Part shown: piece after piece, positions 1 through 64,000 of the stretch
Numbering within the stretch: position 1 is the stretch's first letter
Layout of the letters: each line of letters starts with the position of its first letter
Assembly (NCBI RefSeq): GCF_947488715.1
Contig: NZ_CANLAG010000007.1
Location: 124,001-188,000 of the forward strand
DNA length: 64,000 bases
Origin: an uncultured Tateyamaria sp.
GTDB taxonomy: Bacteria > Pseudomonadota > Alphaproteobacteria > Rhodobacterales > Rhodobacteraceae
Direction: 5' to 3'
Made by a program: the position numbers and the translations under genes
The notes under the pieces: model-generated
Databases searched by the model: none
Told to the model about the DNA's origin: nothing
Seen by the model: the letters and a program-made list of their open reading frames with translations, nothing else

Positions 1-864
1 CTGGCGCATGCCGCCGAGGGTTTGACGACGTTGTGCCGGGCCTGGGCCATTTCGCGCACCGATGGCGTGACGTTTGGGTTTACCGACCACGACCGGACAC
101 TGGCCTTTGACGGGATTTCATTCTCGGCTGAGACGGGTCTGTCCGCATCTGCGTTGGCGCAAAGCACCGGGTTGAGTGTTGACAATACCGAAGCCTTGGG
201 TGCGCTGACGGATGCGGCCATTCGCGAGGATGAGATCGAGGCCGGTCGATTTGACGGGGCAGAGGTGCGCGCGTGGTTGGTGAACTGGGCGGATCCGGAT
301 GTGCGGTGGCTGCAGTTTCGCGGCACGATTGGTGAGCTGCGCCGTGCAGGCGGAGCGTTTCACGCCGAATTGCGTGGCTTGACCGAAGCGTTGAACCGTC
401 CACTTGGGCGTATTTACCAAAAGCCATGTACCGCCGTTCTGGGTGACGGTCAGTGCCGGTTCGATTTGTCCGAGCCCGGCTACCGCCATGACGGGCCTGC
501 GGATCGGATCACTGATGGGCGGGTGTTTGAGTGGGATATGTTGGCGGGCTTTGAGCCCGGCTGGTTCCAGCGCGGGCGTCTCGATGTGTTGGAAGGCGAT
601 GCCGCCGGGTTGTGGGGTATGGTCAAGCATGACGTCTTTGACGGGACAGTGCGCCGGATCGAGTTGTGGGAACCCATTCGTGGTCCAATTGCATCCGGCG
701 ATCAACTGCGCCTGACAGCGGGGTGTGACAAGCGGTTCGAAACGTGCCGTTTGAAGTTCAACAACCTGCTCAATTTCCAAGGATTTCCTGATCTGCCCAG
801 CGATGATTGGGTGATGGCCTATCCCAAGAGCAGTGGTTCCAATTCCGGGGGGAGCCTGCGGTGA
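1..864 (+). CDS. GTA hub protein, DUF2163/BR0599 family (5' end missing)
   Basis: Tail hub component of a Rhodobacter-type gene transfer agent, corresponding to GTA gene 13. The reading frame is open from base 1, with a typical DUF2163 N-terminal stretch (TTLCRAW...GFTDHDR) already under way, so the true start lies left of the window; the TTG at 22 is not the start. The C-terminal BR0599-like part has two Cys pairs, with codons at 427 and 454 and at 724 and 745. These match the four cysteines reported to bind an Fe-S cluster in the RcGTA hub structure (recalled from the literature). The stop overlaps the next start as GTGA, so translation is coupled to the peptidase gene. Confidence 0.9.
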   Translation: MAHAAEGLTTLCRAWAISRTDGVTFGFTDHDRTLAFDGISFSAETGLSASALAQSTGLSVDNTEALGALTDAAIREDEIEAGRFDGAEVRAWLVNWADPDVRWLQFRGTIGELRRAGGAFHAELRGLTEALNRPLGRIYQKPCTAVLGDGQCRFDLSEPGYRHDGPADRITDGRVFEWDMLAGFEPGWFQRGRLDVLEGDAAGLWGMVKHDVFDGTVRRIELWEPIRGPIASGDQLRLTAGCDKRFETCRLKFNNLLNFQGFPDLPSDDWVMAYPKSSGSNSGGSLR

Positions 865-1310
865 GCACGACATCTGAACAGATCGTACATCATGCGCGCC
901 AGTGGATCGGGACGCCTTACGTCCATCAAATGGCCACGAAGTCGGCGGGTTGTGATTGTCTGGGGTTGGTGCGCGGGATTTGGCGCGACGTGATCGGGAC
1001 CGAACCCGAACGCCCCCCCGCCTATACCATGGACTGGTCCGAGCCGCAGGGCGAGGAGTGGCTGTGGCAGGCCGCTTTGCGCCATTTGCGGGCCAAGCCG
1101 CTTGAAGCCGCACGGCAGGGTGACGTCATCTTGTTCCGTATGCGCGCCGGGTCTGTTGCAAAGCATCTGGGCGTACAGACCGAGATCGGTGGGGCACCTG
1201 CGTTTGTGCATGCCTATAGCGGCCATGGGGTTGTCGAAAGCCCGCTGAGCAGCCCTTGGGCACGACGTATTGTTGCCCGATTTGAATTTCCGAATGAGGA
1301 GGCCGTCTGA
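861..1310 (+). CDS. GTA NlpC/P60 family cell-wall peptidase
   Basis: Peptidoglycan hydrolase of the GTA tail tip (GTA gene 14), expected to cut the recipient cell wall during DNA delivery. The 149-residue product has the NlpC/P60 signature GCDCLGLVRG with the probable nucleophile at Cys33, followed by an HLGV segment that could carry the catalytic His. The GTG start at 861 overlaps the preceding stop by 4 bases; an ATG 54 bases upstream would need a long overlap and has no family support. The stop overlaps the ATG of the next gene (TGATG), typical of this tightly coupled cluster. Confidence 0.92.
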   Translation: MSTTSEQIVHHARQWIGTPYVHQMATKSAGCDCLGLVRGIWRDVIGTEPERPPAYTMDWSEPQGEEWLWQAALRHLRAKPLEAARQGDVILFRMRAGSVAKHLGVQTEIGGAPAFVHAYSGHGVVESPLSSPWARRIVARFEFPNEEAV

Positions 1311-4300
1311 TGGCGACTGTTGTACTTTCTGCTGCTGGTGCGGCTGTTGGCGGGTCTCTGGGAGGCACCTTTGCCGGTCTTTCTTCGGTGGCCATCGGGC
1401 GGGCCGTGGGTGCAACCCTGGGCCGGGTGATTGACCAACGTGTCATGGGGCAGGGGTCGGACATTGTCGAACACGGCAAGGTGGATCGGTTTCGTCTGAC
1501 CAATTCCGGTGAGGGTGCTGCGATTTCGCAGCTCTATGGGCGTATGCGCATGGGTGGGCAGGTCATTTGGGCGTCTGATTTCATTGAAACGGTCAACGTG
1601 ACACCGGGATCTGGCAAAGGGGCGGGGCCATCTACGCCTGCCACGAAGGAATACAGCTATTCGGTCCACTTGGCGCTGGCGGTATGCGAGGGCGAGGTCA
1701 CCCGCATAGGCCGTGTCTGGGCGGACGGCGAAGAAGTGGCTGTGAACGATTTGAACATGCGGTTCTATTCGGGTGCGGAGGACCAACTGCCCGACCCATT
1801 GATCGAGGCGATTGAAGGGGCGGGGCAGGTGCCTGCCTATCGCGGTACGGCCTATGTGGTCTTGGAAAACCTTGCCTTGGGGCCTTTTGGTAACCGTGTG
1901 CCGCAGTTTTCATTCGAGGTCATTCGCCCGGAACAACCCGGCGAGGACGGCGCAGACGAAGAGATGACGCATGCCATTCGCGGTGTTGCGCTGATGCCGG
2001 GGACGGGTGAATACGCGCTGGCCACGACGCCGGTGAACTATCTGGACAGCAATATGGGCCGTTGGAGCGCCAACGTGAACACGCCGGCGGGTCGGTCGGA
2101 CTTTTCAGAGTCTTTGGATGCGCTGACTGAGGAATTGCCCAATTGCGAGGCGACTTCTCTGATCGTGTCCTGGTTTGGCAACGATCTGCGGTGTGGCAGT
2201 TGCGAGTTGAAACCGAAGGTCGAACGCAAAGACATCGATGGCGAAAATATGCCTTGGGGTGTGTCGCATACTGCGCGGCACTGGGTCGAAGAAGTTCCCC
2301 GCGTTGATGATCGCCCGATCTATGGCGGGACACCCGCGGACACGGCCGTTGTGGAAGCGATCCAAGCGCTGAACGCTGCAGGACAGAACGTGATGTTCTA
2401 CCCCTTTATCCTGATGGATCAACTGGACGATAACACGCTGCCCAATCCCTATGATCCAAGCGGCACGCAGCCGCATCTGCCTTGGCGGGGTCGGATCACA
2501 TTGTCCACTGCGCCGGGCGTCGAAGGTTCCCCGGACGGGACGCTGGCGGCGGAAGCGGAAGTGGACGCATTTTTTGGCACGGTCAAAGCAGTGCATTTTG
2601 GCACTGGGCCGACCTTTACCTATTCCGGTCCGCCGGATGAGTGGTCGTTGTCACGGTTCATTGTGCACTATGCTGCCCTGTGTGCCTACGCGGGTGGCGT
2701 GGAGTCATTCTGTATCGGGTCAGAGTTGCGCGGATTGACCCAAATTCGCGGTGCGAACAACAAGTTTGTCGTTGTTCAAAAACTGCGTGCGCTGGCGGCA
2801 GAAGTGCGTGCGTTGCTGGGACCGGATACCAAGATCAGCTATGCGGCAGACTGGACCGAGTACTTTGGCTATCAGCCACAGGACGGTAGCGGCGATCGGT
2901 TTTTTCACCTCGATCCGCTTTGGGCAGATGACAATATCGACTTCATCGGCATCGACAACTACATGCCCCTGTCCGATTGGCGCGAGGGCCGTGCGCATCT
3001 GGATGCGCAGGAGTGGCCGAGCATTTACGATCTGGACTACCTGAAAGCGAATGTTGCAGGCGGAGAGGGGTTTGACTGGTTCTACCATTCGCCCGAGGCA
3101 GATGCGGCCCAGATACGCACGCCAATTGAGGATGGTGCCAACGGCGAGCCATGGGTGTGGCGGTACAAGGACATTCGGAACTGGTGGCAAAACGCGCATC
3201 ACGAGCGCGTAGGTGGCGTGCGTTCTGATCAGCCAACGGCATGGGAGCCGGGTTCCAAGCCGATCTGGTTTACCGAGCTCGGCTGTGCCGCGGTCGATAA
3301 AGGAACCAACCAGCCGAACAAGTTTCTCGATCAGAAGTCGTCTGAAAGCAGCCTGCCGAAATATTCGAACGGTGCGCGCGATGACCTGATCCAGAAGCAA
3401 TATCTTCGGGCTATGCACAGTTACTGGGGTGACGTTTCGAACAACCCGATTTCCCAGGAATACGGAGCGGCCATGGTGGATATGAGCCGTGCATTTGTTT
3501 GGGCCTGGGATGCGCGGCCTTATCCGTTTTTCCCCAATTCACTCAGCACGTGGTCGGATGGTGTGAACTATCCGCGCGGCCATTGGATCAATGGGCGCAC
3601 GTCGGCACGCACGCTTGCGTCGGTCGTTGGTGAAATCTGTGAGCGCGCTGGGCTGACAGACTATGACACCAGCCAGTTGCATGGGCATGTGCGTGGGTAT
3701 CTGGTGGAAGAGGTTTCGGATGCGCGTTCGGCATTGCAACCCTTGATGTTGCGCTATGCGTTTGATGCGATTGAACGGGACGGTGTGCTGCGGTTTGTCA
3801 TGAGAGACGGGCAGGATCCGGTTGTGTTGAATCCCGAAACGCTGGCCTTGAATGCAGATTTGGATGGCACGACGGAACAGTCACGGGAGTCTGATGCTGA
3901 TTTGGCGGGGCGTGTGCGGTTGAGATTTGTGCAAACGGATGGCAATTTTGACGTCTTGTCTGAAGAAGCGATCTTGGCTGACGACGCGACGCATTCGGTG
4001 TCGACCTCGGATTTGCCGATGGCGCTGACACGGCCCGAAGGACGGCAAATTGCTGAGCGTTGGCTGACAGAGGCGCGGGTGTCGCGCGAAACAGTACGTC
4101 TGGCCTTGCCGCCGTCGATGATCGGCGTCGGGGCGGGGGATGTGATCGAATTGTCGCCCGAGCAATCAGAGGGTGCATCGCGCTACCGCGTGGACCGGGT
4201 AGAACAGGGCGAAATGCAGCTGCTTGAAGCGGTGCGGATTGAACCGGAGGTCTATACTCCTTCGGAGCTGGCGGATGACTTGGCGGCCGTCCGGGAGTTC

Positions 4301-5245
4301 GTGCCACCTGTTCCACTGACGACAACCTTTCTGGATTTGCCGTTGCTTTCCGGATCCGAAGTTGAACATGCGCCTTATATTGCGGTTACTGGCTCGCCTT
4401 GGCCGGGCAGCGTTGCAGTTTACCAGTCGGCAACAGACACTGACTTTGTCTTGAATACACTAGTGGCAGCTCGGTCAGGCATAGGTTTTACGCGCAACGC
4501 TCTTGGGCCTGCTCCATCGGGCATCGTGGATCATGGTGAAGCGTTGGAAGTTGGGTTTGCAAACGGAACGCCGTCCTCGATTTCCGATGCGGCACTGTTG
4601 AATGGTGGGAATTTGATCGCCATTGGCGACGGGACACCGAATAATTGGGAACTGTTGCAGTTTCGGGACGCCACGCTGATCGCGCCCGGTCGTTATCTGC
4701 TGAGCCATCGTCTGCGTGGACAGTTTGGATCCGAACGCACAGACGGAGAGGCTTGGCCTGTTGGGTCCTGGTGTGTTTTGTTCAACGGCATACCAAAACA
4801 GATTGAACTGGCACCGAACCTGAGGCGCATTGCGCAGACCTATCGTGTCGGACCAGCACAACGAAGTGTGGACGATCCTTCCTATTCCGAGGCGGTTCAT
4901 GCATTTGATGGCAATGGTTTGCGTCCCTACAGACCCAGCCACTTTAATGCGACGCGTGTGGGTATGGATTTCCACTTCACGTGGATCCGCCGCACACGTG
5001 TGGACGGAGACGATTGGGAACTGCCCGAAGTGCCGATCGGTGAAGAAAGCGAAGTGTACACGTTGCGGGTGATGCGCAGCGGCGAAGTGGTGCGCGAGCT
5101 TGCTTTGTCTTCACCCTCTTGGACATATCCGTCGTCCTTGCAAATCGCGGACGGTTTGGTCGGTTCTATGTTCAATGTGCAGGTTGCGCAAAATTCGGCC
5201 CGGTTCGGGGCTGGGCCATTTGCTGACCTTACGTTGGTCGCGTGA
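1310..5245 (+). CDS. GTA tail-fibre/host-specificity megatron protein (TIM-barrel)
   Basis: Largest and last GTA structural protein (GTA gene 15), 1311 residues, part of the baseplate/tail-fibre assembly that contacts the recipient. It starts with a Gly/Ala-rich hydrophobic segment (about residues 5-45). The middle (about 400-750) contains a glycoside-hydrolase-like TIM barrel with motifs such as DWTEYFGYQP, IDFIGIDNYMPL and WFTELG. The C-terminal half resembles phage tail/baseplate modules. The ATG overlaps the previous stop by one base. Length and motif order agree with the Rhodobacterales family, with no frameshift. No further GTA gene follows. Confidence 0.92.
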   Translation: MATVVLSAAGAAVGGSLGGTFAGLSSVAIGRAVGATLGRVIDQRVMGQGSDIVEHGKVDRFRLTNSGEGAAISQLYGRMRMGGQVIWASDFIETVNVTPGSGKGAGPSTPATKEYSYSVHLALAVCEGEVTRIGRVWADGEEVAVNDLNMRFYSGAEDQLPDPLIEAIEGAGQVPAYRGTAYVVLENLALGPFGNRVPQFSFEVIRPEQPGEDGADEEMTHAIRGVALMPGTGEYALATTPVNYLDSNMGRWSANVNTPAGRSDFSESLDALTEELPNCEATSLIVSWFGNDLRCGSCELKPKVERKDIDGENMPWGVSHTARHWVEEVPRVDDRPIYGGTPADTAVVEAIQALNAAGQNVMFYPFILMDQLDDNTLPNPYDPSGTQPHLPWRGRITLSTAPGVEGSPDGTLAAEAEVDAFFGTVKAVHFGTGPTFTYSGPPDEWSLSRFIVHYAALCAYAGGVESFCIGSELRGLTQIRGANNKFVVVQKLRALAAEVRALLGPDTKISYAADWTEYFGYQPQDGSGDRFFHLDPLWADDNIDFIGIDNYMPLSDWREGRAHLDAQEWPSIYDLDYLKANVAGGEGFDWFYHSPEADAAQIRTPIEDGANGEPWVWRYKDIRNWWQNAHHERVGGVRSDQPTAWEPGSKPIWFTELGCAAVDKGTNQPNKFLDQKSSESSLPKYSNGARDDLIQKQYLRAMHSYWGDVSNNPISQEYGAAMVDMSRAFVWAWDARPYPFFPNSLSTWSDGVNYPRGHWINGRTSARTLASVVGEICERAGLTDYDTSQLHGHVRGYLVEEVSDARSALQPLMLRYAFDAIERDGVLRFVMRDGQDPVVLNPETLALNADLDGTTEQSRESDADLAGRVRLRFVQTDGNFDVLSEEAILADDATHSVSTSDLPMALTRPEGRQIAERWLTEARVSRETVRLALPPSMIGVGAGDVIELSPEQSEGASRYRVDRVEQGEMQLLEAVRIEPEVYTPSELADDLAAVREFVPPVPLTTTFLDLPLLSGSEVEHAPYIAVTGSPWPGSVAVYQSATDTDFVLNTLVAARSGIGFTRNALGPAPSGIVDHGEALEVGFANGTPSSISDAALLNGGNLIAIGDGTPNNWELLQFRDATLIAPGRYLLSHRLRGQFGSERTDGEAWPVGSWCVLFNGIPKQIELAPNLRRIAQTYRVGPAQRSVDDPSYSEAVHAFDGNGLRPYRPSHFNATRVGMDFHFTWIRRTRVDGDDWELPEVPIGEESEVYTLRVMRSGEVVRELALSSPSWTYPSSLQIADGLVGSMFNVQVAQNSARFGAGPFADLTLVA

Positions 5246-5367
5246 CATGAGAAACGGGGCGAAGCGTGATCAAGACGAATGATCGCGTTTCGAGATTGGA
5301 TACATCACGGGTTTGCGTTTGGAGATTAGCGCCTATGTAGAGTATGGAAGGCGCGAGAGGATGAACC

Positions 5368-6177
5368 ATGGCAAACCTAGGCACAAACATCTCTGCAATT
5401 GACCCGGTTTGGGATCAGATCACCGAGGAAGCGCGACAAGCTGTGACAGATGAGCCGCTGATTGGTGGTTTTGTTCACGCGTGTATTCTGCACCACAAGT
5501 CGATCGAAAAGGCGCTGTCCTACCGTATCGCTGCAAAGTTGGCATCGAATGAAATGTCGATGGTGGTCGTACGTGAGATTGTGGAAGAGGCGTACCAGAA
5601 GTCTCCTGACTTGGTGGCTGCGTCACGTGCGGATTTGGTTGCCGTTTATGAGCGCGATCCGGCGTGCCACCGCCTCGTTCAGCCGATCCTTTACTTCAAA
5701 GGATATCAGGCCGTTCAAGCGTACCGGGTTGGACACTTCCTATGGACCGAAGGTCACTATGATCTGGCGTACTTCTTTCAGATGCGCGTGTCTGAAATTT
5801 TTGGTGTCGATATTCATCCGGCGGCACGCATTGGCCGTGGGATCATGATCGACCACGCCCATTCGATTGTGATTGGCGAGACTGCAGTCGTTGGTGACAA
5901 CGTTTCGATGCTGCATTCGGTAACGCTTGGCGGTACGGGCAAAGAAGAGGAAGATCGGCATCCCAAGATTGGGAACGGCGTTTTGATTGGGGCAGGTGCC
6001 AAAGTGCTCGGCAACATTCGAATTGGGAATTGCAGTCGGATTGCTGCGGGATCTGTCGTTTTGGAAGAGGTCCCTGAGTGCAAGACGGTTGCGGGCATTC
6101 CAGCGCGCATCGTTGGCGAAGCAGGTTGTGATCAACCTTCGGTTTCGATGAACCATATGCTTGGCAAAGATCACTGA
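5368..6177 (+). CDS. cysE: Serine O-acetyltransferase
   Basis: Transfers acetyl from acetyl-CoA to L-serine to give O-acetylserine, the carbon skeleton for cysteine. The 269-residue protein has the N-terminal helical SATase domain (about 10-115) and a left-handed beta-helix of hexapeptide repeats (about 150-245). The active-site segment DHAHSIVIGETA and the downstream MLHSVTLGGTG are intact. It lies 122 bases after the GTA cluster and ends at a strong bidirectional terminator. Its product feeds the same pathway as the cysG-cysH operon at the right end of the window. Confidence 0.96.
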   Translation: MANLGTNISAIDPVWDQITEEARQAVTDEPLIGGFVHACILHHKSIEKALSYRIAAKLASNEMSMVVVREIVEEAYQKSPDLVAASRADLVAVYERDPACHRLVQPILYFKGYQAVQAYRVGHFLWTEGHYDLAYFFQMRVSEIFGVDIHPAARIGRGIMIDHAHSIVIGETAVVGDNVSMLHSVTLGGTGKEEEDRHPKIGNGVLIGAGAKVLGNIRIGNCSRIAAGSVVLEEVPECKTVAGIPARIVGEAGCDQPSVSMNHMLGKDH

Positions 6178-6202
6178 CCACGCTAGGTCGGCAAATAGAA
6201 AA

Positions 6203-6239
6203 GGGGGCAGCGGTAGACCTACCGCAGCCCCCTTTTTTT
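6203..6239. terminator. Bidirectional rho-independent terminator cysE/pdhC
   Basis: GGGGGC plus GCGGTAG pair with CTACCGC plus GCCCCC around one A-A mismatch. Seven T follow on the plus strand, and a shorter T-run (TTTTC) follows on the minus strand. It sits between convergent cysE and pdhC. Confidence 0.9.
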
Positions 6240-6250
6240 GTGTTTGGCAG

Positions 6251-7534
6251 TTACGCCAGCATCGACAGCGGATTTTCAAGGTTGTCGACAATCGCCTGCA
6301 ACAGCTGTGCGCCCAACGCGCCGTCAATGACGCGGTGATCAACGGACAGCGTGACCGACATCACTGTGGCAATGCCAAGTTCGCCATCTTTGCCAACGAC
6401 CGGTTTTTTGACACCTGCGCCGACCGCGAGGATCGCGCCGTGCGGTGGGTTGATCACAGCATCGAAGTTGTCGATGCCGAACATCCCCAGGTTTGAAATT
6501 GCAAAGCTGCCGCCTTGATACTCATGTGGCGCCAGTTTGCGATCGCGTGCCCGGCCTGCCAAGTCCTTCATCTCCGCGGACAAGGCGGAAAGTGACTTGT
6601 GATGCGCATCTTGCAACACGGGTGTAAACAGACCGCCTTCGATCGCGACGGCGACTGCGACGTCCGAGGGGGTCAGTTTCAGTACTTTGTCACCTGCCCA
6701 AACTGCATTGGCGTCGGGCACCTGCTGCAATGCGATCGCGCAGGCCTTGATGATAAAGTCGTTGACCGACAGTTTCACACCACGTTCAGCCAATTGGCCG
6801 TTTAACGTGCCGCGGAACTCCAGCAAGGCATCCAGGCGAATGTCACGCCGCAGGTAGAAGTGGGGTACAGTTTGTTTGGCTTCTGTCAGGCGCGCGGCAA
6901 TTGTCTTGCGCATACCGTCCAGCTTGACCTCTTTGTAGTCGCGCCCATCGTACATTTTGGTGACTGCGTCGCCAGATGGTCCCGATGCTGGCGCCGCAGG
7001 TGCTGCGGTTGCAGCAGCAGGTGCTTCAGCTTTCGCTGGCGCAGCTGTCGCGTTCTCAACGTCCGATTTGACGATGCGGCCATGCGGACCAGAGCCTTTG
7101 ATCGCGGATAGGTCCAAACCTTTTTGCGCAGCAATGCGGCGCGCAAGCGGTGAGGCGAACACGCGGGCTCCGTCCTTGGTCTTGGGCGTAGGGGCCGCTG
7201 CAAACTGCGGTGTTGGATCGGGTTCTTTCGCCGCCTCTTGGGCGGGTTCCCGAGTTGGCGTGCTGGCTTCGCCGATGCTGTCGGCGCTTTCGCCATCTTC
7301 CAGCAAAACAGCGATTGGGGTGTTTACCTTGACCCCTTCGGACCCTTCAGCGATCAGGATTTTCCCCACAACGCCTTCATCCACGGCCTCGAACTCCATC
7401 GTGGCCTTGTCGGTTTCGATTTCGGCCAAAAGATCACCGGAAGACACCGTGTCTCCCTCTTTGACCAGCCACTTCGCGAGCGTGCCTTCTTCCATTGTTG
7501 GAGACAGCGCGGGCATGAGAATTTCTATCGGCAT
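6251..7534 (-). CDS. pdhC: Pyruvate dehydrogenase E2, dihydrolipoamide acetyltransferase
   Basis: Core of the pyruvate dehydrogenase complex; transfers acetyl from lipoamide to CoA. In the 427-residue protein I see a single lipoyl domain (1-80, lipoyl-Lys43 in TDKAT), an Ala/Pro-rich linker, a peripheral subunit-binding domain (about 126-165, SPLARRIA...GPHGRIVK), a second Ala/Pro linker, and the catalytic domain ending in DHRVIDGA with His400 and Asp404. It is the last gene of pdhA-pdhB-pdhC; the gap to pdhB is 12 bases. The E3 gene is not here but at 24896. Confidence 0.97.
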
Positions 7535-7546
7535 GTCTGCGGCTCC

Positions 7547-8917
7547 TTAGCGGTAAGTGACTTGTTTCACGGCTTCGATCACTTCGTCTGTCGTGATCAG
7601 CGCGTGTTTTTCGAGGTTTGCGGCATAGGGCATCGGAACGTCCTTGCCAGTACAGTTGATGACCGGCGCGTCGAGGTAATCGAACGCCTGCTGCATGAGA
7701 ACGGAACTGATGTAGCTGCCGACAGACCCTTGCGGCCATCCCTCTTCGACAGTCACACAGCGATTGGTTTTCATCACAGAGTTGATGATCGTTGCCGTAT
7801 CCATTGGACGTATCGTGCGGAGGTCGATGACCTCGGCGCTGATACCGTCTTCGGCCAGCTTTTCTGCTGCTTCCAAGGCGTATTGCATGCCAATACCAAA
7901 CGACACCAACGTGACATCTGTGCCTTCGCGCCAGATGCGGGCCTTGCCGAACGGAATGGTGAAATCGTCCATGTCCGGCACATCAAAACTACGTCCGTAG
8001 AGGATTTCGTTTTCCAGGAAGCACACAGGGTTGTTGTCGCGGATCGCGGTCTTCATCAGACCTTTTGCGTCGGCGGCAGAGTAGGGCATCACCACCTTCA
8101 GGCCGGGCACTTGCATGTACCATGCTGCATAGTCCTGCGAGTGCTGGGCGCCCACGCGCGCGGCAGCGCCGTTGGGTCCACGGAACACCATGGGTGCACC
8201 CATCTGACCGCCGGACATATACAGCGTTTTGGCCGCAGAGTTGATGATCTGGTCAATCGCCTGCATGGCAAAATTCCACGTCATAAACTCGACGATGGGG
8301 CGCAGACCGCCAAAGGCTGCGCCGACGCCGATCCCTGCGAACCCGTGTTCCGTGATCGGGGTGTCGATCACCCGCTTGGCGCCAAACTCATCGAGAAGAC
8401 CTTGGGACACTTTGTAAGCCCCCTGATATTCCGCAACTTCTTCGCCCATCAGGAATACGTTTTCATCCGCGCGCATCTCTTCGGCCATCGCGTCGCGCAG
8501 GGCCTCGCGGACAGTTTGCGATTTCATCGCGGTGCCTTCGGGATAGTCGGGGCTGGTGTCGGACACGGGCGCCTCGGGTGCCGCGCTGGTGGCCGCTGGG
8601 GCAGCAGGCGCGGCGGCGGCCGGCGCGGCTTCGGCGGCAGGGGCAGCACTTGCCGCTATGTCGCTGGCGTCTTCGCCTTCTTCGAGCAAAACGGCGATTG
8701 GCGTGTTCACTTTGACACCCTCTGTCCCCGCGGGGACAAGGATCTTGCCGATGGTGCCTTCGTCGACGGCCTCAAACTCCATCGTGGCCTTGTCTGTCTC
8801 GATCTCGGCCATGATGTCGCCTGACGACACGGTGTCGCCTTCGTTAACAAGCCATTTCGCCAGCGTACCCTCTTCCATGGTGGGCGAGAGGGCGGGCATG
8901 AGTATTTCGGTTGCCAT
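7547..8917 (-). CDS. pdhB: Pyruvate dehydrogenase E1 beta with N-terminal lipoyl domain
   Basis: Beta subunit of the thiamine-diphosphate E1 component. Unlike most E1-beta proteins it begins with a complete lipoyl domain (1-80, lipoyl-Lys43) and an Ala/Pro linker before the transketolase-type body (about 130-456), an arrangement known from alphaproteobacteria. The start at 8917 ([10 protein letters not shown]) follows a GGGAGAG ribosome site; the frame is open 20 codons further upstream, but that stretch overlaps pdhA and is not family-like. It is 14 bases from the pdhA stop. Its lipoyl domain is nearly identical to that of PdhC. Confidence 0.96.
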
Positions 8918-8931
8918 TGTCTGTCTCTCCC

Positions 8932-9945
8932 TTACGCGTTCTGCGGTGCCGCATCGTCGGCGTAGATGTCTGTCCAAAGCTCGTCGAGCGCCGGTTCCGG
9001 GCTCTCTTTTGCGAACTCAGCCGAGGCGTTTACGATCTGCTTGATCTCTTTGTCGATGGCCTTCAGGTCATCCTCGCTGGCGTGCTTGCCGGTCAGCAGC
9101 ATCGAACGCACTGCCTCGATGGGGTCACGCTCGTCGCGCATCTTTTGCACTTCTTCGCGGGTCCGATATTTGGCCGGGTCAGACATCGAGTGACCGCGGT
9201 AGCGGTATGTCTTGATCTCGAGAATGTATGGCCCTTTGCCTGCGCGGCAGTGGGCGACGGCCTTTTGACCAGCGGCCTTGACCGCGAGCACATCCATACC
9301 GTCCACTTCCTCGCCGGGGATGCCGTAAGCGGCACCGCGTTCCCAATAGCTGGGCGACTTGGTCGACCGTTTGGTGGACGTGCCCATGGCGTATTGGTTG
9401 TTCTCGATCACGAAAATGACGGGCAGGTCCCACAGCTCGGCCATGTTGTAGGCCTCATAGACCTGACCTTGGTTGGCGGCGCCGTCACCGAAGTAGGTAA
9501 AGGTGACGCGGCCATTGTCCTTGTACTTGTCGGCAAACGCCAGACCCGCACCCAGCGGCACCTGTGCCGCCACAATCCCGTGGCCGCCGTAGAAATGCTT
9601 CTCTTTCGAGAACATGTGCATTGAGCCGCCTTTGCCTTTGGAATATCCGCCCTCGCGGCCCGTCAGCTCGGCCATCACACCGTTGGGGTCCATGCCGCAG
9701 GCCAGCATGTGACCGTGGTCGCGGTAGGACGTGACGCGCTTGTCACCCTCTTCGGCGGCGGCTTCGAGACCGACGACAACCGCCTCTTGCCCGATGTAGA
9801 GGTGGCAGAACCCCCCGATCAAACCCATACCATAGAGTTGGCCCGCTTTCTCTTCGAAGCGGCGGATCAGGAGCATGTCGCGGTAGTAGCCTTTCAGCTC
9901 CTCCGCGGACACGTTTGATTTGGTTGTGGCTTTGCGCGCGGCCAT
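8932..9945 (-). CDS. pdhA: Pyruvate dehydrogenase E1 alpha
   Basis: Decarboxylates pyruvate with thiamine diphosphate. The 337-residue protein has the TPP-binding motif FGDGAANQG followed by [12 protein letters not shown], and the phosphorylation-loop-like segment [15 protein letters not shown]. It is the first gene of the pdhABC operon. A perfect palindrome 26-45 bases upstream of the start is the most likely regulatory element. Confidence 0.97.
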
Positions 9946-9970
9946 GGGGGCAGTCCTCCTCCGGGCAGGA

Positions 9971-9990
9971 ATAGTTTAGCGTTAAACTAT
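9971..9990. promoter_or_regulatory. Palindromic operator upstream of pdhABC
   Basis: Sequence ATAGTTTAGCGTTAAACTAT: arms ATAGTTTA/TAAACTAT are perfectly inverted around GCGT. A near-identical element precedes lpdA at 24844, so the two halves of the pyruvate dehydrogenase complex probably share a regulator. The central CG and GTTTA arms look like a LacI-family site. Confidence 0.75.
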
Positions 9991-10074
9991 TCTCTACAGG
10001 ATTCGGACCCGTCACGCGAGTGTCAATGTGCCGCAACGGCAGCCTAACCATAGAGCATGGAAAAATATGAGTTT

Positions 10075-10374
10075 TTAGCGAATGACGATTTCGTCGCTGC
10101 GCAGAACGCCCAACATGCGTCGCGCCTGTTCGTCCAGCAGGTCCAGATCGAGGTAGTCGTCAGACAAGCGGCGCGTCAGGTTTTCCATCTCGTCGACTTC
10201 GGCCTGCACGGCGGCCAGTTGTTGGGCGAGGTCCTGCGCTTCGGCATCAATTTCGGCACGGCGGAACAGGCCGTAATCCCCCTGCACAGCGGCAAAGGTG
10301 AAATAGATCGCCAACGCAAAGGCGATTGCGAAAAAGATAAATGTCCCCAGTGCGGGGCGCGCGGTGCGGGTCAT
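10075..10374 (-). CDS. FtsB/DivIC-type septum formation initiator
   Basis: Small bitopic division protein, 99 residues: cytoplasmic N-terminus, one membrane helix (about 10-28) and a periplasmic coiled coil (about 35-70), matching the FtsB/DivIC family that bridges FtsQ/FtsL and septal wall synthesis. I chose the ATG at 10374 (MTRTARPALG); the frame extends upstream, but that part lacks family character. It lies upstream of pdhA on the same strand, separated by the pdh operator. Confidence 0.85.
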   Translation of the reverse strand: MTRTARPALGTFIFFAIAFALAIYFTFAAVQGDYGLFRRAEIDAEAQDLAQQLAAVQAEVDEMENLTRRLSDDYLDLDLLDEQARRMLGVLRSDEIVIR

Positions 10375-10462
10375 GTGCTTTGCCTCTGGTCCGCCTCTTT
10401 GTGCGGTTTGGAGCAGTATGGCACAGGTGATTCGCCTTGGGAATCCCCCTTGATTCAATGCC

Positions 10463-11236
10463 CTAGTGTTTTCCCATGATCTGCGCGGCAATCCGCGTGG
10501 TCAGACCACGTGGGGAAATGCGGGGCAGGGCGGCTAGAACCTTGTTCATGGCGCCGGGCACCACGATCCGTTTCCCGATCCGTGCACCAAGCCAGCCCAA
10601 CTCCGCCACGTCAAAGGCCTTCATCGGTTTGGCAAGTTTGAGCAGGCGCACGCCGTGCATGTCCGCATCCTCAAAGAAATTGGTGGCCGTTGCGCCGGGG
10701 CAAAGGGCCGTCACGGTTACGTTCGAGCCGCGCAATTCCTCGGCGACGGCTTCGGACAGCGACAGAACATAGGCTTTGGTTGCGTGGTAGACGGCCATGT
10801 TCGGGCCGGGGGTGAACCCGGCGACGGACGCGACATTGAGAATGCGGCCCTTGGGCTGTGCCTGCATGTGGGGGATGGCCAGTTTCATCAGGCGGGTCAG
10901 GGCGATCATGTTCACGTTGATCGAGCTGAGTTCGCGGCTCCAACCTTGCCCGTCGGCAAAGGGGCCGTTGTAGCCAAGGCCCGCATTGTTCACCAGAACA
11001 TCGACTTTGCGTCCATCGGTGGCGGTGGACCACAACTGGTCAACGGCGTCCGGGTCAGACAGATCTGTTGGCACAACCAGCACTTCGACGCCGTGTGTGC
11101 GGGCGGTTTCTGCGACCTTGTCCAGCTTGTCCTTGGACCGCGCGGCCAGGATCAGGTTGCGGCCTTCCTTGGCTGCGATATGCGCAAACTCAACGCCCAG
11201 TCCTTCGGATGCGCCGGTGATCAATGTCCAAGCCAT
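10463..11236 (-). CDS. SDR family NAD(P)-dependent oxidoreductase
   Basis: Short-chain dehydrogenase of 257 residues, substrate unknown. The classical Rossmann motif TGASEGLG (7-14), NNAG, the catalytic Ser137 and the Tyr150-x3-Lys154 pair are all present. C-terminal residues suggest a member of the DltE/YqjQ-like group acting on bulky or lipid-like substrates, but this is not decidable from sequence alone. It ends 88 bases before ftsB on the same strand. Confidence 0.88.
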   Translation of the reverse strand: MAWTLITGASEGLGVEFAHIAAKEGRNLILAARSKDKLDKVAETARTHGVEVLVVPTDLSDPDAVDQLWSTATDGRKVDVLVNNAGLGYNGPFADGQGWSRELSSINVNMIALTRLMKLAIPHMQAQPKGRILNVASVAGFTPGPNMAVYHATKAYVLSLSEAVAEELRGSNVTVTALCPGATATNFFEDADMHGVRLLKLAKPMKAFDVAELGWLGARIGKRIVVPGAMNKVLAALPRISPRGLTTRIAAQIMGKH

Positions 11237-11309
11237 GTCTGCCCCTGTGTTTTTCGGTACAGGGGCAATATGGGGACGCGTGGCCGGGCTGCCAAGCGCG
11301 GGAGAATGA

Positions 11310-12497
11310 CTATGTCATGAGGGCTGCAACGCCGGGCAGTTCCTTGCCCTCCATCCACTCCAGGAACGCGCCGCCTGCGGTCGAGATATAGGTAAAGTCG
11401 TCGGCCACGCCGGCCTGGTTGAGCGCCGCAACAGTGTCGCCGCCCCCGGCCACGGTGATCAGGTCACCAGAGGCGGTGCGCTGTGCAGCCGCTTTGGCGG
11501 CGCTGACGGTGGCCGTGTCGAAAGGTGCGATCTCGAAGGCGCCAAGCGGTCCGTTCCAGATCAGCGTTTTCAGCTCAGCAAAGGCCGCGGCGATGTCGGA
11601 TGCGGCGGCGTCACCGGCGTCCAGCACCATTTGATCATCCTCGAGCACGGTGTCCGCGTTCAGCGGAATGATGTCGTGCGGTGCACCTGCGGCGAAGGCG
11701 CGGGACACGCGGCCATCGCTGGGCAGAATGACACGGCATCCGGCCTCTTGGGCAGCGGCCAGAATGGCGCGGGCCGTGTCGTGCAGATCGGCCTCTTGCA
11801 GGGACGCGCCCATTTGCGCGCCTTGGGCGGCGATGAAGGTGTTGGCCATGCCGCCACCGATGATCAGCACGTCGATCTTTTTGACCAGGTTTTCCAGCAG
11901 GTCCAGTTTCGTCGATACTTTGGCACCACCGACAACCGCGCCGACGGGCCGTTTGGGGTTGGATAGGGCCGCTTCGAGGGCTTGCAGTTCGGCCTGCATC
12001 AAGCGCCCGGCACAGGAGGGCAGATGCGCGGCGACACCGGCGGTCGAGGCATGGGCGCGGTGAGCGGCGGAAAAGGCGTCGTTGCAGTAGACGTCACCCA
12101 GCGTGGCGAGAAACCCGGCCATTTCGGGGGCGTTTGCCTCTTCCATCGCGGAAAAGCGGGTGTTTTCGACCAGGATCACCGCGTCACTGGTCTGAGCGTC
12201 GATGAAATCGCGGCTGGGCCGTTCGACAAAGATGACAGGGCAGCCGAACGCGGCCTCAAGATCAGGGACCAGTTGGGCAAGGGACAATTCGGCACTGGGT
12301 TGCCCCTTGGGGCGCCCAAAATGCGCCAGCAGTACGGGGCTGCCGCCCTTGGCACGGATGTCAGTGATCGTGGGCACGATGCGGTCAATGCGCGTGGCGT
12401 CGGTGACGCGGCCATCTTCCATCGGAACGTTGATGTCGACGCGGGTAAGAACCCGTTTGCCCTGAAGGTCCATGTCGTCCAGCGTTTTCCAGCCCAT
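11310..12497 (-). CDS. pgk: Phosphoglycerate kinase
   Basis: Converts 1,3-bisphosphoglycerate plus ADP to 3-phosphoglycerate plus ATP. The 395-residue protein has the N-terminal signature [11 protein letters not shown], the HFGRPKG substrate loop, the hinge VGGAKVSTK and the nucleotide loop GGGDTVAAL. The start at 12497 ([10 protein letters not shown]) matches the family; an upstream in-frame ATG adds 18 unlikely residues. It is transcribed alone, and no operator of the pdh/gap type is visible upstream. Confidence 0.96.
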
Positions 12498-12635
12498 ATC
12501 GTGCGCTCCTTGGTCATAGCTTCCGTTAGGTCGCGCATTGCATCGCGGCAATCGGCCAGAACGTCAACGCGTTACTTGTCCCGGACGCCGCATCGGCATA
12601 TGTCCAACCAAAGCTTGAGACAGAAAGAGGCAGAC

Positions 12636-13145
12636 ATGGCCGATATCAAAGACCCCGAAAACACAATCCTGATGGAGCTGAAAGGTGGCACCGTCACCAT
12701 CCAGTTGTTGCCTGACGTTGCGCCACAGCACGTGGAGCGGATGAAGGAACTGGCCCGCGCGGGCGAGTACGACAACGTCGCGTTTCACCGCGTCATCGAC
12801 GGCTTCATGGCCCAGACCGGTGATGTGCAACACGGCGACATGGAAGACGGGTTCAACATCCGCATGGCGGGCACCGGTGGGTCGGACAAGCCCGACGTTC
12901 CGGCCGAATTCTCCAAGATCCCGCATGCACGTGGTAGCCTTGGTGCCGCACGGTCGGCCAACCCCAACAGCGCCAACAGCCAGTTTTTTATCAACTTCAA
13001 GGACAACGACTTTCTGAACGGTCAGTACACCGTCTACGGCCAGGTCGTGGCGGGCATGGAACACGTGGATGCCATCACGCGCGGCGAGCCGCCTGCGGAG
13101 CCTGACCGCATGATCAGCGTCAAGGTGGCTGCAGATGTTGCGTAA
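12636..13145 (+). CDS. Cytoplasmic cyclophilin-type peptidyl-prolyl isomerase
   Basis: PpiB-like proline isomerase, 169 residues, no signal peptide. Family motifs FHRVIDGFMAQTGD, GTGGSDKP, NSANSQFFI and FLNGQYTVYG are intact. The start at 12636 follows AAAGAGG. The long frame open further upstream is a shadow over pgk and is excluded. It overlaps the start of the next cyclophilin by 11 bases, so the two are co-translated. Confidence 0.94.
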   Translation: MADIKDPENTILMELKGGTVTIQLLPDVAPQHVERMKELARAGEYDNVAFHRVIDGFMAQTGDVQHGDMEDGFNIRMAGTGGSDKPDVPAEFSKIPHARGSLGAARSANPNSANSQFFINFKDNDFLNGQYTVYGQVVAGMEHVDAITRGEPPAEPDRMISVKVAADVA

Positions 13146-13695
13146 CCTGATCGCTGCTTTGGCCGTTGCTGGCGCGACACCTGCGCTGGCCACGGGCCTT
13201 GAGGTCACTGTGGCGGGGGAGGCAAACGGCACGATCACTATCGATCTGCTCGAAGACGTTGCGCCCAAACACGTGGCCCAGATCACCGCATTGGCCGAAG
13301 CAGGTCAGTATGACGGTGTTGTATTTCACCGGGTGATTGATGGCTTTATGGCACAGACCGGTGACGTGCAGTTTGGCGACGCAACGGACGGCTACAACTA
13401 TCGCCGTGCCGGGACGGGTGGGTCTGACCTGCCTGATCTGCCAGCGGAATTTTCGGACGTTCCGTTTGACACGGGCGTCGTGGGCATGGCCCGGTCGCAG
13501 TCGCCCAACAGCGCCAACTCGCAGTTCTTTATCATGTTCCAGCCGGGCCCGTTTCTGAACGGTCAGTACACGGTCGTGGGGCGTGTGACGGATGGTCAGG
13601 ATGTGGTTCAGGCGATCAAACGCGGACACCCCCGCAGTGGCGCCATTTCCGAAGGCGAGCCGGACCGTATGACCAAAGTTGTCGTAACCGACTGA
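13135..13695 (+). CDS. Exported cyclophilin-type peptidyl-prolyl isomerase
   Basis: Second cyclophilin, 186 residues, with a Sec signal peptide (about 1-20, MLRNLIAALAVAGATPALA), so it should act in the periplasm. It carries the same active-site motifs as its upstream neighbour (FHRVIDGFMAQTGDVQ, NSANSQFFI). The ATG lies inside the end of the upstream gene. A terminator hairpin follows at 13722. Confidence 0.93.
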   Translation: MLRNLIAALAVAGATPALATGLEVTVAGEANGTITIDLLEDVAPKHVAQITALAEAGQYDGVVFHRVIDGFMAQTGDVQFGDATDGYNYRRAGTGGSDLPDLPAEFSDVPFDTGVVGMARSQSPNSANSQFFIMFQPGPFLNGQYTVVGRVTDGQDVVQAIKRGHPRSGAISEGEPDRMTKVVVTD

Positions 13696-13721
13696 GAAAA
13701 ATCAGTTTTTGAGATGTGAAA

Positions 13722-13747
13722 GGGCGTATCTGGCGATGCGCCCTTTT
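13722..13747 (+). terminator. Terminator after cyclophilin pair
   Basis: GGGCGTAT pairs with ATGCGCCC (one G-T wobble) around a 6-base loop, followed by TTTTT. Confidence 0.8.
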
Positions 13748-13824
13748 TCACGTCTGCGTGGGGTTGGTTGTGCGCTGGCAAGGGCCTGAGCCACACTGCA
13801 TCAGCATGTGCAGAGGAGGTGGGC

Positions 13825-14793
13825 GTGCGGATCTTGATCACCAGTATTTTGACCGGCCTGTGGATGAGCGTGGTTGCATCTGCCGATCCCAGTTTCTGGA
13901 AACACGAGTGGCCGGATACGGATTTTGGCAAAACATCCATTGGCAACTGGGTTGAGATACTGTCGGGCGGCCCACCCAAGGACGGCATACCAGCGCTGGA
14001 CGCGCCGCAATTTGTCGAGGCGGCGAAGAAACGAGGCTTGGGTGCGCGCGAACCGGTGATCACCATGGCGATGGAGGGTGCGCGGGCGCGCGCCTATCCA
14101 ATCCGCTATTTGATTTGGCACGAGATCGTCAATGACAGCATTGGCGGCGTGCCCGTGGCGGTGACGTTCTGCCCGCTGTGCAATTCCGGCATGACGTTTG
14201 ATCGGCGGGTGCAGGGACGCACGTTGAGCTTTGGGGTGTCTGGCAAGCTGCGCAATTCGGATATGATCATGTATGACCGCGAAACCCAGAGCTGGTGGCA
14301 GCAGGCGGTTGGTCGCGGCATTGTTGGTGAGATGACCGGCGTTGCGTTGACCCACATGCCCACGTGGATGGAAAGCTGGGCAGAGTTCAAGGCGGCGCAC
14401 CCGGACGGTCTGGTGATGGCGGAGCCGCCCCACAATCGGGACTACAGGCGCAATCCCTATTCCCGCTATGACAGCAGCCACCGACCGTTCTTGTACTCCG
14501 GCGACCCGCCGCCCCATGGCATCGCGCCGCTTGCGCGCGTGGTCCGTGTGGGGGATCGGGCATGGCCGTTGTCACGACTGGCCGCGTTGGGCGACCTGTC
14601 AGAGGCAGGGATCACGTTGAGTTGGCACGCGGGCCAGGCGTCGGCCCTCGACACACCGCGCATCGACAAGGGCCGTGATGTCGGCAGCATCCGTGTGCGC
14701 GATACATCAGGGCAGGATGTGCCGCATGATGTCATGTTCGCCTTTGCCTTTCACGCATTCTGGCCCGAAGGGGCGTGGATGCTGGGCCAGTAG
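13825..14793 (+). CDS. DUF3179 domain-containing exported protein
   Basis: Protein of unknown function, 322 residues. I start it at GTG 13825 because an AGGAGG site lies 5 bases upstream and translation then begins with a clean Sec signal peptide (MRILITSILTGLWMSVVASA, cut before DPSF). The frame is open 19 codons further upstream, but that adds an unlikely extension. The DUF3179 core includes the Cys pair in VTFCPLCNSGMTFDR and the LSFGVSGKLRNSDMIMYDRET block. It stands alone between a terminator and a convergent terminator. Confidence 0.88.
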   Translation: MRILITSILTGLWMSVVASADPSFWKHEWPDTDFGKTSIGNWVEILSGGPPKDGIPALDAPQFVEAAKKRGLGAREPVITMAMEGARARAYPIRYLIWHEIVNDSIGGVPVAVTFCPLCNSGMTFDRRVQGRTLSFGVSGKLRNSDMIMYDRETQSWWQQAVGRGIVGEMTGVALTHMPTWMESWAEFKAAHPDGLVMAEPPHNRDYRRNPYSRYDSSHRPFLYSGDPPPHGIAPLARVVRVGDRAWPLSRLAALGDLSEAGITLSWHAGQASALDTPRIDKGRDVGSIRVRDTSGQDVPHDVMFAFAFHAFWPEGAWMLGQ

Positions 14794-14811
14794 CGCCCAA
14801 AGGCAGGCATG

Positions 14812-14846
14812 AAAAAAAGGGCGTCGCAGATGTCACTGCAACGCCC
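14812..14846 (-). terminator. Terminator of bactofilin operon
   Basis: On the minus strand GGGCGTTGCAG pairs with CTGCGACGCCC (one wobble) around a 6-base loop, followed by seven T. Confidence 0.9.
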
Positions 14847-14870
14847 CGTATTGGGTGTGATCCGGGTGGC

Positions 14871-15380
14871 TTATTCGCCAGCAGGCGGCGCGGCGGGTGC
14901 TGCGGCGTGCTTGGGTTTGGCCGAACCGGAGTTCAGAGGATCGTCCTGACGTTGCACGGAACCCTCGAAGTGAGCGCCGGATTCGATGGCGATTGTCTTG
15001 TGAATGATGTCGCCCTCGACACGTGCGGTCGATGTCAGGCGCACCTTGAGGCCACGCACACGACCGACGATGCGGCCGTTGATGACCACGTCATCGGCGA
15101 TGACTTCGCCTTTGATTGTGGCGCTTTCACCGATGGTCAGCAGGTGGGCACGAATGTCGCCTTCGACGGTGCCTTCGACCTGGATGTCGCCGGTGGTTTT
15201 CATGTTGCCCGTTATGTGCAGGTCCGCCGACAGGATCGAGGCGGGGGGCTTGGCCTTGGGGGCGCTTGCCTTGAACTCGCTCTGTTTCGGGGCCGCGGCG
15301 GGTGCGGGTGCGGGCGGAGCAGCCGGTTTTGCTGCGTCAGTGCTGGGGCCGGGTTCGTTGATTTTGCTCTTAGAAAACAT
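14871..15380 (-). CDS. Bactofilin (polymer-forming cytoskeletal protein)
   Basis: Bactofilins self-assemble without nucleotide into filaments that position envelope enzymes. The 169-residue protein has a Pro/Ala-rich N-terminal tail (1-45), a right-handed beta-helix core of short repeats (about 48-150, ADLHITGNMKTTGDIQVEGTVEGD and similar), and an Ala/Pro tail. Its start overlaps the end of the M23 peptidase gene by 11 bases, so both are made together; bactofilin-M23 pairs are known to set cell shape in other bacteria. Confidence 0.93.
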   Translation of the reverse strand: MFSKSKINEPGPSTDAAKPAAPPAPAPAAAPKQSEFKASAPKAKPPASILSADLHITGNMKTTGDIQVEGTVEGDIRAHLLTIGESATIKGEVIADDVVINGRIVGRVRGLKVRLTSTARVEGDIIHKTIAIESGAHFEGSVQRQDDPLNSGSAKPKHAAAPAAPPAGE

Positions 15381-16701
15381 CGTTCGCTGCCTTGATATAG
15401 ATCATCGGGTTGACGGCCTTGCCGCCGACACGGACTTCGTAGTGCAAATGCACGCCGGTCACCCGTCCAGAGGCTCCCATATCACCAATCCGATCCCCGC
15501 GCGAGACCCTTTGGCCAACTTTCACGCGAAGTTTCGACAGATGTGCATAACGGGTTTCAATGCCAAATTCGTGTTGGATTTTAACCAACCGGCCATAGCC
15601 GGACTGCCAGCCCGAGTACGTGACAACGCCGTCCGCTGTTGCATAGAGCGGCGTGCCGTTGCTGGCGGCAAAATCGACCCCGTTATGCATCCGGCGGCCA
15701 CCAGTTTTGGGATCGCGGCGGAACCCGAATGATGACGTGAACCGGAAGGCGGATTTGACGGGGGACGCAAAGGGCGCCTTTTGCGCGGCGATGCGGTAGA
15801 GGTTCAGCTGATCCATCTGGTTGATCAGACGGTTGGCGCGCAGGGCGTCGGGGCTGGGTTCTTCGCCGCGGGTAGAGAAGGACAGGGGCGTCAGTGGGCC
15901 ACCCTGGCCGGAATAACCGCGGCGTACCTGTTCGATGATGCGGTCGGTGGGCATCCCGGCGGCGCGGAACATTTTGTCCAGTGGCGCGACCGAAACCGTC
16001 ATCGCCTCTTCGAGTTGGCGGAAAATCTGGTCGTTTTGCTCTTTCATCACCGCGATTTCAGCGGCCATCGCGTCGGCGGCCAGCAGTGCGTCTTGTGCGT
16101 CCAGCACCACCTTGTCACGTTCTGCCGCGGTCCGTGCCAGCGCCTCGGCGACGAAATCCATGGGCGCGCCACCTCCGGCAGAGGCCAGTGCGGTGCCGCC
16201 CGTGCCGGTTTCGAGTTGTTCTTGCAATGTCGCCAGCTCAGACCGTGCATCCTCGCGGGCTTGCATGGTGCCGCGCAGCGTGGATTGGATCACGTCGATG
16301 CCCGTCTCAAGTTCGCGTCGACGTGTTTCAGAGCTGAGCAATTCGGACTGCATGACAGAGATTTGCGCCAGTGCCGCGTTGAACCGCTCTTGTGCGGCCA
16401 GGGCTTCTTCGGCGCGGGCATCACGTTGGGCGGACAGATCGTTCAGTCGCGCCTGATAGGTGCGCTGGTCCCGTTTGGCCTGTTCGCGGAAGTTCCCGGC
16501 ACCGATGCTGTCCATCAGCAGAATGGCGGTGGCAACAATCGCCCAGGCGACCACGAAAGAACTGCCGGCGAATGCCACCAGTTGCGTTCCAGACCGCAGC
16601 CGAATGAAACGCGTGTCATTGTCCGATTTGAGAAAGACCCGACGCTCTGGAAAATAGTGTTCCAGCAGACCGTGCCATTTGATGCCGAGGCGTGTTCGCA
16701 C
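15370..16701 (-). CDS. M23 family metallopeptidase with transmembrane and coiled-coil region
   Basis: Membrane-anchored peptidoglycan endopeptidase. One membrane helix near residues 40-62 (VAFAGSSFVVAWAIVATAILL) is followed by a long periplasmic coiled coil (about 70-230) and a C-terminal LytM domain with the zinc motifs HNGVDFAA and HLHYEVRV. I prefer GTG 16701 (VRTRLGIKWH) with AAAGGA 8 bases upstream, where homologous N-termini begin; ATGs at 16722 and 16773 are alternatives. It is coupled to bactofilin, which probably localises it. Confidence 0.88.
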   Translation of the reverse strand: MRTRLGIKWHGLLEHYFPERRVFLKSDNDTRFIRLRSGTQLVAFAGSSFVVAWAIVATAILLMDSIGAGNFREQAKRDQRTYQARLNDLSAQRDARAEEALAAQERFNAALAQISVMQSELLSSETRRRELETGIDVIQSTLRGTMQAREDARSELATLQEQLETGTGGTALASAGGGAPMDFVAEALARTAAERDKVVLDAQDALLAADAMAAEIAVMKEQNDQIFRQLEEAMTVSVAPLDKMFRAAGMPTDRIIEQVRRGYSGQGGPLTPLSFSTRGEEPSPDALRANRLINQMDQLNLYRIAAQKAPFASPVKSAFRFTSSFGFRRDPKTGGRRMHNGVDFAASNGTPLYATADGVVTYSGWQSGYGRLVKIQHEFGIETRYAHLSKLRVKVGQRVSRGDRIGDMGASGRVTGVHLHYEVRVGGKAVNPMIYIKAANDVF

Positions 16702-16842
16702 TGCGCTCGTCCTTTGTCCCATCCCAATTGCGGCACTCACATCCCCCAACACGGTGCCTTGACGCCTGTGCATAAGGATGTCGCCCTTTGGCGGCAAGTC
16801 TCATCACAGCTTGGGGCGGTAAGTGGTGCGGAATTGTGTCAA

Positions 16843-16862
16843 ATTGGCGGAAAACCGCCAAT
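16843..16862. terminator. Hairpin downstream of DUF455 gene
   Basis: ATTGGCGG-AAAA-CCGCCAAT, a perfect 8-bp stem just after the minus-strand DUF455 gene. No good T-run follows on either strand, so termination is only likely, not certain. Confidence 0.55.
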
Positions 16863-16876
16863 GCGCGCCATACGGA

Positions 16877-17686
16877 TCAGTCCGCGACTGCAAGTGGCCA
16901 GTAGAAATCCGGGGGCAGTCCGGCCTCTGCGCGCTTTTCTTCGTTGAAGGGCGGTTTGAGTGGGCTGTGAAAGTAACGTTGTACCAGTTCGTGAAAGGCG
17001 TCCTTTGGGTCAAGGTTGTGTCGCCCGCACAGAAAGTGGAACCACTTGGACCCGTAGGCCACATGCGCGACCTCTTCGGCATAGATGTTTTCGAGGGCTG
17101 CGACCGCGCTGTCGGCCTTGGCCTTGCGAAACACCTCGATCATGCCGGGCGTCACATCGAGCCCGCGCGCCTCGAGCACCATGGGCACAACAGCGAGGCG
17201 GCCCATGAAATCGGTGGCGGTGTCTTCGGCGGCGCGCCACATGCCAGCGTGGGCTGGCAAAGCGCCATAGTGGCTGCCCATTTCCTCAAGACAATCGCAC
17301 ATCAGGTTGAAATGTTTGGATTCTTCGTCTGCGGCTTTGACCCAGTCATCGTAGAAGCCAATGGGCATTTCTACGTCGGTAAAGCGCGCGATGATGTCCC
17401 AGTGCAGGTCCACCGCGTTCAATTCGATGTGTGCCACCGCGTGCAACAAGGCGATGCGGCCCTCGGGACTGCCGGGGCGTCGGCGCGGTACATCGCGTGG
17501 GCTGAGCAGTTCGGGCGCAGCCGGTCGGGCCGGGTGCATGGGCGGCGCGGCGGTGCCAATCTCTGGCCTGTCACCAGCCGCGCGTGCCGCCCGCCACTCG
17601 GCGGCATAGCGCCGGGACAGGGCGGTTTTTTCCCGTCCGTTTGCCGTGCGCAGAACCGCCTCGGCCATCTGCGCCAGCGGCATCAT
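16877..17686 (-). CDS. DUF455 ferritin-like domain protein
   Basis: Function unknown; 269 residues of the DUF455 family, whose fold is a ferritin-like four-helix bundle. Metal-ligand-like pieces are visible: HAVAHIELNAVDLHWD, DEESKHFNLM, and EEVAHVAYGSKWF. The start is the ATG at 17686, overlapping the peroxiredoxin stop by one base (TGATG). The coupling to a peroxide-reducing enzyme suggests a role in peroxide or metal handling, but this is inference. Confidence 0.85.
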   Translation of the reverse strand: MMPLAQMAEAVLRTANGREKTALSRRYAAEWRAARAAGDRPEIGTAAPPMHPARPAAPELLSPRDVPRRRPGSPEGRIALLHAVAHIELNAVDLHWDIIARFTDVEMPIGFYDDWVKAADEESKHFNLMCDCLEEMGSHYGALPAHAGMWRAAEDTATDFMGRLAVVPMVLEARGLDVTPGMIEVFRKAKADSAVAALENIYAEEVAHVAYGSKWFHFLCGRHNLDPKDAFHELVQRYFHSPLKPPFNEEKRAEAGLPPDFYWPLAVAD

Positions 17687-18147
17687 CACAGGGCTTGCAC
17701 CGCAGCAAGAACAGCCTCGGCGTGACCCGGTACCTTGACCTTGGGCCAGACCATAGCCACGTCGCCGTTGGCATCGATCAGGTAGGTTGTGCGTTCGATG
17801 CCCATGTATTTCTTGCCGTACATGTTCTTTTCCTTCCAAACGCCATAGTCCTCGCAGACCGTGCCGTTTTCGTCCGACAAGAGCGGGACAGAAAGGTCGC
17901 GTTTGGCGGCGAATTTGGCATGGCTGGCAACGCCGTCCTTGGACAGGCCGAACACCTTGGCGCCTGCGGCCTCGAAATCTGACAGCAGTTCGGAAAAGGC
18001 GATGGATTCCTTGGTGCAGCCGGGTGTGTCGTCGCGCGGATAAAAGTATAGAACCACCGGACCGCCCTTGAGGTCGGACAGTGTCACGTCGGTGCCGTCG
18101 CTTTGCGGCAGGGTGAAATCAGGGGCAGGGGTCGCAATGTCGAGCAC
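17686..18147 (-). CDS. bcp: Thiol peroxidase of the BCP/PrxQ family
   Basis: Reduces hydroperoxides using thioredoxin. The 153-residue protein has the peroxiredoxin core with the peroxidatic Cys in YPRDDTPGCTKES; the resolving Cys expected five residues later is Ser/Ala here (GCTKESIAF), so it looks like the 1-Cys or distant-Cys subtype, with another Cys in GTVCEDYG. It begins at a GTG at 18147. It is coupled to the DUF455 gene and divergent from the AsmA-like gene. Confidence 0.92.
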   Translation of the reverse strand: MLDIATPAPDFTLPQSDGTDVTLSDLKGGPVVLYFYPRDDTPGCTKESIAFSELLSDFEAAGAKVFGLSKDGVASHAKFAAKRDLSVPLLSDENGTVCEDYGVWKEKNMYGKKYMGIERTTYLIDANGDVAMVWPKVKVPGHAEAVLAAVQAL

Positions 18148-18221
18148 GGATCAGAACCTTTTCGTGACAATTGGGAAAGTTGTGACTGGCATGATAGGGC
18201 TGTGCGGACAAGAATAAAGAC

Positions 18222-21200
18222 ATGAGCAGCGCGGAACCCATATCGCCCGAGCGCCCCGTGCGCCGCAAAAGCCTGTGGCGTCGCCTCGGGTTGGGCAGTG
18301 TTTTGCTGACGCTGTGCGTCACAGCGATCTGTGGCGCGGTGATATATGTGTTGATCGGACGGCCCGTTGCGGCCCCGGATTGGCTGCGCGCCCGGATTGA
18401 GGCGCGGGTGGCCGATGCGCTTGGCACAGCGTCGTTGCGGTTTGACGATCTGGAGCTGGTTGTCGAAGAGGGCCTGGTTCCGCGCGCGCGCATGACCAAC
18501 GTGCAGTTCGTGAACGCGGCAGGCGCGGAAATTGTGGCATTCGGCGAATTGCGTGCGGGTGTGTCGATGGACAACCTGTTGCAAGGCCAGTTGCGCCCGT
18601 CCGACATCACCATAAGCGGTGTGTTCGGGAAATTGCGCCGACAGGTGGATGGATCGGTTGTGTTGTCGGGGGGCGTCGACCTCAGCTCGCCCACGCAAGA
18701 GGCCGCGACTTTTGCCCAATTGATCGAAAGCATCGACGACTTGCTGACACTGCCCGCGCTGTCGGCGCTGCAATCGGCAGATGTTCAGGCGATGACCCTG
18801 CGGATCGAGGATGTGCGGTCTGCCCAGGCATGGACAATGGATGGCGGGCGCATGCGCTTGACCCGCGACGACGACACGGTGCGGATCACATCGGACCTAG
18901 CACTGTTGAGCGGCGGGCAGGGGGTCGCGACCCTTGAGGCCAATTACCAAAGCCGGATCGGGGATGCGGCCGCGTCTTTTGGTGCCACGGTTGCGGATGT
19001 GTCTGCAGGTGACATTGCGGCCCTTGCGCCGCCCTTTGCCTGGCTGGATGTGCTGCGTGCGCCGATCTCCGGATCAATGCGTGGCGGGATCGATAGCGAT
19101 GGCACGCTGGCCCCCTTGAACGTGACGCTGGGCATTGGGGCCGGGGTCATTCAGCCCACGGATGCGACGCGGCCTGTGCCGTTCACGTCGGCGCGCAGCT
19201 ATTTCAATTATGACCCGGATGACCGTGTGCTCGAGTTCAGCGAGTTGTCCGTCGACAGCGCCTGGATCACAGGCAGCATCGAGGGGCAGACAGTGCTGGG
19301 GCTGGATGACAGCGGCGCGTTGGACGATCTGGTGGGACAGTTCCGCGCCAGCCGCTTGGCGGCCAATCCCGACGCGCTGTATCCAGCGCCCGTTGTGTTG
19401 GACGGGGCCGAGATGGATTTCCGCCTGACGCTGGCGCCGTTCCATCTGGACATCGGGCAGGCCGTGTTCCGTGATGGCGGGCAGGTCTTGCTGGCGCGCG
19501 GCATGCTGGAGGCGGCGGATGCCGGTTGGCGCTATGCGCTTGACGCGCAGGTCGACACGTTGTCGCCGGATCGGTTGTTGGAACTCTGGCCGGAACAGTT
19601 TGTGCCGCAAACGCGGTCGTGGCTGTCCGAGAACCTGTTGGGCGGGACGCTGAGCGACGTGGATCTCGTGCTGCGGGACGCGCCGGACACGCCGACCAAC
19701 GCCTATGTCAGCTTTGCCTATGACGATGCGCATGTGCGCTACGTCAAGACTTTGCCGCCGATCAAAAATGCGCGCGGCACGGCCAGTTTGCTGGACCAAC
19801 GTTTTGTCGTGTCGGTCGATGCGGGACAGGTCACCGCACCCGAGGGCGGCATTGTCGAAGTGGGCGGGTCGTCCTTTATCATCCCGGACGTCACAGCGCG
19901 GGATGGCGCGCCCGCGGTTGTGCGGCTTGAGGCATCGGGGTCTGTGACATCCGCACTGTCCCTGCTGGATCAGCCGCCCCTGAACCTGATGAAAAAGGCG
20001 GGGCTCGCGCCCAGCCTCGCCGAAGGGCAATTGCAAATGGCAGGCACCTTGGCGCTGCCGCTCAAATCCGGGCTGAAGACGTCGGACCTGATCTATGACG
20101 CCACAGGAACGGCGCGGAATGTGATCAGCACGCAACTCATCGAGGGGCGCAGGTTGGCGGCGGACACGTTGCGGGTCACCGCGTCCAACGCGCAGGTTGC
20201 GGTCTCTGGCCCCGGCACATTGGACGGCGTGCCATTCGATGCCGTCTGGACCCAGCCGATCTCGACCACGCCGCAGCCCGGTCAAGTGGCCGGAACGCTT
20301 GAGCTATCAGAGCGGACAATTCAGGCGTTTCAACTCGGTCTGCCCGATGGCCTAGTCACAGGGCAGGGCGAGGGCGAGATCGTGGTGGGCCTGCCCGTTG
20401 GCGGGCAAACACCTACTTTTTCCCTCACCTCGGATTTGCGCGGCGTGCGCCTGTCATCGCCACCTCTGGGTTGGCGCAAGGCGGCTGGAACGGCTGGGCA
20501 ATTGTCGATCTCTGGCACGCTCGGTGCGACGCCAACGGTCGATGCGCTGCGACTGGATGCACCGGGTCTGAAGGCCACGGGGGCAATCACGTTGACCCCC
20601 GGCGGCGGTCTGGAACGGGCGCGGTTCTCTCAGGTCGAGGTGGGACAGTGGTTGCGCGCGCCTGTTGATCTGGTGGGGCGTGGGCGCAATCCACCGGGCG
20701 TGGTTGTACGGGGCGGCGTGCTGGACCTGAGACAGGCCGATTTCGGTGGCTCGGGTTCGGGCACGGGTGGCCAGCAGGGCGGCGGGCCGATCACGCTGAC
20801 CCTTGATCGTTTGCAGATCACCGACTCGATCTCGCTCACCGGTTTGGAGGGCCAGTTCAACATGACGCGCGGCCTCGACGGTGAATTTCGCGCGCAGGTG
20901 AATGGCGGCACTGTGGTGCGCGGTCAGGTCCTGCCGCAGAATGGGCGCAGCGCCATCAGGATCAGGTCAGATGACGCGGGCGGCGTCGCCGCATCTGCCG
21001 GTATTCTCAAACAAGCGCGTGGTGGGGCGTTGTCCCTGACCCTGTTGCCCGTGGGGGCCGCCAGCTTTGACGGCACGCTTGAAGTCACTGAAACCCGGAT
21101 CACCGACGCGCCTGCCATTGCGGCCCTCTTGAATGCGGTCAGCATCATTGGCCTGCTCGAACAGATGCGCGGCAGCGGTATCCACTTTCAAGAAGTTGAG

Positions 21201-21632
21201 GCCGCGTTTCGCCTGACCCCCAGTACAATGGCGCTGACGCGCGCCAGTGCCACAGGACCGTCGATGGGGCTGTCCATGGACGGCACGTATGACGTGACGC
21301 GTTCGGTGCTGGACATGCAGGGCGTGATTTCGCCCCTGTTCCTGCTTAACGGGATCGGCAGCATCCTGACCCGCAAGGGCGAGGGGCTGATCGGGTTCAA
21401 CTACCGGCTGCGCGGCCCGGTCACGGACCCGCGCGTGCAGGTCAATCCGCTGTCGGCGCTGACGCCGGGTATGTTCCGCGAGATCTTTCGCGCACCGGCA
21501 CCGGAATTGCCGCAAGTCGAAGGCGATGCCGCAGCTCCTGTGCAGCCAGAGGCCTTTGCCCCGGAACCGCAAGCCGAGACACGCGCGCAGCGCCGCCTGC
21601 GCGAGCGTCGAGAAGAGCTTGATGAACGGTGA
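18222..21632 (+). CDS. AsmA-like/YhdP-type large envelope protein (DUF3971)
   Basis: An 1136-residue inner-membrane-anchored protein. One N-terminal membrane helix (about 25-47) is followed by about 1000 residues of repeating beta-strand segments, then an AsmA-like C-terminal region (about 990-1080, FRLTPSTMALTRASATG...GPVTDPRVQVNPLSALTPG). The family (YhdP, TamB, AsmA) forms periplasm-spanning grooves implicated in phospholipid transport to the outer membrane. The C-terminal tail is charged and Arg-rich. It lies 21 bases before queA and divergent from bcp. Confidence 0.88.
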   Translation: MSSAEPISPERPVRRKSLWRRLGLGSVLLTLCVTAICGAVIYVLIGRPVAAPDWLRARIEARVADALGTASLRFDDLELVVEEGLVPRARMTNVQFVNAAGAEIVAFGELRAGVSMDNLLQGQLRPSDITISGVFGKLRRQVDGSVVLSGGVDLSSPTQEAATFAQLIESIDDLLTLPALSALQSADVQAMTLRIEDVRSAQAWTMDGGRMRLTRDDDTVRITSDLALLSGGQGVATLEANYQSRIGDAAASFGATVADVSAGDIAALAPPFAWLDVLRAPISGSMRGGIDSDGTLAPLNVTLGIGAGVIQPTDATRPVPFTSARSYFNYDPDDRVLEFSELSVDSAWITGSIEGQTVLGLDDSGALDDLVGQFRASRLAANPDALYPAPVVLDGAEMDFRLTLAPFHLDIGQAVFRDGGQVLLARGMLEAADAGWRYALDAQVDTLSPDRLLELWPEQFVPQTRSWLSENLLGGTLSDVDLVLRDAPDTPTNAYVSFAYDDAHVRYVKTLPPIKNARGTASLLDQRFVVSVDAGQVTAPEGGIVEVGGSSFIIPDVTARDGAPAVVRLEASGSVTSALSLLDQPPLNLMKKAGLAPSLAEGQLQMAGTLALPLKSGLKTSDLIYDATGTARNVISTQLIEGRRLAADTLRVTASNAQVAVSGPGTLDGVPFDAVWTQPISTTPQPGQVAGTLELSERTIQAFQLGLPDGLVTGQGEGEIVVGLPVGGQTPTFSLTSDLRGVRLSSPPLGWRKAAGTAGQLSISGTLGATPTVDALRLDAPGLKATGAITLTPGGGLERARFSQVEVGQWLRAPVDLVGRGRNPPGVVVRGGVLDLRQADFGGSGSGTGGQQGGGPITLTLDRLQITDSISLTGLEGQFNMTRGLDGEFRAQVNGGTVVRGQVLPQNGRSAIRIRSDDAGGVAASAGILKQARGGALSLTLLPVGAASFDGTLEVTETRITDAPAIAALLNAVSIIGLLEQMRGSGIHFQEVEAAFRLTPSTMALTRASATGPSMGLSMDGTYDVTRSVLDMQGVISPLFLLNGIGSILTRKGEGLIGFNYRLRGPVTDPRVQVNPLSALTPGMFREIFRAPAPELPQVEGDAAAPVQPEAFAPEPQAETRAQRRLRERREELDER

Positions 21633-21653
21633 GCACCGCGATACGCCGCGCGC

Positions 21654-22727
21654 ATGCAACTTTCTGATTTCGACTTTCACCTGCCCGAAGACCTGATTGC
21701 CACCCGACCCGCATCGCCGCGGTCCTCCGCGCGCCTGCTGGTGGCAAATGGGAAGGCCACCCATGATCAGGTGGTCACTGATCTGGTCGACTGGCTGCGC
21801 ACCGGCGATCTCTTGGTGCTCAACGACACGCGGGTGATCCCCGCGCGCCTGTTTGGCACCCGCGCACGAACCAGCACGCAGGGCGATACCACTGCAAAGA
21901 TCGAAGTCACGCTGCTTGAGCCGCGCGCGGACGGCACTTGGGCCGCGCTGGTCAAACCGCTGAAGAAGGTGAAGATCGGGGAAACGGTGCGCTTTTCCGA
22001 CGAACTGTCTGCCACATTAACAGGGGTCACAGACGGGCAGGGCCTGTTGCAGTTCAATCTGTCGGGTGACGACTTTGACGCCGCACTGAATGCGGCGGGG
22101 GCAATGCCCTTGCCGCCCTATATCGCGGCCAAACGACCGGCGGACGCGCAGGACAAGACCGACTACCAGACAATCTGGGCGCGCAATGCCGGTGCTGTTG
22201 CTGCGCCAACGGCATCGCTGCATTTCGACGATGCGCTGATGCAGGCGCTGGATGCGCGCGGTGTGCAGGTCACCTATGTCACCTTGCATGTGGGCGCGGG
22301 CACGTTCCTGCCGGTCAAGGTGGACGACGTCACCACTCACAAGATGCATTCCGAATGGGGTCAGGTCAGCGCGGGTGCCGCACAGGCCATGGCCAACACG
22401 CGCGCACGCGGCGGGCGTGTGATCCCGGTCGGCACAACCGCATTGCGCCTGATCGAAACGATGGCACGCGATGGTGGCTTTCATGCTTGGGAAGGGGAGA
22501 CGGATATCTTTATATACCCCGGCTTTACCTTTCGCGCGACGGATGGGCTGATGACCAATTTCCACTTGCCCAAATCCACCTTGTTGATGCTTGTGTCTGC
22601 CCTCATGGGCACGGAACGGATGCGCGCGGTCTATGCCCACGCAGTGAGCAACGCATACCGCTTTTTTTCCTACGGCGACGCCTCTCTGCTTCTGCCGCAG
22701 GCACAAGACGCAAAACCGACATCCTGA
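21654..22727 (+). CDS. queA: S-adenosylmethionine:tRNA ribosyltransferase-isomerase
   Basis: Adds the cyclopentenediol moiety from SAM to preQ1 in tRNA during queuosine synthesis. The 357-residue protein has the family motifs [40 protein letters not shown] and [16 protein letters not shown]. It is 21 bases downstream of the AsmA-like gene, probably co-transcribed. Confidence 0.96.
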
Positions 22728-22802
22728 GGTCGCAAAATCTGCTGACACGGACCATCGCCTGTGACACGGGTGAGAGACACACCCGCCAAGGAGTGATCGG
22801 CC

Positions 22803-24071
22803 ATGATGCAAGTTTTGACCAGCGCGTGGGCCTTGTTGCTTGGCATGTTCCTGTTGATGGTCGGCAACGGCATGCAGGGCACGCTGTTGGGTGTCAGAGG
22901 CGAGATCGAAGGGTTTTCGACCCTCGAGATGTCGATCGTGATGTCTGCCTATTTTGCCGGTTTCCTCGGCGGCAGCCGCATGGCGCCGGGCATGATCCGG
23001 CGGGTGGGGCACGTGCGCGTGTTTGCGGCGCTGGCCTCTTTGATCTCGGCGGTGATGATCCTTTACCCGACGTTTGCGGACCCTTGGGTGTGGACAGCGG
23101 GCCGTGTGCTGATCGGGTTCTGCTTTTCCGCGGTCTACGTGACGGCGGAAAGCTGGCTGAACGATGCGGCGGACAATTCGAACCGTGGGCAGGCGCTGTC
23201 TCTTTACATGATCGTGCAGACGTTGGGCATTGTGGCCAGTCAGGCGCTTTTGCTGACGGCGGACCCGTCGGGCTTTGTGCTGTTTGTGATCCCGTCAGTG
23301 CTGGTGTCTATCGCGATCACGCCGATCCTGTTGTCGATCAGCCCGACACCGGCCTTTGACACGACCAAGCCGATGACGCTCAGGGCGCTTGCAAATGTGT
23401 CACCGCTGGGTGTCGTGGGGATGTTTGTGCTGGGGGGCGTGTTTTCGGCGCAGTTCGGTATGGCATCGGTCTACGGCGCGCAGGTTGGTTTGAGCGTAGC
23501 GCAAATCTCGACCTTTGTGGCGATCTTCTTTGTCGGGGCGGTGGTGCTGCAATATCCAATTGGGTGGATGTCCGACCGGATCGACCGGCGCGTTCTGGTT
23601 GTGGCTGTGGCGGCTGTCGGCTTTGGTGGGTCGGTCCTCGGCATGGCGCTGGGCGGCAGTTTCACGCTGTTGCTGGTGTCCGGGTTCATCGTGGGCGGCA
23701 TGTCGAACCCGCTTTATTCCCTGTTGATTGCGCACACCAATGACTTTCTGGACCACGACGATATGGCCGCGGCCTCCGGCGGGTTGGTGTTTATCAACGG
23801 GCTGGGTGCGGTGTTCGGACCATTGATCGTCGGCGCATTGATGGAGAACGTGGGCCCGGCCGGGTTCTACCTGTTCACGGCGGTGCTGTTTGCAGTGCTG
23901 GTCGCCTATGCCAGCTACCGGATGACACAGCGGGCCACGATCCCACTGGATGAGACGGGCTCTTACGTGGTGATGTCCCAGGCGTCGACCACACCTGTGG
24001 CGATGGAGATCGCTCAGGAATACGCCATCGAGTCCGATCTCGAAGACGAGGAAGACACGCATGCCGCGTAA
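22803..24071 (+). CDS. MFS transporter (YcaD-like)
   Basis: Major facilitator superfamily transporter of 422 residues with about 12 predicted membrane helices, substrate unknown. The first helix (MMQVLTSAWALLLGMFLLMVGNG) and the SRMAPGMIRRVGHVRVFA loop between helices 2 and 3 resemble the YcaD subgroup. AAGGAG lies 8 bases before the ATG at 22803. The C-terminus is a long acidic cytoplasmic tail (about 385-422). Confidence 0.88.
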   Translation: MMQVLTSAWALLLGMFLLMVGNGMQGTLLGVRGEIEGFSTLEMSIVMSAYFAGFLGGSRMAPGMIRRVGHVRVFAALASLISAVMILYPTFADPWVWTAGRVLIGFCFSAVYVTAESWLNDAADNSNRGQALSLYMIVQTLGIVASQALLLTADPSGFVLFVIPSVLVSIAITPILLSISPTPAFDTTKPMTLRALANVSPLGVVGMFVLGGVFSAQFGMASVYGAQVGLSVAQISTFVAIFFVGAVVLQYPIGWMSDRIDRRVLVVAVAAVGFGGSVLGMALGGSFTLLLVSGFIVGGMSNPLYSLLIAHTNDFLDHDDMAAASGGLVFINGLGAVFGPLIVGALMENVGPAGFYLFTAVLFAVLVAYASYRMTQRATIPLDETGSYVVMSQASTTPVAMEIAQEYAIESDLEDEEDTHAA

Positions 24072-24111
24072 TATGTCGCAGGTGTTGCATTTCGTGATTG
24101 GGTTCACACAT

Positions 24112-24136
24112 GTAACCAATGTAACGGTGACGTAAC
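24112..24136 (+). promoter_or_regulatory. Triple GTAAC direct repeat upstream of DUF924 gene
   Basis: GTAAC occurs at 24112, 24121 and 24132, roughly one helical turn apart, 30-54 bases before the DUF924 start. This fits a tandem binding site, but the protein is unknown. Confidence 0.4.
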
Positions 24137-24165
24137 GGTATGCATGGAGAGTGGGAGCGAACACC

Positions 24166-24744
24166 ATGGTTGGTCCGGACGAGGTTTTGAAGTTTTGGTT
24201 GGATGAGTGCAGTCCGAACGAATGGTATTCACAAGACGACGTGCTTGATGACGCCATACGCGCCCGTTTTGAAACCACATGGCAGGCCGCTGCCGAAGGC
24301 AAATTTGCCCTGTGGCTGACATATCCCAATGGCGCGCTCGCCTATATCATTCTGACGGATCAGCTGTCGCGCAACATGTTCCGCGACGACAGCCGCGCCT
24401 TTGCGTTGGACCGGGCGGCGTTGGCCGCTGCAAAGTCCGCAATCGCCAAAGGGTGGGACATGCGGGTCGACCTGCCTGCGCGGCAGTTCTTTTACATGCC
24501 ACTCGAGCATTCCGAGAACCTCTGTGACCAGGACCGGGCCGTTCGCCTGATCTGTGAGCGCATGCAGGACGACACTTTCCTGACGCATGCGCAGGCGCAT
24601 CGCGAAGTGATCCGGCAATTCGGACGCTTCCCGCACCGCAATGCCTGCTTGGGTCGCAAATCCACCGCCGCCGAACTGGCCCACCTTGAGGCGGGTGGTT
24701 ACGGCAGTGTACTGCGCGCGCTCCAGGCCAAAACCGCAGCCTGA
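24166..24744 (+). CDS. DUF924 family protein
   Basis: Function unknown; 192 residues of the DUF924 all-helical family (YbaH/YPR-like) with conserved pieces VLKFWLDE, LWLTYPNGALAYIILTDQLSRNMFR, FFYMPLEHSE and FGRFPHRNACLGR. I start at ATG 24166, which has GGGAG 8 bases upstream; the GTG at 24151 lies on the ribosome site itself. A triple GTAAC repeat precedes it and a hairpin follows. Confidence 0.87.
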   Translation: MVGPDEVLKFWLDECSPNEWYSQDDVLDDAIRARFETTWQAAAEGKFALWLTYPNGALAYIILTDQLSRNMFRDDSRAFALDRAALAAAKSAIAKGWDMRVDLPARQFFYMPLEHSENLCDQDRAVRLICERMQDDTFLTHAQAHREVIRQFGRFPHRNACLGRKSTAAELAHLEAGGYGSVLRALQAKTAA

Positions 24745-24778
24745 CGGACCCACGTAACATCACCGTATTTGCACCGCA

Positions 24779-24802
24779 CCTGACGCATTCCCTTGCGTCA
24801 GG
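24779..24802 (+). terminator. Probable terminator after DUF924 gene
   Basis: CCTGACGCA and TGCGTCAGG pair perfectly (9 bp) around a 6-base loop; only a weak T-run (ATTTGT) follows. Confidence 0.6.
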
Positions 24803-24843
24803 CGATTTGTCGCGGGCTGGTTGCGTTGAGGTTGGAAAAAAAA

Positions 24844-24861
24844 TAGTTTAACGGTAAACTA
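24844..24861. promoter_or_regulatory. Palindromic operator upstream of lpdA
   Basis: TAGTTTA-ACGG-TAAACTA, 35 bases before the lpdA start. Both arms are the same as in the pdhA element; only the four central bases differ. Confidence 0.75.
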
Positions 24862-24895
24862 AATCTGACGTGGCGCTTTTTGCGAGGGTACTGAT

Positions 24896-26293
24896 ATGGC
24901 GGCGAAATCCTTTGATGTTGTGGTGATCGGCTCCGGGCCAGGCGGCTATGTGGCGGCAATTCGCGCTGCACAGCTGGGTCTGAACACATGCGTGGTCGAA
25001 CGCGAACATCTGGGTGGCATTTGCCTGAACTGGGGCTGTATCCCGACCAAGGCGATGCTGCGCAGTTCTGAAGTCTTCCACCTGATGCACCGCGCCAAGG
25101 AATTTGGCCTCAAGGCGGATGGCATCGGCTATGACCTGCCAGCCGTTGTAGACCGCAGCCGCAAGATCGCCGGGCAACTGTCGGGCGGCGTGCAGCACCT
25201 GCTGAAAAAGAACAAGATCACCGTGATCATGGGCGAGGGCACGGTCCCGTCCAAGGGCAAGGTCAGCGTCAAGACCGACAAGGGCACCGAAGAACTGACC
25301 GCCAAGAACATCATCCTGGCCACAGGCGCGCGGGCGCGCGAACTGCCGGGTCTTGAGGCCGATGGCGAACTGGTCTGGACCTACAAGGCGGCGCTGACGC
25401 CTACGCGGATGCCCAAAAAGCTGTTGGTCATCGGGTCGGGCGCAATTGGCATCGAATTTGCCAGCTTCTACAATACGTTGGGCGCTGACACGACTGTGGT
25501 TGAGGTCATGGATCGCGTCCTGCCGGTCGAAGATGCTGAAATCAGTGCCTTTGCCAAGAAAGCCTTTGAAAAGCAGGGCATGAAGATCATGCAAAAAGCG
25601 ATGGTCAAACAGTTGGACCGCGCCAAGGGCAAAGTCACAGCCCACATCGAAGTGGGCGGCAAGGTCGAGAAGCAGGACTTTGACACGGTGATCTCGGCCG
25701 TCGGCATCGTCGGCAATGTCGAAGGGCTGAACCTTGAGAAACTTGGTGTGAAGGTGGACCGGACCCATGTGGTCACGGATGAATATTGCCGCACCGGGGT
25801 CGACGGCATCTTTGCCATCGGGGACATCGCGGGCGCGCCATGGCTTGCCCACAAAGCGTCCCATGAGGGCGTGATGGTCGCTGAATTGATCGCGGGCAAG
25901 AACGCCGTGCATCCGATCAAACCCAATTCCATTGCGGGCTGCACATATTGCCACCCACAGGTGGCCAGCGTGGGCCTGACCGAGGCCAAGGCAAAAGAGG
26001 CGGGCTACAAGGTCAAAGTTGGCAAATTCCCCTTCATCGGCAACGGCAAAGCCATCGCACTTGGTGAGCCCGAAGGCTTGATCAAAACGGTTTTCGATGA
26101 AAAGACCGGCGAGCTGTTGGGCGCGCACATGGTTGGTGCAGAAGTGACCGAACTGATCCAGGGCTATGTGGTTGGTCAGGCGTTGGAGACCACCGAAGAG
26201 GACCTGATGCACACGGTCTTCCCGCATCCGACCCTGTCCGAAATGATGCACGAAAGCGTGCTGGACGCCTATGATCGCGTGATCCATATGTAG
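24896..26293 (+). CDS. lpdA: Dihydrolipoyl dehydrogenase (E3)
   Basis: FAD enzyme reoxidising dihydrolipoamide for the pyruvate and related dehydrogenase complexes. The 465-residue protein has the FAD motif GSGPGGYVAAIRAA, the redox-active pair Cys43/Cys48 (GGICLNWGCIPTK), the NAD motif IGSGAIGIEFASFY and the C-terminal active-site HPHPTLSEMMHE. It is not in the pdhABC operon 15 kb away but shares that operon's palindromic operator. It does not carry a lipoyl domain. Confidence 0.97.
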   Translation: MAAKSFDVVVIGSGPGGYVAAIRAAQLGLNTCVVEREHLGGICLNWGCIPTKAMLRSSEVFHLMHRAKEFGLKADGIGYDLPAVVDRSRKIAGQLSGGVQHLLKKNKITVIMGEGTVPSKGKVSVKTDKGTEELTAKNIILATGARARELPGLEADGELVWTYKAALTPTRMPKKLLVIGSGAIGIEFASFYNTLGADTTVVEVMDRVLPVEDAEISAFAKKAFEKQGMKIMQKAMVKQLDRAKGKVTAHIEVGGKVEKQDFDTVISAVGIVGNVEGLNLEKLGVKVDRTHVVTDEYCRTGVDGIFAIGDIAGAPWLAHKASHEGVMVAELIAGKNAVHPIKPNSIAGCTYCHPQVASVGLTEAKAKEAGYKVKVGKFPFIGNGKAIALGEPEGLIKTVFDEKTGELLGAHMVGAEVTELIQGYVVGQALETTEEDLMHTVFPHPTLSEMMHESVLDAYDRVIHM

Positions 26294-26355
26294 GGCGCGG
26301 GCCGCGCACATATCGCGGCCTTGCAGCGACCGGCTTTCAGGCGTAGCCCGGAGCC

Positions 26356-27519
26356 ATGACCGACCGCACCTCATTCCCGCTTGTCTTTGCCCTCTGGGGC
26401 GCGGGATTGGGGGCGGCGGGGCAATACGCCAAAATCTCAATCATCTTTGACCGTCTGCCACAGGTCTATCCCGACGCGGGCCCCGCGCTGGGGTTCATCG
26501 TGTCGCTGGTCGGGTTTGTGGGCATCGTGCTGGGCGTTGTGGCTGGGCTGGTCGTGGCGCGCATCCGGTACCGCCGCGCAATGCTTTGGGCGCTTTGGGC
26601 GGGGGCGGCGCTGTCGCTGTTTCAGGCAACACTGCCGAGCCTGCCCTTGATGTTGCTCAGCCGCGGGCTTGAGGGCGTGTCGCATCTGGCCATCGTGGTG
26701 GCCGCGCCCACTTTGATCGCACAGCTTAGCGCAGACAGGCACAGGGGATTTACCCTGACGCTCTGGAGCACGTTTTTCTCCGTCGCCTTTACCTTGCTGG
26801 TGGCACTTGGCCTACCCTTGGTCGAGGTGCAGGGCCTGCCCGCGCTGTTCATCGCGCACGCTCTGTGGCTGATGGCATTCGCGGTGATCCTGACTGTGTT
26901 CCTGCGCCCGCTCGAAGTGCCGCCGGAAGGGCGTTTGGCCGTCAGCGGGATCGCGCGCGATCATGTTGCAATCTACCGATCCCCGCGCATCGCGGCTCCT
27001 GGGGCGGGGTGGATGTTTTACACCTTCTGTTTCCTCGCCATCCTGACTGTCCTGCCGCCCTACATCGCGCCGGAATGGCGGGCTTGGGTGATGGGGGCGA
27101 TGCCGCTGACCTCGATTGCCGTGTCGTTGACGCTTGGCGTGTTTTTGCTGCGCTACATCACGGCGGTGATGTTGGTGCAGATTGGCTTTGCCGCCTGTAT
27201 TGCGTCGCTCTTGTGGTTGTGGGCGATGCCGGGGCTGCCTGCGGCCTGTCTGACGCTTGCGGGCGCACTTGGGCTGGTGCAGGGCGCAAGCTTTGCCGCT
27301 GTGCCGCAGTTGAATGAGGGCGCCGCTTATCAAAGCCAGGCTTACGGCGGCCTCGCGCAGACGGGAAACCTTGGCAATACGCTCGGCACGCCGGTGCTGC
27401 TGCTGGTGCTGGGGGCCGCCGGGTTTCCGGGGCTCGTGTGGACCTGCGTGGCTGTATTTGCCTGCGGCATTGCGGCCCACGCGTGGATGGCTGCGCGGCG
27501 CCGTGCTGACAGCACATGA
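26356..27519 (+). CDS. MFS transporter
   Basis: Major facilitator superfamily transporter, 387 residues with about 12 hydrophobic helices, substrate unknown. The helix 2-3 loop is VVARIRYRRAMLWALW. The C-terminal half has the usual pseudo-symmetric Gly/Ala-rich helices. It is 62 bases downstream of lpdA and could be co-transcribed with it. The N-terminus lacks a signal peptide and begins close to the first helix. Confidence 0.85.
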   Translation: MTDRTSFPLVFALWGAGLGAAGQYAKISIIFDRLPQVYPDAGPALGFIVSLVGFVGIVLGVVAGLVVARIRYRRAMLWALWAGAALSLFQATLPSLPLMLLSRGLEGVSHLAIVVAAPTLIAQLSADRHRGFTLTLWSTFFSVAFTLLVALGLPLVEVQGLPALFIAHALWLMAFAVILTVFLRPLEVPPEGRLAVSGIARDHVAIYRSPRIAAPGAGWMFYTFCFLAILTVLPPYIAPEWRAWVMGAMPLTSIAVSLTLGVFLLRYITAVMLVQIGFAACIASLLWLWAMPGLPAACLTLAGALGLVQGASFAAVPQLNEGAAYQSQAYGGLAQTGNLGNTLGTPVLLLVLGAAGFPGLVWTCVAVFACGIAAHAWMAARRRADST

Positions 27520-27532
27520 CAGCAGCAAACAT

Positions 27533-27547
27533 GTTCGCACAATGTTC
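27533..27547 (+). promoter_or_regulatory. LexA (SOS) box upstream of uvrA
   Basis: GTTCGCACAATGTTC fits exactly the alphaproteobacterial LexA site GTTC-N7-GTTC, 66 bases before the uvrA start. This predicts DNA-damage induction. Confidence 0.85.
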
Positions 27548-27612
27548 TACTTTTTTCATTGGCTGTCACGGCCATCTGACCTATGTACAAACCGTTAATC
27601 CGGGGGGCTGAT

Positions 27613-30495
27613 ATGGCCGAGCAAAAGAATATCGAGGTGCGCGGCGCGCGCGAGCACAACCTCAAGGGCATCGACGTGGACATTCCGCGCGATCAACTGG
27701 TGGTGATCACTGGGCTTTCGGGGTCGGGCAAGTCCTCGCTCGCCTTCGACACGATCTATGCCGAGGGGCAGCGCCGCTATGTGGAATCGCTGTCCGCCTA
27801 TGCGCGGCAGTTCCTCGACATGATGCAGAAACCGGATGTGGATCATATTTCCGGCCTCAGCCCCGCGATTTCCATCGAGCAAAAGACGACGTCGAAAAAC
27901 CCACGCTCGACCGTCGGGACCGTGACCGAAATCTACGACTACATGCGCCTGCTCTTTGCGCGTGTCGGCACGCCGTATTCACCCGCCACCGGCAAGCCCA
28001 TTGAGGCGCAGCAAGTGCAGGACATGGTCGACCGCGTCATGACGATGGAAGAGGGGACGCGCGCTTATTTGCTGGCCCCCATCATCCGCGACCGAAAGGG
28101 CGAGTACCGCAAGGAGTTCCTCGAACTGCGCAAGCAGGGGTTCCAACGGGTGAAGGTTGACGGGTCGTTCTACGAGCTGGACGAGCCGCCGACGCTGGAC
28201 AAGAAATTCCGCCATGACATCGACGTCGTGGTGGACCGGATCGTCGTGCGAGAAGGGCTGGAGACGCGGCTGGCCGACAGCTTGCGCACCGCGCTGGATC
28301 TGGCCGACGGCATTGCCATCCTCGAGACTGCGCCAAGCGAAGGTGACCCGGTACGCACGACGTTCTCCGAGAAATTCGCCTGTCCTGTCAGTGGCTTCAC
28401 CATCCCCGAGATTGAGCCGCGCCTGTTTTCGTTCAACGCGCCTTTTGGGGCCTGTCCAACCTGTGACGGGCTGGGGCAAGAGCTGTTCTTTGACGAACGG
28501 CTCGTGGTGCCAGACCAGACGCTCAAGGTCTATGACGGCGCGCTGGCCCCATGGCGCAAGGGTAAGAGCCCGTATTTCCTGCAGACCATCGAGGCGATTG
28601 CCAAACATTACGAATTCGATCCGCAGACCAAGTGGAAAGACCTGCCCAAGCATGTGCAGCAGGTATTCCTGTACGGGTCGCACGATGAGGAAATCCCGTT
28701 CCGCTATGATGAGGGCGGGCGCGTTTATCAGGTGACGCGCGTGTTCGAGGGGGTGATCCCCAACATGGAACGTCGGTACCGTGAGACGGATTCGAACTGG
28801 GTCCGCGAGGAATTTGAGCGTTACCAGAACAACCGCCCCTGCGGCGACTGCGGCGGTTTCCGCCTACGGCCAGAGGCGCTGGCGGTCAAGATTGGCCCCG
28901 CCGATGATCCCGAGCATCTTTTGCACGTGGGACATGTGGTCGAGATGTCGATTCGCGAGGCATTTGCCTGGTGTCAGACCGTTCCGGATCACCTGACCGC
29001 ACAAAACAACGAGATTGCGCGCGCGATCCTGAAAGAGATTCGCGAGCGTCTAGGGTTCTTGAATAACGTGGGTCTTGAGTATCTTACGATGTCTCGTTCA
29101 AGTGGCACGTTAAGTGGTGGCGAGAGCCAACGCATCCGACTGGCCTCGCAAATCGGCTCTGGTCTGACCGGGGTTCTATACGTGCTGGACGAGCCGTCCA
29201 TCGGCCTGCACCAGCGCGACAATGACCGCCTGCTTGGCACGCTCAAAAATCTGCGTGACCAGGGCAACACCGTCATCGTGGTTGAACATGACGAAGAGGC
29301 GATCCGCGAAGCTGATTATGTGTTCGACATTGGACCGGGCGCGGGTGTGCATGGCGGTGAAGTTGTGGCGCATGGCACGCCGGATGTTTTGGCGGCCAGT
29401 GGCTCGATCACCGGTGACTACCTGTCAGGCAAACGCGAGATCGCAGTGCCGACCGAGCGCCGGAAAGGCAAAAAGGGCAAGAAAAAGCTGACGGTGGTCA
29501 AGGCCACCGGCAACAACTTGCAAAACGTGACCGTCGATTTCCCGCTGGGCAAGTTTGTCTGCGTCACCGGCGTGTCGGGCGGCGGCAAGTCCACGCTGAC
29601 AATCGAAACGCTGTTCAAAACCGCGTCCATGGCGCTGAACGGCGCGCGCCAGACGCCCGCGCCCTGCGAGACGATCAAAGGCCTCGAACATCTGGACAAG
29701 GTGATCGACATCGACCAGCGGCCCATTGGGCGGACGCCGCGGTCGAACCCTGCGACCTATACCGGGGCCTTCACCCCGATCCGCGACTGGTTTGCCGGTC
29801 TGCCCGAGGCCAAGGCGCGCGGCTACAAGCCGGGGCGGTTCAGCTTCAACGTCAAGGGGGGGCGCTGCGAGGCTTGTCAGGGCGACGGTGTTATCAAGAT
29901 CGAGATGCACTTCCTCCCCGACGTTTATGTAGAATGCGAGACCTGCAAGGGTGCGCGCTACAATCGCGAAACGCTTGAGATCAAATTCAAGGGCAAGTCC
30001 ATTGCCGACGTCCTGGATATGACGGTGGAAGATGCCCAAGGGTTCTTTCAGGCGGTGCCCAGCATTCGCGAAAAGATGGACGCGCTGATGCGTGTTGGTC
30101 TGGGATACATCAAGGTGGGCCAGCAGGCGACAACCCTGTCAGGCGGCGAGGCGCAACGGGTGAAACTGTCGAAAGAGCTCAGCAAACGCTCCACTGGGCG
30201 GACGCTTTATATCCTAGATGAGCCGACAACAGGTCTGCATTTTGAGGATGTGCGTAAGTTGTTGGAAGTGCTGCATGAATTGGTCGATCAGGGCAATTCG
30301 GTTGTGGTGATCGAACACAATCTGGACGTGGTGAAAACCGCCGATCACATCATCGACATCGGCCCCGAGGGCGGCGATGGCGGCGGCAAGGTCGTGGCCA
30401 CCGGCACACCGGAACAGGTGGCTGAGATTGCAGAAAGCCATACCGGCCACTACCTCAAACCGATGTTGCAAGCGCGCAAGGTGGCGGCGGAATAA
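27613..30495 (+). CDS. uvrA: Excinuclease ABC subunit A
   Basis: Damage-recognition ATPase of nucleotide excision repair, 960 residues from the ATG at 27613, which has a GGGGGG ribosome site; an ATG 30 bases upstream is less likely. Two ABC modules are visible: Walker [10 protein letters not shown] (34-42) and GVSGGGKST, signature loops LSGGESQR and LSGGEAQR, and zinc-binding CxxC pairs ([29 protein letters not shown]). The LexA box upstream explains regulation. It ends directly against the convergent Hint-domain gene. Confidence 0.97.
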
Positions 30496-32064
30496 TCACG
30501 CGGCCATCAGCGCACGCGCCTCAAACCCTTTGATCATCGTGCGCGCCGCTGGTCCATAACCGATGCCTTGGTCGTTGATCTCGGGGAACAATCCGGCGAT
30601 CTCTGCGCGGGTCTCGGGATCAAACCCGCCCATGGTCATCGGACCCGGCAGATAGCTTTCGCAGGCCACGCCATTGGCCTGCACGATCTGATGCCTATCA
30701 AACAACAGGTGCAGGTACGTGACCACATCCCAGCGGTCTTCCATCACCACATCGCGGCCGTTGACCAGCGTCTTTGCCTTGGTCAGCACCTCATCCTCAC
30801 CAAACAGCAATTGCGGTAGATACCCGGTCAAAACCACCTGATGCTGTTGTGACAGCCACAAATCGCGGGTAGCGCCATGGGCGCCGCGGTGCAACCGAAC
30901 GGGGCGGTGCATGCCTTTGGCCGCGACGGCCTTGCGCCCGATCCACCGAACGGGTTGAGGACCATCATCCGCAGTCAGGATCAAGTCACCCGCCCGCAGT
31001 GATTCAACCGGTCGTGGGCCGTCTGGCGTATCGATCAGCGTACCCATCACGAAACAGGGGACTTGTTCGACCTCGACCAGCGCCGTGTCGGTCGCGCCAT
31101 TCTGGTCTTCGACGGTGTAGTTGAAATAGATCGTCTCGGCATCGCTGTCGCCATCGACAGTCAGGGTACCATCCGCGTTCAGCGTGATGACCTGTCCCGT
31201 GCTCAGGGTGACCTGTTGGTTTGCAACGACCGGCGTGCCTTGGATATGGGTGATCGTCAGCGCGCCACCGGTCGAGCTGTCGTTGTTCAGGACGTCGATC
31301 ACCTTGGTGTCGTCATTGCCCAGCACAACCGCGTCATCCTGCGCCACGATGGTCGATTGCACTGATCCACCCGCGATCAGCAGGTTGGTGTCGTACGAGT
31401 TGTCCGCCACGTCCGCTACGCCGATCTTGAGCGTGTTGGGTTGGTTCGGGATCACCGGGGCAACAAACGTCAGGGTGATGGTGAAACCGTCCATTTCGGT
31501 GTTGAACTGGTCCGCGGTGTTGTCCTGATAGAGGTTTTGCGTTGTGTTGCCGTTGATATTGCCGATGGATGCGTTGCCGTCGCCGACGGTCACGGTGGCC
31601 TGCACCCCGTTCACCCAGACACCCACAACATCGTTGAACTGCGAGTTGGCGTATTCCGGGTATTCTTCGGAACTGAGAACAAAGTCGATGGTGATGAAAT
31701 CGCCTTGCGGCGTGAAATTCACCTCGAGGAAAGACGCATCAAAGGTGGAGCCGGGCGCAATGGCTTCGAAATCCGCGTCCCCGTCCACACCTGCGGTGTT
31801 GGTCGACGTGCCTGCCGCCTGGTTGGTGTTTGTGGTGCCATCCGAATTGGTGAAATCGGTGACATACCCGGTGGATAGGATGACGCCTGTATCACCCGGC
31901 GTTGCCTCTGGCGACACGGCATCCCCGTCGGAATACGTGCCTGAGCTGAGCTGATCGCCCGTATAGGTCGCGCTGTTGACCTGCACACCATTGCCGAAAA
32001 TGGTGGTGGCCATGTCTGTTGCGGTGGCTGCCGTGTTGATCGGCAGCTCTGTTGCTGTTGGCAT
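30496..32064 (-). CDS. Choice-of-anchor L / Hint-domain secreted protein
   Basis: A 522-residue protein, probably exported without a Sec peptide. The N-terminal part (about 20-240) matches choice-of-anchor L domains (GVILSTGYVTDF, FVLSSEEYPEYANSQFNDVVGVWVNG). A short cadherin/VCBS-like segment (about 240-335) follows, then a Hint_2-type domain beginning at Cys337 (CFVMGTLIDTPDG...WIGRKAV), the fold of hedgehog/intein autoprocessing domains. I start at 32064, where GGAGG lies 10 bases upstream. The stop touches the uvrA stop with no gap. Function unknown; surface or extracellular role inferred. Confidence 0.82.
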   Translation of the reverse strand: MPTATELPINTAATATDMATTIFGNGVQVNSATYTGDQLSSGTYSDGDAVSPEATPGDTGVILSTGYVTDFTNSDGTTNTNQAAGTSTNTAGVDGDADFEAIAPGSTFDASFLEVNFTPQGDFITIDFVLSSEEYPEYANSQFNDVVGVWVNGVQATVTVGDGNASIGNINGNTTQNLYQDNTADQFNTEMDGFTITLTFVAPVIPNQPNTLKIGVADVADNSYDTNLLIAGGSVQSTIVAQDDAVVLGNDDTKVIDVLNNDSSTGGALTITHIQGTPVVANQQVTLSTGQVITLNADGTLTVDGDSDAETIYFNYTVEDQNGATDTALVEVEQVPCFVMGTLIDTPDGPRPVESLRAGDLILTADDGPQPVRWIGRKAVAAKGMHRPVRLHRGAHGATRDLWLSQQHQVVLTGYLPQLLFGEDEVLTKAKTLVNGRDVVMEDRWDVVTYLHLLFDRHQIVQANGVACESYLPGPMTMGGFDPETRAEIAGLFPEINDQGIGYGPAARTMIKGFEARALMAA

Positions 32065-32214
32065 TGTCTTCTGTCCTCCGCTGCCCGGAATTTGGGTGGG
32101 CAACGGCGCAAAGATGCCGGACGATCAAAGCCAATTTTTGCACTGATCACGACAATTTTAGGACAATTTACTTGGAGTCCCTAGGATTGTGCATGGTTTG
32201 GAAACCAGCGCACG

Positions 32215-32233
32215 ACCCTTTGATAGAAAGGGT
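32215..32233. other. Hairpin in the region upstream of the Hint gene
   Basis: ACCCTTT-GATAG-AAAGGGT with TTTT following on the plus strand. It lies between two minus-strand genes (32065-32293, A+T-rich), so if it terminates it would stop plus-strand transcripts reading in from elsewhere. Confidence 0.4.
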
Positions 32234-32293
32234 TTTGGGAAACGCATCCGTATGGGTTCGCATGCGTGTCCGTTCTGATTTTGCCACAATTGC

Positions 32294-34210
32294 CTAGCTT
32301 GGACGTCGGCGCGTCTCAAACCGGGGCAGCATTGCGCTGAAATCCTTGCCGCGCCCGTCTTCGTCTTCGACAAACTGACGATAGAGGGCGAGGGCGGCTT
32401 GTCCCATAGGGGTGTCCGCGTCTGTGGCTTCGGCGGCCTGCTGGCTCAGGCCCAGATCCTTGAGCATCAGTTCGGCGGCAAATCCCGGCGTATAGCCGTT
32501 GTCCGCCGGACTGGTGGGGCCGACGCCGGGCGCAGGGCAATAGGCGTTCATGGTCCAGCTGTATCCTGACGAGGTGCTGACCACATCGAACATCTTTTGC
32601 CGGTCGAGCCCCAGCTTGTCCGCGAGGGCAAAGGCCTCGCAGGTGGCGATCATGGTCACGCCAAGGATCATGTTGTTGCAGATCTTGGCCGCTTGGCCCG
32701 CGCCCGCATCGCCGCAATGCACGGCCTTTTGGCCCATGATGTCGAACAGCGGTTTGGCGGCCTCGAATGCCGCGGCACTTCCGCCTGCCATGAATGTCAG
32801 CGTTCCGCCTGCCGCGCCGCCAATGCCGCCCGACACCGGCGCGTCGACACAGCCAAGACCCGCCGCATCAGCCTGAGCTGCCACGGCGCGGGCGCTTTCC
32901 ACATCGACAGTCGAACAGTCGATCAACGTCGCACCTGCGGTCATGGCAGGGATCACGGTATCGGCGACGCTGCGCAGGATGTCGCCATTGGGCAGCATCG
33001 TGATCACGATGTCCTGGCCTGCCGCGGCTTCTGCGGCGGTGGCGACCTGTGTCACGCCCTCGGCTGTGGTGCCCGCTACATCAAACCCGGTGACGTTGTG
33101 CCCCGCCTTGGCGAGGTTGGCCGCCATCGGTGCGCCCATATTGCCAAGTCCGATAAACCCGATCTGCATCCCTGATCCTCCCAGTTTCAGTGTCATTTTC
33201 CCAAGCGGCATCAACATCTTGCTGATCGCAGTGGCAGGCACGTCACCTTCGGCAAACTGCCATTTCGGGCTGCGGTCCTTGTCGATGATCGCGGCGCGGA
33301 TCCCTTCGAGGAAATCGCCATGCTCCATCGCACGGGCGGTAAAGCGGTATTCGAGGTCCAACGCCTTTTCCAGCGTTAGGGACGGGCCGCGCAAACGGTG
33401 CAGGGTTTCAATCGCGCAAGCCATGGACAGCGGGCTGTTGCGCCCCATCCGTTTCAGCGTGTCGCGGGCAAAGTCACTGTCGTCGGCGCGCAAGGTCGTT
33501 TGAATGTCCGACAGGGACGCGCCGTGGAAATGCCGGTCAATGTCGGGCATCGCGTCTTGCAAGGGGCCGGGGGCAGGGGCGGTTGCAGCGTCCGTGACAC
33601 AGGCGACATCGCCTGTCTGCTCAAGCGTTTCGATCAGGGCGGGCCAATGTCCTTCGGCGATGTAGTGGTCGGCAAAGCCCGCGAAAATGGCGTCACCTGC
33701 ATTCATACGCGCCGCCGTGGTGCCCAAGTATTCACCCAACCGGCCCGGCGCGAGGGCCAGCATCAGCGACCCGCCCACATCCGGAACCAGACCGATGCCG
33801 CATTCGGGCATGGCAATCTGGCTCGTGTCGCCCACGATCCGGTGCGACCCGTGGCATCCGATGCCCACGCCGCCACCCATTGTGAACCCTTGCAGGAAGC
33901 TGACGACAGGCTTGGGATAGTGAAAGATCTTGTGGTTCAGGCGGTATTCGTCGGCCCAGAATTTTTGGCCGTAGGCATAATCGCCCTTGGTGCCGGTGTC
34001 ATAGAGTTCAGCAATGTCCCCGCCCGAGCAGAAGGCGCGGTCGCCTTCGGCATCCAGAACCACAACTTGCACCGCATCGTCTGTGGCCCATCTGTCCAAT
34101 GCGCCTTCGATGGCGAGACACATCTCGTAGGTCATGGCATTCAGCGCATGTGGCCGTTGCAAGGTGATCCGGCCCGCGCGGCCTGAGACGCGGATAGAGA
34201 TGTCAGTCAT
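32294..34210 (-). CDS. mmsB: 3-hydroxyisobutyryl-CoA hydrolase fused in frame to 3-hydroxyisobutyrate dehydrogenase
   Basis: One uninterrupted 638-codon frame. Residues 1-347 form an ECH_2-type hydrolase (GGDIAELY, GGGVGIGCHGSHRI, MPECGIGLVPDVGGS); residues 348-638 form a complete HIBADH/MmsB dehydrogenase (MQIGFIGLGNMGAPMAANL, DAPVSGGIGGA, GAGQAAKICNNM). These catalyse consecutive steps of valine degradation. In related organisms they are normally two genes. An ATG at 33169 with its own Shine-Dalgarno opens the second part, so a free 291-residue MmsB may also be made. The start overlaps the upstream membrane-protein gene as ATGA. Confidence 0.9.
   Translation of the reverse strand: MTDISIRVSGRAGRITLQRPHALNAMTYEMCLAIEGALDRWATDDAVQVVVLDAEGDRAFCSGGDIAELYDTGTKGDYAYGQKFWADEYRLNHKIFHYPKPVVSFLQGFTMGGGVGIGCHGSHRIVGDTSQIAMPECGIGLVPDVGGSLMLALAPGRLGEYLGTTAARMNAGDAIFAGFADHYIAEGHWPALIETLEQTGDVACVTDAATAPAPGPLQDAMPDIDRHFHGASLSDIQTTLRADDSDFARDTLKRMGRNSPLSMACAIETLHRLRGPSLTLEKALDLEYRFTARAMEHGDFLEGIRAAIIDKDRSPKWQFAEGDVPATAISKMLMPLGKMTLKLGGSGMQIGFIGLGNMGAPMAANLAKAGHNVTGFDVAGTTAEGVTQVATAAEAAAGQDIVITMLPNGDILRSVADTVIPAMTAGATLIDCSTVDVESARAVAAQADAAGLGCVDAPVSGGIGGAAGGTLTFMAGGSAAAFEAAKPLFDIMGQKAVHCGDAGAGQAAKICNNMILGVTMIATCEAFALADKLGLDRQKMFDVVSTSSGYSWTMNAYCPAPGVGPTSPADNGYTPGFAAELMLKDLGLSQQAAEATDADTPMGQAALALYRQFVEDEDGRGKDFSAMLPRFETRRRPS
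33169..33182 (-). promoter_or_regulatory. Internal ribosome binding site and start for MmsB part
   Basis: On the minus strand GGGAGG lies 7 bases before the ATG at 33169, inside the fused frame. The spacing is ideal, suggesting MmsB was, or still is, initiated independently. Confidence 0.65.
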
Positions 34211-34581
34211 ATCAAGTTTTTCCGCCGGCTGCTTCCAAGGAATTCAATTCGTGCGTCAACACCCGAGGAACGCCCGGTGGCCGTCAGTCGGATGATGTAC
34301 AGTAAGCTCACAATCGTGCGTGGGACTGCGACGATAAAGAGCCAACCTATGAACGAAAAAGAGACCAAGAGCTTGGAAATCAATAGGAAGATATCAAGCC
34401 AGCCACCAGATTCAGCCCAGGTCAAAACAGAATGTACATTGAGATAGGCTGCAATTGCGATGGCTGGCCATACTGCGAGTGAACCGATTGGCAGTGCACT
34501 GATGCGGGGCCAATTGCGACCAGTTTCCAAAGCCCAAGCCTCGTGGTTCCATGCCGCATCGTGAATTGATTTGAGCAGCAT
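34207..34581 (-). CDS. Small membrane protein of unknown function in the valine operon
   Basis: A 124-residue protein I do not recognise. Two or three hydrophobic segments are visible (about 32-50 LPIGSLAVWPAIAIAAYLNV, 62-85 LDIFLLISKLLVSFSFIGWL, 86-100 FIVAVPRTIVSLLYIIRL), then a basic C-terminal tail ending SSRRKN. Start 34581 overlaps the acyl-CoA dehydrogenase stop (TGATG), and the stop overlaps the hydrolase start (ATGA), so it is tightly coupled. Its G+C is about 53% by my count over 34261-34560, against about 65-70% in flanking genes, suggesting insertion from elsewhere. Confidence 0.75.
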   Translation of the reverse strand: MLLKSIHDAAWNHEAWALETGRNWPRISALPIGSLAVWPAIAIAAYLNVHSVLTWAESGGWLDIFLLISKLLVSFSFIGWLFIVAVPRTIVSLLYIIRLTATGRSSGVDARIEFLGSSRRKNLI

Positions 34582-35723
34582 CACCGGCTCTTCAACATTT
34601 CTCGCGCCACAATGACCCGCATGATCTCGTTTGTGCCTTCCAAAATCTGGTGCACGCGCAAATCCCGCACCAGTTTCTCGATCCCGTAATCGGCCAAGTA
34701 CCCATAGCCGCCGTGCAGTTGCAGGCACTGGTCTACGACCTTCGATCCGGCTTCGGTCACAAACTTCTTGGCCATGGCGCAGAACTTGGTCGCGTCCGGC
34801 GCGCCGTTGTCCAGCTTCCACGCCGCCTGCCGCAGGAAGGTGCGCGCGGCTTGCAGCTCGATCTCCATATCGGCGAGCCGAAATTGCAGCCCCTGGAACT
34901 GGTCGATGGGCTGGCCGAACGCCTTGCGCTCGCCCATGTAATCCAGTGTCGTGCTCAGTGCGGTCTGTGCGGCACCCAAGGAACAGGCGGCGATGTTCAA
35001 ACGGCCGCCATCCAGCCCCATCATCGCATATTTGAAACCCTGTCCCTCTTCACCCACTAAATTGCCGCTTGGAATGTCGCAATTGTCAAACTGTACTTGC
35101 GCCGTAGGTTGGCTGCGCCAGCCCATCTTGTCTTCCAACCCGCCAAAAGACAGCCCGTCAGTACCGTCTTCGACATAGACGGTCGACACCCCTTTGGCAC
35201 CATCCTCACCGGTGCGGACCATGCAAACATACGCATCGGAATAGCCACCACCCGAGATGAACGCCTTGGTTCCGTTCAGGGTGTAGCCTTCGTTTGTGCG
35301 CTCCGCACGGGTGCGCAGGGCGGCGGCATCGGACCCCGATCCGGGTTCGGTCAAACAATAGCTGAGCACAGTCTCCATACTCAGCACACCGGGCATCACG
35401 CGCGCCTTCAGCGCGTTATCGCCAAAGCTGTCCAGCATCTTGGCACACATATTGTGGATCGACAGGAAGGCCGCCACAGACGGGCAAGCCATCGACAGGG
35501 CTTCGAACACCAGCGTGGCGTCCAGACGCGACAACCCCGATCCACCGGCGTCTTCAGACACATAGAGCGATGCAAACCCCAGCGCGCCGACCTTGGGCCA
35601 CAAATCCTTGGGGATGGTGCCATCGGCCTCCCACTGTCGGGCATAGGGCGCGATGTCTGATTGGCCAAAAGCGTATGCCATATCGAAAATGGCGGTTTGT
35701 TCCTCGGTCAGGGCAAAATCCAT
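34581..35723 (-). CDS. Acyl-CoA dehydrogenase, probable isobutyryl-CoA dehydrogenase
   Basis: FAD flavoenzyme oxidising an acyl-CoA to the 2-enoyl-CoA and passing electrons to ETF. The 380-residue protein has the ACAD signatures YCLTEPGSGSDAAAL and QLHGGYGYLADYGIE, and the catalytic base Glu362 in EGTNEI. Its place between mmsA and the hydroxyisobutyryl-CoA hydrolase points to isobutyryl-CoA as substrate (valine route). A 2-methylbutyryl-CoA preference cannot be excluded. Confidence 0.93.
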   Translation of the reverse strand: MDFALTEEQTAIFDMAYAFGQSDIAPYARQWEADGTIPKDLWPKVGALGFASLYVSEDAGGSGLSRLDATLVFEALSMACPSVAAFLSIHNMCAKMLDSFGDNALKARVMPGVLSMETVLSYCLTEPGSGSDAAALRTRAERTNEGYTLNGTKAFISGGGYSDAYVCMVRTGEDGAKGVSTVYVEDGTDGLSFGGLEDKMGWRSQPTAQVQFDNCDIPSGNLVGEEGQGFKYAMMGLDGGRLNIAACSLGAAQTALSTTLDYMGERKAFGQPIDQFQGLQFRLADMEIELQAARTFLRQAAWKLDNGAPDATKFCAMAKKFVTEAGSKVVDQCLQLHGGYGYLADYGIEKLVRDLRVHQILEGTNEIMRVIVAREMLKSR

Positions 35724-35783
35724 GGTGTTCCCTCCGCATGTTCGTCCGAATTGAACATACGTTAAATTCTGATGTTTGCCAGA

Positions 35784-36218
35784 TTATTGCAAGGCACGTC
35801 CGTCCGCGGGGGTCAGAAGCGCATCGACGGTGGTTTCGGGCTGTCCCAACAGCGCCAGCGCCTCGGATTCCGAATGCTGAACCATAGGAACAACCGCATC
35901 CACATCATCCCAAGACCGGATGAACAGCGCGCTCATTTCCTGGGCGATCGGGGTCGGTGCGATATACACAACCAGCGACTGAATGCCCGCATTCGCAAAT
36001 CTTCCGGCCTTGCTTGCCTGCATCATCATGAACCGGACATAGTCTTTTTCGTAGCCCGTGACCCCACTCAGGTCCACGAGCTGCTTTTGACCGGGCGCAT
36101 AGTGCGGGTGCGCGGTATAGGCTTGGGTCGCGGCCATCGTATCGTCGATGGCCGCCAGGCCTGAATACCGAACGACAACCAGACCGCGATCCGGAAATAT
36201 GCGGAAGATGACTGGCAT
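35784..36218 (-). CDS. Hypothetical protein in the mms operon (SpoIIAA/STAS-like)
   Basis: A 144-residue soluble protein without a known role. The alternating beta/alpha pattern and opening VIFRIFPDRGLVVVRYSG resemble STAS/SpoIIAA-like small domains, but I see no diagnostic motif. It starts 1 base after the mmsA stop and ends 60 bases before the acyl-CoA dehydrogenase, so it is co-transcribed with valine-catabolism genes. Confidence 0.72.
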   Translation of the reverse strand: MPVIFRIFPDRGLVVVRYSGLAAIDDTMAATQAYTAHPHYAPGQKQLVDLSGVTGYEKDYVRFMMMQASKAGRFANAGIQSLVVYIAPTPIAQEMSALFIRSWDDVDAVVPMVQHSESEALALLGQPETTVDALLTPADGRALQ

Positions 36219-36219
36219 A

Positions 36220-37719
36220 TCACTCCATTACGGGAATCGAGAACTCTCCACCTTCCTTAATGCCAGACGGCCAGCGCGCCGTCACTGTTTTGGTGCGCGT
36301 ATAGAATTTGAACGCGTCCGGGCCGTGTTGGTTCAGGTCGCCAAACACTGATTTCTTCCAGCCGCCAAAGGTGTGATAGGCCAGCGGCACCGGGATCGGC
36401 ACGTTGATACCCACCATGCCAACGTTGATCCGGTTGGCAAAGTCACGCGCCGTGTCGCCATCGCGGGTAAAGATCGCAGTGCCGTTGCCATATTCATGGT
36501 CCATGGCAAGGCCAATCGCCTCTTCGTAAGACTGGGCGCGCACAGTGGTCAGCACGGGGCCAAAAATCTCTTGCTTGTAGATGTCCATGTCCTTGGTCGC
36601 GCGGTCAAAGAGGTGTGGCCCGACGAAATAGCCGTCCTCATAGCCCTGCAATTTGAAATCGCGCCCGTCGACGACCAACTCGGCACCTTGGTCGATACCG
36701 GTTTGTACCAGACGTTCGATGTTGGCCTTGGCCGCGCCGGTCACAACGGGGCCATAGTCGACATCCTTGCCCGCAGTGTAGGGGCCAACCTTCAGTTTTT
36801 CGATGCGCGGCACCAGCTTTTCAATCAGGCGGTCTGCGGTTTCATCTCCCACGGGTACGGCCACCGAAATGGCCATGCAACGCTCCCCTGCGGCACCGTA
36901 TCCTGCGCCGACAAGGGCGTCTGCCGCCTGATCCATATCCGCGTCGGGCATCACGATCATGTGGTTCTTGGCACCACCGAAACACTGCACGCGTTTGCCG
37001 TTGGCACAGCCGGTGGCATAGATGTATTCCGCAATCGGTGTCGACCCGACAAAGCCGATGGACTGGATCACATCGTCGTGCAGGATCGCATCTACCGCTT
37101 CCTTGTCGCCGTTCACGACTTGCAGGATGCCCTTGGGCAGGCCCGCTTCTTCCATCAGTTCGGCCAGCATCAGCGGCACAGACGGATCACGTTCGGAGGG
37201 TTTGAGGATGAAGGCGTTGCCGCACGCAATGGCGGGCGCAAACATCCACATCGGGATCATGGCCGGAAAGTTGAAGGGTGTGATGCCTGCCGTGACCCCA
37301 AGCGCCTGGCGCATGGAATACATGTCGATGCCGGGGCCGGCGCTGTCGGTGTACTCGCCTTTCAGCAGGTGGGGCGCGCCAATGCAGTATTCGACCACTT
37401 CCAGCCCGCGCTGCACGTCACCCGCCGCATCCGGCAGCGTCTTGCCGTGCTCGCGGCTCAGCGCCTCGGCCAGCTTGTCCATGTCGCGGTTCAGCAGGGT
37501 GACAAACTTCATCATCACGCGCGCGCGGCGCTGTGGGTTGACAGCCGCCCATGCGGGCTGTGCCTGAGCTGCCACTTCGACGGCGTGCGCGACTTCTTCG
37601 GTCGATGCCAGCGGCACCTTGGCCTGCACCTCACCGGTGGCCGGGTTCATCACGTCGGCAAACCGTCCGGACGTTCCAGCCACGTGGGCGCCGCCAATAT
37701 AGTGAGAAAGCTCTTGCAT
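36220..37719 (-). CDS. mmsA: CoA-acylating methylmalonate-semialdehyde dehydrogenase
   Basis: Oxidises methylmalonate semialdehyde to propionyl-CoA with NAD and CoA, the end of the valine branch. The 499-residue protein has the aldehyde dehydrogenase core, SIGFVGSTPIAEYIY, CFGGAKNHMIVMPDAD and the catalytic Cys in GERCMAISV. Start 37719 (MQELSHYIGG) follows AGGAGG; the frame is open a further 72 codons upstream but that runs through the promoter. It is first gene of the operon and divergent from a LysR regulator. Confidence 0.96.
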   Translation of the reverse strand: MQELSHYIGGAHVAGTSGRFADVMNPATGEVQAKVPLASTEEVAHAVEVAAQAQPAWAAVNPQRRARVMMKFVTLLNRDMDKLAEALSREHGKTLPDAAGDVQRGLEVVEYCIGAPHLLKGEYTDSAGPGIDMYSMRQALGVTAGITPFNFPAMIPMWMFAPAIACGNAFILKPSERDPSVPLMLAELMEEAGLPKGILQVVNGDKEAVDAILHDDVIQSIGFVGSTPIAEYIYATGCANGKRVQCFGGAKNHMIVMPDADMDQAADALVGAGYGAAGERCMAISVAVPVGDETADRLIEKLVPRIEKLKVGPYTAGKDVDYGPVVTGAAKANIERLVQTGIDQGAELVVDGRDFKLQGYEDGYFVGPHLFDRATKDMDIYKQEIFGPVLTTVRAQSYEEAIGLAMDHEYGNGTAIFTRDGDTARDFANRINVGMVGINVPIPVPLAYHTFGGWKKSVFGDLNQHGPDAFKFYTRTKTVTARWPSGIKEGGEFSIPVME

Positions 37720-37790
37720 GTGTCCTCCTGCGCCTGCGCGCCAGCAAAATGGGTCCGGGTCATGTCCGGTTTGAGCGGCAGGATAGTCTT

Positions 37791-37848
37791 GCAAAATAGA
37801 GGGTAAAAGAGGCAACTGGGCAAAATAGTAATGCAAAAATGCAAAATA
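37791..37848. promoter_or_regulatory. GCAAAATA repeats in the mmsA/lysR intergenic region
   Basis: GCAAAATA occurs at 37791, 37820 and 37841, with near copies GCAAAATG at 37744 and GCAAAAAT at 37833, all in the same orientation within about 105 bases between divergent mmsA and lysR. Probably binding sites for the adjacent LysR protein or a second regulator. Confidence 0.55.
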
Positions 37849-37867
37849 CAGAGAGGGTGACACCACG

Positions 37868-38785
37868 ATGCACTGGGATGACATGCGCCTGTTTCTGGCT
37901 GTTGCGCGAGCCGAAACGCTGTCAGGCGCCAGCAAAGCAGTACGTCTGGACGCGGCAACCCTCGGGCGTCGCGTCGCGCGTCTGGAACGCGACCTTGGCG
38001 CTGCCCTGTTTGTGAAATCCCCCCAGGGCTATTCCGTTACAATGGCGGGCGAGCGGTTGCTGGCGAGCGCCGAGGCCGCCGAAGCGGCAATGCGTGGGGC
38101 TGCCGATGGGCTGTCGGCCTTGCGCCAATCAGATCAGGGGCCGCATTCCGCCGCCCTCAGCGGTCAGGTGCGGATAGGAGCGCCCGACGGCTGCGCCAAT
38201 TACATCCTGCCGCAGGTCTGCGCCGCCATTGTGGATCAACATCCCGCGCTCGACATTCAGATCGTCGCCTTGCCGCGTGTCGTCAACCTGTCGCGCCGCG
38301 AGGCCGACTTTGCCATCGCGGTCAGTGCGCCAACAGCAGGGCGGTTAACCGTTCAGCGCATCACGGACTACCGGCTGCACTTTGCCGCGAGTGACCGGTA
38401 TCTACAGTCCACTGCGCCGATCCGCAGGCTGGAAGACCTCAGGGACCACCAGATTGTCGGCTATATCCCCGACATGATCTTTGATCAGGAACTGGACTAT
38501 CTGGCGGATGTCGGTGTGGCCCGCGTGGCGCTGGCGTCAAACTCGGTTGCGGTACAGTTGAACATCCTACGACAGGGAGCAGGCATTGGCGTGGTCCATG
38601 ACTTTGCGCTCGACGCCGCGCCGGGGGTGCAGCGAGTCCTGACGGATGCGTTTTCACTCACGCGCAGCTTCTACTTGATCCGGCACGCCGCAGATCAGGA
38701 ACACAGCCGACTGCAAAGAATTGCCGACTTGCTGTCCCATGGGATCAAGGCTGAAGTCAGCAGGCTAGAAGGCAAAGTAAATTAA
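37868..38785 (+). CDS. LysR family transcriptional regulator
   Basis: A 305-residue regulator with the N-terminal winged HTH (1-60, MRLFLAVARAETLSGASKAV...LGRRVARLERDLGAALF) and a LysR substrate-binding domain (about 98-295, GQVRIGAPDGCANYILPQ). It is divergent from mmsA with 148 bases between starts, the usual arrangement for a regulator of the neighbouring operon. Effector unknown; a valine-pathway intermediate is likely from context. Confidence 0.93.
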   Translation: MHWDDMRLFLAVARAETLSGASKAVRLDAATLGRRVARLERDLGAALFVKSPQGYSVTMAGERLLASAEAAEAAMRGAADGLSALRQSDQGPHSAALSGQVRIGAPDGCANYILPQVCAAIVDQHPALDIQIVALPRVVNLSRREADFAIAVSAPTAGRLTVQRITDYRLHFAASDRYLQSTAPIRRLEDLRDHQIVGYIPDMIFDQELDYLADVGVARVALASNSVAVQLNILRQGAGIGVVHDFALDAAPGVQRVLTDAFSLTRSFYLIRHAADQEHSRLQRIADLLSHGIKAEVSRLEGKVN

Positions 38786-38954
38786 AAACAATGCACTGAG
38801 GGTGGTTTCTGATCTATCACATGAGAAACGCCCGACGCGTTTACCCTGCAAACGACACGCCTACATTCAACCATCGGCTGTGTCCAGACTTGACACGGAC
38901 CCGCTTCGCACCTGACGCTGGGGTCACGGAAATGTCAGCGCGAGGACCCAGACC

Positions 38955-39389
38955 ATGCTTGTCCACCAGATTCTCAAGGCGAAATCCGATGATGCGGTTG
39001 TGACCGTCCCGCCCGGCACGAAAGTGTCAGAGGCCGCGCGCATCCTGGCCGAACGCAAAATCGGGACAGTCGTCATATCCAGCGACGGTGTGACCGCGGA
39101 CGGCATCCTGTCCGAGCGTGACATCGTGCGCGTGCTGGCCAAACGGGGTGGGGCGATTCTGTCCGACCCGGTGGACAGCTTCATGACCGTCAAACTTGTC
39201 ACATGCGGGCGTGACGACAGTGCGGACGCGGTGCTGCAAAAGATGACGGATGGTCGGTTTCGCCACATGCCTGTGCTCGAGGACGGCCAGTTGGTTGGGC
39301 TGATCACGCTCGGTGACGTGGTCAAGGCGCGCCTCGCCGAACTGGCGATGGAAAAGGACGCGCTGCAAGGCATGATCATGGGCCACTGA
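38955..39389 (+). CDS. Tandem CBS-domain protein
   Basis: A 144-residue protein made of two CBS motifs (about 8-65 and 72-130), forming one Bateman module that typically binds adenine nucleotides or SAM as an energy sensor. Motifs AARILAERKIGTVVISSDG, ILSERDIVR and RFRHMPVLEDGQLVGLITLGDVVKARL are clear. No catalytic domain is attached. It lies 63 bases upstream of coaD and may share its transcript. Confidence 0.92.
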   Translation: MLVHQILKAKSDDAVVTVPPGTKVSEAARILAERKIGTVVISSDGVTADGILSERDIVRVLAKRGGAILSDPVDSFMTVKLVTCGRDDSADAVLQKMTDGRFRHMPVLEDGQLVGLITLGDVVKARLAELAMEKDALQGMIMGH

Positions 39390-39452
39390 CCGCGCTTGCA
39401 TTCAGCGCCGTGAAATGATGCAGTGCGGAAACGACGACTGACGGAGCCGCCC

Positions 39453-39944
39453 ATGCGCATCGGCCTTTACCCCGGCACCTTTGACCCGATCACCTTGGGT
39501 CATATCGACATCATCCGCCGGGCCAGCCCCATGGTCGACCGTCTGGTCATCGGCGTCGCCATCAACCGCGACAAGGGGCCGTTGTTCCCGCTAGAGGACC
39601 GCGTCGCCATGATCGAGGCGGAGTGCGCCAAGCTCAGTGAGCAGACCGGCACCGAGATTGTCGCACACCCGTTTGAAAACCTCCTGATCGACTGCGCCCG
39701 CGACGTCGGCGCTCAGACCATCATCCGCGGCCTGCGGGCTGTCGCGGATTTTGAGTATGAATATCAGATGGTCGGTATGAACCGCCAATTGGACAACAGC
39801 ATCGAAACAGTGTTTTTGATGGCTGAGGCCGAACATCAGGCGATTGCCTCCAAGCTGGTCAAGGAAATCGCGCGCCTCGGCGGGGACGTCAGCAAATTCG
39901 TGACACCGCTGGTGAATGACGCGTTGAGAGAGCGGTTTGGCTAA
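39453..39944 (+). CDS. coaD: Phosphopantetheine adenylyltransferase
   Basis: Joins ATP and 4'-phosphopantetheine to dephospho-CoA, the penultimate CoA step. The 163-residue protein has the nucleotidyltransferase motif YPGTFDPITLGHIDII, RGLRAVADFEYEYQM and the C-terminal ISSK-like element (AIASKLVKEIARLGGDVSKFV). I chose ATG 39453 because it restores the standard N-terminus MRIGLYPGTFDP, with GACGGAG upstream; the GTG at 39423 would add ten residues. Confidence 0.96.
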   Translation: MRIGLYPGTFDPITLGHIDIIRRASPMVDRLVIGVAINRDKGPLFPLEDRVAMIEAECAKLSEQTGTEIVAHPFENLLIDCARDVGAQTIIRGLRAVADFEYEYQMVGMNRQLDNSIETVFLMAEAEHQAIASKLVKEIARLGGDVSKFVTPLVNDALRERFG

Positions 39945-40057
39945 CGTCTTCTGACCCACGGGCAAACCTATTTCACCATCCAAGCATAACGCATAGGTGC
40001 AGAGATCATTGCTCTGCTGATTGCCAGCGCGCGGCCTGAACCGTGCCGGGGCCTGAC

Positions 40058-40075
40058 CGTTCAACGGATTGAACG
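40058..40075. other. Inverted repeat between coaD and DUF4142 gene
   Basis: CGTTCAA-CGGA-TTGAACG, perfect 7-bp arms, about 93 bases before the DUF4142 start. It could be an operator; it lacks a T-run, so it is not an obvious terminator. Confidence 0.4.
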
Positions 40076-40167
40076 ATCGGCATTGACTCGCGAACGCTGT
40101 GACATGGGCGAGGGGGGTATGCCGCCACTAGTTAGGGGGCACACAACCTTAACCCGGAGGACCCCTC

Positions 40168-40701
40168 ATGAAGAAAATCATCTCTGCGCTGGCATTTGCC
40201 GCGGCAATGGTCGGCGCGCAAGCCCAGGCCCAAGACATCGCTGCCATGAACGATCTGGAGTTTGCCCATATCGCCTATACAGCCGACAACATCGACATCC
40301 GCTATGCGCATCTGGCGCTGGCGCTGTCCAAGAACCCGGACATCCACGAGTTTGCCCGCACCATGATCCGCGACCACGAAGCGGTCAACGAAGCGGCGCT
40401 GGGTTTGCTGGACAAGCTTGGTGCAACGGCACAGGACAACGCAGTCAGCCAGGCTCTGGACGCGCGTGCGGACAAGATCGTGGCCGACTTCGTCAAGCTG
40501 GAAGGCGACGCGTTCGACATGGCCTACGCCGAGAACGAACTGGCCTACCACAAAGAGGTCAACGCATTGGTCGAAGGCACCATGATCCCCAACATCGACA
40601 ATGCCGAAGTCAAAGCGCTCTTCGAGCAAGGGCTTGAGATCTTCAAGGCCCATGAGAAACACGCCGAGGCGATGGTAAAAGGCCTGGACCACGACCACTG
40701 A
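40168..40701 (+). CDS. DUF4142 domain-containing exported protein
   Basis: A 177-residue protein with a Sec signal peptide (about 1-21, MKKIISALAFAAAMVGAQAQA) and a DUF4142 helical bundle (about 28-170) related to ferritin-like folds; His-rich positions include RDHEA, LAYHKEV and the C-terminal KGLDHDH. AGGAGG-like site CGGAGGA lies just upstream. The stop overlaps the cupredoxin start (TGATG), so both are co-translated. A role in periplasmic metal or redox handling is inferred from this pairing only. Confidence 0.9.
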   Translation: MKKIISALAFAAAMVGAQAQAQDIAAMNDLEFAHIAYTADNIDIRYAHLALALSKNPDIHEFARTMIRDHEAVNEAALGLLDKLGATAQDNAVSQALDARADKIVADFVKLEGDAFDMAYAENELAYHKEVNALVEGTMIPNIDNAEVKALFEQGLEIFKAHEKHAEAMVKGLDHDH

Positions 40702-41042
40702 TGGGTCCGTTGAAGACACGGCGTGCCGTCTTGACGGGAGCGGCTGCTGCGGCAGCCGCTTCCAGCGCGGGCATCGCCTATGCCGCCAATCCCGTAACGC
40801 ATGTGGTGCGCATCACCAGCTTTGTCTTTGTGCCGGAGCGCATTGAGGTGCAGGTGGGAGATACCATCCGCTGGGTCAATGACGACCTGGCGCCCCATAC
40901 GGCGACGGCAGACGCGTTCGGGTGGGATACGGGCGAAATCGGGAACTCTCAGGCGGCAGAGATTGTGGTCACGCAAGACATGGAAACCACCTATTTCTGC
41001 GTGTTCCATCCCCATATGACAGGCCAGATCGTCATCGGGTAA
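40701..41042 (+). CDS. Exported plastocyanin/amicyanin-like blue copper protein
   Basis: Small cupredoxin of 113 residues. An RR-containing signal (KTRRAVLTGAAAAAAASSAGIAYA) suggests Tat export. The mature domain carries the type 1 copper ligands: His in LAPHTATAD, then Cys, His and Met in FCVFHPHM. It probably carries electrons in the periplasm. It is coupled to the DUF4142 gene; the physiological partner is unknown. Confidence 0.92.
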   Translation: MGPLKTRRAVLTGAAAAAAASSAGIAYAANPVTHVVRITSFVFVPERIEVQVGDTIRWVNDDLAPHTATADAFGWDTGEIGNSQAAEIVVTQDMETTYFCVFHPHMTGQIVIG

Positions 41043-41065
41043 CGCAGGAACCCTCGATCCAGACC

Positions 41066-41096
41066 AAAAAAAGGGCGTCCGTTTGGACGCCCTTTT
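41066..41096. terminator. Bidirectional terminator cupredoxin/gap
   Basis: AAGGGCGTCC-GTTT-GGACGCCCTT, a perfect 10-bp stem flanked by A-run on the left and TTTT on the right, between convergent genes. Confidence 0.9.
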
Positions 41097-41117
41097 CCGT
41101 GTTCGATTGTGCGGGGA

Positions 41118-42122
41118 TTACAGGTACTTGCCCATCTCGACGGCCGTGTCACCCATGCGGTTCGAGAAACCCCATTCGTTGTCGTACCAGCTGAGGATAC
41201 GCACCATGTTGCCGTCCATCACCTTGGTCTGGTCGGTGGCAAAGATCGACGAATGTGGGTCGTGGTTGAAATCCATCGACACCAGTTTCGCGTCGGTCAC
41301 ACCGAGCACACCCTTGAGGGGGCCGGAGGCTGCAGCGGCGGACATCGCGGCGTTGATCTGCTCGATGGTCACGTCACCGTCCACTTCGACAGTCAGGTCC
41401 ACGCAAGACACGTTGGGCGTGGGCACGCGGATAGCCACGCCGTCCAGCTTGCCGTTCAGCTCGGGCATCACCAGACCCACGGCCTTGGCAGCACCGGTGG
41501 AGGTGGGGATCATCGACAGGGCCGCCGCGCGGGCGCGGTAGAGGTCCTTGTGCATCGTGTCCAGCGTCGGTTGGTCGCCGGTATAGCTGTGCACGGTGGT
41601 CATGAACCCACGCTTGATGCCGAACTGGTCGTGCAGCACCTTGGCCACGGGCGTCAGGCAGTTGGTGGTGCAGGACGCGTTCGACACCACCACGTCATCC
41701 CCGGACAGGGTGTCGTGGTTCACGCCGTAGACGATGGTTTTGTCCGCATCTTTGCCGGGGGCGGAAATCAGTACCCGGCTCGACCCGTTCTCGAGATGCG
41801 CCTGGCACGCGTCCTTGGACGTAAAGATGCCCGTGCATTCCAGCACGATGTCCACATGCGCCCAAGGCAGGTCAGCCGGGTTGCGCTCTGCCGTCACTTT
41901 GATGGGGCCGTGGCCCACGTCGATGCTGTCGGCGGATGTTTTGACCTGCACCGGGAACCGGCCATGCACACTGTCATATTGCAGCAGGTGGGCGTTGGTC
42001 TCGACCGGTCCCAGGTCGTTGATGGCAACGACTTCGATATCTGTGCGTCCGCTTTCCACAATCGCACGCAGCACGTTACGACCGATGCGGCCAAATCCAT
42101 TGATTGCAACTTTGATGGCCAT
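41118..42122 (-). CDS. gap: Glyceraldehyde-3-phosphate dehydrogenase, NAD type
   Basis: Interconverts glyceraldehyde-3-phosphate and 1,3-bisphosphoglycerate. The 334-residue protein has the Rossmann motif INGFGRIGR, the catalytic SNASCTTNCLTP and HSYTGDQPTLD. At the NAD-ribose position it has Asp36-Leu37, the usual NAD-specific pair. I start at 42122 (MAIKVAINGF) with GGGGGAT directly upstream; an ATG 12 bases earlier is possible. It follows a paralogue and a 47-residue gene on the same strand. Confidence 0.95.
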   Translation of the reverse strand: MAIKVAINGFGRIGRNVLRAIVESGRTDIEVVAINDLGPVETNAHLLQYDSVHGRFPVQVKTSADSIDVGHGPIKVTAERNPADLPWAHVDIVLECTGIFTSKDACQAHLENGSSRVLISAPGKDADKTIVYGVNHDTLSGDDVVVSNASCTTNCLTPVAKVLHDQFGIKRGFMTTVHSYTGDQPTLDTMHKDLYRARAAALSMIPTSTGAAKAVGLVMPELNGKLDGVAIRVPTPNVSCVDLTVEVDGDVTIEQINAAMSAAAASGPLKGVLGVTDAKLVSMDFNHDPHSSIFATDQTKVMDGNMVRILSWYDNEWGFSNRMGDTAVEMGKYL

Positions 42123-42185
42123 GGTATCCCCCATGTCTGGCGTCAGAATACAGTCTGAAGCAACGGGGTCAGAATACCCCGCGCC

Positions 42186-42197
42186 GTTACCGCTAAC
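42186..42197. promoter_or_regulatory. Operator-like palindrome upstream of first gap
   Basis: GTTACCGCTAAC, 64 bases before the gap start. The GTTA/TAAC arms around a central CG match the elements before the second gap gene and resemble those before pdhA and lpdA. Confidence 0.6.
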
Positions 42198-42250
42198 AAA
42201 GGCATGCGAGACGGATTGTCAACCGGGCAGGGTGCACAACACAGTGCGAC

Positions 42251-42394
42251 CTATCGCCAGAATGCGATCCATTCGAGTAGTTCGGCGAATTTTTTGCCCA
42301 GAAACACCAGGTGTTCGGACCCGTACAGCATGACGTCCACCGTGATCGCGCCGATGATCAAAAGGCCAAGAAAGATCGCGTTGCTGTTGGTCAT
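42251..42394 (-). CDS. 47-residue single-pass membrane protein between gap paralogues
   Basis: Short gene sitting between two gap genes on the same strand. The product is MTNSNAIFLGLLIIGAITVD then VMLYGSEHLVFLGKKFAELL and EWIAFWR: one membrane helix (about 5-24) and an amphipathic, aromatic C-terminal helix. I recall similar short proteins next to gap in other Rhodobacterales, which supports it being real. Function unknown; a membrane tether for glycolytic enzyme is speculation. Confidence 0.75.
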   Translation of the reverse strand: MTNSNAIFLGLLIIGAITVDVMLYGSEHLVFLGKKFAELLEWIAFWR

Positions 42395-42473
42395 GGATCG
42401 GATGGGCCTGAATGCAAAAAGGGCAGGGCCGTTGTGACAGCCCCGCCCGATCCTTGCAAGTCCGCGTGCCTGA

Positions 42474-43475
42474 TCAGCCGAGGCGGCCCATCGCCACGGC
42501 CACATCGGCCATACGTGCGGAAAATGCCCATTCATTGTCGTACCATGCCAGAACACGCACCAGCCGGTTGCCGACAACCTTGGTCTGATCGGGTGCAAAG
42601 ATCGACGAATGTTCAGTGTGGTTAAAGTCGATGCTGACCTTCTGTTCGTCATCATAGGCCAGAACGCGGCCAATCGGCCCCTGAACGGCCTGTGCCACGG
42701 CGGCGTTGACCTCTTCCTTGGTCACATCGCGGCCCGCCTCGAATGTGAGGTCCACGGCGGACACGTTGGGCGTGGGTACGCGCATCGCGGTGCCGTCCAG
42801 CTTGCCCGCCAGATTGGGCAGGACCTCGCCGAGCGCCTTGGCCGCTCCAGTGGATGTGGGGATCATCGCCATGGCCGCCGACCGCGCGCGGTAGAGATCG
42901 TCGTGGCGGCGGTCCAGCGTGGGCTGGTCACCGGTATAGCTGTGGATCGTGGTCATCACGCCGCGCTCGATGCCAATCGCCTCGTCCAGAACCTTGGCCA
43001 GCGGGGCCAGACAGTTCGTGGTGCAGGACCCGTTCGAGATCATCCGATCATTGGCCGCCAGCAGGTCATCGTTCACGCCGAACACAACCGTCTTGTCCAC
43101 GTTTTTGCCGGGCGCAGACAACAGCACCTTTTTGGCGCCACGTTCGAAATGGATGTTGGCCTTTTCACCGTCGTTGAACTTGCCCGTGCATTCCAGCACC
43201 ACGTCCACGCCGTCCCAGTCCAGCTCGTTCATGTCATAGGTCGACATCATTCGGATCGGCCCACGGCCCAGATCCATCGTGTTGTTGGACACTGTGATCT
43301 CGTGCGGGAAACGGCCATGGATGCTGTCGTATTTCATCAGATGCGCCGCGGTTTCCAGCGGGCCCGTGGCGTTCACCGCCACCACATCGATGTCATTGCG
43401 CATGGATGTGGCGATGTGGTTCAGTGTGCAGCGTCCGATGCGCCCAAACCCATTGATGCCAACTTTGATTGTCAT
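42474..43475 (-). CDS. gap: Glyceraldehyde-3-phosphate dehydrogenase, second paralogue (NADP-leaning)
   Basis: A 333-residue GAPDH with INGFGRIGRCTL, catalytic SNGSCTTNCLAP and HSYTGDQPTLD. At the cofactor-selecting site it has Ala36-Thr37 instead of Asp36-Leu37. Loss of that Asp is associated with NADP or dual specificity, as in gluconeogenic or Calvin-type GAPDHs. Three operator-like sites lie upstream in the divergent DUF808 intergenic region. It is 79 bases before the 47-residue gene. Confidence 0.94.
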   Translation of the reverse strand: MTIKVGINGFGRIGRCTLNHIATSMRNDIDVVAVNATGPLETAAHLMKYDSIHGRFPHEITVSNNTMDLGRGPIRMMSTYDMNELDWDGVDVVLECTGKFNDGEKANIHFERGAKKVLLSAPGKNVDKTVVFGVNDDLLAANDRMISNGSCTTNCLAPLAKVLDEAIGIERGVMTTIHSYTGDQPTLDRRHDDLYRARSAAMAMIPTSTGAAKALGEVLPNLAGKLDGTAMRVPTPNVSAVDLTFEAGRDVTKEEVNAAVAQAVQGPIGRVLAYDDEQKVSIDFNHTEHSSIFAPDQTKVVGNRLVRVLAWYDNEWAFSARMADVAVAMGRLG

Positions 43476-43570
43476 GGTGATGGTCCTTCCGCAACGGCAG
43501 CTTGTGTGTCACGGGCGTGATAGCCGCCGCACCGCGGCATGAGAACCCTTAAAGGCGCGGAAAAACAAAG

Positions 43571-43584
43571 TGTTAGCGATAAAC
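43571..43584. promoter_or_regulatory. Operator-like site 1, gap/DUF808 intergenic
   Basis: TGTTAGCGATAAAC, 96 bases before the gap start. One arm is of the gap type (TGTTA), the other of the pdh type (TAAAC), with central CG. Confidence 0.6.
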
Positions 43585-43601
43585 GTGGCAAACGGTATAC
43601 A

Positions 43602-43613
43602 GTTGGCGCTAAC
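43602..43613. promoter_or_regulatory. Operator-like site 2, gap/DUF808 intergenic
   Basis: GTTGGCGCTAAC; one mismatch from a perfect GTTAGCGCTAAC palindrome. It lies 31 bases from site 1, about three helical turns. Confidence 0.6.
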
Positions 43614-43635
43614 AGTATGCGGAACCAACACAAGG

Positions 43636-43650
43636 TGTTATGCGCTAACG
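43636..43650. promoter_or_regulatory. Operator-like site 3, near DUF808 start
   Basis: TGTTATGCGCTAACG, an arm pair with one extra base, 28 bases before the DUF808 start. It could regulate DUF808 or aid looping with sites 1 and 2. Confidence 0.45.
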
Positions 43651-43677
43651 TAAGGCGCGCAACAGGGAGACGGCGGA

Positions 43678-44643
43678 ATGAGCGGACTTTTGGCATTGCT
43701 GGATGACGTGGCGGGAATCGCCAAAGTGGCGGCGGCATCGGTCGATGACGTGATCGGGCAGGCGGCCAAAGCGGGGTCCAAAGCAGCAGGCGCGGTGATC
43801 GACGACGCCGCCGTGACGCCGAAATATGTCCAGGGGTTCTCTGCGGACCGCGAATTGCCGATCATCTGGCGTATCGCGCGCGGCTCCATGATCAACAAAC
43901 TGGTCTACCTGCTCCCTGCCGGGCTTGCGCTCTCGGCTTTTGCGCCTTGGGCGATCCCGCCGCTTCTGATGTTGGGCGGCTCCTACCTGTGTTTCGAAGG
44001 CGCAGAAAAGGTCGCGCATGTTCTGGGGTGGGGGCACGGTCACGAGGATTACGAAGGCAAGGCCGACACCGTCGAAGACCCTGCGCACCTCGAAGAGCAA
44101 AAAGCCAAGGGCGCGATCAAAACTGATTTTATCCTGTCGGCCGAAATCATGACGATTTCCCTCGCCGCCATCCCGGAAAGCAACTTCTGGATGGAAGCCG
44201 CTACATTAGCCACTGTCGCCATCATGATCACCGTCGCCGTCTACGGCTCCGTCGCCATCATCGTCAAAGCGGATGATGTGGGCCTTGCCATGGCACGCGC
44301 ACGGTTGGGTCTGACGCGCGCGATTGGGCGGGGGATTGTTGCCGTGATGCCGGGCTTTATGAAACTGCTGATGATTGTCGGGACTGCGGCGATGCTGTGG
44401 GTGGGTGGTGAGATCATCGTTCACGGCGCGGCCCAATTGGGCTGGCACGGCCCTGAAAACGTGATCTACGGCATTGCCAAGTCCATCAGCGCAGCGGTGG
44501 GGGATGCGTCCGGTGTGGTCAAATGGTTTGCCAAGGCCGCGATGAACGGCATCCTTGGTCTGGCCCTCGGCTTTGTCCTGATCCCCATCGGGGAAAAGGT
44601 GATCACGCCGATCTGGCGGGCATTGGCACCCAAGGCCATCTGA
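43678..44643 (+). CDS. DUF808 (YedI-like) membrane protein
   Basis: A 321-residue inner-membrane protein of the DUF808/YedI family, function unknown. The conserved N-terminus MSGLLALLDDVAGIAK...SVDDVIGQA precedes about six hydrophobic helices (from about residue 75). AGGGAGA lies 7 bases before the ATG. It is divergent from the second gap gene and shares its operator-rich intergenic region. Confidence 0.92.
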   Translation: MSGLLALLDDVAGIAKVAAASVDDVIGQAAKAGSKAAGAVIDDAAVTPKYVQGFSADRELPIIWRIARGSMINKLVYLLPAGLALSAFAPWAIPPLLMLGGSYLCFEGAEKVAHVLGWGHGHEDYEGKADTVEDPAHLEEQKAKGAIKTDFILSAEIMTISLAAIPESNFWMEAATLATVAIMITVAVYGSVAIIVKADDVGLAMARARLGLTRAIGRGIVAVMPGFMKLLMIVGTAAMLWVGGEIIVHGAAQLGWHGPENVIYGIAKSISAAVGDASGVVKWFAKAAMNGILGLALGFVLIPIGEKVITPIWRALAPKAI

Positions 44644-44656
44644 TCCGCAGCAGTGT

Positions 44657-45202
44657 CTAGAGTGTCACCCAGGTGGGTGACACGCCGATCTGTTCAAAAA
44701 ACGCTTCGAGCGCCGGGACAGTCATGCCAAGCGTGCGGTCGTTGACCAGCGGGTGCGGGTAGATTTGCGCACAGTCGCGCAGGCCTGCATCCATGAACAG
44801 TTGCACGCCGGTCTTTGCGCCGTTGATCATCGCAAGCGGCGTCACAGCGCCGGGCCGCACGCCCAGATGTTCCATCAGCCGCTCTGCCGATCCGAACGAC
44901 AACCGGCCTGTGCCAAGCGTCTTGTTCAGGGTCTTGAGGTCGATCTGCTGGTCCTGTTCGGCGACCAGCAGCACGTTGCGCTTCTTGTTGTCGCGCAAAT
45001 AAAGGTTCTTGATATGCCCGCCGCCTGCCTCGGTCGGCAGGAACATGTCCTGCACGGTCTTGGATTCCTCAACCGTGCGCAGGGGGATGTGATCGTGCCG
45101 CGAGAATGCAATGCCCCAATCCGTCAACTGCTGCATCAGCGCGTCTGACGAAACCGGCAGGCTGTCCTGAAACCGGGAGGATGCGTCGGGGATGTCGGTC
45201 AT
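44657..45202 (-). CDS. Prolyl-tRNA editing protein (YbaK/ProX family)
   Basis: Free-standing deacylase of the YbaK/INS superfamily that clears mischarged tRNA, most similar to ProX/PrdX, which removes Ala from Ala-tRNAPro. The 181-residue protein contains IKNLYLRDNKKRNVLLVAEQ, RLSFGSAERLMEHLGVRPGAVTPLAMIN and a C-terminal IYPHPLVNDRT element. It ends 13 bases from the convergent DUF808 stop and is 56 bases after transketolase on the same strand. Confidence 0.92.
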   Translation of the reverse strand: MTDIPDASSRFQDSLPVSSDALMQQLTDWGIAFSRHDHIPLRTVEESKTVQDMFLPTEAGGGHIKNLYLRDNKKRNVLLVAEQDQQIDLKTLNKTLGTGRLSFGSAERLMEHLGVRPGAVTPLAMINGAKTGVQLFMDAGLRDCAQIYPHPLVNDRTLGMTVPALEAFFEQIGVSPTWVTL

Positions 45203-45258
45203 TTCTGCTGTCCCGGTTGGATGGGCCCCCGCGTGGCGGAGGCCCGGATGTGGGCCGG

Positions 45259-47274
45259 TTACAGCAGCGCCTTGGCCTTTTCGACCACTGCGTCGGTTGT
45301 GATGCCGAATTTCTCGAACAGCACATTCGCAGGGGCCGAGGCGCCAAAGTCATCCATGCCGACGAAATCGGCCTTGTTGGACTTGCCGCGCTCACCCAGC
45401 AACCACCGATCCCAACCCTGGCGCATGGCCGCTTCGATGCCGATCCGCACAGGACCCGCAGGCAGCACCTTGCGGCGATAGCTTTCATCCTGCTGCGCAA
45501 ACAGCTCCATGCAGGGCATGGACACCACACGGCACCCGATCCCGGCCTCTTGCAGCTTGGCGCGGGCTTCCATCGCGATGGACACTTCGGACCCGGATGC
45601 GATCAGGATGACCTGGCGTTTGCCTTCGGCGTCCGCCAGCACATAGGCACCCTGGGCTGTCAGGTTCTTCAGCTTGTGCTCGGTCCGCACGGTGGGCAGG
45701 CCCTGACGGGTCAGCGACAGAACAGATGGCGTTTCGGTGGCCGACAGCGCCAGTTCCCAGCTTTCGGCGGTTTCTACAGCGTCGGCGGGGCGGAACACCA
45801 TCGTGTTGGGTGTCGCGCGGCTGATCGCCAGATGTTCGACCGGCTGGTGGGTCGGGCCGTCTTCGCCTAGGCCGATGCTGTCATGGGTCATGACGAACAC
45901 GGTGGGGATCTTCATCAGGGCGGCCAGACGCATCGCGGGGCGCGCATAGTCGGTGAAACACATGAACGTGCCGCCGTAGGGGCGGATGCCCCCGTGCAGC
46001 GCTATGCCGTTCATCGCCGAAGACATGCCATGTTCACGCACACCCCAATAGACGTAACGCCCGCCGCGATTGTCGGTGTCAAAGACACCCAGATCGCCGG
46101 TCTTGGTGTTGTTGGATCCGGTGAGGTCTGCCGATCCACCCACGGTCTCTGGCATAACCGGGTTGATCACCTCCAGCGCCTTTTCGGATGCGGCGCGTGT
46201 CGCCAGTTTGGGCGCGCTTTCCGACATCTGCTTTTTGAACGCCTTGACGGTGGCAGACAGTTTCTTGGGCACGTCGCGGGCGATGACGCGGTTGAACTGG
46301 TTCTGCTTGTTCGACGACAGACCGGCAAAGCGGGCCTCCCATTCCGCGCGGGCCGCAGCGCCGCGTGCGCCGATGGCTTCCCACGCTGATTTGACATCAG
46401 CCGGCACATCGAACGGGCCGGTGGTCCAGCCATAAGCGGCTTTGGCCGCCGCCATCTGGTTGGCATCCGTCAGCGCGCCGTGGCCCTTGGACGTATCCTG
46501 TGCTGCGTGGCCCAGGGCGATGTGCGTCTTGCAAGCGATCATTGTGGGCTTGCCCTGGCTCTTGGCCTTGGTGATGGCCGCATCAATGGCCTCGGGGTCA
46601 TGGCCGTCGATCTCGATCACGGCCCAGCCTGCGGATTTGAAGCGCTGCGGCTGGTCGGTGGTGTCGGACAGGGTCACGGGACCGTCAATGGTGATGTTGT
46701 TGTTGTCCCAGAACACGATCAGCTTGGACAGCTGATGACGTCCCGCGAGCGTGATGGCCTCCTGGCTGACGCCTTCCATCAAACAACCGTCGCCCGCGAT
46801 GACATAAGTATAGTGGTCCACAACCTTCTTGCCGTAGTGCGCGCGCATGATCTCTTCGGCCATGGCGAAGCCGACCGAGTTTGCGATGCCCTGGCCCAGC
46901 GGGCCTGTTGTGGTCTCGATCCCACCGGCATGGCCGTATTCAGGGTGACCCGCCGTGATCGCGCCCCACTGGCGGAAATCCTTGATCTGTTGCAGCGTCA
47001 TGTCTTCGTAGCCGGTCAGGTGCAGCAGCGAATAGAGCAGCATCGACCCGTGACCCGCCGACAGGATGAACCGGTCCCGGTCGGGCCAGTTGGGTGCAGA
47101 TGCGTCAAACTTCAGGTGCTTTTCAAACAGGACAGTGGCCACATCCGCCATCCCCATCGGCATGCCGGAGTGCCCGGAATTCGCCGCAGCGACGGCGTCC
47201 AGGGTCAGGGCGCGAATGGCGGTCGCCTTGGACCAGTGTTCGGGATGGGCGGTGCGAAGGGCGGTCAGATCCAC
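45259..47274 (-). CDS. tkt: Transketolase
   Basis: Thiamine-diphosphate enzyme moving two-carbon units in the pentose phosphate pathway. I start at GTG 47274 ([14 protein letters not shown]), where GAGGA lies 9 bases upstream and the family begins; the frame is open 53 codons upstream without support. The 671-residue protein has [15 protein letters not shown], the TPP motif [13 protein letters not shown]...[15 protein letters not shown] and the [10 protein letters not shown]-type loop [13 protein letters not shown]. No operator of the gap type is evident upstream. Confidence 0.96.
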
Positions 47275-47557
47275 GGGGCGTTGTCCTCTGGGCAAATGGG
47301 TTTCAGGCTCAATACCAGCCAAACCCCAAAGATCAAGGCGATCTGCATGTCTGCGCGCAAGCCCGGCGGCACCCGTGATGTCCCGGCACTTCAATGCCGC
47401 CGTGCAAGTGGTTGATCGCAAAGGGGGGCGCATTTGGCGCGGGCATTGGCTAGACTAAGGACCATCCGGGCCGGCAAACGATTCGCGGGCCTCGGGTCAA
47501 AAACAGGACACGGACAGGTCCGTCGGATCGGTCCACAGCAAGGGGACAGGCACGGGG

Positions 47558-48046
47558 ATGAGCGACTTAGACACCCTTCAACAGCGGCTGACAGCGGCCA
47601 TGGACCGGATTGCAACCGGTCTGGGCACGATGGAAGCATCGGGCGGCGCAGACGTGACGACACTCGAAGCGGCACTGGAGGACGAGAAACTGGCCAATGC
47701 GCAACTGTCTGAACGGGTGCGCAAACTGTCAGAGCGGCAGGAAAGCGCCGCCGCAGAGGCCAAGGCCCAGGCGGACGCCGCGCAATCCCGCGTGGCCGAT
47801 CTGGATCTCGAATTGCAACGGCTCCGCCAGGCCAACGAACAACTGCGCGCGTCGAACGCGGCCCTGCGCAGTGCCAACGAAGAAGGCGTGGGCGAGCCGC
47901 ACCTGATCAACAAGGCAATGATGGCCGAACTGGAGGCGTTGCGGGCGGCACGTGCTGCTGACGTCGCCGAAGCCTCCAGCATCATCGGCGCGCTGACGCC
48001 GCTTCTGGATCAACTGGACGCGCCCGAAGAAGAGGAGGAGGCCTGA
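47558..48046 (+). CDS. Coiled-coil protein coupled to zapA
   Basis: A 162-residue soluble protein, nearly all helical and strongly charged, with a continuous coiled coil from about 30 to 115 (EAALEDEKLANAQLSERVRK and following Gln/Ala/Leu/Glu heptads). No known domain. Its stop overlaps the zapA start (TGATG), so the two are co-translated, pointing to a role with ZapA at the division site; this is inference. An acidic tail (APEEEEEA) ends the protein. Confidence 0.85.
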   Translation: MSDLDTLQQRLTAAMDRIATGLGTMEASGGADVTTLEAALEDEKLANAQLSERVRKLSERQESAAAEAKAQADAAQSRVADLDLELQRLRQANEQLRASNAALRSANEEGVGEPHLINKAMMAELEALRAARAADVAEASSIIGALTPLLDQLDAPEEEEEA

Positions 48047-48438
48047 TGCCCGAAGTGACCGTGAACATCGGTGGGCGGCAATTCGCCGTGGCCTGCCAGG
48101 CGGGCGAGGAAAGTTATCTGCACGCGGCGGCCAAGATGCTGGACGACGAAGCACAGGTGCTGGCCGATCAGGCCGGGCGTATGCCCGAGGCGCGGATGCT
48201 GCTGATGGCCGGGCTGATGCTGGCCGACAAGACGGCAAGCGTCGAGGACAAGATTTCCGAGGTGCAGGCCCAATTGGCCGAGCGCGAGGCGGAACTGGAA
48301 GGGCTGCGCACCATGGGCGCGCCAGAGCCGGAGCGGATCGAGGTGCCTGTGGTGCCGGAGGCGGTAACGGACACGCTGGCCGAATTGGCCGCGCGTGCGG
48401 AAGCGCTGGCCGCCGATGTCGAGGAAAAAGCGGGCTAA
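48046..48438 (+). CDS. zapA: Cell division protein ZapA
   Basis: FtsZ-associated protein that bundles protofilaments. The 130-residue protein starts with the typical MPEVTVNIGGRQFAVACQAGEE and has the ZapA helix AAKMLDDEAQVL...RMLLMAGLMLADK, then a coiled coil (about 65-100). It is longer at the C-terminus than E. coli ZapA. It is coupled to the upstream coiled-coil gene. I found no 6S RNA in the short gap after it. Confidence 0.92.
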   Translation: MPEVTVNIGGRQFAVACQAGEESYLHAAAKMLDDEAQVLADQAGRMPEARMLLMAGLMLADKTASVEDKISEVQAQLAEREAELEGLRTMGAPEPERIEVPVVPEAVTDTLAELAARAEALAADVEEKAG

Positions 48439-48471
48439 TCACCGCCTGCCACCAAGCTGTGACCAAAAGGA

Positions 48472-48498
48472 AAGGCGCGCCCTGATCGGGCGCGCCTT
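48472..48498. terminator. Hairpin terminator after zapA
   Basis: AAGGCGCGCCC-TGATC-GGGCGCGCCTT, a perfect 11-bp stem between convergent zapA and grx, with only a short T-run. Confidence 0.7.
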
Positions 48499-48541
48499 AC
48501 GCTATTGTGGAATAGCGCACGTGTCCGTGCGCCCGCCCGGC

Positions 48542-48904
48542 TTAGCCGTTGGCTTCGCGGATTTTGTCGGCGGCGTCCTTGTCATAGGTCACGTCATTTT
48601 CGTCAAAGAGTGTGTCCAACTCGCCCGACAGGGTCATTTCGGTGATGATATCGCAGCCGCCGACGAACTCGCCTTTGACGTAAAGCTGGGGGATCGTGGG
48701 CCAGTCGGAGAAATCCTTGATCCCGTGGCGGATTTCTTCGTCCGCCAGCACGTTCACGTCGGCAAAATCCACGCCCATGTAATTCAGCACGCCTGCCACA
48801 CGGCTGGAAAAGCCGCATTGCGGCATCGACTTTGTGCCTTTCATGAACAGGACCACGTTGTTGGCCTGAATGGTTTCGGAGATGCGTGCGTTGGCGTCGC
48901 TCAT
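48542..48904 (-). CDS. grxD: Monothiol glutaredoxin, Grx4/GrxD type
   Basis: Binds and transfers [2Fe-2S] clusters, usually as a heterodimer with BolA. The 120-residue protein has the CGFS active site in [10 protein letters not shown] and the glutathione-binding [20 protein letters not shown] start at 48904 ([11 protein letters not shown]); upstream codons overlap the preceding gene. It is separated by one base from a 104-residue orphan and then bolA, giving bolA-orphan-grxD. Confidence 0.95.
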
Positions 48905-48905
48905 G

Positions 48906-49220
48906 TCAATCTTCTTTCTTGTTGTAGGCGCGGTGGTACCGCGCGGCATAGGTTTCGTCCTCGGGCATCGGGTCGATAAGGGTGCTGGCCCCGGACAACC
49001 CACTGAGGGTCCGGTCCTGCCCGTTGCGCGGCAGTGTCACGCGTTCCAGCGCGTCGTTTTTGCGGTTCACCCGGTCGACCAGTGCCAGATCCGTCGCTTC
49101 CATGCCCAGGGGCACGGCGTGCTCTTGGCCCATGGTCTGGCGATCCGGGCGGCGCGCGGCCAGCGGCCTGCGCGGCCCACGCCGGAAGGGCGCAGAGAGG
49201 ATCCGGCATAGCTGGTTCAT
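48906..49220 (-). CDS. Hypothetical protein between bolA and grxD
   Basis: A 104-residue Arg-rich protein with no known domain. It is basic in the first half ([17 protein letters not shown]), has a middle segment [20 protein letters not shown], and ends [14 protein letters not shown]. Start overlaps the bolA stop (ATGA) and the stop is 1 base before grxD, so it belongs to the Fe-S operon. No Cys beyond one near the N-terminus, so it is unlikely to bind a cluster alone. Confidence 0.78.
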
Positions 49221-49459
49221 GCAGGCGCCTTGGTGGTCAGGGCCAGTGCGTGCAATTCGCCGTGGCTGCCGTCCATCTTGCCCTTGAGCGCCTTGGTCAC
49301 GGCGCGGTGTTGTTGCACGCGGTTCATTCCGGCAAAGGACGCGTCCACAACCTCGGCCGAGTAGTGATTTCCGTCACCGGCCAGGTCTGTGATGGTGATC
49401 TTGGCATCGGGAAAGCTCTCGCGGATCAGATCCTCGATTTCCTGGGCTTGCATGGGCAT
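49217..49459 (-). CDS. BolA family protein
   Basis: Partner of monothiol glutaredoxin in Fe-S handling. The 80-residue protein shows the BolA fold EIEDLIRESFPDAKITITDL...HYSAEVVDASFAGMNRVQQHRAVTKALKGKM, with the invariant His-containing RVQQHRAV and a YSAEVV strand. I chose ATG 49459 because GGAG lies 9 bases upstream; ATGs at 49468 and 49453 are nearby alternatives. First gene of bolA-orphan-grxD, divergent from xdhC. Confidence 0.92.
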   Translation of the reverse strand: MPMQAQEIEDLIRESFPDAKITITDLAGDGNHYSAEVVDASFAGMNRVQQHRAVTKALKGKMDGSHGELHALALTTKAPA

Positions 49460-49621
49460 GAATGGCATCTCCGGCTGTCTCGCCCCAGATGTAAGGCGCA
49501 GGGTGCAGGGGCGCAAGCACTTGCGGTGCGGCTGGTCTGTGCATGGCCGGGGCTTGTGTCCCGCAACGGGCTGGCGATACGGTTGGTGCCGGGCCAACAG
49601 GCGCAACGAAAGGCACAAGGT

Positions 49622-50590
49622 ATGACCAGTTTGGATGACGCGCCGGAGCAGGCGTTGGCATGGGTGCAGGCGGGGCAGGGCGCGGCCCTCGCAACGGTTG
49701 TGCAGACCTGGGGCAGTGCGCCGCGCCGCGCCGGTGCGCAATTGGTCGTGTCAGGCGCAGGCGACATGATGGGGTCGGTGTCCGGCGGTTGTGTCGAAGG
49801 CGCAGTGGTGGTCGAGGCGATGGAGGCCATCGAAGACGGTCAGCCACGCCTGTTGGAATTTGGTGTCAGCGATGATGATGCCTTTGCCGTTGGGCTGGCC
49901 TGTGGTGGTACGATCAAGGTGCTGGTTGAACCCGTCGGGCCCGCCATGCCTCTTGATCTGTTGGATAAACTCGTGGCCGCACGCGCGGCACGCACCCCGG
50001 TTGCCTATGTGGTTGATCTGGAAAACTGGGAACGGCGGTTGGACGAAAGCGGGCATGCTGCACGCTTTGCCAGCGACCGCACGGGCGTCGAAGAGGACAC
50101 CCGCACCTTTGTCGCGATCCACAACCCGCCGTTGCGTCTGGTGATTGTGGGCGCGGTGCATATCGCGCAGGCCCTCGTGCCGATGGCGCGTATTGCGGGT
50201 TACGACCCCGTGATCATCGACCCGCGCGAGGCCTTTGGGTCGCAGGCCCGGTTCCCTGGCGAACGGGTGATCAACGATTGGCCAGATGCGGCATTGGCAG
50301 AGGTCGGCGTGGACACGCGCACTGCGCTGGTGCTGCTCACCCATGACCCGAAACTGGATGACCCGGCACTGCACGTGGCGCTGAACTCCGGCGCGTTCTA
50401 CATCGGTGCGCTGGGGTCGACCCGCACCCATGCCAAGCGGGTCGCGCGGCTTGAGGATGCAGGCTTTGATACAAGCGCCATTGCGCGCATTGCAGGGCCT
50501 GTCGGCCTCGACATTGGCGCGGCCAGCCCGCCCGAGATTGCGGTGTCGATCCTGGCGCAGATGATACAGCGCCTCAGGCGTCCAACATGA
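49622..50590 (+). CDS. XdhC/CoxI family protein
   Basis: Molybdenum-cofactor maturation factor for hydroxylases of the xanthine/CO dehydrogenase family. The 322-residue protein has the XdhC/CoxI N-terminal domain (GSAPRRAGAQLVVS, GSVSGGCVEGAVV) and a C-terminal NAD-binding-like domain (LVIVGAVHIAQAL...IIDPREAFGSQARF, YIGALGSTRTHAKR). ATG 49622 follows a gap of 162 bases from bolA. It precedes a molybdopterin-binding gene and coxSLM, so it likely serves that enzyme. Confidence 0.92.
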   Translation: MTSLDDAPEQALAWVQAGQGAALATVVQTWGSAPRRAGAQLVVSGAGDMMGSVSGGCVEGAVVVEAMEAIEDGQPRLLEFGVSDDDAFAVGLACGGTIKVLVEPVGPAMPLDLLDKLVAARAARTPVAYVVDLENWERRLDESGHAARFASDRTGVEEDTRTFVAIHNPPLRLVIVGAVHIAQALVPMARIAGYDPVIIDPREAFGSQARFPGERVINDWPDAALAEVGVDTRTALVLLTHDPKLDDPALHVALNSGAFYIGALGSTRTHAKRVARLEDAGFDTSAIARIAGPVGLDIGAASPPEIAVSILAQMIQRLRRPT

Positions 50591-51585
50591 TCTTTGGCTC
50601 TGTGCCGATACGGTCGGCCACCGGTGCAATCCTGGCGCATTCGATGCCGTCCTCAACCGGGCGCGTGCCCAAAGGCACAGTGCTGACGCCCGCCCACGTG
50701 GAAGATCTTGAAGCGGCCGGGCACCACACCCTCGTGGTTGCGCGCCTTGAGACCGGCGATACCGAAGAAAACGCCGCGGCATCTGCGCTGGCCGACGCAA
50801 TTGTCGTGGATGAAAAAGAACAGGGCCTGCGCATCGCGCCAGCCGGTGCGGGCCGCGTTAACCTCTATGCAACAGGTCCGGGCGTGGTTCAGGTGGACGC
50901 AAGCGCGGTGGCCGCGCTGAACGCGGTCGATCCCATGATCACACTTGCCACCGTCCCGCAATTTCACCGCGTGGACGCAGGCACGATGGTCGCAACGATC
51001 AAAATCATCTCATACGCAGTGCCGCAAACCCATCTGGACCGCGCCTGCGCCGTGGCCAGCAGCGCCTTGTCCGTAGCGCGGCCCACGGTCAAAACCGCCA
51101 CGTTGATCGAAACCCGCGTCGGCGCAGACACACCGCCGGGCAAAGGCCGTGCCGCGATGACGGGCCGCCTGGACCGCCTTGAGATCACACTGGATGACCG
51201 CTGCGTGGTGGCGCATGAAACGGATGCACTCGCGGGCGCCATTCGGAAGGCGCAGGGTGAGATGATCCTGATCCTGACGGCCTCCGCGACATCCGACATC
51301 TGCGATGTGGCACCAGAGGCGCTCAGACAGGCGGGCGGCACGGTAACGGCCTACGGTATGCCGGTTGATCCCGGCAATCTGCTGTTTTTCGGCACACTAT
51401 CGGGGCGACCTGTGATCGGACTGCCGGGCTGCGCCCGCTCGCCCGCACTCAACGGGGCGGACTGGGTGCTTGAGCGGCTCGCTTGCGGGATCGCAATGGT
51501 ACAAGGCGACATCTCGGCCATGGGGGTGGGTGGCCTGCTCAAGGAAATTCCCACACGGCCCCGCCCGCGCAGCACCGGCCCCTAA
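50587..51585 (+). CDS. Molybdopterin-binding protein (MoaB/Mog-like)
   Basis: A 332-residue protein with a C-terminal MoCF-type domain (about 170-300, ASATSDICDVAPEALRQAGG and the GLPGCARSPALNGADWVLERL pocket) and an N-terminal half of its own (IRSATGAILAHSM...). Similar proteins accompany cox-type operons and may insert or load the cofactor. The start overlaps the XdhC stop by 4 bases (ATGA). The exact reaction is not known. Confidence 0.88.
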   Translation: MIFGSVPIRSATGAILAHSMPSSTGRVPKGTVLTPAHVEDLEAAGHHTLVVARLETGDTEENAAASALADAIVVDEKEQGLRIAPAGAGRVNLYATGPGVVQVDASAVAALNAVDPMITLATVPQFHRVDAGTMVATIKIISYAVPQTHLDRACAVASSALSVARPTVKTATLIETRVGADTPPGKGRAAMTGRLDRLEITLDDRCVVAHETDALAGAIRKAQGEMILILTASATSDICDVAPEALRQAGGTVTAYGMPVDPGNLLFFGTLSGRPVIGLPGCARSPALNGADWVLERLACGIAMVQGDISAMGVGGLLKEIPTRPRPRSTGP

Positions 51586-51694
51586 ACATCTGCACGATCT
51601 TGCGATTTCCGGGGACACACAAAGTTTTCTGTTCTCAACGGCCAATCGCCATGCTTAACTCCCTCTAAACAAGAATGCCAAAAGGGAGGATGCC

Positions 51695-52180
51695 ATGGCA
51701 CAGGTCACCATGACCGTGAACGGAAAAGCTGCGTCTGGTGAAGTCGAGGGGCGCACGCTGTTGTCGTCTTTCCTTCGGGATGAGCTGAAACTGACCGGCA
51801 CACATGTGGGTTGCGACACGTCACAATGCGGGGCCTGCGTGGTCCACGTGGACGGTGTCGCGGTCAAAAGCTGCACAATGCTCGCGGCCGAGGCCGATGG
51901 CGCGGATGTTGCCACGATCGAAGGCCAAGCCAACGCAGACGGCTCGCTCAATGTGATCCAACAGGCGTTCCAGGACCACCACGGCCTGCAATGCGGCTTT
52001 TGCACGCCGGGCATGGTGATGTCGGCGGCGGCGCTGCTCAAGGACAACCCGAAACCGTCCGAAAGCGACGTGCGGGAATATCTTGAGGGCAACATCTGCC
52101 GCTGCACCGGCTACCATAACATCGTCAAAGCGATCATGGCCGCATCCGGTCAGGACGTCGGCGCCATCGCCGCAGAATAG
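51695..52180 (+). CDS. coxS: Molybdenum hydroxylase small [2Fe-2S] subunit (CoxS-like)
   Basis: Electron-transfer subunit with two 2Fe-2S clusters. In 161 residues I see the plant-type cluster [15 protein letters not shown]...C and the second cluster [10 protein letters not shown] with CRCTGYHNI. Order S-L-M and the large-subunit motif mark a form II enzyme. A 100-base palindromic spacer lies before coxL. Confidence 0.95.
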
Positions 52181-52184
52181 TAAA

Positions 52185-52257
52185 GGTGCGCGCAAACGCA
52201 CACCCTACGGCGGCAGGGCACAGGTCCACACCGTAGGGTGCGCATTCATTGCGCACC
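52185..52257. repeat. REP-like imperfect palindrome between coxS and coxL
   Basis: Inner arms CACCCTACGG (52201) and CCGTAGGGTG (52231); outer arms GGTGCGC (52185) and GCGCACC (52251). It lies between two genes of one operon. Elements with this GTAGGGTGCGC core recur in many proteobacterial intergenic spaces. Confidence 0.7.
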
Positions 52258-52280
52258 GCCACATCAGGGAGGAATGAACT

Positions 52281-54644
52281 ATGCCAAAAGACGGAGGCAT
52301 CGGCGCCAGCAGCAAGCGGCGCGAGGACGTACGGTTTCTGACCGGCGTTGGAAACTATACCGACGACATCAACCTGCACGGTCAGGCGCATGTGTTTTTC
52401 CTGCGCTCTGACGTTGCACATGGCACGCTCACCAGTGTCGACACCAGCGCGGCCGAGGGCATGCCCGGCGTGGTCAAGGTCTTCACCGGCGCGGATTTCG
52501 AGGGCGTAGGCTCCATTCCCTGCGGCTGGCAGGTGACCGACAAACACGGCGAACCCATGCAGGAACCGGCACACCCCGTGCTGGCGCAGGGCAAGGTCCG
52601 CCATGTGGGCGAACCCATCGCCGCCGTGGTCGCCGAGACCTTGGCCCAGGCCCGTGACGCCGCCGAGGCGATCAACGTGGACATCGCCGAACTGCCCGCC
52701 GTTGTGGACATGAAGGACGCGCTCAAGGACGGCGCGACCAAGGTGCATGACGATTTGAACAATAACCTCTGCTACGACTGGGGCTTTGTTGAGGAAAACA
52801 AGGCCGCCACCGACAAGGCATTCGAGGACGCGGCCCATGTGACCACGCTTGAGTTGATCAACAACCGCCTCGTCGCCAACCCGATGGAGCCGCGCGTGGC
52901 GGTGGGTGACTATGCCCGTGGCACGGATGAGCACACGCTTTATACCACGTCGCAGAACCCGCATGTGATCCGCCTGTTGATGGGTGCGTTTGTTCTGGGC
53001 ATCCCGGAACACAAGCTGCGCGTCGTGGCCCCCGATGTGGGCGGTGGGTTCGGCACCAAGATCTTCCACTATCAAGAGGAAGCGTTCTGTACCTTTGCCG
53101 CCAAGGCCTGCAACCGTCCGGTCAAGTGGACGTCGTCCCGGTCCGAGGCGTTCATCTCGGACGCCCATGGCCGCGACCACGTGACCAAGATCGAGCTGGC
53201 GCTGGATGCGGACAACAACTTTACCGCGCTGCGCACGGAAACCCATGCCAACATGGGTGCCTATCTGTCGACCTTTGCGCCGTCGGTGCCCACATGGCTG
53301 CACGGCACGCTGATGGCCGGGAACTACAAAACCCCGCTGATCTATGTGAACGTCAAGGCCGTGTTCACCAACACGGTGCCGGTCGATGCCTATCGCGGCG
53401 CAGGCCGCCCCGAGGCGACGTTCCAGCTGGAGCGTGTGGTGGACAAGGCCGCGCGCGAATTGGGTGTGGATCCCATCGCGCTGCGTCGTCAGAACTTCAT
53501 CACCGAATTCCCCTATGCCACGCCTGTGGCGGTCGAGTACGACACCGGGGATTATCACGCGACCATGGACAAGCTCGAAGAGATGGGCGATTTCGCCGGT
53601 TTCGCCGCGCGCCGTGCCGAAAGCGAGAAAAACGGCAAGCTGCGCGGGCTGGGCGTGAACTGTTATATTGAGGCCTGCGGCATCGCGCCGTCGAACCTCG
53701 TGGGGCAGTTGGGCGCGCGTGCTGGTTTGTATGAGAGCGCCACCGTGCGGGTGAATGCCACCGGGGGCCTCGTTGTAATGACCGGCTCGCATTCCCACGG
53801 GCAGGGGCACGAGACGTCCTTTGCCCAGGTGGTGGCCGAAATGATCGGCATTGATGAGAGCATGATCGAGATCGTGCACGGCGATACGTCCAAAGTACCC
53901 ATGGGCATGGGCACCTATGGCTCGCGGTCGATTGCGGTCGGCGGCTCGGCCATGGTCCGTGCGACGGAAAAGATCATCAACAAGGCCAAGAAGATCGCGT
54001 CCCATTTGCTCGAAGCATCCGAGACGGATATCGAGCTGAAGGACGGCGCGTTCTCGGTTGCGGGCACGGACAAGTCCGTGGCCTGGGGGGATGTGACCCT
54101 CGCCGCTTACGTGCCGCACAACTATCCGCTCGAGGATATCGAGCCGGGGCTGGAAGAGACGGCCTTCTATGATCCGTCGAATTTCACATACCCGTCAGGG
54201 GCTTACGCCTGTGAAGTTGAAGTGGACCCCGACACCGGCAAGGTCAGTATCGAACGCTTTGCGGCCGCAGATGACTTTGGCAACATCATCAATCCGATGA
54301 TTGTGACGGGTCAGGTCCATGGCGGTCTGGCGCAGGGGATCGGGCAGGCGCTGCTTGAGAACTGTGCCTATGACGAGAACGGCCAGTTGCTGAGCGCGTC
54401 CTACATGGACTATGCGATGCCGCGTGCTGATGACCTGCCGATGTTCTCGGTGGATCATTCCTGCCAGACGCCGTGCACCCACAACCCGCTCGGGGTCAAG
54501 GGCTGCGGCGAGGCCGGTGCCATCGGATCGCCGCCTGCGGTGGTGAATGCGGTGGTCGATGCGCTGCAATCGGCGGGCAAGGATGTGACCCATGTGGACA
54601 TGCCCCTGTCGCCGGATCGTGTCTGGGCGGCGATGAACGGCTGA
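52281..54644 (+). CDS. coxL: Molybdenum hydroxylase large subunit, form II CoxL
   Basis: Molybdopterin-bearing catalytic subunit, 787 residues. The active-site loop reads [12 protein letters not shown], i.e. the form II motif AYRGAGR rather than the AYxCSFR of true form I CO dehydrogenase, and the Mo-proximal Glu is in [15 protein letters not shown]. Conserved [14 protein letters not shown] is present. Its physiological substrate is unknown; CO oxidation is weaker or absent in form II enzymes. Confidence 0.94.
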
Positions 54645-54659
54645 ATGGAAAGGGCAGGA

Positions 54660-54700
54660 CCGGGGGCCAGCCCCCGGACCCCCGGAGTTTATTTGGCAAG
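54660..54700. repeat. Rhodobacteraceae-type GC-rich intergenic repeat
   Basis: CCGGGGGC-CA-GCCCCCGG hairpin followed by ACCCCCGGAGTTTATTTGGC. I recognise this pattern as a common intergenic element in the family; here it separates coxL and coxM. Confidence 0.55.
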
Positions 54701-54738
54701 ATGACAAGGATCATGTTGCCGAGAAGAAGGACCTGAAG

Positions 54739-55527
54739 ATGTATAACTTCGAATTTGCAAAACCCAGTTCAGTTGCGGATGCAGTTGCGGCTCTGGGAGA
54801 CGAGGACGCACAAGCGCTGGGAGGCGGGCAGACCCTGATCCCCACGCTCAAGCAGCGGTTGGCGAGCCCGACAAAGCTGGTGAGCCTCAAGGGCATTTCC
54901 GAGATGCAGGGTGTTTGCACGGGCGACGACGGTGCGCTGTGTATCGGTGGGGCCACGAGCCATGCCACCGTGGCAGCAGAGGCGGGGGCCTACCCGGCGC
55001 TGGCATCCACAGCGGCCCATATCGGGGATCCGGCGGTGCGCAACCGCGGGACCATCGGCGGCAGCCTGGCCAACAACGACCCCTCCGCCTGTTACCCGGC
55101 AGCAGCACTTGGATCAGGGGCCACCATCGTCACAAACAGCCGCGAGATTGCGGCCGACGACTATTTCCAGGGCATGTTCACCACCGCGTTGGATGAGGGC
55201 GAGATCATCACCGAGGTCCGGTTCCCCGTGCCAGAGGCCGCGAACTACCAGAAGTTCGTGCAACCTGCCTCGCGCTTTGCGCTGGTGGGCGTCTTTGTCG
55301 CGAAATATGCTGACGGCGTGCGCGTGGCCATCACCGGGGCCAGCAATGACGGCGTGTTCCGCTGGGCCGAGGCCGAGGCCGCGCTGTCCGCCAACTTCTC
55401 TGCGAATGCCATCGACGGATTGTCTCTGAGCGGCGATGACATGATCAACGATCTGCATGGCACCGGTGCCTACCGCGCGCATCTGTGTGCGGTAATGACC
55501 AAACGGGCGGTTGCTGCTGCCAGCTAA
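54739..55527 (+). CDS. coxM: Molybdenum hydroxylase FAD subunit (CoxM-like)
   Basis: FAD-binding subunit passing electrons out of the complex. The 262-residue protein has the FAD motifs ALGGGQTLIPTLKQRL and HIGDPAVRNRGTIGGSLANNDPSACYPAA, and a CO-deh-type C-terminal domain. It completes the coxS-coxL-coxM set after two maturation genes and ends at a terminator. Confidence 0.95.
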   Translation: MYNFEFAKPSSVADAVAALGDEDAQALGGGQTLIPTLKQRLASPTKLVSLKGISEMQGVCTGDDGALCIGGATSHATVAAEAGAYPALASTAAHIGDPAVRNRGTIGGSLANNDPSACYPAAALGSGATIVTNSREIAADDYFQGMFTTALDEGEIITEVRFPVPEAANYQKFVQPASRFALVGVFVAKYADGVRVAITGASNDGVFRWAEAEAALSANFSANAIDGLSLSGDDMINDLHGTGAYRAHLCAVMTKRAVAAAS

Positions 55528-55547
55528 CATCCCGAACAACGACGACG

Positions 55548-55574
55548 AAGGCCCGGATAATCTCTGGGCCTTTT
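55548..55574 (+). terminator. Terminator after coxM
   Basis: AAGGCCC and GGGCCTT pair around an 11-base loop, followed by TTTT. It ends 20 bases before the RidA-like start, so that gene needs readthrough or its own promoter. Confidence 0.7.
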
Positions 55575-55593
55575 GCATGAAACGGAGACGCAC

Positions 55594-55956
55594 TTGCCAT
55601 CCCCGATCCAACGCTGGCCTGCCCCGGTCGCCGGGCGCAGCTTGACCGTGACCCATGGCGGTCTGGTCTATGCTGTCGCCTATGATCCTGACGCGGCACA
55701 AGGCATCGCAGCACAGACCACAAATGCGCTGGCGTTCCTTGATGCGCGGCTCGCAGAGGCAGGCAGTGACAAATCCCGCCTGCTGCAAGTCACGATCTAC
55801 CTACAGGACATGACAATGAAACCGCAGATGGATGCGGTCTGGACGCCGTGGATCGGCCCCGCTGCACATTGGCCACAGCGGGCGTGCATGGGGGCCGATA
55901 TCGGCGACGGTGGCACCACGTTGATCGAGATCGTCGCCATTGCCGCACAAGCCTAG
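55594..55956 (+). CDS. RidA/YjgF-like protein
   Basis: A 120-residue Rid superfamily member; these deaminate reactive enamine/imine intermediates or act as trimers of unknown role. Motifs ITIYLQDMTMKPQMDAVWTPWIG and GTTLIEIVAIA fit the family, but I do not see the RidA-diagnostic Arg context clearly. The TTG at 55594 is chosen because GGAG lies 6 bases upstream; an in-frame TTG at 55573 lacks this. Confidence 0.8.
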   Translation: MPSPIQRWPAPVAGRSLTVTHGGLVYAVAYDPDAAQGIAAQTTNALAFLDARLAEAGSDKSRLLQVTIYLQDMTMKPQMDAVWTPWIGPAAHWPQRACMGADIGDGGTTLIEIVAIAAQA

Positions 55957-55960
55957 GGGC

Positions 55961-56710
55961 TCAGATCGACCCCGCTTCGACCATGAAATTGTTGGCCGTG
56001 CACATCGCAGCGTCATCCGAGGCCAGCCACAGCACCATCCGCGCAACATAGACGGGGTCAATCAGATCGGGCAGGCACTGGCGCGCGCGGTGCGCCTCCA
56101 GCGCCTCGGGTGTGGCCCACAGCTCCTTTTGCCGGTCCGTCATGATCCAGCCCGGCACGACCGTGTTCACGCGGATGCGGTGATCGCCCAGATCGCGCGC
56201 CATGGTGCGGGTCAGACCGTGCACCGCCGCCTTGGCCGTGGTGTAGGCCGGGAACCCGCCGCCTGCTTCCCACCAGGAGTTTGACCCGAGGTTCACGATT
56301 GATCCACCGCCGGCCTCCATCATGCCCGGTGCCACCGCTTGAATGGCAAAGAACATGTGGCGCAGGTTCGTCTGCATCCGCTCGTCCCAGTATTCCGGCG
56401 TCACCTCGCGCCAGTCATGGCGGTCGTCGCGCGCGGCATTGTTGACCAGAACGGTGAAGGGGCCGACCTCTTCGGCCAGCGTTGCGATGGCGCTGCGCGT
56501 CGCCTCGATGTCGCGCAGATCGCACAGGGCGTGGGCCGCACCTGTGGCCGCGCTCACCTCTGCGGAGGCATCCGCGTCCCGGTCTAGAAATCCGACCCGC
56601 GCACCTTGCTCGGCAAAGGCCTCGACCGTGAGACGCCCAATGCCTGAGGCCCCGCCGGTGATCAGAACAGATGCGCCATCAAGGCTGGGATATTTTGCAA
56701 ATGCGGGCAT
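55961..56710 (-). CDS. SDR family oxidoreductase
   Basis: Short-chain dehydrogenase, 249 residues, substrate unknown. TGGASGIG (18-25), NNAA (90-93), Ser143 and Tyr156-x3-Lys160 are intact, and the C-terminus PVYVARMVLWLASDDAAMCTANNFMVEAG is typical of the glucose/3-oxoacyl-like classical SDRs. It ends 4 bases from the convergent RidA-like stop. Confidence 0.9.
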   Translation of the reverse strand: MPAFAKYPSLDGASVLITGGASGIGRLTVEAFAEQGARVGFLDRDADASAEVSAATGAAHALCDLRDIEATRSAIATLAEEVGPFTVLVNNAARDDRHDWREVTPEYWDERMQTNLRHMFFAIQAVAPGMMEAGGGSIVNLGSNSWWEAGGGFPAYTTAKAAVHGLTRTMARDLGDHRIRVNTVVPGWIMTDRQKELWATPEALEAHRARQCLPDLIDPVYVARMVLWLASDDAAMCTANNFMVEAGSI

Positions 56711-56870
56711 GGGACCTCCTAGGGGCTGTGAGCGGTAACAGGCCCTTACTCTAGCGCGGCAGGGGCGGCGTCAAGGCGGCGCGGACCATCCGTCCCCGGT
56801 CATCACAGACGTGTCATTGTCACAGGCACACAGGCACACAGGCAGTTTTGTCTGCACGTGCTGACTGCGC

Positions 56871-56901
56871 AAAAAGAAGGGGCGCCGCATATGCAACGCC
56901 C
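56871..56901 (-). terminator. Terminator downstream of the infC tail remnant
   Basis: On the minus strand GGGCGTTGC-ATAT-GCGGCGCCC pairs with two G-T wobbles and is followed by a T-rich run (CTTCTTTTT). Probably the original infC terminator. Confidence 0.75.
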
Positions 56902-56926
56902 TGACAAAACTTGCTGCGAAATCGGC

Positions 56927-56975
56927 TTAACCCTTGGCGGGCAGCGGTCCGATGAGCATGACCATCTGACGACCT
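56927..56975 (-). pseudogene. Diverged duplicate of the last 16 codons of infC
   Basis: On the minus strand these bases encode [16 protein letters not shown] and a stop, the same residues as the end of infC at 57066-57116, but six third-codon positions differ (CGT/CGC, CTC/CTG, GGA/GGC, CCG/CCC, GCC/GCT, GGT/GGG). A TGA immediately precedes it, so it is not expressed as protein. Confidence 0.85.
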
Positions 56976-56978
56976 TCT

Positions 56979-56999
56979 CAGCCCCCGCGCTTGCGGGGG
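56979..56999. terminator. Candidate terminator hairpin behind infC
   Basis: GCCCCCGC-GCTT-GCGGGGGC, a perfect 8-bp stem 67-87 bases after the infC stop, with no T-run. Confidence 0.5.
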
Positions 57000-57065
57000 C
57001 GTCACCCGGCAATCGTATTTCGTCAGAAATGCGATGAGAGGGTATCGGGGTCAGATGCGGGCGCG

Positions 57066-57617
57066 TTACCCCTTAGCGGGCAGGGGGCCGATCAGCATGA
57101 CCATCTGGCGACCTTCCATCTTGGGAAAGTTCTCGACCTTGCCATGTTCCTTGGTGTCCTCGGCCACCCGCTCCAGCAGCTCGCGGCCAAGGTTCTGGTG
57201 CGCCATCTCGCGACCGCGGAACCGCAAAGTGACCTTCACCTTGTCGCCGTTTTCCAGGAACTTGAACACGTTCCGCATCTTGACGTCATAGTCATTGGTA
57301 TCTGTGTTGGGCCGAAATTTGACCTCTTTGATCTCAATGACCTTCTGCTTCTTGCGGGCTTCGCTCTCGCGCTTTTGCTGCTCATATTTGAACTTGCCGA
57401 AATCCATGATCTTGCACACGGGCGGATTTGCGTTGGGCGAGATTTCGACCAGGTCCAGACCTGCATCCTCGGCCATGTCCATGGCGCGGGCCGGGGTGAC
57501 AACGCCGACGTTTTCGCCGTCTGCGCCGATCAGGCGGATTTCGGAAGAGCGGATCTTGTCGTTGACGCGCGGGCCGGTGTCACGTTGAGGCGGCGCGTTG
57601 TGTGGTCTGCGAGCGAT
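57066..57617 (-). CDS. infC: Translation initiation factor IF-3 with AUC start
   Basis: Prevents subunit joining and proofreads the start codon. The 183-residue protein has the N-terminal domain [20 protein letters not shown]...[31 protein letters not shown], the basic linker [11 protein letters not shown] and the C-terminal domain ending [12 protein letters not shown]. No ATG or GTG exists at the conserved N-terminus: the first family codon is ATC at 57617 with AAGGA 8 bases upstream, giving IARRPHN. An unusual start codon is the basis of IF-3 self-regulation. The first ATG in frame (57482) would lose 45 conserved residues. Confidence 0.93.
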
Positions 57618-57816
57618 GGTGGTTGTCCTTGATTGTTGCGGAAATTTGAGGCCGGAAGGTAGACCTTGACCGGTGCATCTTCAACCCTCGAAATCGGCCA
57701 TACTGCGCCGAAATCGCGGATTTTCCCCCTTGCACCTTTCTTTGTGGACGCGCATCTGACAGCCGGGAACTCAAGACGCATGTTGTGCGTTAGTCCAAAA
57801 TCAAAGGGGACGTATC

Positions 57817-58749
57817 ATGAAGAATCTGATCTGGATAATTGTTGCGGTTGTGATCGTGGGGGGCGGGTATCTGCTTTTCTCCGGCAAAACACCCCAAGAG
57901 GCTGTGACCGAGGCCGCTGAGGCCGTGAATGCGCCCGCCGCTCTGGAAAGCGCAAGCGACGCCGTGGGTGAGGCCGTTGAAGCAACCGAAGGCGCTGTTG
58001 AAGGTGCAGTTGAGGCGGCCACGGATGCGGCTGAGACGGCCGTAGAGGCCGTGACCGAAACTGCCGAAGAGGCCGTGGACGCTGCGGGTGATGCGGTTGA
58101 TACGGCGGTTGATGCAGCTACGGACGCAGCACAATCGCTGGCCGAGACCGGTGGTGACGCAGTGGACGCGGCAACTGACGCAGCATCGGATGCTGTGGAC
58201 GCAGTGGCCGACACCGCGACCGATGCAGTTGATGCTGTGACAGACACCGCTGATGCGGCTGCTGACACTGCGACAGACGCTGTTGAAGCGACCACAGACG
58301 CCGCTGCGGACGCCGCTGAGGCCGCGACAGAGACAGCCACTGATGCAGCCGAAGCCGTGACCGACACAGCGACGGACGCTGTGGAGGCCACAACAGACGC
58401 TGCTACGGACGCGACCGAAGCGGCAACGGATGCCGCCGAAGGCGCAACAGAGGCCGCAACTGATGCTGCCACTGAGACAGCTACGGAAACAGCGACTGAA
58501 ACAGCCACCGAGGCCGTGGACGAAGCCGCAGACGTGGCTGCCGAAGGCACCGAAGCCGCCAGCACCGGCATCGCCGACCTGCTGACTGTGGACGGTTTCA
58601 ACTTTGACAAGGTCGCCGAGATGATCGACGGCTCTGACATCGGTGCGTTGCAGAAAACCACGCTCAAGGCCGGCCTCCAGCAGGCAAAGGACAACCCTGA
58701 ACTGCTCAAAGGTCTGCTCGATCAGGTCAAAGAGGCGATGGGTCTCTGA
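57817..58749 (+). CDS. Membrane-anchored acidic hendecad-repeat protein
   Basis: A 310-residue protein I cannot assign. An N-terminal membrane helix (about 4-22) is followed by Ala/Thr/Asp/Glu sequence with strict 11-residue periodicity from about 45 to 231: about 16 units of the type AATDAAETAVE, TATDAVDAVTD, AAEAVTDTATD, with acids at positions 3/4, 7 and 11. Residues 25-264 contain no Lys, Arg, His, Cys, Met or aromatic residue. A separate C-terminal domain of about 60 residues (ADLLTVDGFNFDKVAEMIDG...) follows. AGGGGAC-like ribosome site lies upstream, and a terminator follows. Confidence 0.85.
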   Translation: MKNLIWIIVAVVIVGGGYLLFSGKTPQEAVTEAAEAVNAPAALESASDAVGEAVEATEGAVEGAVEAATDAAETAVEAVTETAEEAVDAAGDAVDTAVDAATDAAQSLAETGGDAVDAATDAASDAVDAVADTATDAVDAVTDTADAAADTATDAVEATTDAAADAAEAATETATDAAEAVTDTATDAVEATTDAATDATEAATDAAEGATEAATDAATETATETATETATEAVDEAADVAAEGTEAASTGIADLLTVDGFNFDKVAEMIDGSDIGALQKTTLKAGLQQAKDNPELLKGLLDQVKEAMGL

Positions 58750-58790
58750 TCCGTCACCGGGCGCACAACGCGCCCACCAACACGCAAAAG

Positions 58791-58826
58791 AAAACCGCGC
58801 CCCGGAGTGACCGGGGCGCGGTTTTT
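58791..58826. terminator. Bidirectional terminator
   Basis: AAAACCGCGCCCCGG-AGTGA-CCGGGGCGCGGTTTT, 15-bp perfect stem with TTTT at both ends, serving the hendecad-repeat gene and the convergent reductase gene. Confidence 0.93.
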
Positions 58827-58852
58827 TCTTCGCTCCACATGTCGCAAACGCG

Positions 58853-59704
58853 TCAGTCGAGGAACGCTTTCTCCACCACGTAATGCGCAGGCTTGGAATT
58901 GGCGCCTTCTTCGAGGCCGTAGTCCTCGAACATGTCCTTGAGCTCCAGGTTGAACGCCAGATTGCCACAGATCATCGCGCGGTCCGTGTCAGGGTTCAAT
59001 GGCGGCACACCCAGATCACTGAAAGCCTCGCCCGACTTCATCAGATCGGTGATGCGGCCCATCTTTGGGCTCTCTTCGCGGGTGGTGGTGGGGTAGTACT
59101 TGATCTTCTTCCAGAACCCGTCGCCGATCAGCTCGTTCAACAGCTCGTCCGACTTCAGATCCTCGATCAGCTTGGCACCGTATTCCAGCTCGCCCGCCTC
59201 GCGGCAGGTGTGGGTGATGATGACCTCGTCGTAATCCTCATAAGTCTGTGGCTCGCGCAAGAGCGACGCAAAAGGCGCAAACCCGGTGCCAGTGGCAAAG
59301 AACCACAACCGTTTGCCCGGCAACAGCGCATCATGCACCAAGGTGCCAACGGGCTTGGGGCGCAGGATGATCTCTTCGCCCACCTTGATGTGCTGCAACC
59401 GCGAGGTCAGCGGGCCGTCGGGCACCTTGATCGAATAGAACTCTAACTCTTCGTCCCAGCTGGGCGAGGCGATGGAATAGGCGCGCAGCAGCGGCTTTTG
59501 CTTGCCGGTTTCGGGGTGCGGTTCGCCCATCAGGCCGATCATCACAAATTCGCCCGACCGGAACCGCAACGACGCAGGCCGCGTCACGCGGAAGGAAAAC
59601 AGACGGTCGGTCCAGTGCGTGACCTGCGTCACGGTCTGGGCATCGGGCAGGGCGGGTGTCGCCTTCACGGCGCTGGCTTGGTTCACGGGTGTTTGCTCGG
59701 TCAT
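58853..59704 (-). CDS. fpr: Ferredoxin--NADP+ reductase
   Basis: FAD enzyme exchanging electrons between NADPH and ferredoxin or flavodoxin. The 283-residue protein has the FAD-binding segment RAYSIASPSWDEELEFYSIKVPDGPLTSRL, the NADP site ATGTGFAPFASLLREP and a C-terminal family element MICGNLAFNLELKDMFEDYG. The N-terminus (about 1-25) is a Thr/Ala-rich extension. It lies downstream of the cysteine operon and might reduce the ferredoxin used by its sulfite reductase (inference). Confidence 0.94.
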   Translation of the reverse strand: MTEQTPVNQASAVKATPALPDAQTVTQVTHWTDRLFSFRVTRPASLRFRSGEFVMIGLMGEPHPETGKQKPLLRAYSIASPSWDEELEFYSIKVPDGPLTSRLQHIKVGEEIILRPKPVGTLVHDALLPGKRLWFFATGTGFAPFASLLREPQTYEDYDEVIITHTCREAGELEYGAKLIEDLKSDELLNELIGDGFWKKIKYYPTTTREESPKMGRITDLMKSGEAFSDLGVPPLNPDTDRAMICGNLAFNLELKDMFEDYGLEEGANSKPAHYVVEKAFLD

Positions 59705-59768
59705 GGGTGTGTCAACGCAGGTTTACACCTGCGCCTCTCGATTTGGGAAGGGTTTTGTAACGGGATAA

Positions 59769-59788
59769 GCGCGCGAATGGTCGCGCGC
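59769..59788. terminator. Hairpin between DUF934 gene and fpr
   Basis: GCGCGCGA-ATGG-TCGCGCGC, 8-bp perfect stem on the minus-strand side between the end of the cys operon and the fpr promoter region; no T-run. Confidence 0.45.
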
Positions 59789-59821
59789 CTTGATCTGTAT
59801 CAGGTGCGCAGGCGCACCACC

Positions 59822-60232
59822 TTAGTGATTGGACGCGCCACGCAGCCGCGACTGATAGTCATGGGCCTGCCAGTCTGCGCGGAAAACCCACTGGTCCTCG
59901 GGTTGACGTGCCGCGAGGGCCTGGCTGATCTCGACCTCGTCGAAACCGGCGCGGCGGGCCATGGCATATTGATCAGAGATCACGTGGCCCCTTGCGCGCA
60001 AACGCCCCTGATAGCCGCGCAGGCGCAACATCCGGGCGATGGTAAACCCGCGCCCGTCGGCAAAGCTGGGAAAATCCACGCGAATGATGTCCGCGTTCAG
60101 CGGGATCTGATCCGGGTCCGCATCACTGGGCACATCCAGGGCCGCAGCATCATTGGCCGCCTCGCCCAGAGGGGCATAGCCGCCGTCCCAAGTGTCCGGG
60201 CCAAAGCCCTGATCTGTCACAACAATTGTCAT
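59822..60232 (-). CDS. DUF934 family protein (sulfite-reduction associated)
   Basis: A 136-residue protein of the DUF934 family, function unknown, almost always next to cysH or cysI. Typical motif DGRGFTIARMLRLRGYQGRLRARGHVISDQYAMARRAGFDEVEI. Start 60232 overlaps the cysH stop (ATGA), so it ends the sulfate-assimilation operon. Confidence 0.9.
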   Translation of the reverse strand: MTIVVTDQGFGPDTWDGGYAPLGEAANDAAALDVPSDADPDQIPLNADIIRVDFPSFADGRGFTIARMLRLRGYQGRLRARGHVISDQYAMARRAGFDEVEISQALAARQPEDQWVFRADWQAHDYQSRLRGASNH

Positions 60233-60981
60233 TTGCTTTCTCCTACGCGCACCATTTTGCCGTTCACAAAATGGATGCCACATTCGTCCTTGTTCGTATC
60301 GCGCCAGCGTCCGGCGCGGGGGTCTTCGCCTTCAGCCACCGGTGAGGTGCAGGGCGCGCAGCCGATGCTGGGATAGCCCTGCGCCACCAGCGGATGCCGG
60401 GGCAGGCGGTTCTCGTCCATGTAATCGCGCACATCCTGCGGCGCCCAGCGGGCCAGCGGGTTGACCTTGATCCGGCCCGTGTCGTCTTCAACCTCAAAGA
60501 ACTCGAGGCGCGCGCGTGTGCCGGATTGGTAGCGTTTGCGCCCCGTCATCCAGCCGCCGTAAGGCGCAAGTGCGCGTTGCAGCGGTACGGTCTTGCGCAG
60601 CGCACAGCACGCATCGGTATCCCGTTGGTGTAATGTGCCGTCCGGGTCATGCGCTGCAATGTCATCCGCACGGATCACGGTCACGTTTTCCAGCCGCAGC
60701 CGTTCAGCCACGTCCTGCTGGTACACCAGCGTCTCGGCAAAGAGCATTTCGGTGTCGATAAAGATCACCGGCACGTCCCGCTTTACCATCGCCGCCAGAT
60801 GCAGCAGCACCACCGATTCCGCCCCAAAGCTGGACACCAATGCGATGTCCGGCACGGCCTCAAAGGCCGCGCGCAGCACATCCGTGGCGCCGTGATGGGT
60901 CAGTTTCGCGTTCAGCGCGCTGACCATCACCTGCGCCTCGGGCTGTGTTGGGCCGTGCATATTTGGGGAACAATGAAGCAT
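60229..60981 (-). CDS. cysH: Adenylylsulfate reductase, assimilatory, [4Fe-4S] type
   Basis: Reduces activated sulfate to sulfite. The 250-residue protein has the PP-loop-like SSFGAESVVLLHL, and both Cys pairs that hold a [4Fe-4S] cluster in APS reductases: CC in DACCALRKT and CxxC in IGCAPCTSP. This marks an APS rather than PAPS reductase. It is 6 bases downstream of cysI. The gene is coupled by ATGA to DUF934. Confidence 0.93.
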   Translation of the reverse strand: MLHCSPNMHGPTQPEAQVMVSALNAKLTHHGATDVLRAAFEAVPDIALVSSFGAESVVLLHLAAMVKRDVPVIFIDTEMLFAETLVYQQDVAERLRLENVTVIRADDIAAHDPDGTLHQRDTDACCALRKTVPLQRALAPYGGWMTGRKRYQSGTRARLEFFEVEDDTGRIKVNPLARWAPQDVRDYMDENRLPRHPLVAQGYPSIGCAPCTSPVAEGEDPRAGRWRDTNKDECGIHFVNGKMVRVGESK

Positions 60982-60987
60982 CAGAGC

Positions 60988-62652
60988 CTATTCCGCGGCG
61001 ACCTTGGTTTCGGGGTAGAGGGCCGCCTTGAAGGGGGCGAGGCCCGTGCGGCGATACGTGTCGATGAACGCCTCGTCTACGTCGCTGCGCAGGTCGAGAT
61101 AGGTGTCCACGATCCGTTCCACCGCAGGCACGATGTCATCCGCCGAGAAGCCGGGGCCGACGCGGTCGCCCACTTTGGCGGCTTCGGTGTGATCGCCGCC
61201 CAGGGTGATCTGGTAGTTTTCGACGCCCGCGCGGTCGAGGCCCAGGATCCCGATGTGGCCCACATGGTGGTGGCCACAGGCGTTGATGCAGCCCGAGATC
61301 TTGATCTTGAGGTTGCCGATCTCGTGCTCGCGCTTGAGGTCGTCAAAGGCGGTGGCGATCTCTTGGGCGATCGGGATCGAGCGGGCCGTGGCCAGCGCGC
61401 AATAGTCCATGCCGGGGCAGGCGATGATGTCGCTGATCAAGCCGATATTGGCGGTGGCGAGGTCCGCATCCTTGAGGCGCGCGTGCAGGGCGGGCAGATC
61501 GGACACATGCACATGGGGCAGGATCACGTTCTGTTCGTGGCTGATGCGCAATTCGTCGTGGCCGTAGTCTTGCGCCAGATCGGCCATCAGGCGCATCTGG
61601 TCCGCGCTGGCGTCACCGGGTGTGGCCCCGTGTTTCTTGAGCGAGATCGACACGATCTTGTATCCCGGCGCCTTGTGGGCGGTCAGGTTGGTGTCGGCCC
61701 AGCTGCGGAAAACGGGGTCGTTGTGATAGGCGTCCTTGAACGGTGCCTCGGACGCGGTCTTGAACGCGGGTGCGGCGAAGTGGTCTTCGATCTCGCGCAG
61801 CATCTGGACATCCACGCCCGAGAAGGTCTTGCGGGTTTCCACAAACCGTTCTTCGACCAGGCGGCGGATTTCGTCGATGCCGTGCTCGTGCACGGTGATC
61901 TTGATGCGCGCCTTGTACTTGTTGTCGCGGCGGCCGATCTGGTTCCAGACGGACACAACGGCTTCGAGATATGGCAGCAGGTCTGCTTCGGGCAGGAAGT
62001 CGGTGATGACCTTGCCGATCATCGGCGTCCGGCCCAGGCCACCACCCACGATGATCTCGTAGCCGCGTTGCCCGTCACGGGTTACCATACGGATGCCGAT
62101 GTCATGCGCCTTGGTCACGGCGCGGTCGTTGGGCGAGCCGGTGATGGCGATCTTGAACTTGCGGGGCATGAACTGGAACTCGGGGTGGTCGGTGGACCAC
62201 TGGCGCATCAGCTCGGCCACGGGGCGCGGGTCGGCAATCTCGTCCGCTGCGGCCCCTGCGAAATGGTCGGCGGTCACGTTGCGGATCGTGTTGCCAGAGG
62301 TCTGGATGGCGTGCATGCCCACCTCTGCCAGCGCGTCCAGCATGTCGGGCACGTCCTTCAACTCTGGCCAGTTGTACTGGATGTTCTGGCGCGTGGTGAA
62401 GTGGCCATAACCCTTGTCCCAGCGCTCAGCGATCTCGGCCAGCTTGCGCATCTTGGCGCTGTCCAGCGTGCCATAAGGGATGGCCACGCGCAGCATATAG
62501 GCGTGCAGTTGCAGATAGAGACCGTTCATCAGGCGCAGCGGCTTGAACTCGTCCTCGGTCAGCGCACCGGAGATGCGACGCTCAACCTGGGCGCGGAACT
62601 GGCGGTTGCGTTCCGCCAGAAAGGCGGTGTCGAATTCGGAATAGCTATACAT
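60988..62652 (-). CDS. cysI: Ferredoxin-type sulfite reductase, hemoprotein (CysI/NirA-like)
   Basis: Siroheme/[4Fe-4S] enzyme reducing sulfite (or nitrite). The 554-residue protein has duplicated ferredoxin-nitrite/sulfite reductase domains, substrate-binding TTRQNIQYNWPEL, and the cluster-binding CPGMDYC (C-x5-C) and GCINACGHH (C-x3-C). There is no CysJ flavoprotein gene nearby, so a ferredoxin likely provides electrons. Start overlaps the DUF2849 stop. Confidence 0.94.
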   Translation of the reverse strand: MYSYSEFDTAFLAERNRQFRAQVERRISGALTEDEFKPLRLMNGLYLQLHAYMLRVAIPYGTLDSAKMRKLAEIAERWDKGYGHFTTRQNIQYNWPELKDVPDMLDALAEVGMHAIQTSGNTIRNVTADHFAGAAADEIADPRPVAELMRQWSTDHPEFQFMPRKFKIAITGSPNDRAVTKAHDIGIRMVTRDGQRGYEIIVGGGLGRTPMIGKVITDFLPEADLLPYLEAVVSVWNQIGRRDNKYKARIKITVHEHGIDEIRRLVEERFVETRKTFSGVDVQMLREIEDHFAAPAFKTASEAPFKDAYHNDPVFRSWADTNLTAHKAPGYKIVSISLKKHGATPGDASADQMRLMADLAQDYGHDELRISHEQNVILPHVHVSDLPALHARLKDADLATANIGLISDIIACPGMDYCALATARSIPIAQEIATAFDDLKREHEIGNLKIKISGCINACGHHHVGHIGILGLDRAGVENYQITLGGDHTEAAKVGDRVGPGFSADDIVPAVERIVDTYLDLRSDVDEAFIDTYRRTGLAPFKAALYPETKVAAE

Positions 62653-62975
62653 CAGGAAGCTTCCTCATATGCGCCCGTCGCAAAGTCCACTTGTTTGCCA
62701 TGGGCATAGTTGCTGGGGCCTGTGGCCCGGAATGTTTCGCGGAAATGGGTGGGGGCGGGCACGCCGTCTGTCACGGCCACATCGGCCAGATAGGCGCCCA
62801 CAACCACATCAACCTGCTGCGAGGCCTCGATCAGACGCAGATCGGCATCGGCCTCATCGGTCAACACCTCTGCGTCGGACAACTGGCGTGTCCAGCCATC
62901 CGTGGTTTGATAAATCACGTCGCCGGCCAACAGGTGATTGGCGGTGACCACTTTGGGGGTGAATGCCTTGGGCAT
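62652..62975 (-). CDS. DUF2849 protein in cys operon
   Basis: A 107-residue protein of unknown function, of the DUF2849 family, found between cysG and cysI in alphaproteobacteria. Conserved pieces NHLLAGDVIYQT, WTRQLSDAEV and VVVGAYLADV. Both ends overlap its neighbours by single bases (TGATG), so it is made with CysG and CysI and may help siroheme delivery (inference). Confidence 0.88.
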   Translation of the reverse strand: MPKAFTPKVVTANHLLAGDVIYQTTDGWTRQLSDAEVLTDEADADLRLIEASQQVDVVVGAYLADVAVTDGVPAPTHFRETFRATGPSNYAHGKQVDFATGAYEEAS

Positions 62976-64000
62976 CAGTGCGCCTCCTGAATCTGTTCGG
63001 GCATTTGGGGCATGGGGATCTCGGGAATGGCGGCAAGCGCCGCGCGCGGGGCCAGACCAATGAATGTCAGGGCAGGGCCGCCCAGACCGGCTTGGGTCAG
63101 TGTCGGCTCCATCTCAGCCACGGTGGTCGACAGGACCTGCTGATCCGCACGGCTGGCATTCTCCACAAAAGTCACCGGCGTGGCCGGATCGATCCCGTGC
63201 ATCAGCAACCGTCCTTGAATAAAGCGGGCGGATTTCTTGCCCATATAGATCGCGGCAACCTCGCCAGGCTGTGCCAGTGCGCGCCAATCGTGATCGGCAA
63301 AGCCGCGTGTGTCGTGACCGGTCAGGAACCGCACCGAAGAGTTGCGGCCCCGACGCGTCAACGACTGACCAATAGAGGCAACGGCAGCAGAGGCCGCCGT
63401 AATACCCGGCACAATGTGATAATCAACACCCGCCTCGGTCACGGCCTCAATCTCCTCGTCCAGACGGCCAAACACAGTGGCGTCACCGGACTTCAGACGG
63501 ACAACCTGGGCACCTTTGAGGCCATGCTCCACAATCAGATCGTTGATGACCTCCTGCGGGGTCGAGGGGCCAAAGGCCTCTTTGCCCACGTCCAGCATGG
63601 TCGCCTCGCGGCGGGCCAGTTCGAGGATTTCCTTGGAAATCAAGCGGTCGTAAATCACCACATCGGCCTCATCCAGCGCCTTGCGCGCCTTGAGGGTCAA
63701 CAGTTCGGGATCACCGGGGCCCGCACCGACAAAGGCAACGTGACCCTTGCGCGTCTCGCGCAGCAGGTGATCGGCCAGCAGGTTGTCCAGCGCGGGCTGC
63801 ACAGCCTCGACACTGTCCGCGACAGCCTTGGGGCCGGCATTGAAATAGTAGTCACGCCAGAAGTCCCGGCGCGCACGGCCAAAGGGCAGGGCGTCAGCCG
63901 CCTTGCGGAACGCTTTGCCAATCCGTGCCAGCGTGCCAAGCGACGTGGGCAGGCGTTCCTCGAGGTCGGCCTTGATGGCGCGGGCCAGCACGGGGGCGGC
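62975..64000 (-). CDS. cysG: Siroheme synthase / uroporphyrinogen-III C-methyltransferase (5' end outside window)
   Basis: Makes siroheme for CysI. Visible is the C-terminal part: the tail of the dehydrogenase/ferrochelatase half (ADLEERLPTSLGTLARIGKAFRKA) and the complete SAM methyltransferase half (HVAFVGAGPGDPELLTLKARKAL, VRLKSGDATVFGR, GVDYHIVPGITAASAA). The frame is open to the right edge; the GTG near 63991 is an internal Val codon of the family, not a start. It leads the cysG-DUF2849-cysI-cysH-DUF934 operon. Confidence 0.93.
   Translation of the reverse strand, partial: AAPVLARAIKADLEERLPTSLGTLARIGKAFRKAADALPFGRARRDFWRDYYFNAGPKAVADSVEAVQPALDNLLADHLLRETRKGHVAFVGAGPGDPELLTLKARKALDEADVVIYDRLISKEILELARREATMLDVGKEAFGPSTPQEVINDLIVEHGLKGAQVVRLKSGDATVFGRLDEEIEAVTEAGVDYHIVPGITAASAAVASIGQSLTRRGRNSSVRFLTGHDTRGFADHDWRALAQPGEVAAIYMGKKSARFIQGRLLMHGIDPATPVTFVENASRADQQVLSTTVAEMEPTLTQAGLGGPALTFIGLAPRAALAAIPEIPMPQMPEQIQEAH

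Follow-up and report, generated by a model that had tools for sequence, protein, structure and literature searches.

The gene at 57817-58749 of the window, which is the whole stretch of 64,000 nucleotides that was analysed, encodes a protein with a hydrophobic N-terminus, a long acidic repeat and a short C-terminal domain. The question raised by this locus is whether the repeat is a structural element maintained for its helical shape or a product of acidic composition, and to which kind of known protein this arrangement belongs.

The gene, its neighbours and the upstream region

The features of the locus are as follows.

57817-58749, plus strand: gene of the putative acidic hendecad stalk protein, ATG start, 310 residues, computed pI 4.05
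57826-57882, plus strand: hydrophobic helix of the N-terminus, residues 4-22, containing a GGY motif, from hydropathy and alignment columns
57892-58554, plus strand: acidic Ala/Thr/Val array, residues 26-246, with a period of 11/3
57925-57981, plus strand: membrane-proximal box, residues 37-55, VNAPAALESASDAVGEAVE, partially conserved in homologues
57982-58509, plus strand: the 16 rows of the original prediction, within the acidic array
58573-58746, plus strand: C-terminal domain, residues 253-310, the conserved part of the family and a three-helix bundle in the model
57730-57757, plus strand: conserved promoter-like element TTG N19 nCATnT, from the upstream alignment
58791-58825, no strand assigned: GC-rich hairpin flanked by T runs, a possible terminator shared with the convergent gene
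57066-57617, minus strand: infC, divergent neighbour with an apparent ATC start (Pfam IF3_N and IF3_C), context only
58853-59704, minus strand: NAD/FAD oxidoreductase (Pfam), convergent neighbour, context only

Arginine and histidine are absent from the entire 310 residues, and six of the eight lysines are located in the C-terminal part. Residues 4-22 are hydrophobic by hydropathy, and the AlphaFold model has a helix at residues 2-22, in a part of low confidence. An open reading frame of 392 residues (57790-58968, minus strand), rich in Cys, Ser and Gly, lies antisense to the whole array and seems to be a side effect of the codon pattern in the acidic repeat. A further partial DNA match, on G000:C5 of the genome, was rejected as an unrelated reading frame.

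The divergent neighbour infC gives full matches to IF3_N and IF3_C if it is read from the ATC codon at 57617-57615. ATC is a rare start codon of the kind known for infC elsewhere. The convergent neighbour matched NAD_binding_1 in Pfam at E 2.2e-4 and FAD_binding_6 slightly below its cut-off, and we take it to be of the ferredoxin-NADP reductase type. With infC divergent and the reductase gene convergent, the acidic protein gene thus stands between the two. Two terminator-like sites were found, against 1.7 expected from shuffles.

The region between infC and the acidic protein gene (57618-57816) contains two conserved blocks in 16 aligned sequences, CTTCAA and CCCCTTG with GCGCATCTG. The pattern of TTG, 17-21 bases and nCATnT was present in 39 of 77 upstream regions, compared to a shuffled mean of 3.8 (largest 8), for a pattern written after viewing the alignment of 16 of the 77 sequences. 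The pair is placed 76-109 bases before the start in 37 of the 39. A generic sigma-70 scan gave no promoter at 57730-57757. A conserved TTG is reported for Rhodobacter RpoH promoters in extracts of PMC3441632. A TTG would, however, fit housekeeping promoters as well. A CenR-like motif, TNAC-N7-TGA, which simplifies sites tabulated in a portion of PMC9275681, was rejected, since it had 19 matches in the window where 18.7 were expected, and none between infC and the acidic protein gene.

Period of the acidic array and its upkeep

The acidic pattern of 16 rows of 11 residues proposed originally was reproduced column by column. When residues 56-231 are placed in rows of 11, an acid occupies columns 7 and 11 in 14 of 16 rows each, and column 3 or 4 in all 16. 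The autocorrelation of acids within residues 26-246 was 0.645 at lag 11 (z 9.5; 2000 composition-keeping shuffles), and the expected period-11 signal is therefore far above composition-matched shuffles. The acid periodogram of the same residues peaked at 3.68 residues with a power of 34.4, while the largest maximum in 500 shuffles was 10.5. The acids form a single stripe whose phase drifts slowly but holds between about residue 36 and residue 205; it slips afterwards in a TATE stretch. Lys, Arg and His are absent over 240 positions (residues 25-264).

A helical wheel of 74 homologues placed the acids at 0 degrees, Ala at 159 and Val at -154. The hydropathy moment had its peak of 1.03 at 98.2 degrees per residue and was 0.09 at the heptad angle; a left-handed heptad coiled coil was rejected, as the moment is absent at 102.9 degrees. 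A hendecad rule for right-handed coiled coils has been described for rotary ATPase stalks (sections of PMC6131620). If position a is assigned to column 2 or 9, A/V/I/L/M, for the most part Ala, account for 77-80% of the a-d-e-h positions, and acids are absent from them. The 11/3 period and a hydrophobic a-d-e-h pattern are thus both present with Ala counted as hydrophobic, and Val and Leu alone are a minority of the core. Judged from the sequence, the rod is probably a right-handed coiled coil. Column 6, which belongs to the core in one of the two registers, is Thr in 6 of 16 rows. Type I antifreeze protein has one Thr stripe every 11 residues. A Thr stripe of this type was rejected for the acidic array (Thr R 0.25 in the window protein and 0.23 in homologues).

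Recent copies of a row would be expected to share codons. In the window gene, 29% of the lag-11 positions with the same residue also had the same codon, compared to 35% for shuffled synonyms (z -1.3). In 75 homologues lag-11 codon identity had a median z of 0.25, with z above 3 in 2 of 75. Fresh tandem DNA duplication was therefore rejected as the source of the period, which is held at the protein level, presumably by selection.

Recent DNA duplications were also identified in some homologues, 18 events in 106 genes. This set combines 76 and 30 loci, partly the same gene, and events were counted without regard to common descent. The duplicated units keep the helix phase in 17 of the 18 events, with lengths of 7, 11, 15, 22, 29, 33 or 40 residues, and in 10 of the 11 strongest. 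Random unit lengths would be in phase in 3 of 11 cases, so that 17 of 18 would arise with a chance of about 3e-9 and 10 of 11 with one of about 2e-5, although slippage between existing repeats would favour in-phase units anyway. Codon-shuffled genes gave 9 of 100 and 35 of 530 at the lower duplication threshold, and 8 of 530 at score 60. The sole out-of-phase duplication, in L029 (G021), is a 17-residue DNA-level repeat in a Pro-containing array without the period.

Homologues and the C-terminal domain

At E 0.001, searches with the C-terminal domain gave matches in 29 of 61 genomes, among them 19 of the 20 from Tateyamaria. A profile of 15 C-terminal domains matched 241 of 394 Rhodobacteraceae genomes (240 of 393 genera). 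In a sample of 289 genomes from the class the same profile matched four, each of them from the Rhodobacteraceae, in a listing that does not give the number of Rhodobacteraceae among the 289. The position of infC, upstream and divergent, is conserved in 77 of 80 loci; two of the exceptions begin at a contig end (L043, L099) and one has a mis-called start (L073). The reductase gene is downstream and convergent in 72 of 80 loci, upstream in 2 and not found in 6, and both neighbours are in place in 69 of 80. The acidic protein is one real, widespread Rhodobacteraceae family. No paper on it was recognised in the literature searched, in which the protein has no name to search by, nor was the family recognised in the extracts of PMC10470522 and PMC9275681 that deal with Rhodobacter envelope proteins. 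By these searches the family is undescribed. One contig (G022 C1) carries two domain matches, L025 and L032, that start 614 bases apart; one of the proteins has a long K/E-containing array and the other a 51-residue acidic array.

Homologues were compared at 76 of the 80 loci, after L043, L047, L073 and L099 were dropped for starts that were cut by a contig end or mis-called; the helical wheel used 74 of these and the codon test 75. Array length ranged from 62 to 360 residues with a median of 189, and further loci, taken with a cruder cut, had arrays of 51-361 residues. The acid fraction of the array had a median of 0.26 and a range of 0.13-0.41. Lys, Arg and His made up 2% or less of the array in 69 of 76 homologues and 8.6% at most, so the original claim of an array without basic residues describes the 240 positions of the window protein and not every homologue. 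In 60 of 76 homologues the periodogram peak fell within 3.58-3.74 and exceeded 99% of shuffles. The 16 failures include four Yoonia loci (L078, L108, L113, L118), two borderline cases (L079, L107) and L085, whose peak of 3.67 was under its shuffles; others are Ala-rich arrays with AAEE-type or K-containing runs. Thus, the helix phase is not required in every lineage.

The expectation that homologues would keep both the period and the length of the array was borne out for the period, in the 60 of 76, and not for the length. At 0.15 nm per residue, helical arrays of 62-360 residues would be about 9-54 nm long. A strut of fixed, periplasm-spanning length, as first suggested from the window protein, is thus unsupported. 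At about 9 nm, the shortest of the arrays would extend only in the direction of the peptidoglycan, and a span to the outer membrane would thus be no general requirement.

Conservation was also seen outside the array. Residue 2 is Lys or Arg in 68 of the 74 homologues with a letter at this position, the GGY motif is common at the N-terminus, Y18 is present in 67 of 76 homologues, and a VxAPEALE box recurs near the membrane. In 71 C-terminal domains one Phe (F261) and one Pro (P294) are invariant, at F21 and P54 of the aligned piece. Overall, the hendecad period, the acidic charge, the N-terminal hydrophobic helix and the separate conserved C-terminal domain of the original prediction were all supported.

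AlphaFold2 modelled the C-terminal domain alone with a mean pLDDT of 81, and in the full protein residues 261-310 reached 92-96. The array was modelled mostly as helix, with block-mean pLDDT of 25-76 and breaks at residues 37-39, 110-113 and 148-169. Given this low pLDDT and these breaks, the model counts against claiming a continuous rod. Pfam has no family for the C-terminal domain of the window protein. XPC-binding was matched by 3 of 71 C-terminal domains (best E 0.0018), the window's own domain being unmatched. A profile search of solved chains for the C-terminal domain reached STI1 at E 0.58 and gave one match below 0.001, a designed protein over 17 positions. Foldseek with the model gave no match at E < 1 (best 1.9). 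VIA-align gave middling Z values of up to 6.0 over 49 residues with small helical bundles, for example the ends of paramyxovirus P-proteins. The modelled domain thus appears to be without a clear structural relative; none is claimed, and absence from such lists proves nothing.

A sequence search of the PDB identified V-type ATP synthase subunit E (best E 0.007) as the sole natural chains among the matches listed. A designed protein (E 0.0009) ranked above it and most of the matches listed were designed helical proteins, which indicates a composition signal. Several other library matches were rejected. NCBIfam lipo_Ag473 scored 20 bits against a cut-off of 100 and a PHROG tail tape measure had E 2.2e-5, each with its best stretch wholly or mainly in the array. 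Membership of Phasin_2 (PF09361) was rejected as well, since its 28 bits (cut-off 24.9) came from three stretches of which the best, residues 66-153, is in the low-complexity array.

Proposed role and alternative explanations

We propose, with a probability of about 0.5, that the protein is a stalk anchored in the inner membrane, in which a helical acidic rod carries a three-helix C-terminal adaptor and serves as a spacer or presenter of adjustable length. Its hydropathy and the positive residue 2 suggest that the N-terminal helix anchors in the cytoplasmic membrane with the rest of the protein in the periplasm. The array would be one long alpha helix with a single acid stripe facing outward. 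Two copies may pair through this helix's Ala/Val face into a right-handed hendecad coiled coil; the helical period was computed and the pairing is assumed. The rod would present the adaptor to a partner, whether this is located at the peptidoglycan, at the outer membrane or in a periplasmic complex, and seawater salt and divalent cations would screen its charge of about -60.

Several results count for such a stalk: the period, its upkeep at the protein level, the a-d-e-h pattern, the in-phase duplications, the subunit E match, the modelled end domain and the synteny. In addition, the arrays differ in length by a factor of about six, whereas the end domains are kept, as is the period in most homologues, which points to an adjustable spacer, as in TolA domain II. 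According to extracts of PMC3477136, the tolA repeat number of E. coli varies from 8 to 16 among 234 isolates, and domain II tolerates deletion until it is too short to span the periplasm (parts of PMC12204202). The small core, mostly Ala with Val and Thr, counts against the stalk, as self-association may be weak and is opposed by charge. A more specific version, in which the acid-only right-handed coiled coil is stable only under screening at the salt and divalent cation levels of seawater, appears improbable. If it were true, the rod would stiffen or collapse with salinity and so set the reach of the C-terminal adaptor.

Four other explanations were weighed against the stalk. First, the protein may be a monomeric, largely flexible polyanion tethered to the membrane, a periplasmic charged brush or cation buffer for which composition matters and helix phase does not. 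This explanation is doubtful. The low pLDDT of the array counts in its favour, as do the wide range of array lengths, the acid fraction of 0.13-0.41 and the near absence of basic residues (2% or less in 69 of 76). However, a brush needs no 11/3 phase, and the period is present in 60 of 76 homologues despite randomised synonymous codons. The duplications keep the phase as well, with the reservation that slippage between existing repeats favours such units.

Secondly, the array could be a giant, weakly amphipathic 3-11 helix that lies along the surface of a membrane or granule, like the helices of perilipin 4, apolipoproteins and phasins; we consider this unlikely. The helices of perilipin 4, alpha-synuclein and apolipoproteins attach to lipid surfaces and contain basic and acidic residues alike, and phasins are soluble granule proteins without a transmembrane segment. 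The acidic array shares with the former group its 11-residue repeats and weak amphipathicity, and perilipin 4 likewise is without bulky hydrophobic residues in the sections of PMC8064757 that describe it. Phasin_2 was matched above its cut-off and apolipoprotein models below theirs. However, the best stretches of both lie in the array, and neither is among the family matches of the C-terminal domain alignment. The acidic protein also differs from perilipin-type helices in its acid-only charge and its predicted membrane anchor, and from phasins in that it and its homologues have an N-terminal hydrophobic helix by hydropathy. A polar face that is almost purely acidic would, moreover, be unfavourable on anionic bacterial membranes.

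Third, an Ala-rich linker may have drifted to an acid-rich composition in adaptation to salt, and would then do no more than tether the end domain, without a specific function as a rod. Acidity does depend on lineage, and some homologues are K/E-mixed without the 11/3 period. Drift of this kind is nevertheless a rather remote explanation, as phase coherence over about 170 residues of the window protein together with the a-d-e-h pattern is not expected from composition alone.

Lastly, it is very improbable that the protein is a force transducer of the TolA/TonB type that has another C-terminal domain and is powered by a TolQR/ExbBD motor: the three-part layout is shared, and proposed transducers with an unrelated C-terminal domain are described in parts of PMC12204202, but the Ser-His-Leu-Ser motif is absent from the transmembrane helix, no His occurs in the first 24 residues of the 76 homologues, no motor gene was recognised among the open reading frames of 54000-62500 (by eye, with four neighbours compared to Pfam), and a separate tolQRA-tolB-pal gene order is present elsewhere in the genome.

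Compared with known systems, the original statement that no family has this layout proves too strong. The peripheral stalks of rotary ATPases face the cytoplasm and belong to ATPase complexes. In sections of PMC6131620, F-ATPase b and the E-G stalks of A-/V-ATPases are described as hendecad right-handed coiled coils, and b is membrane-anchored. The similarity of the acidic protein to subunit E (E 0.007) is confined to the array. TolA and TonB have an N-terminal transmembrane helix, a long helical or Pro-rich periplasmic region and a small C-terminal domain, as here, and TolA carries the SHLS motor motif in its transmembrane helix (both from parts of PMC12204202). The rod of the acidic protein differs from theirs in being almost purely acidic and 11/3-periodic. 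The C-terminal domain of TolA contains beta strands and binds through strand addition, whereas that of the acidic protein has only helices in the model. The gene of TolA lies beside tolQ, tolR, tolB and pal, and that of the acidic protein instead between infC and the reductase gene. For these reasons (no SHLS, no motor gene recognised nearby, a modelled helical end domain and a separate tol operon), the acidic protein was rejected as TolA.

A membrane-anchored helical periplasmic spacer is thus a kind already known, of which this family would be a variant, and what is unusual is the acid-only, phase-kept hendecad rod. The gene is widespread, adjoins infC in a largely marine family and, in the window protein, encodes a conserved domain without a Pfam family. 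Its homologues provide a natural series of helical rods of 62-360 residues of one design, with which the need for length, charge and helix phase can be tested.

The TolA C-terminal family PF06519 had no match in the acidic protein or anywhere in the genome, which indicates that this Pfam model does not reach the lineage. PF13103 also matched nothing in the genome, which says little because the genome's own TolA candidate has no Pfam match either. The tolQRA-tolB-pal order is on contig C3, with TolB assigned by Pfam and the other names read from open reading frames. The TolA candidate on this contig (L120:2587-3636) has a TTG start and a Pro/Glu-rich acidic middle, and this middle suggests a second acidic, probably periplasmic spacer in the genome.
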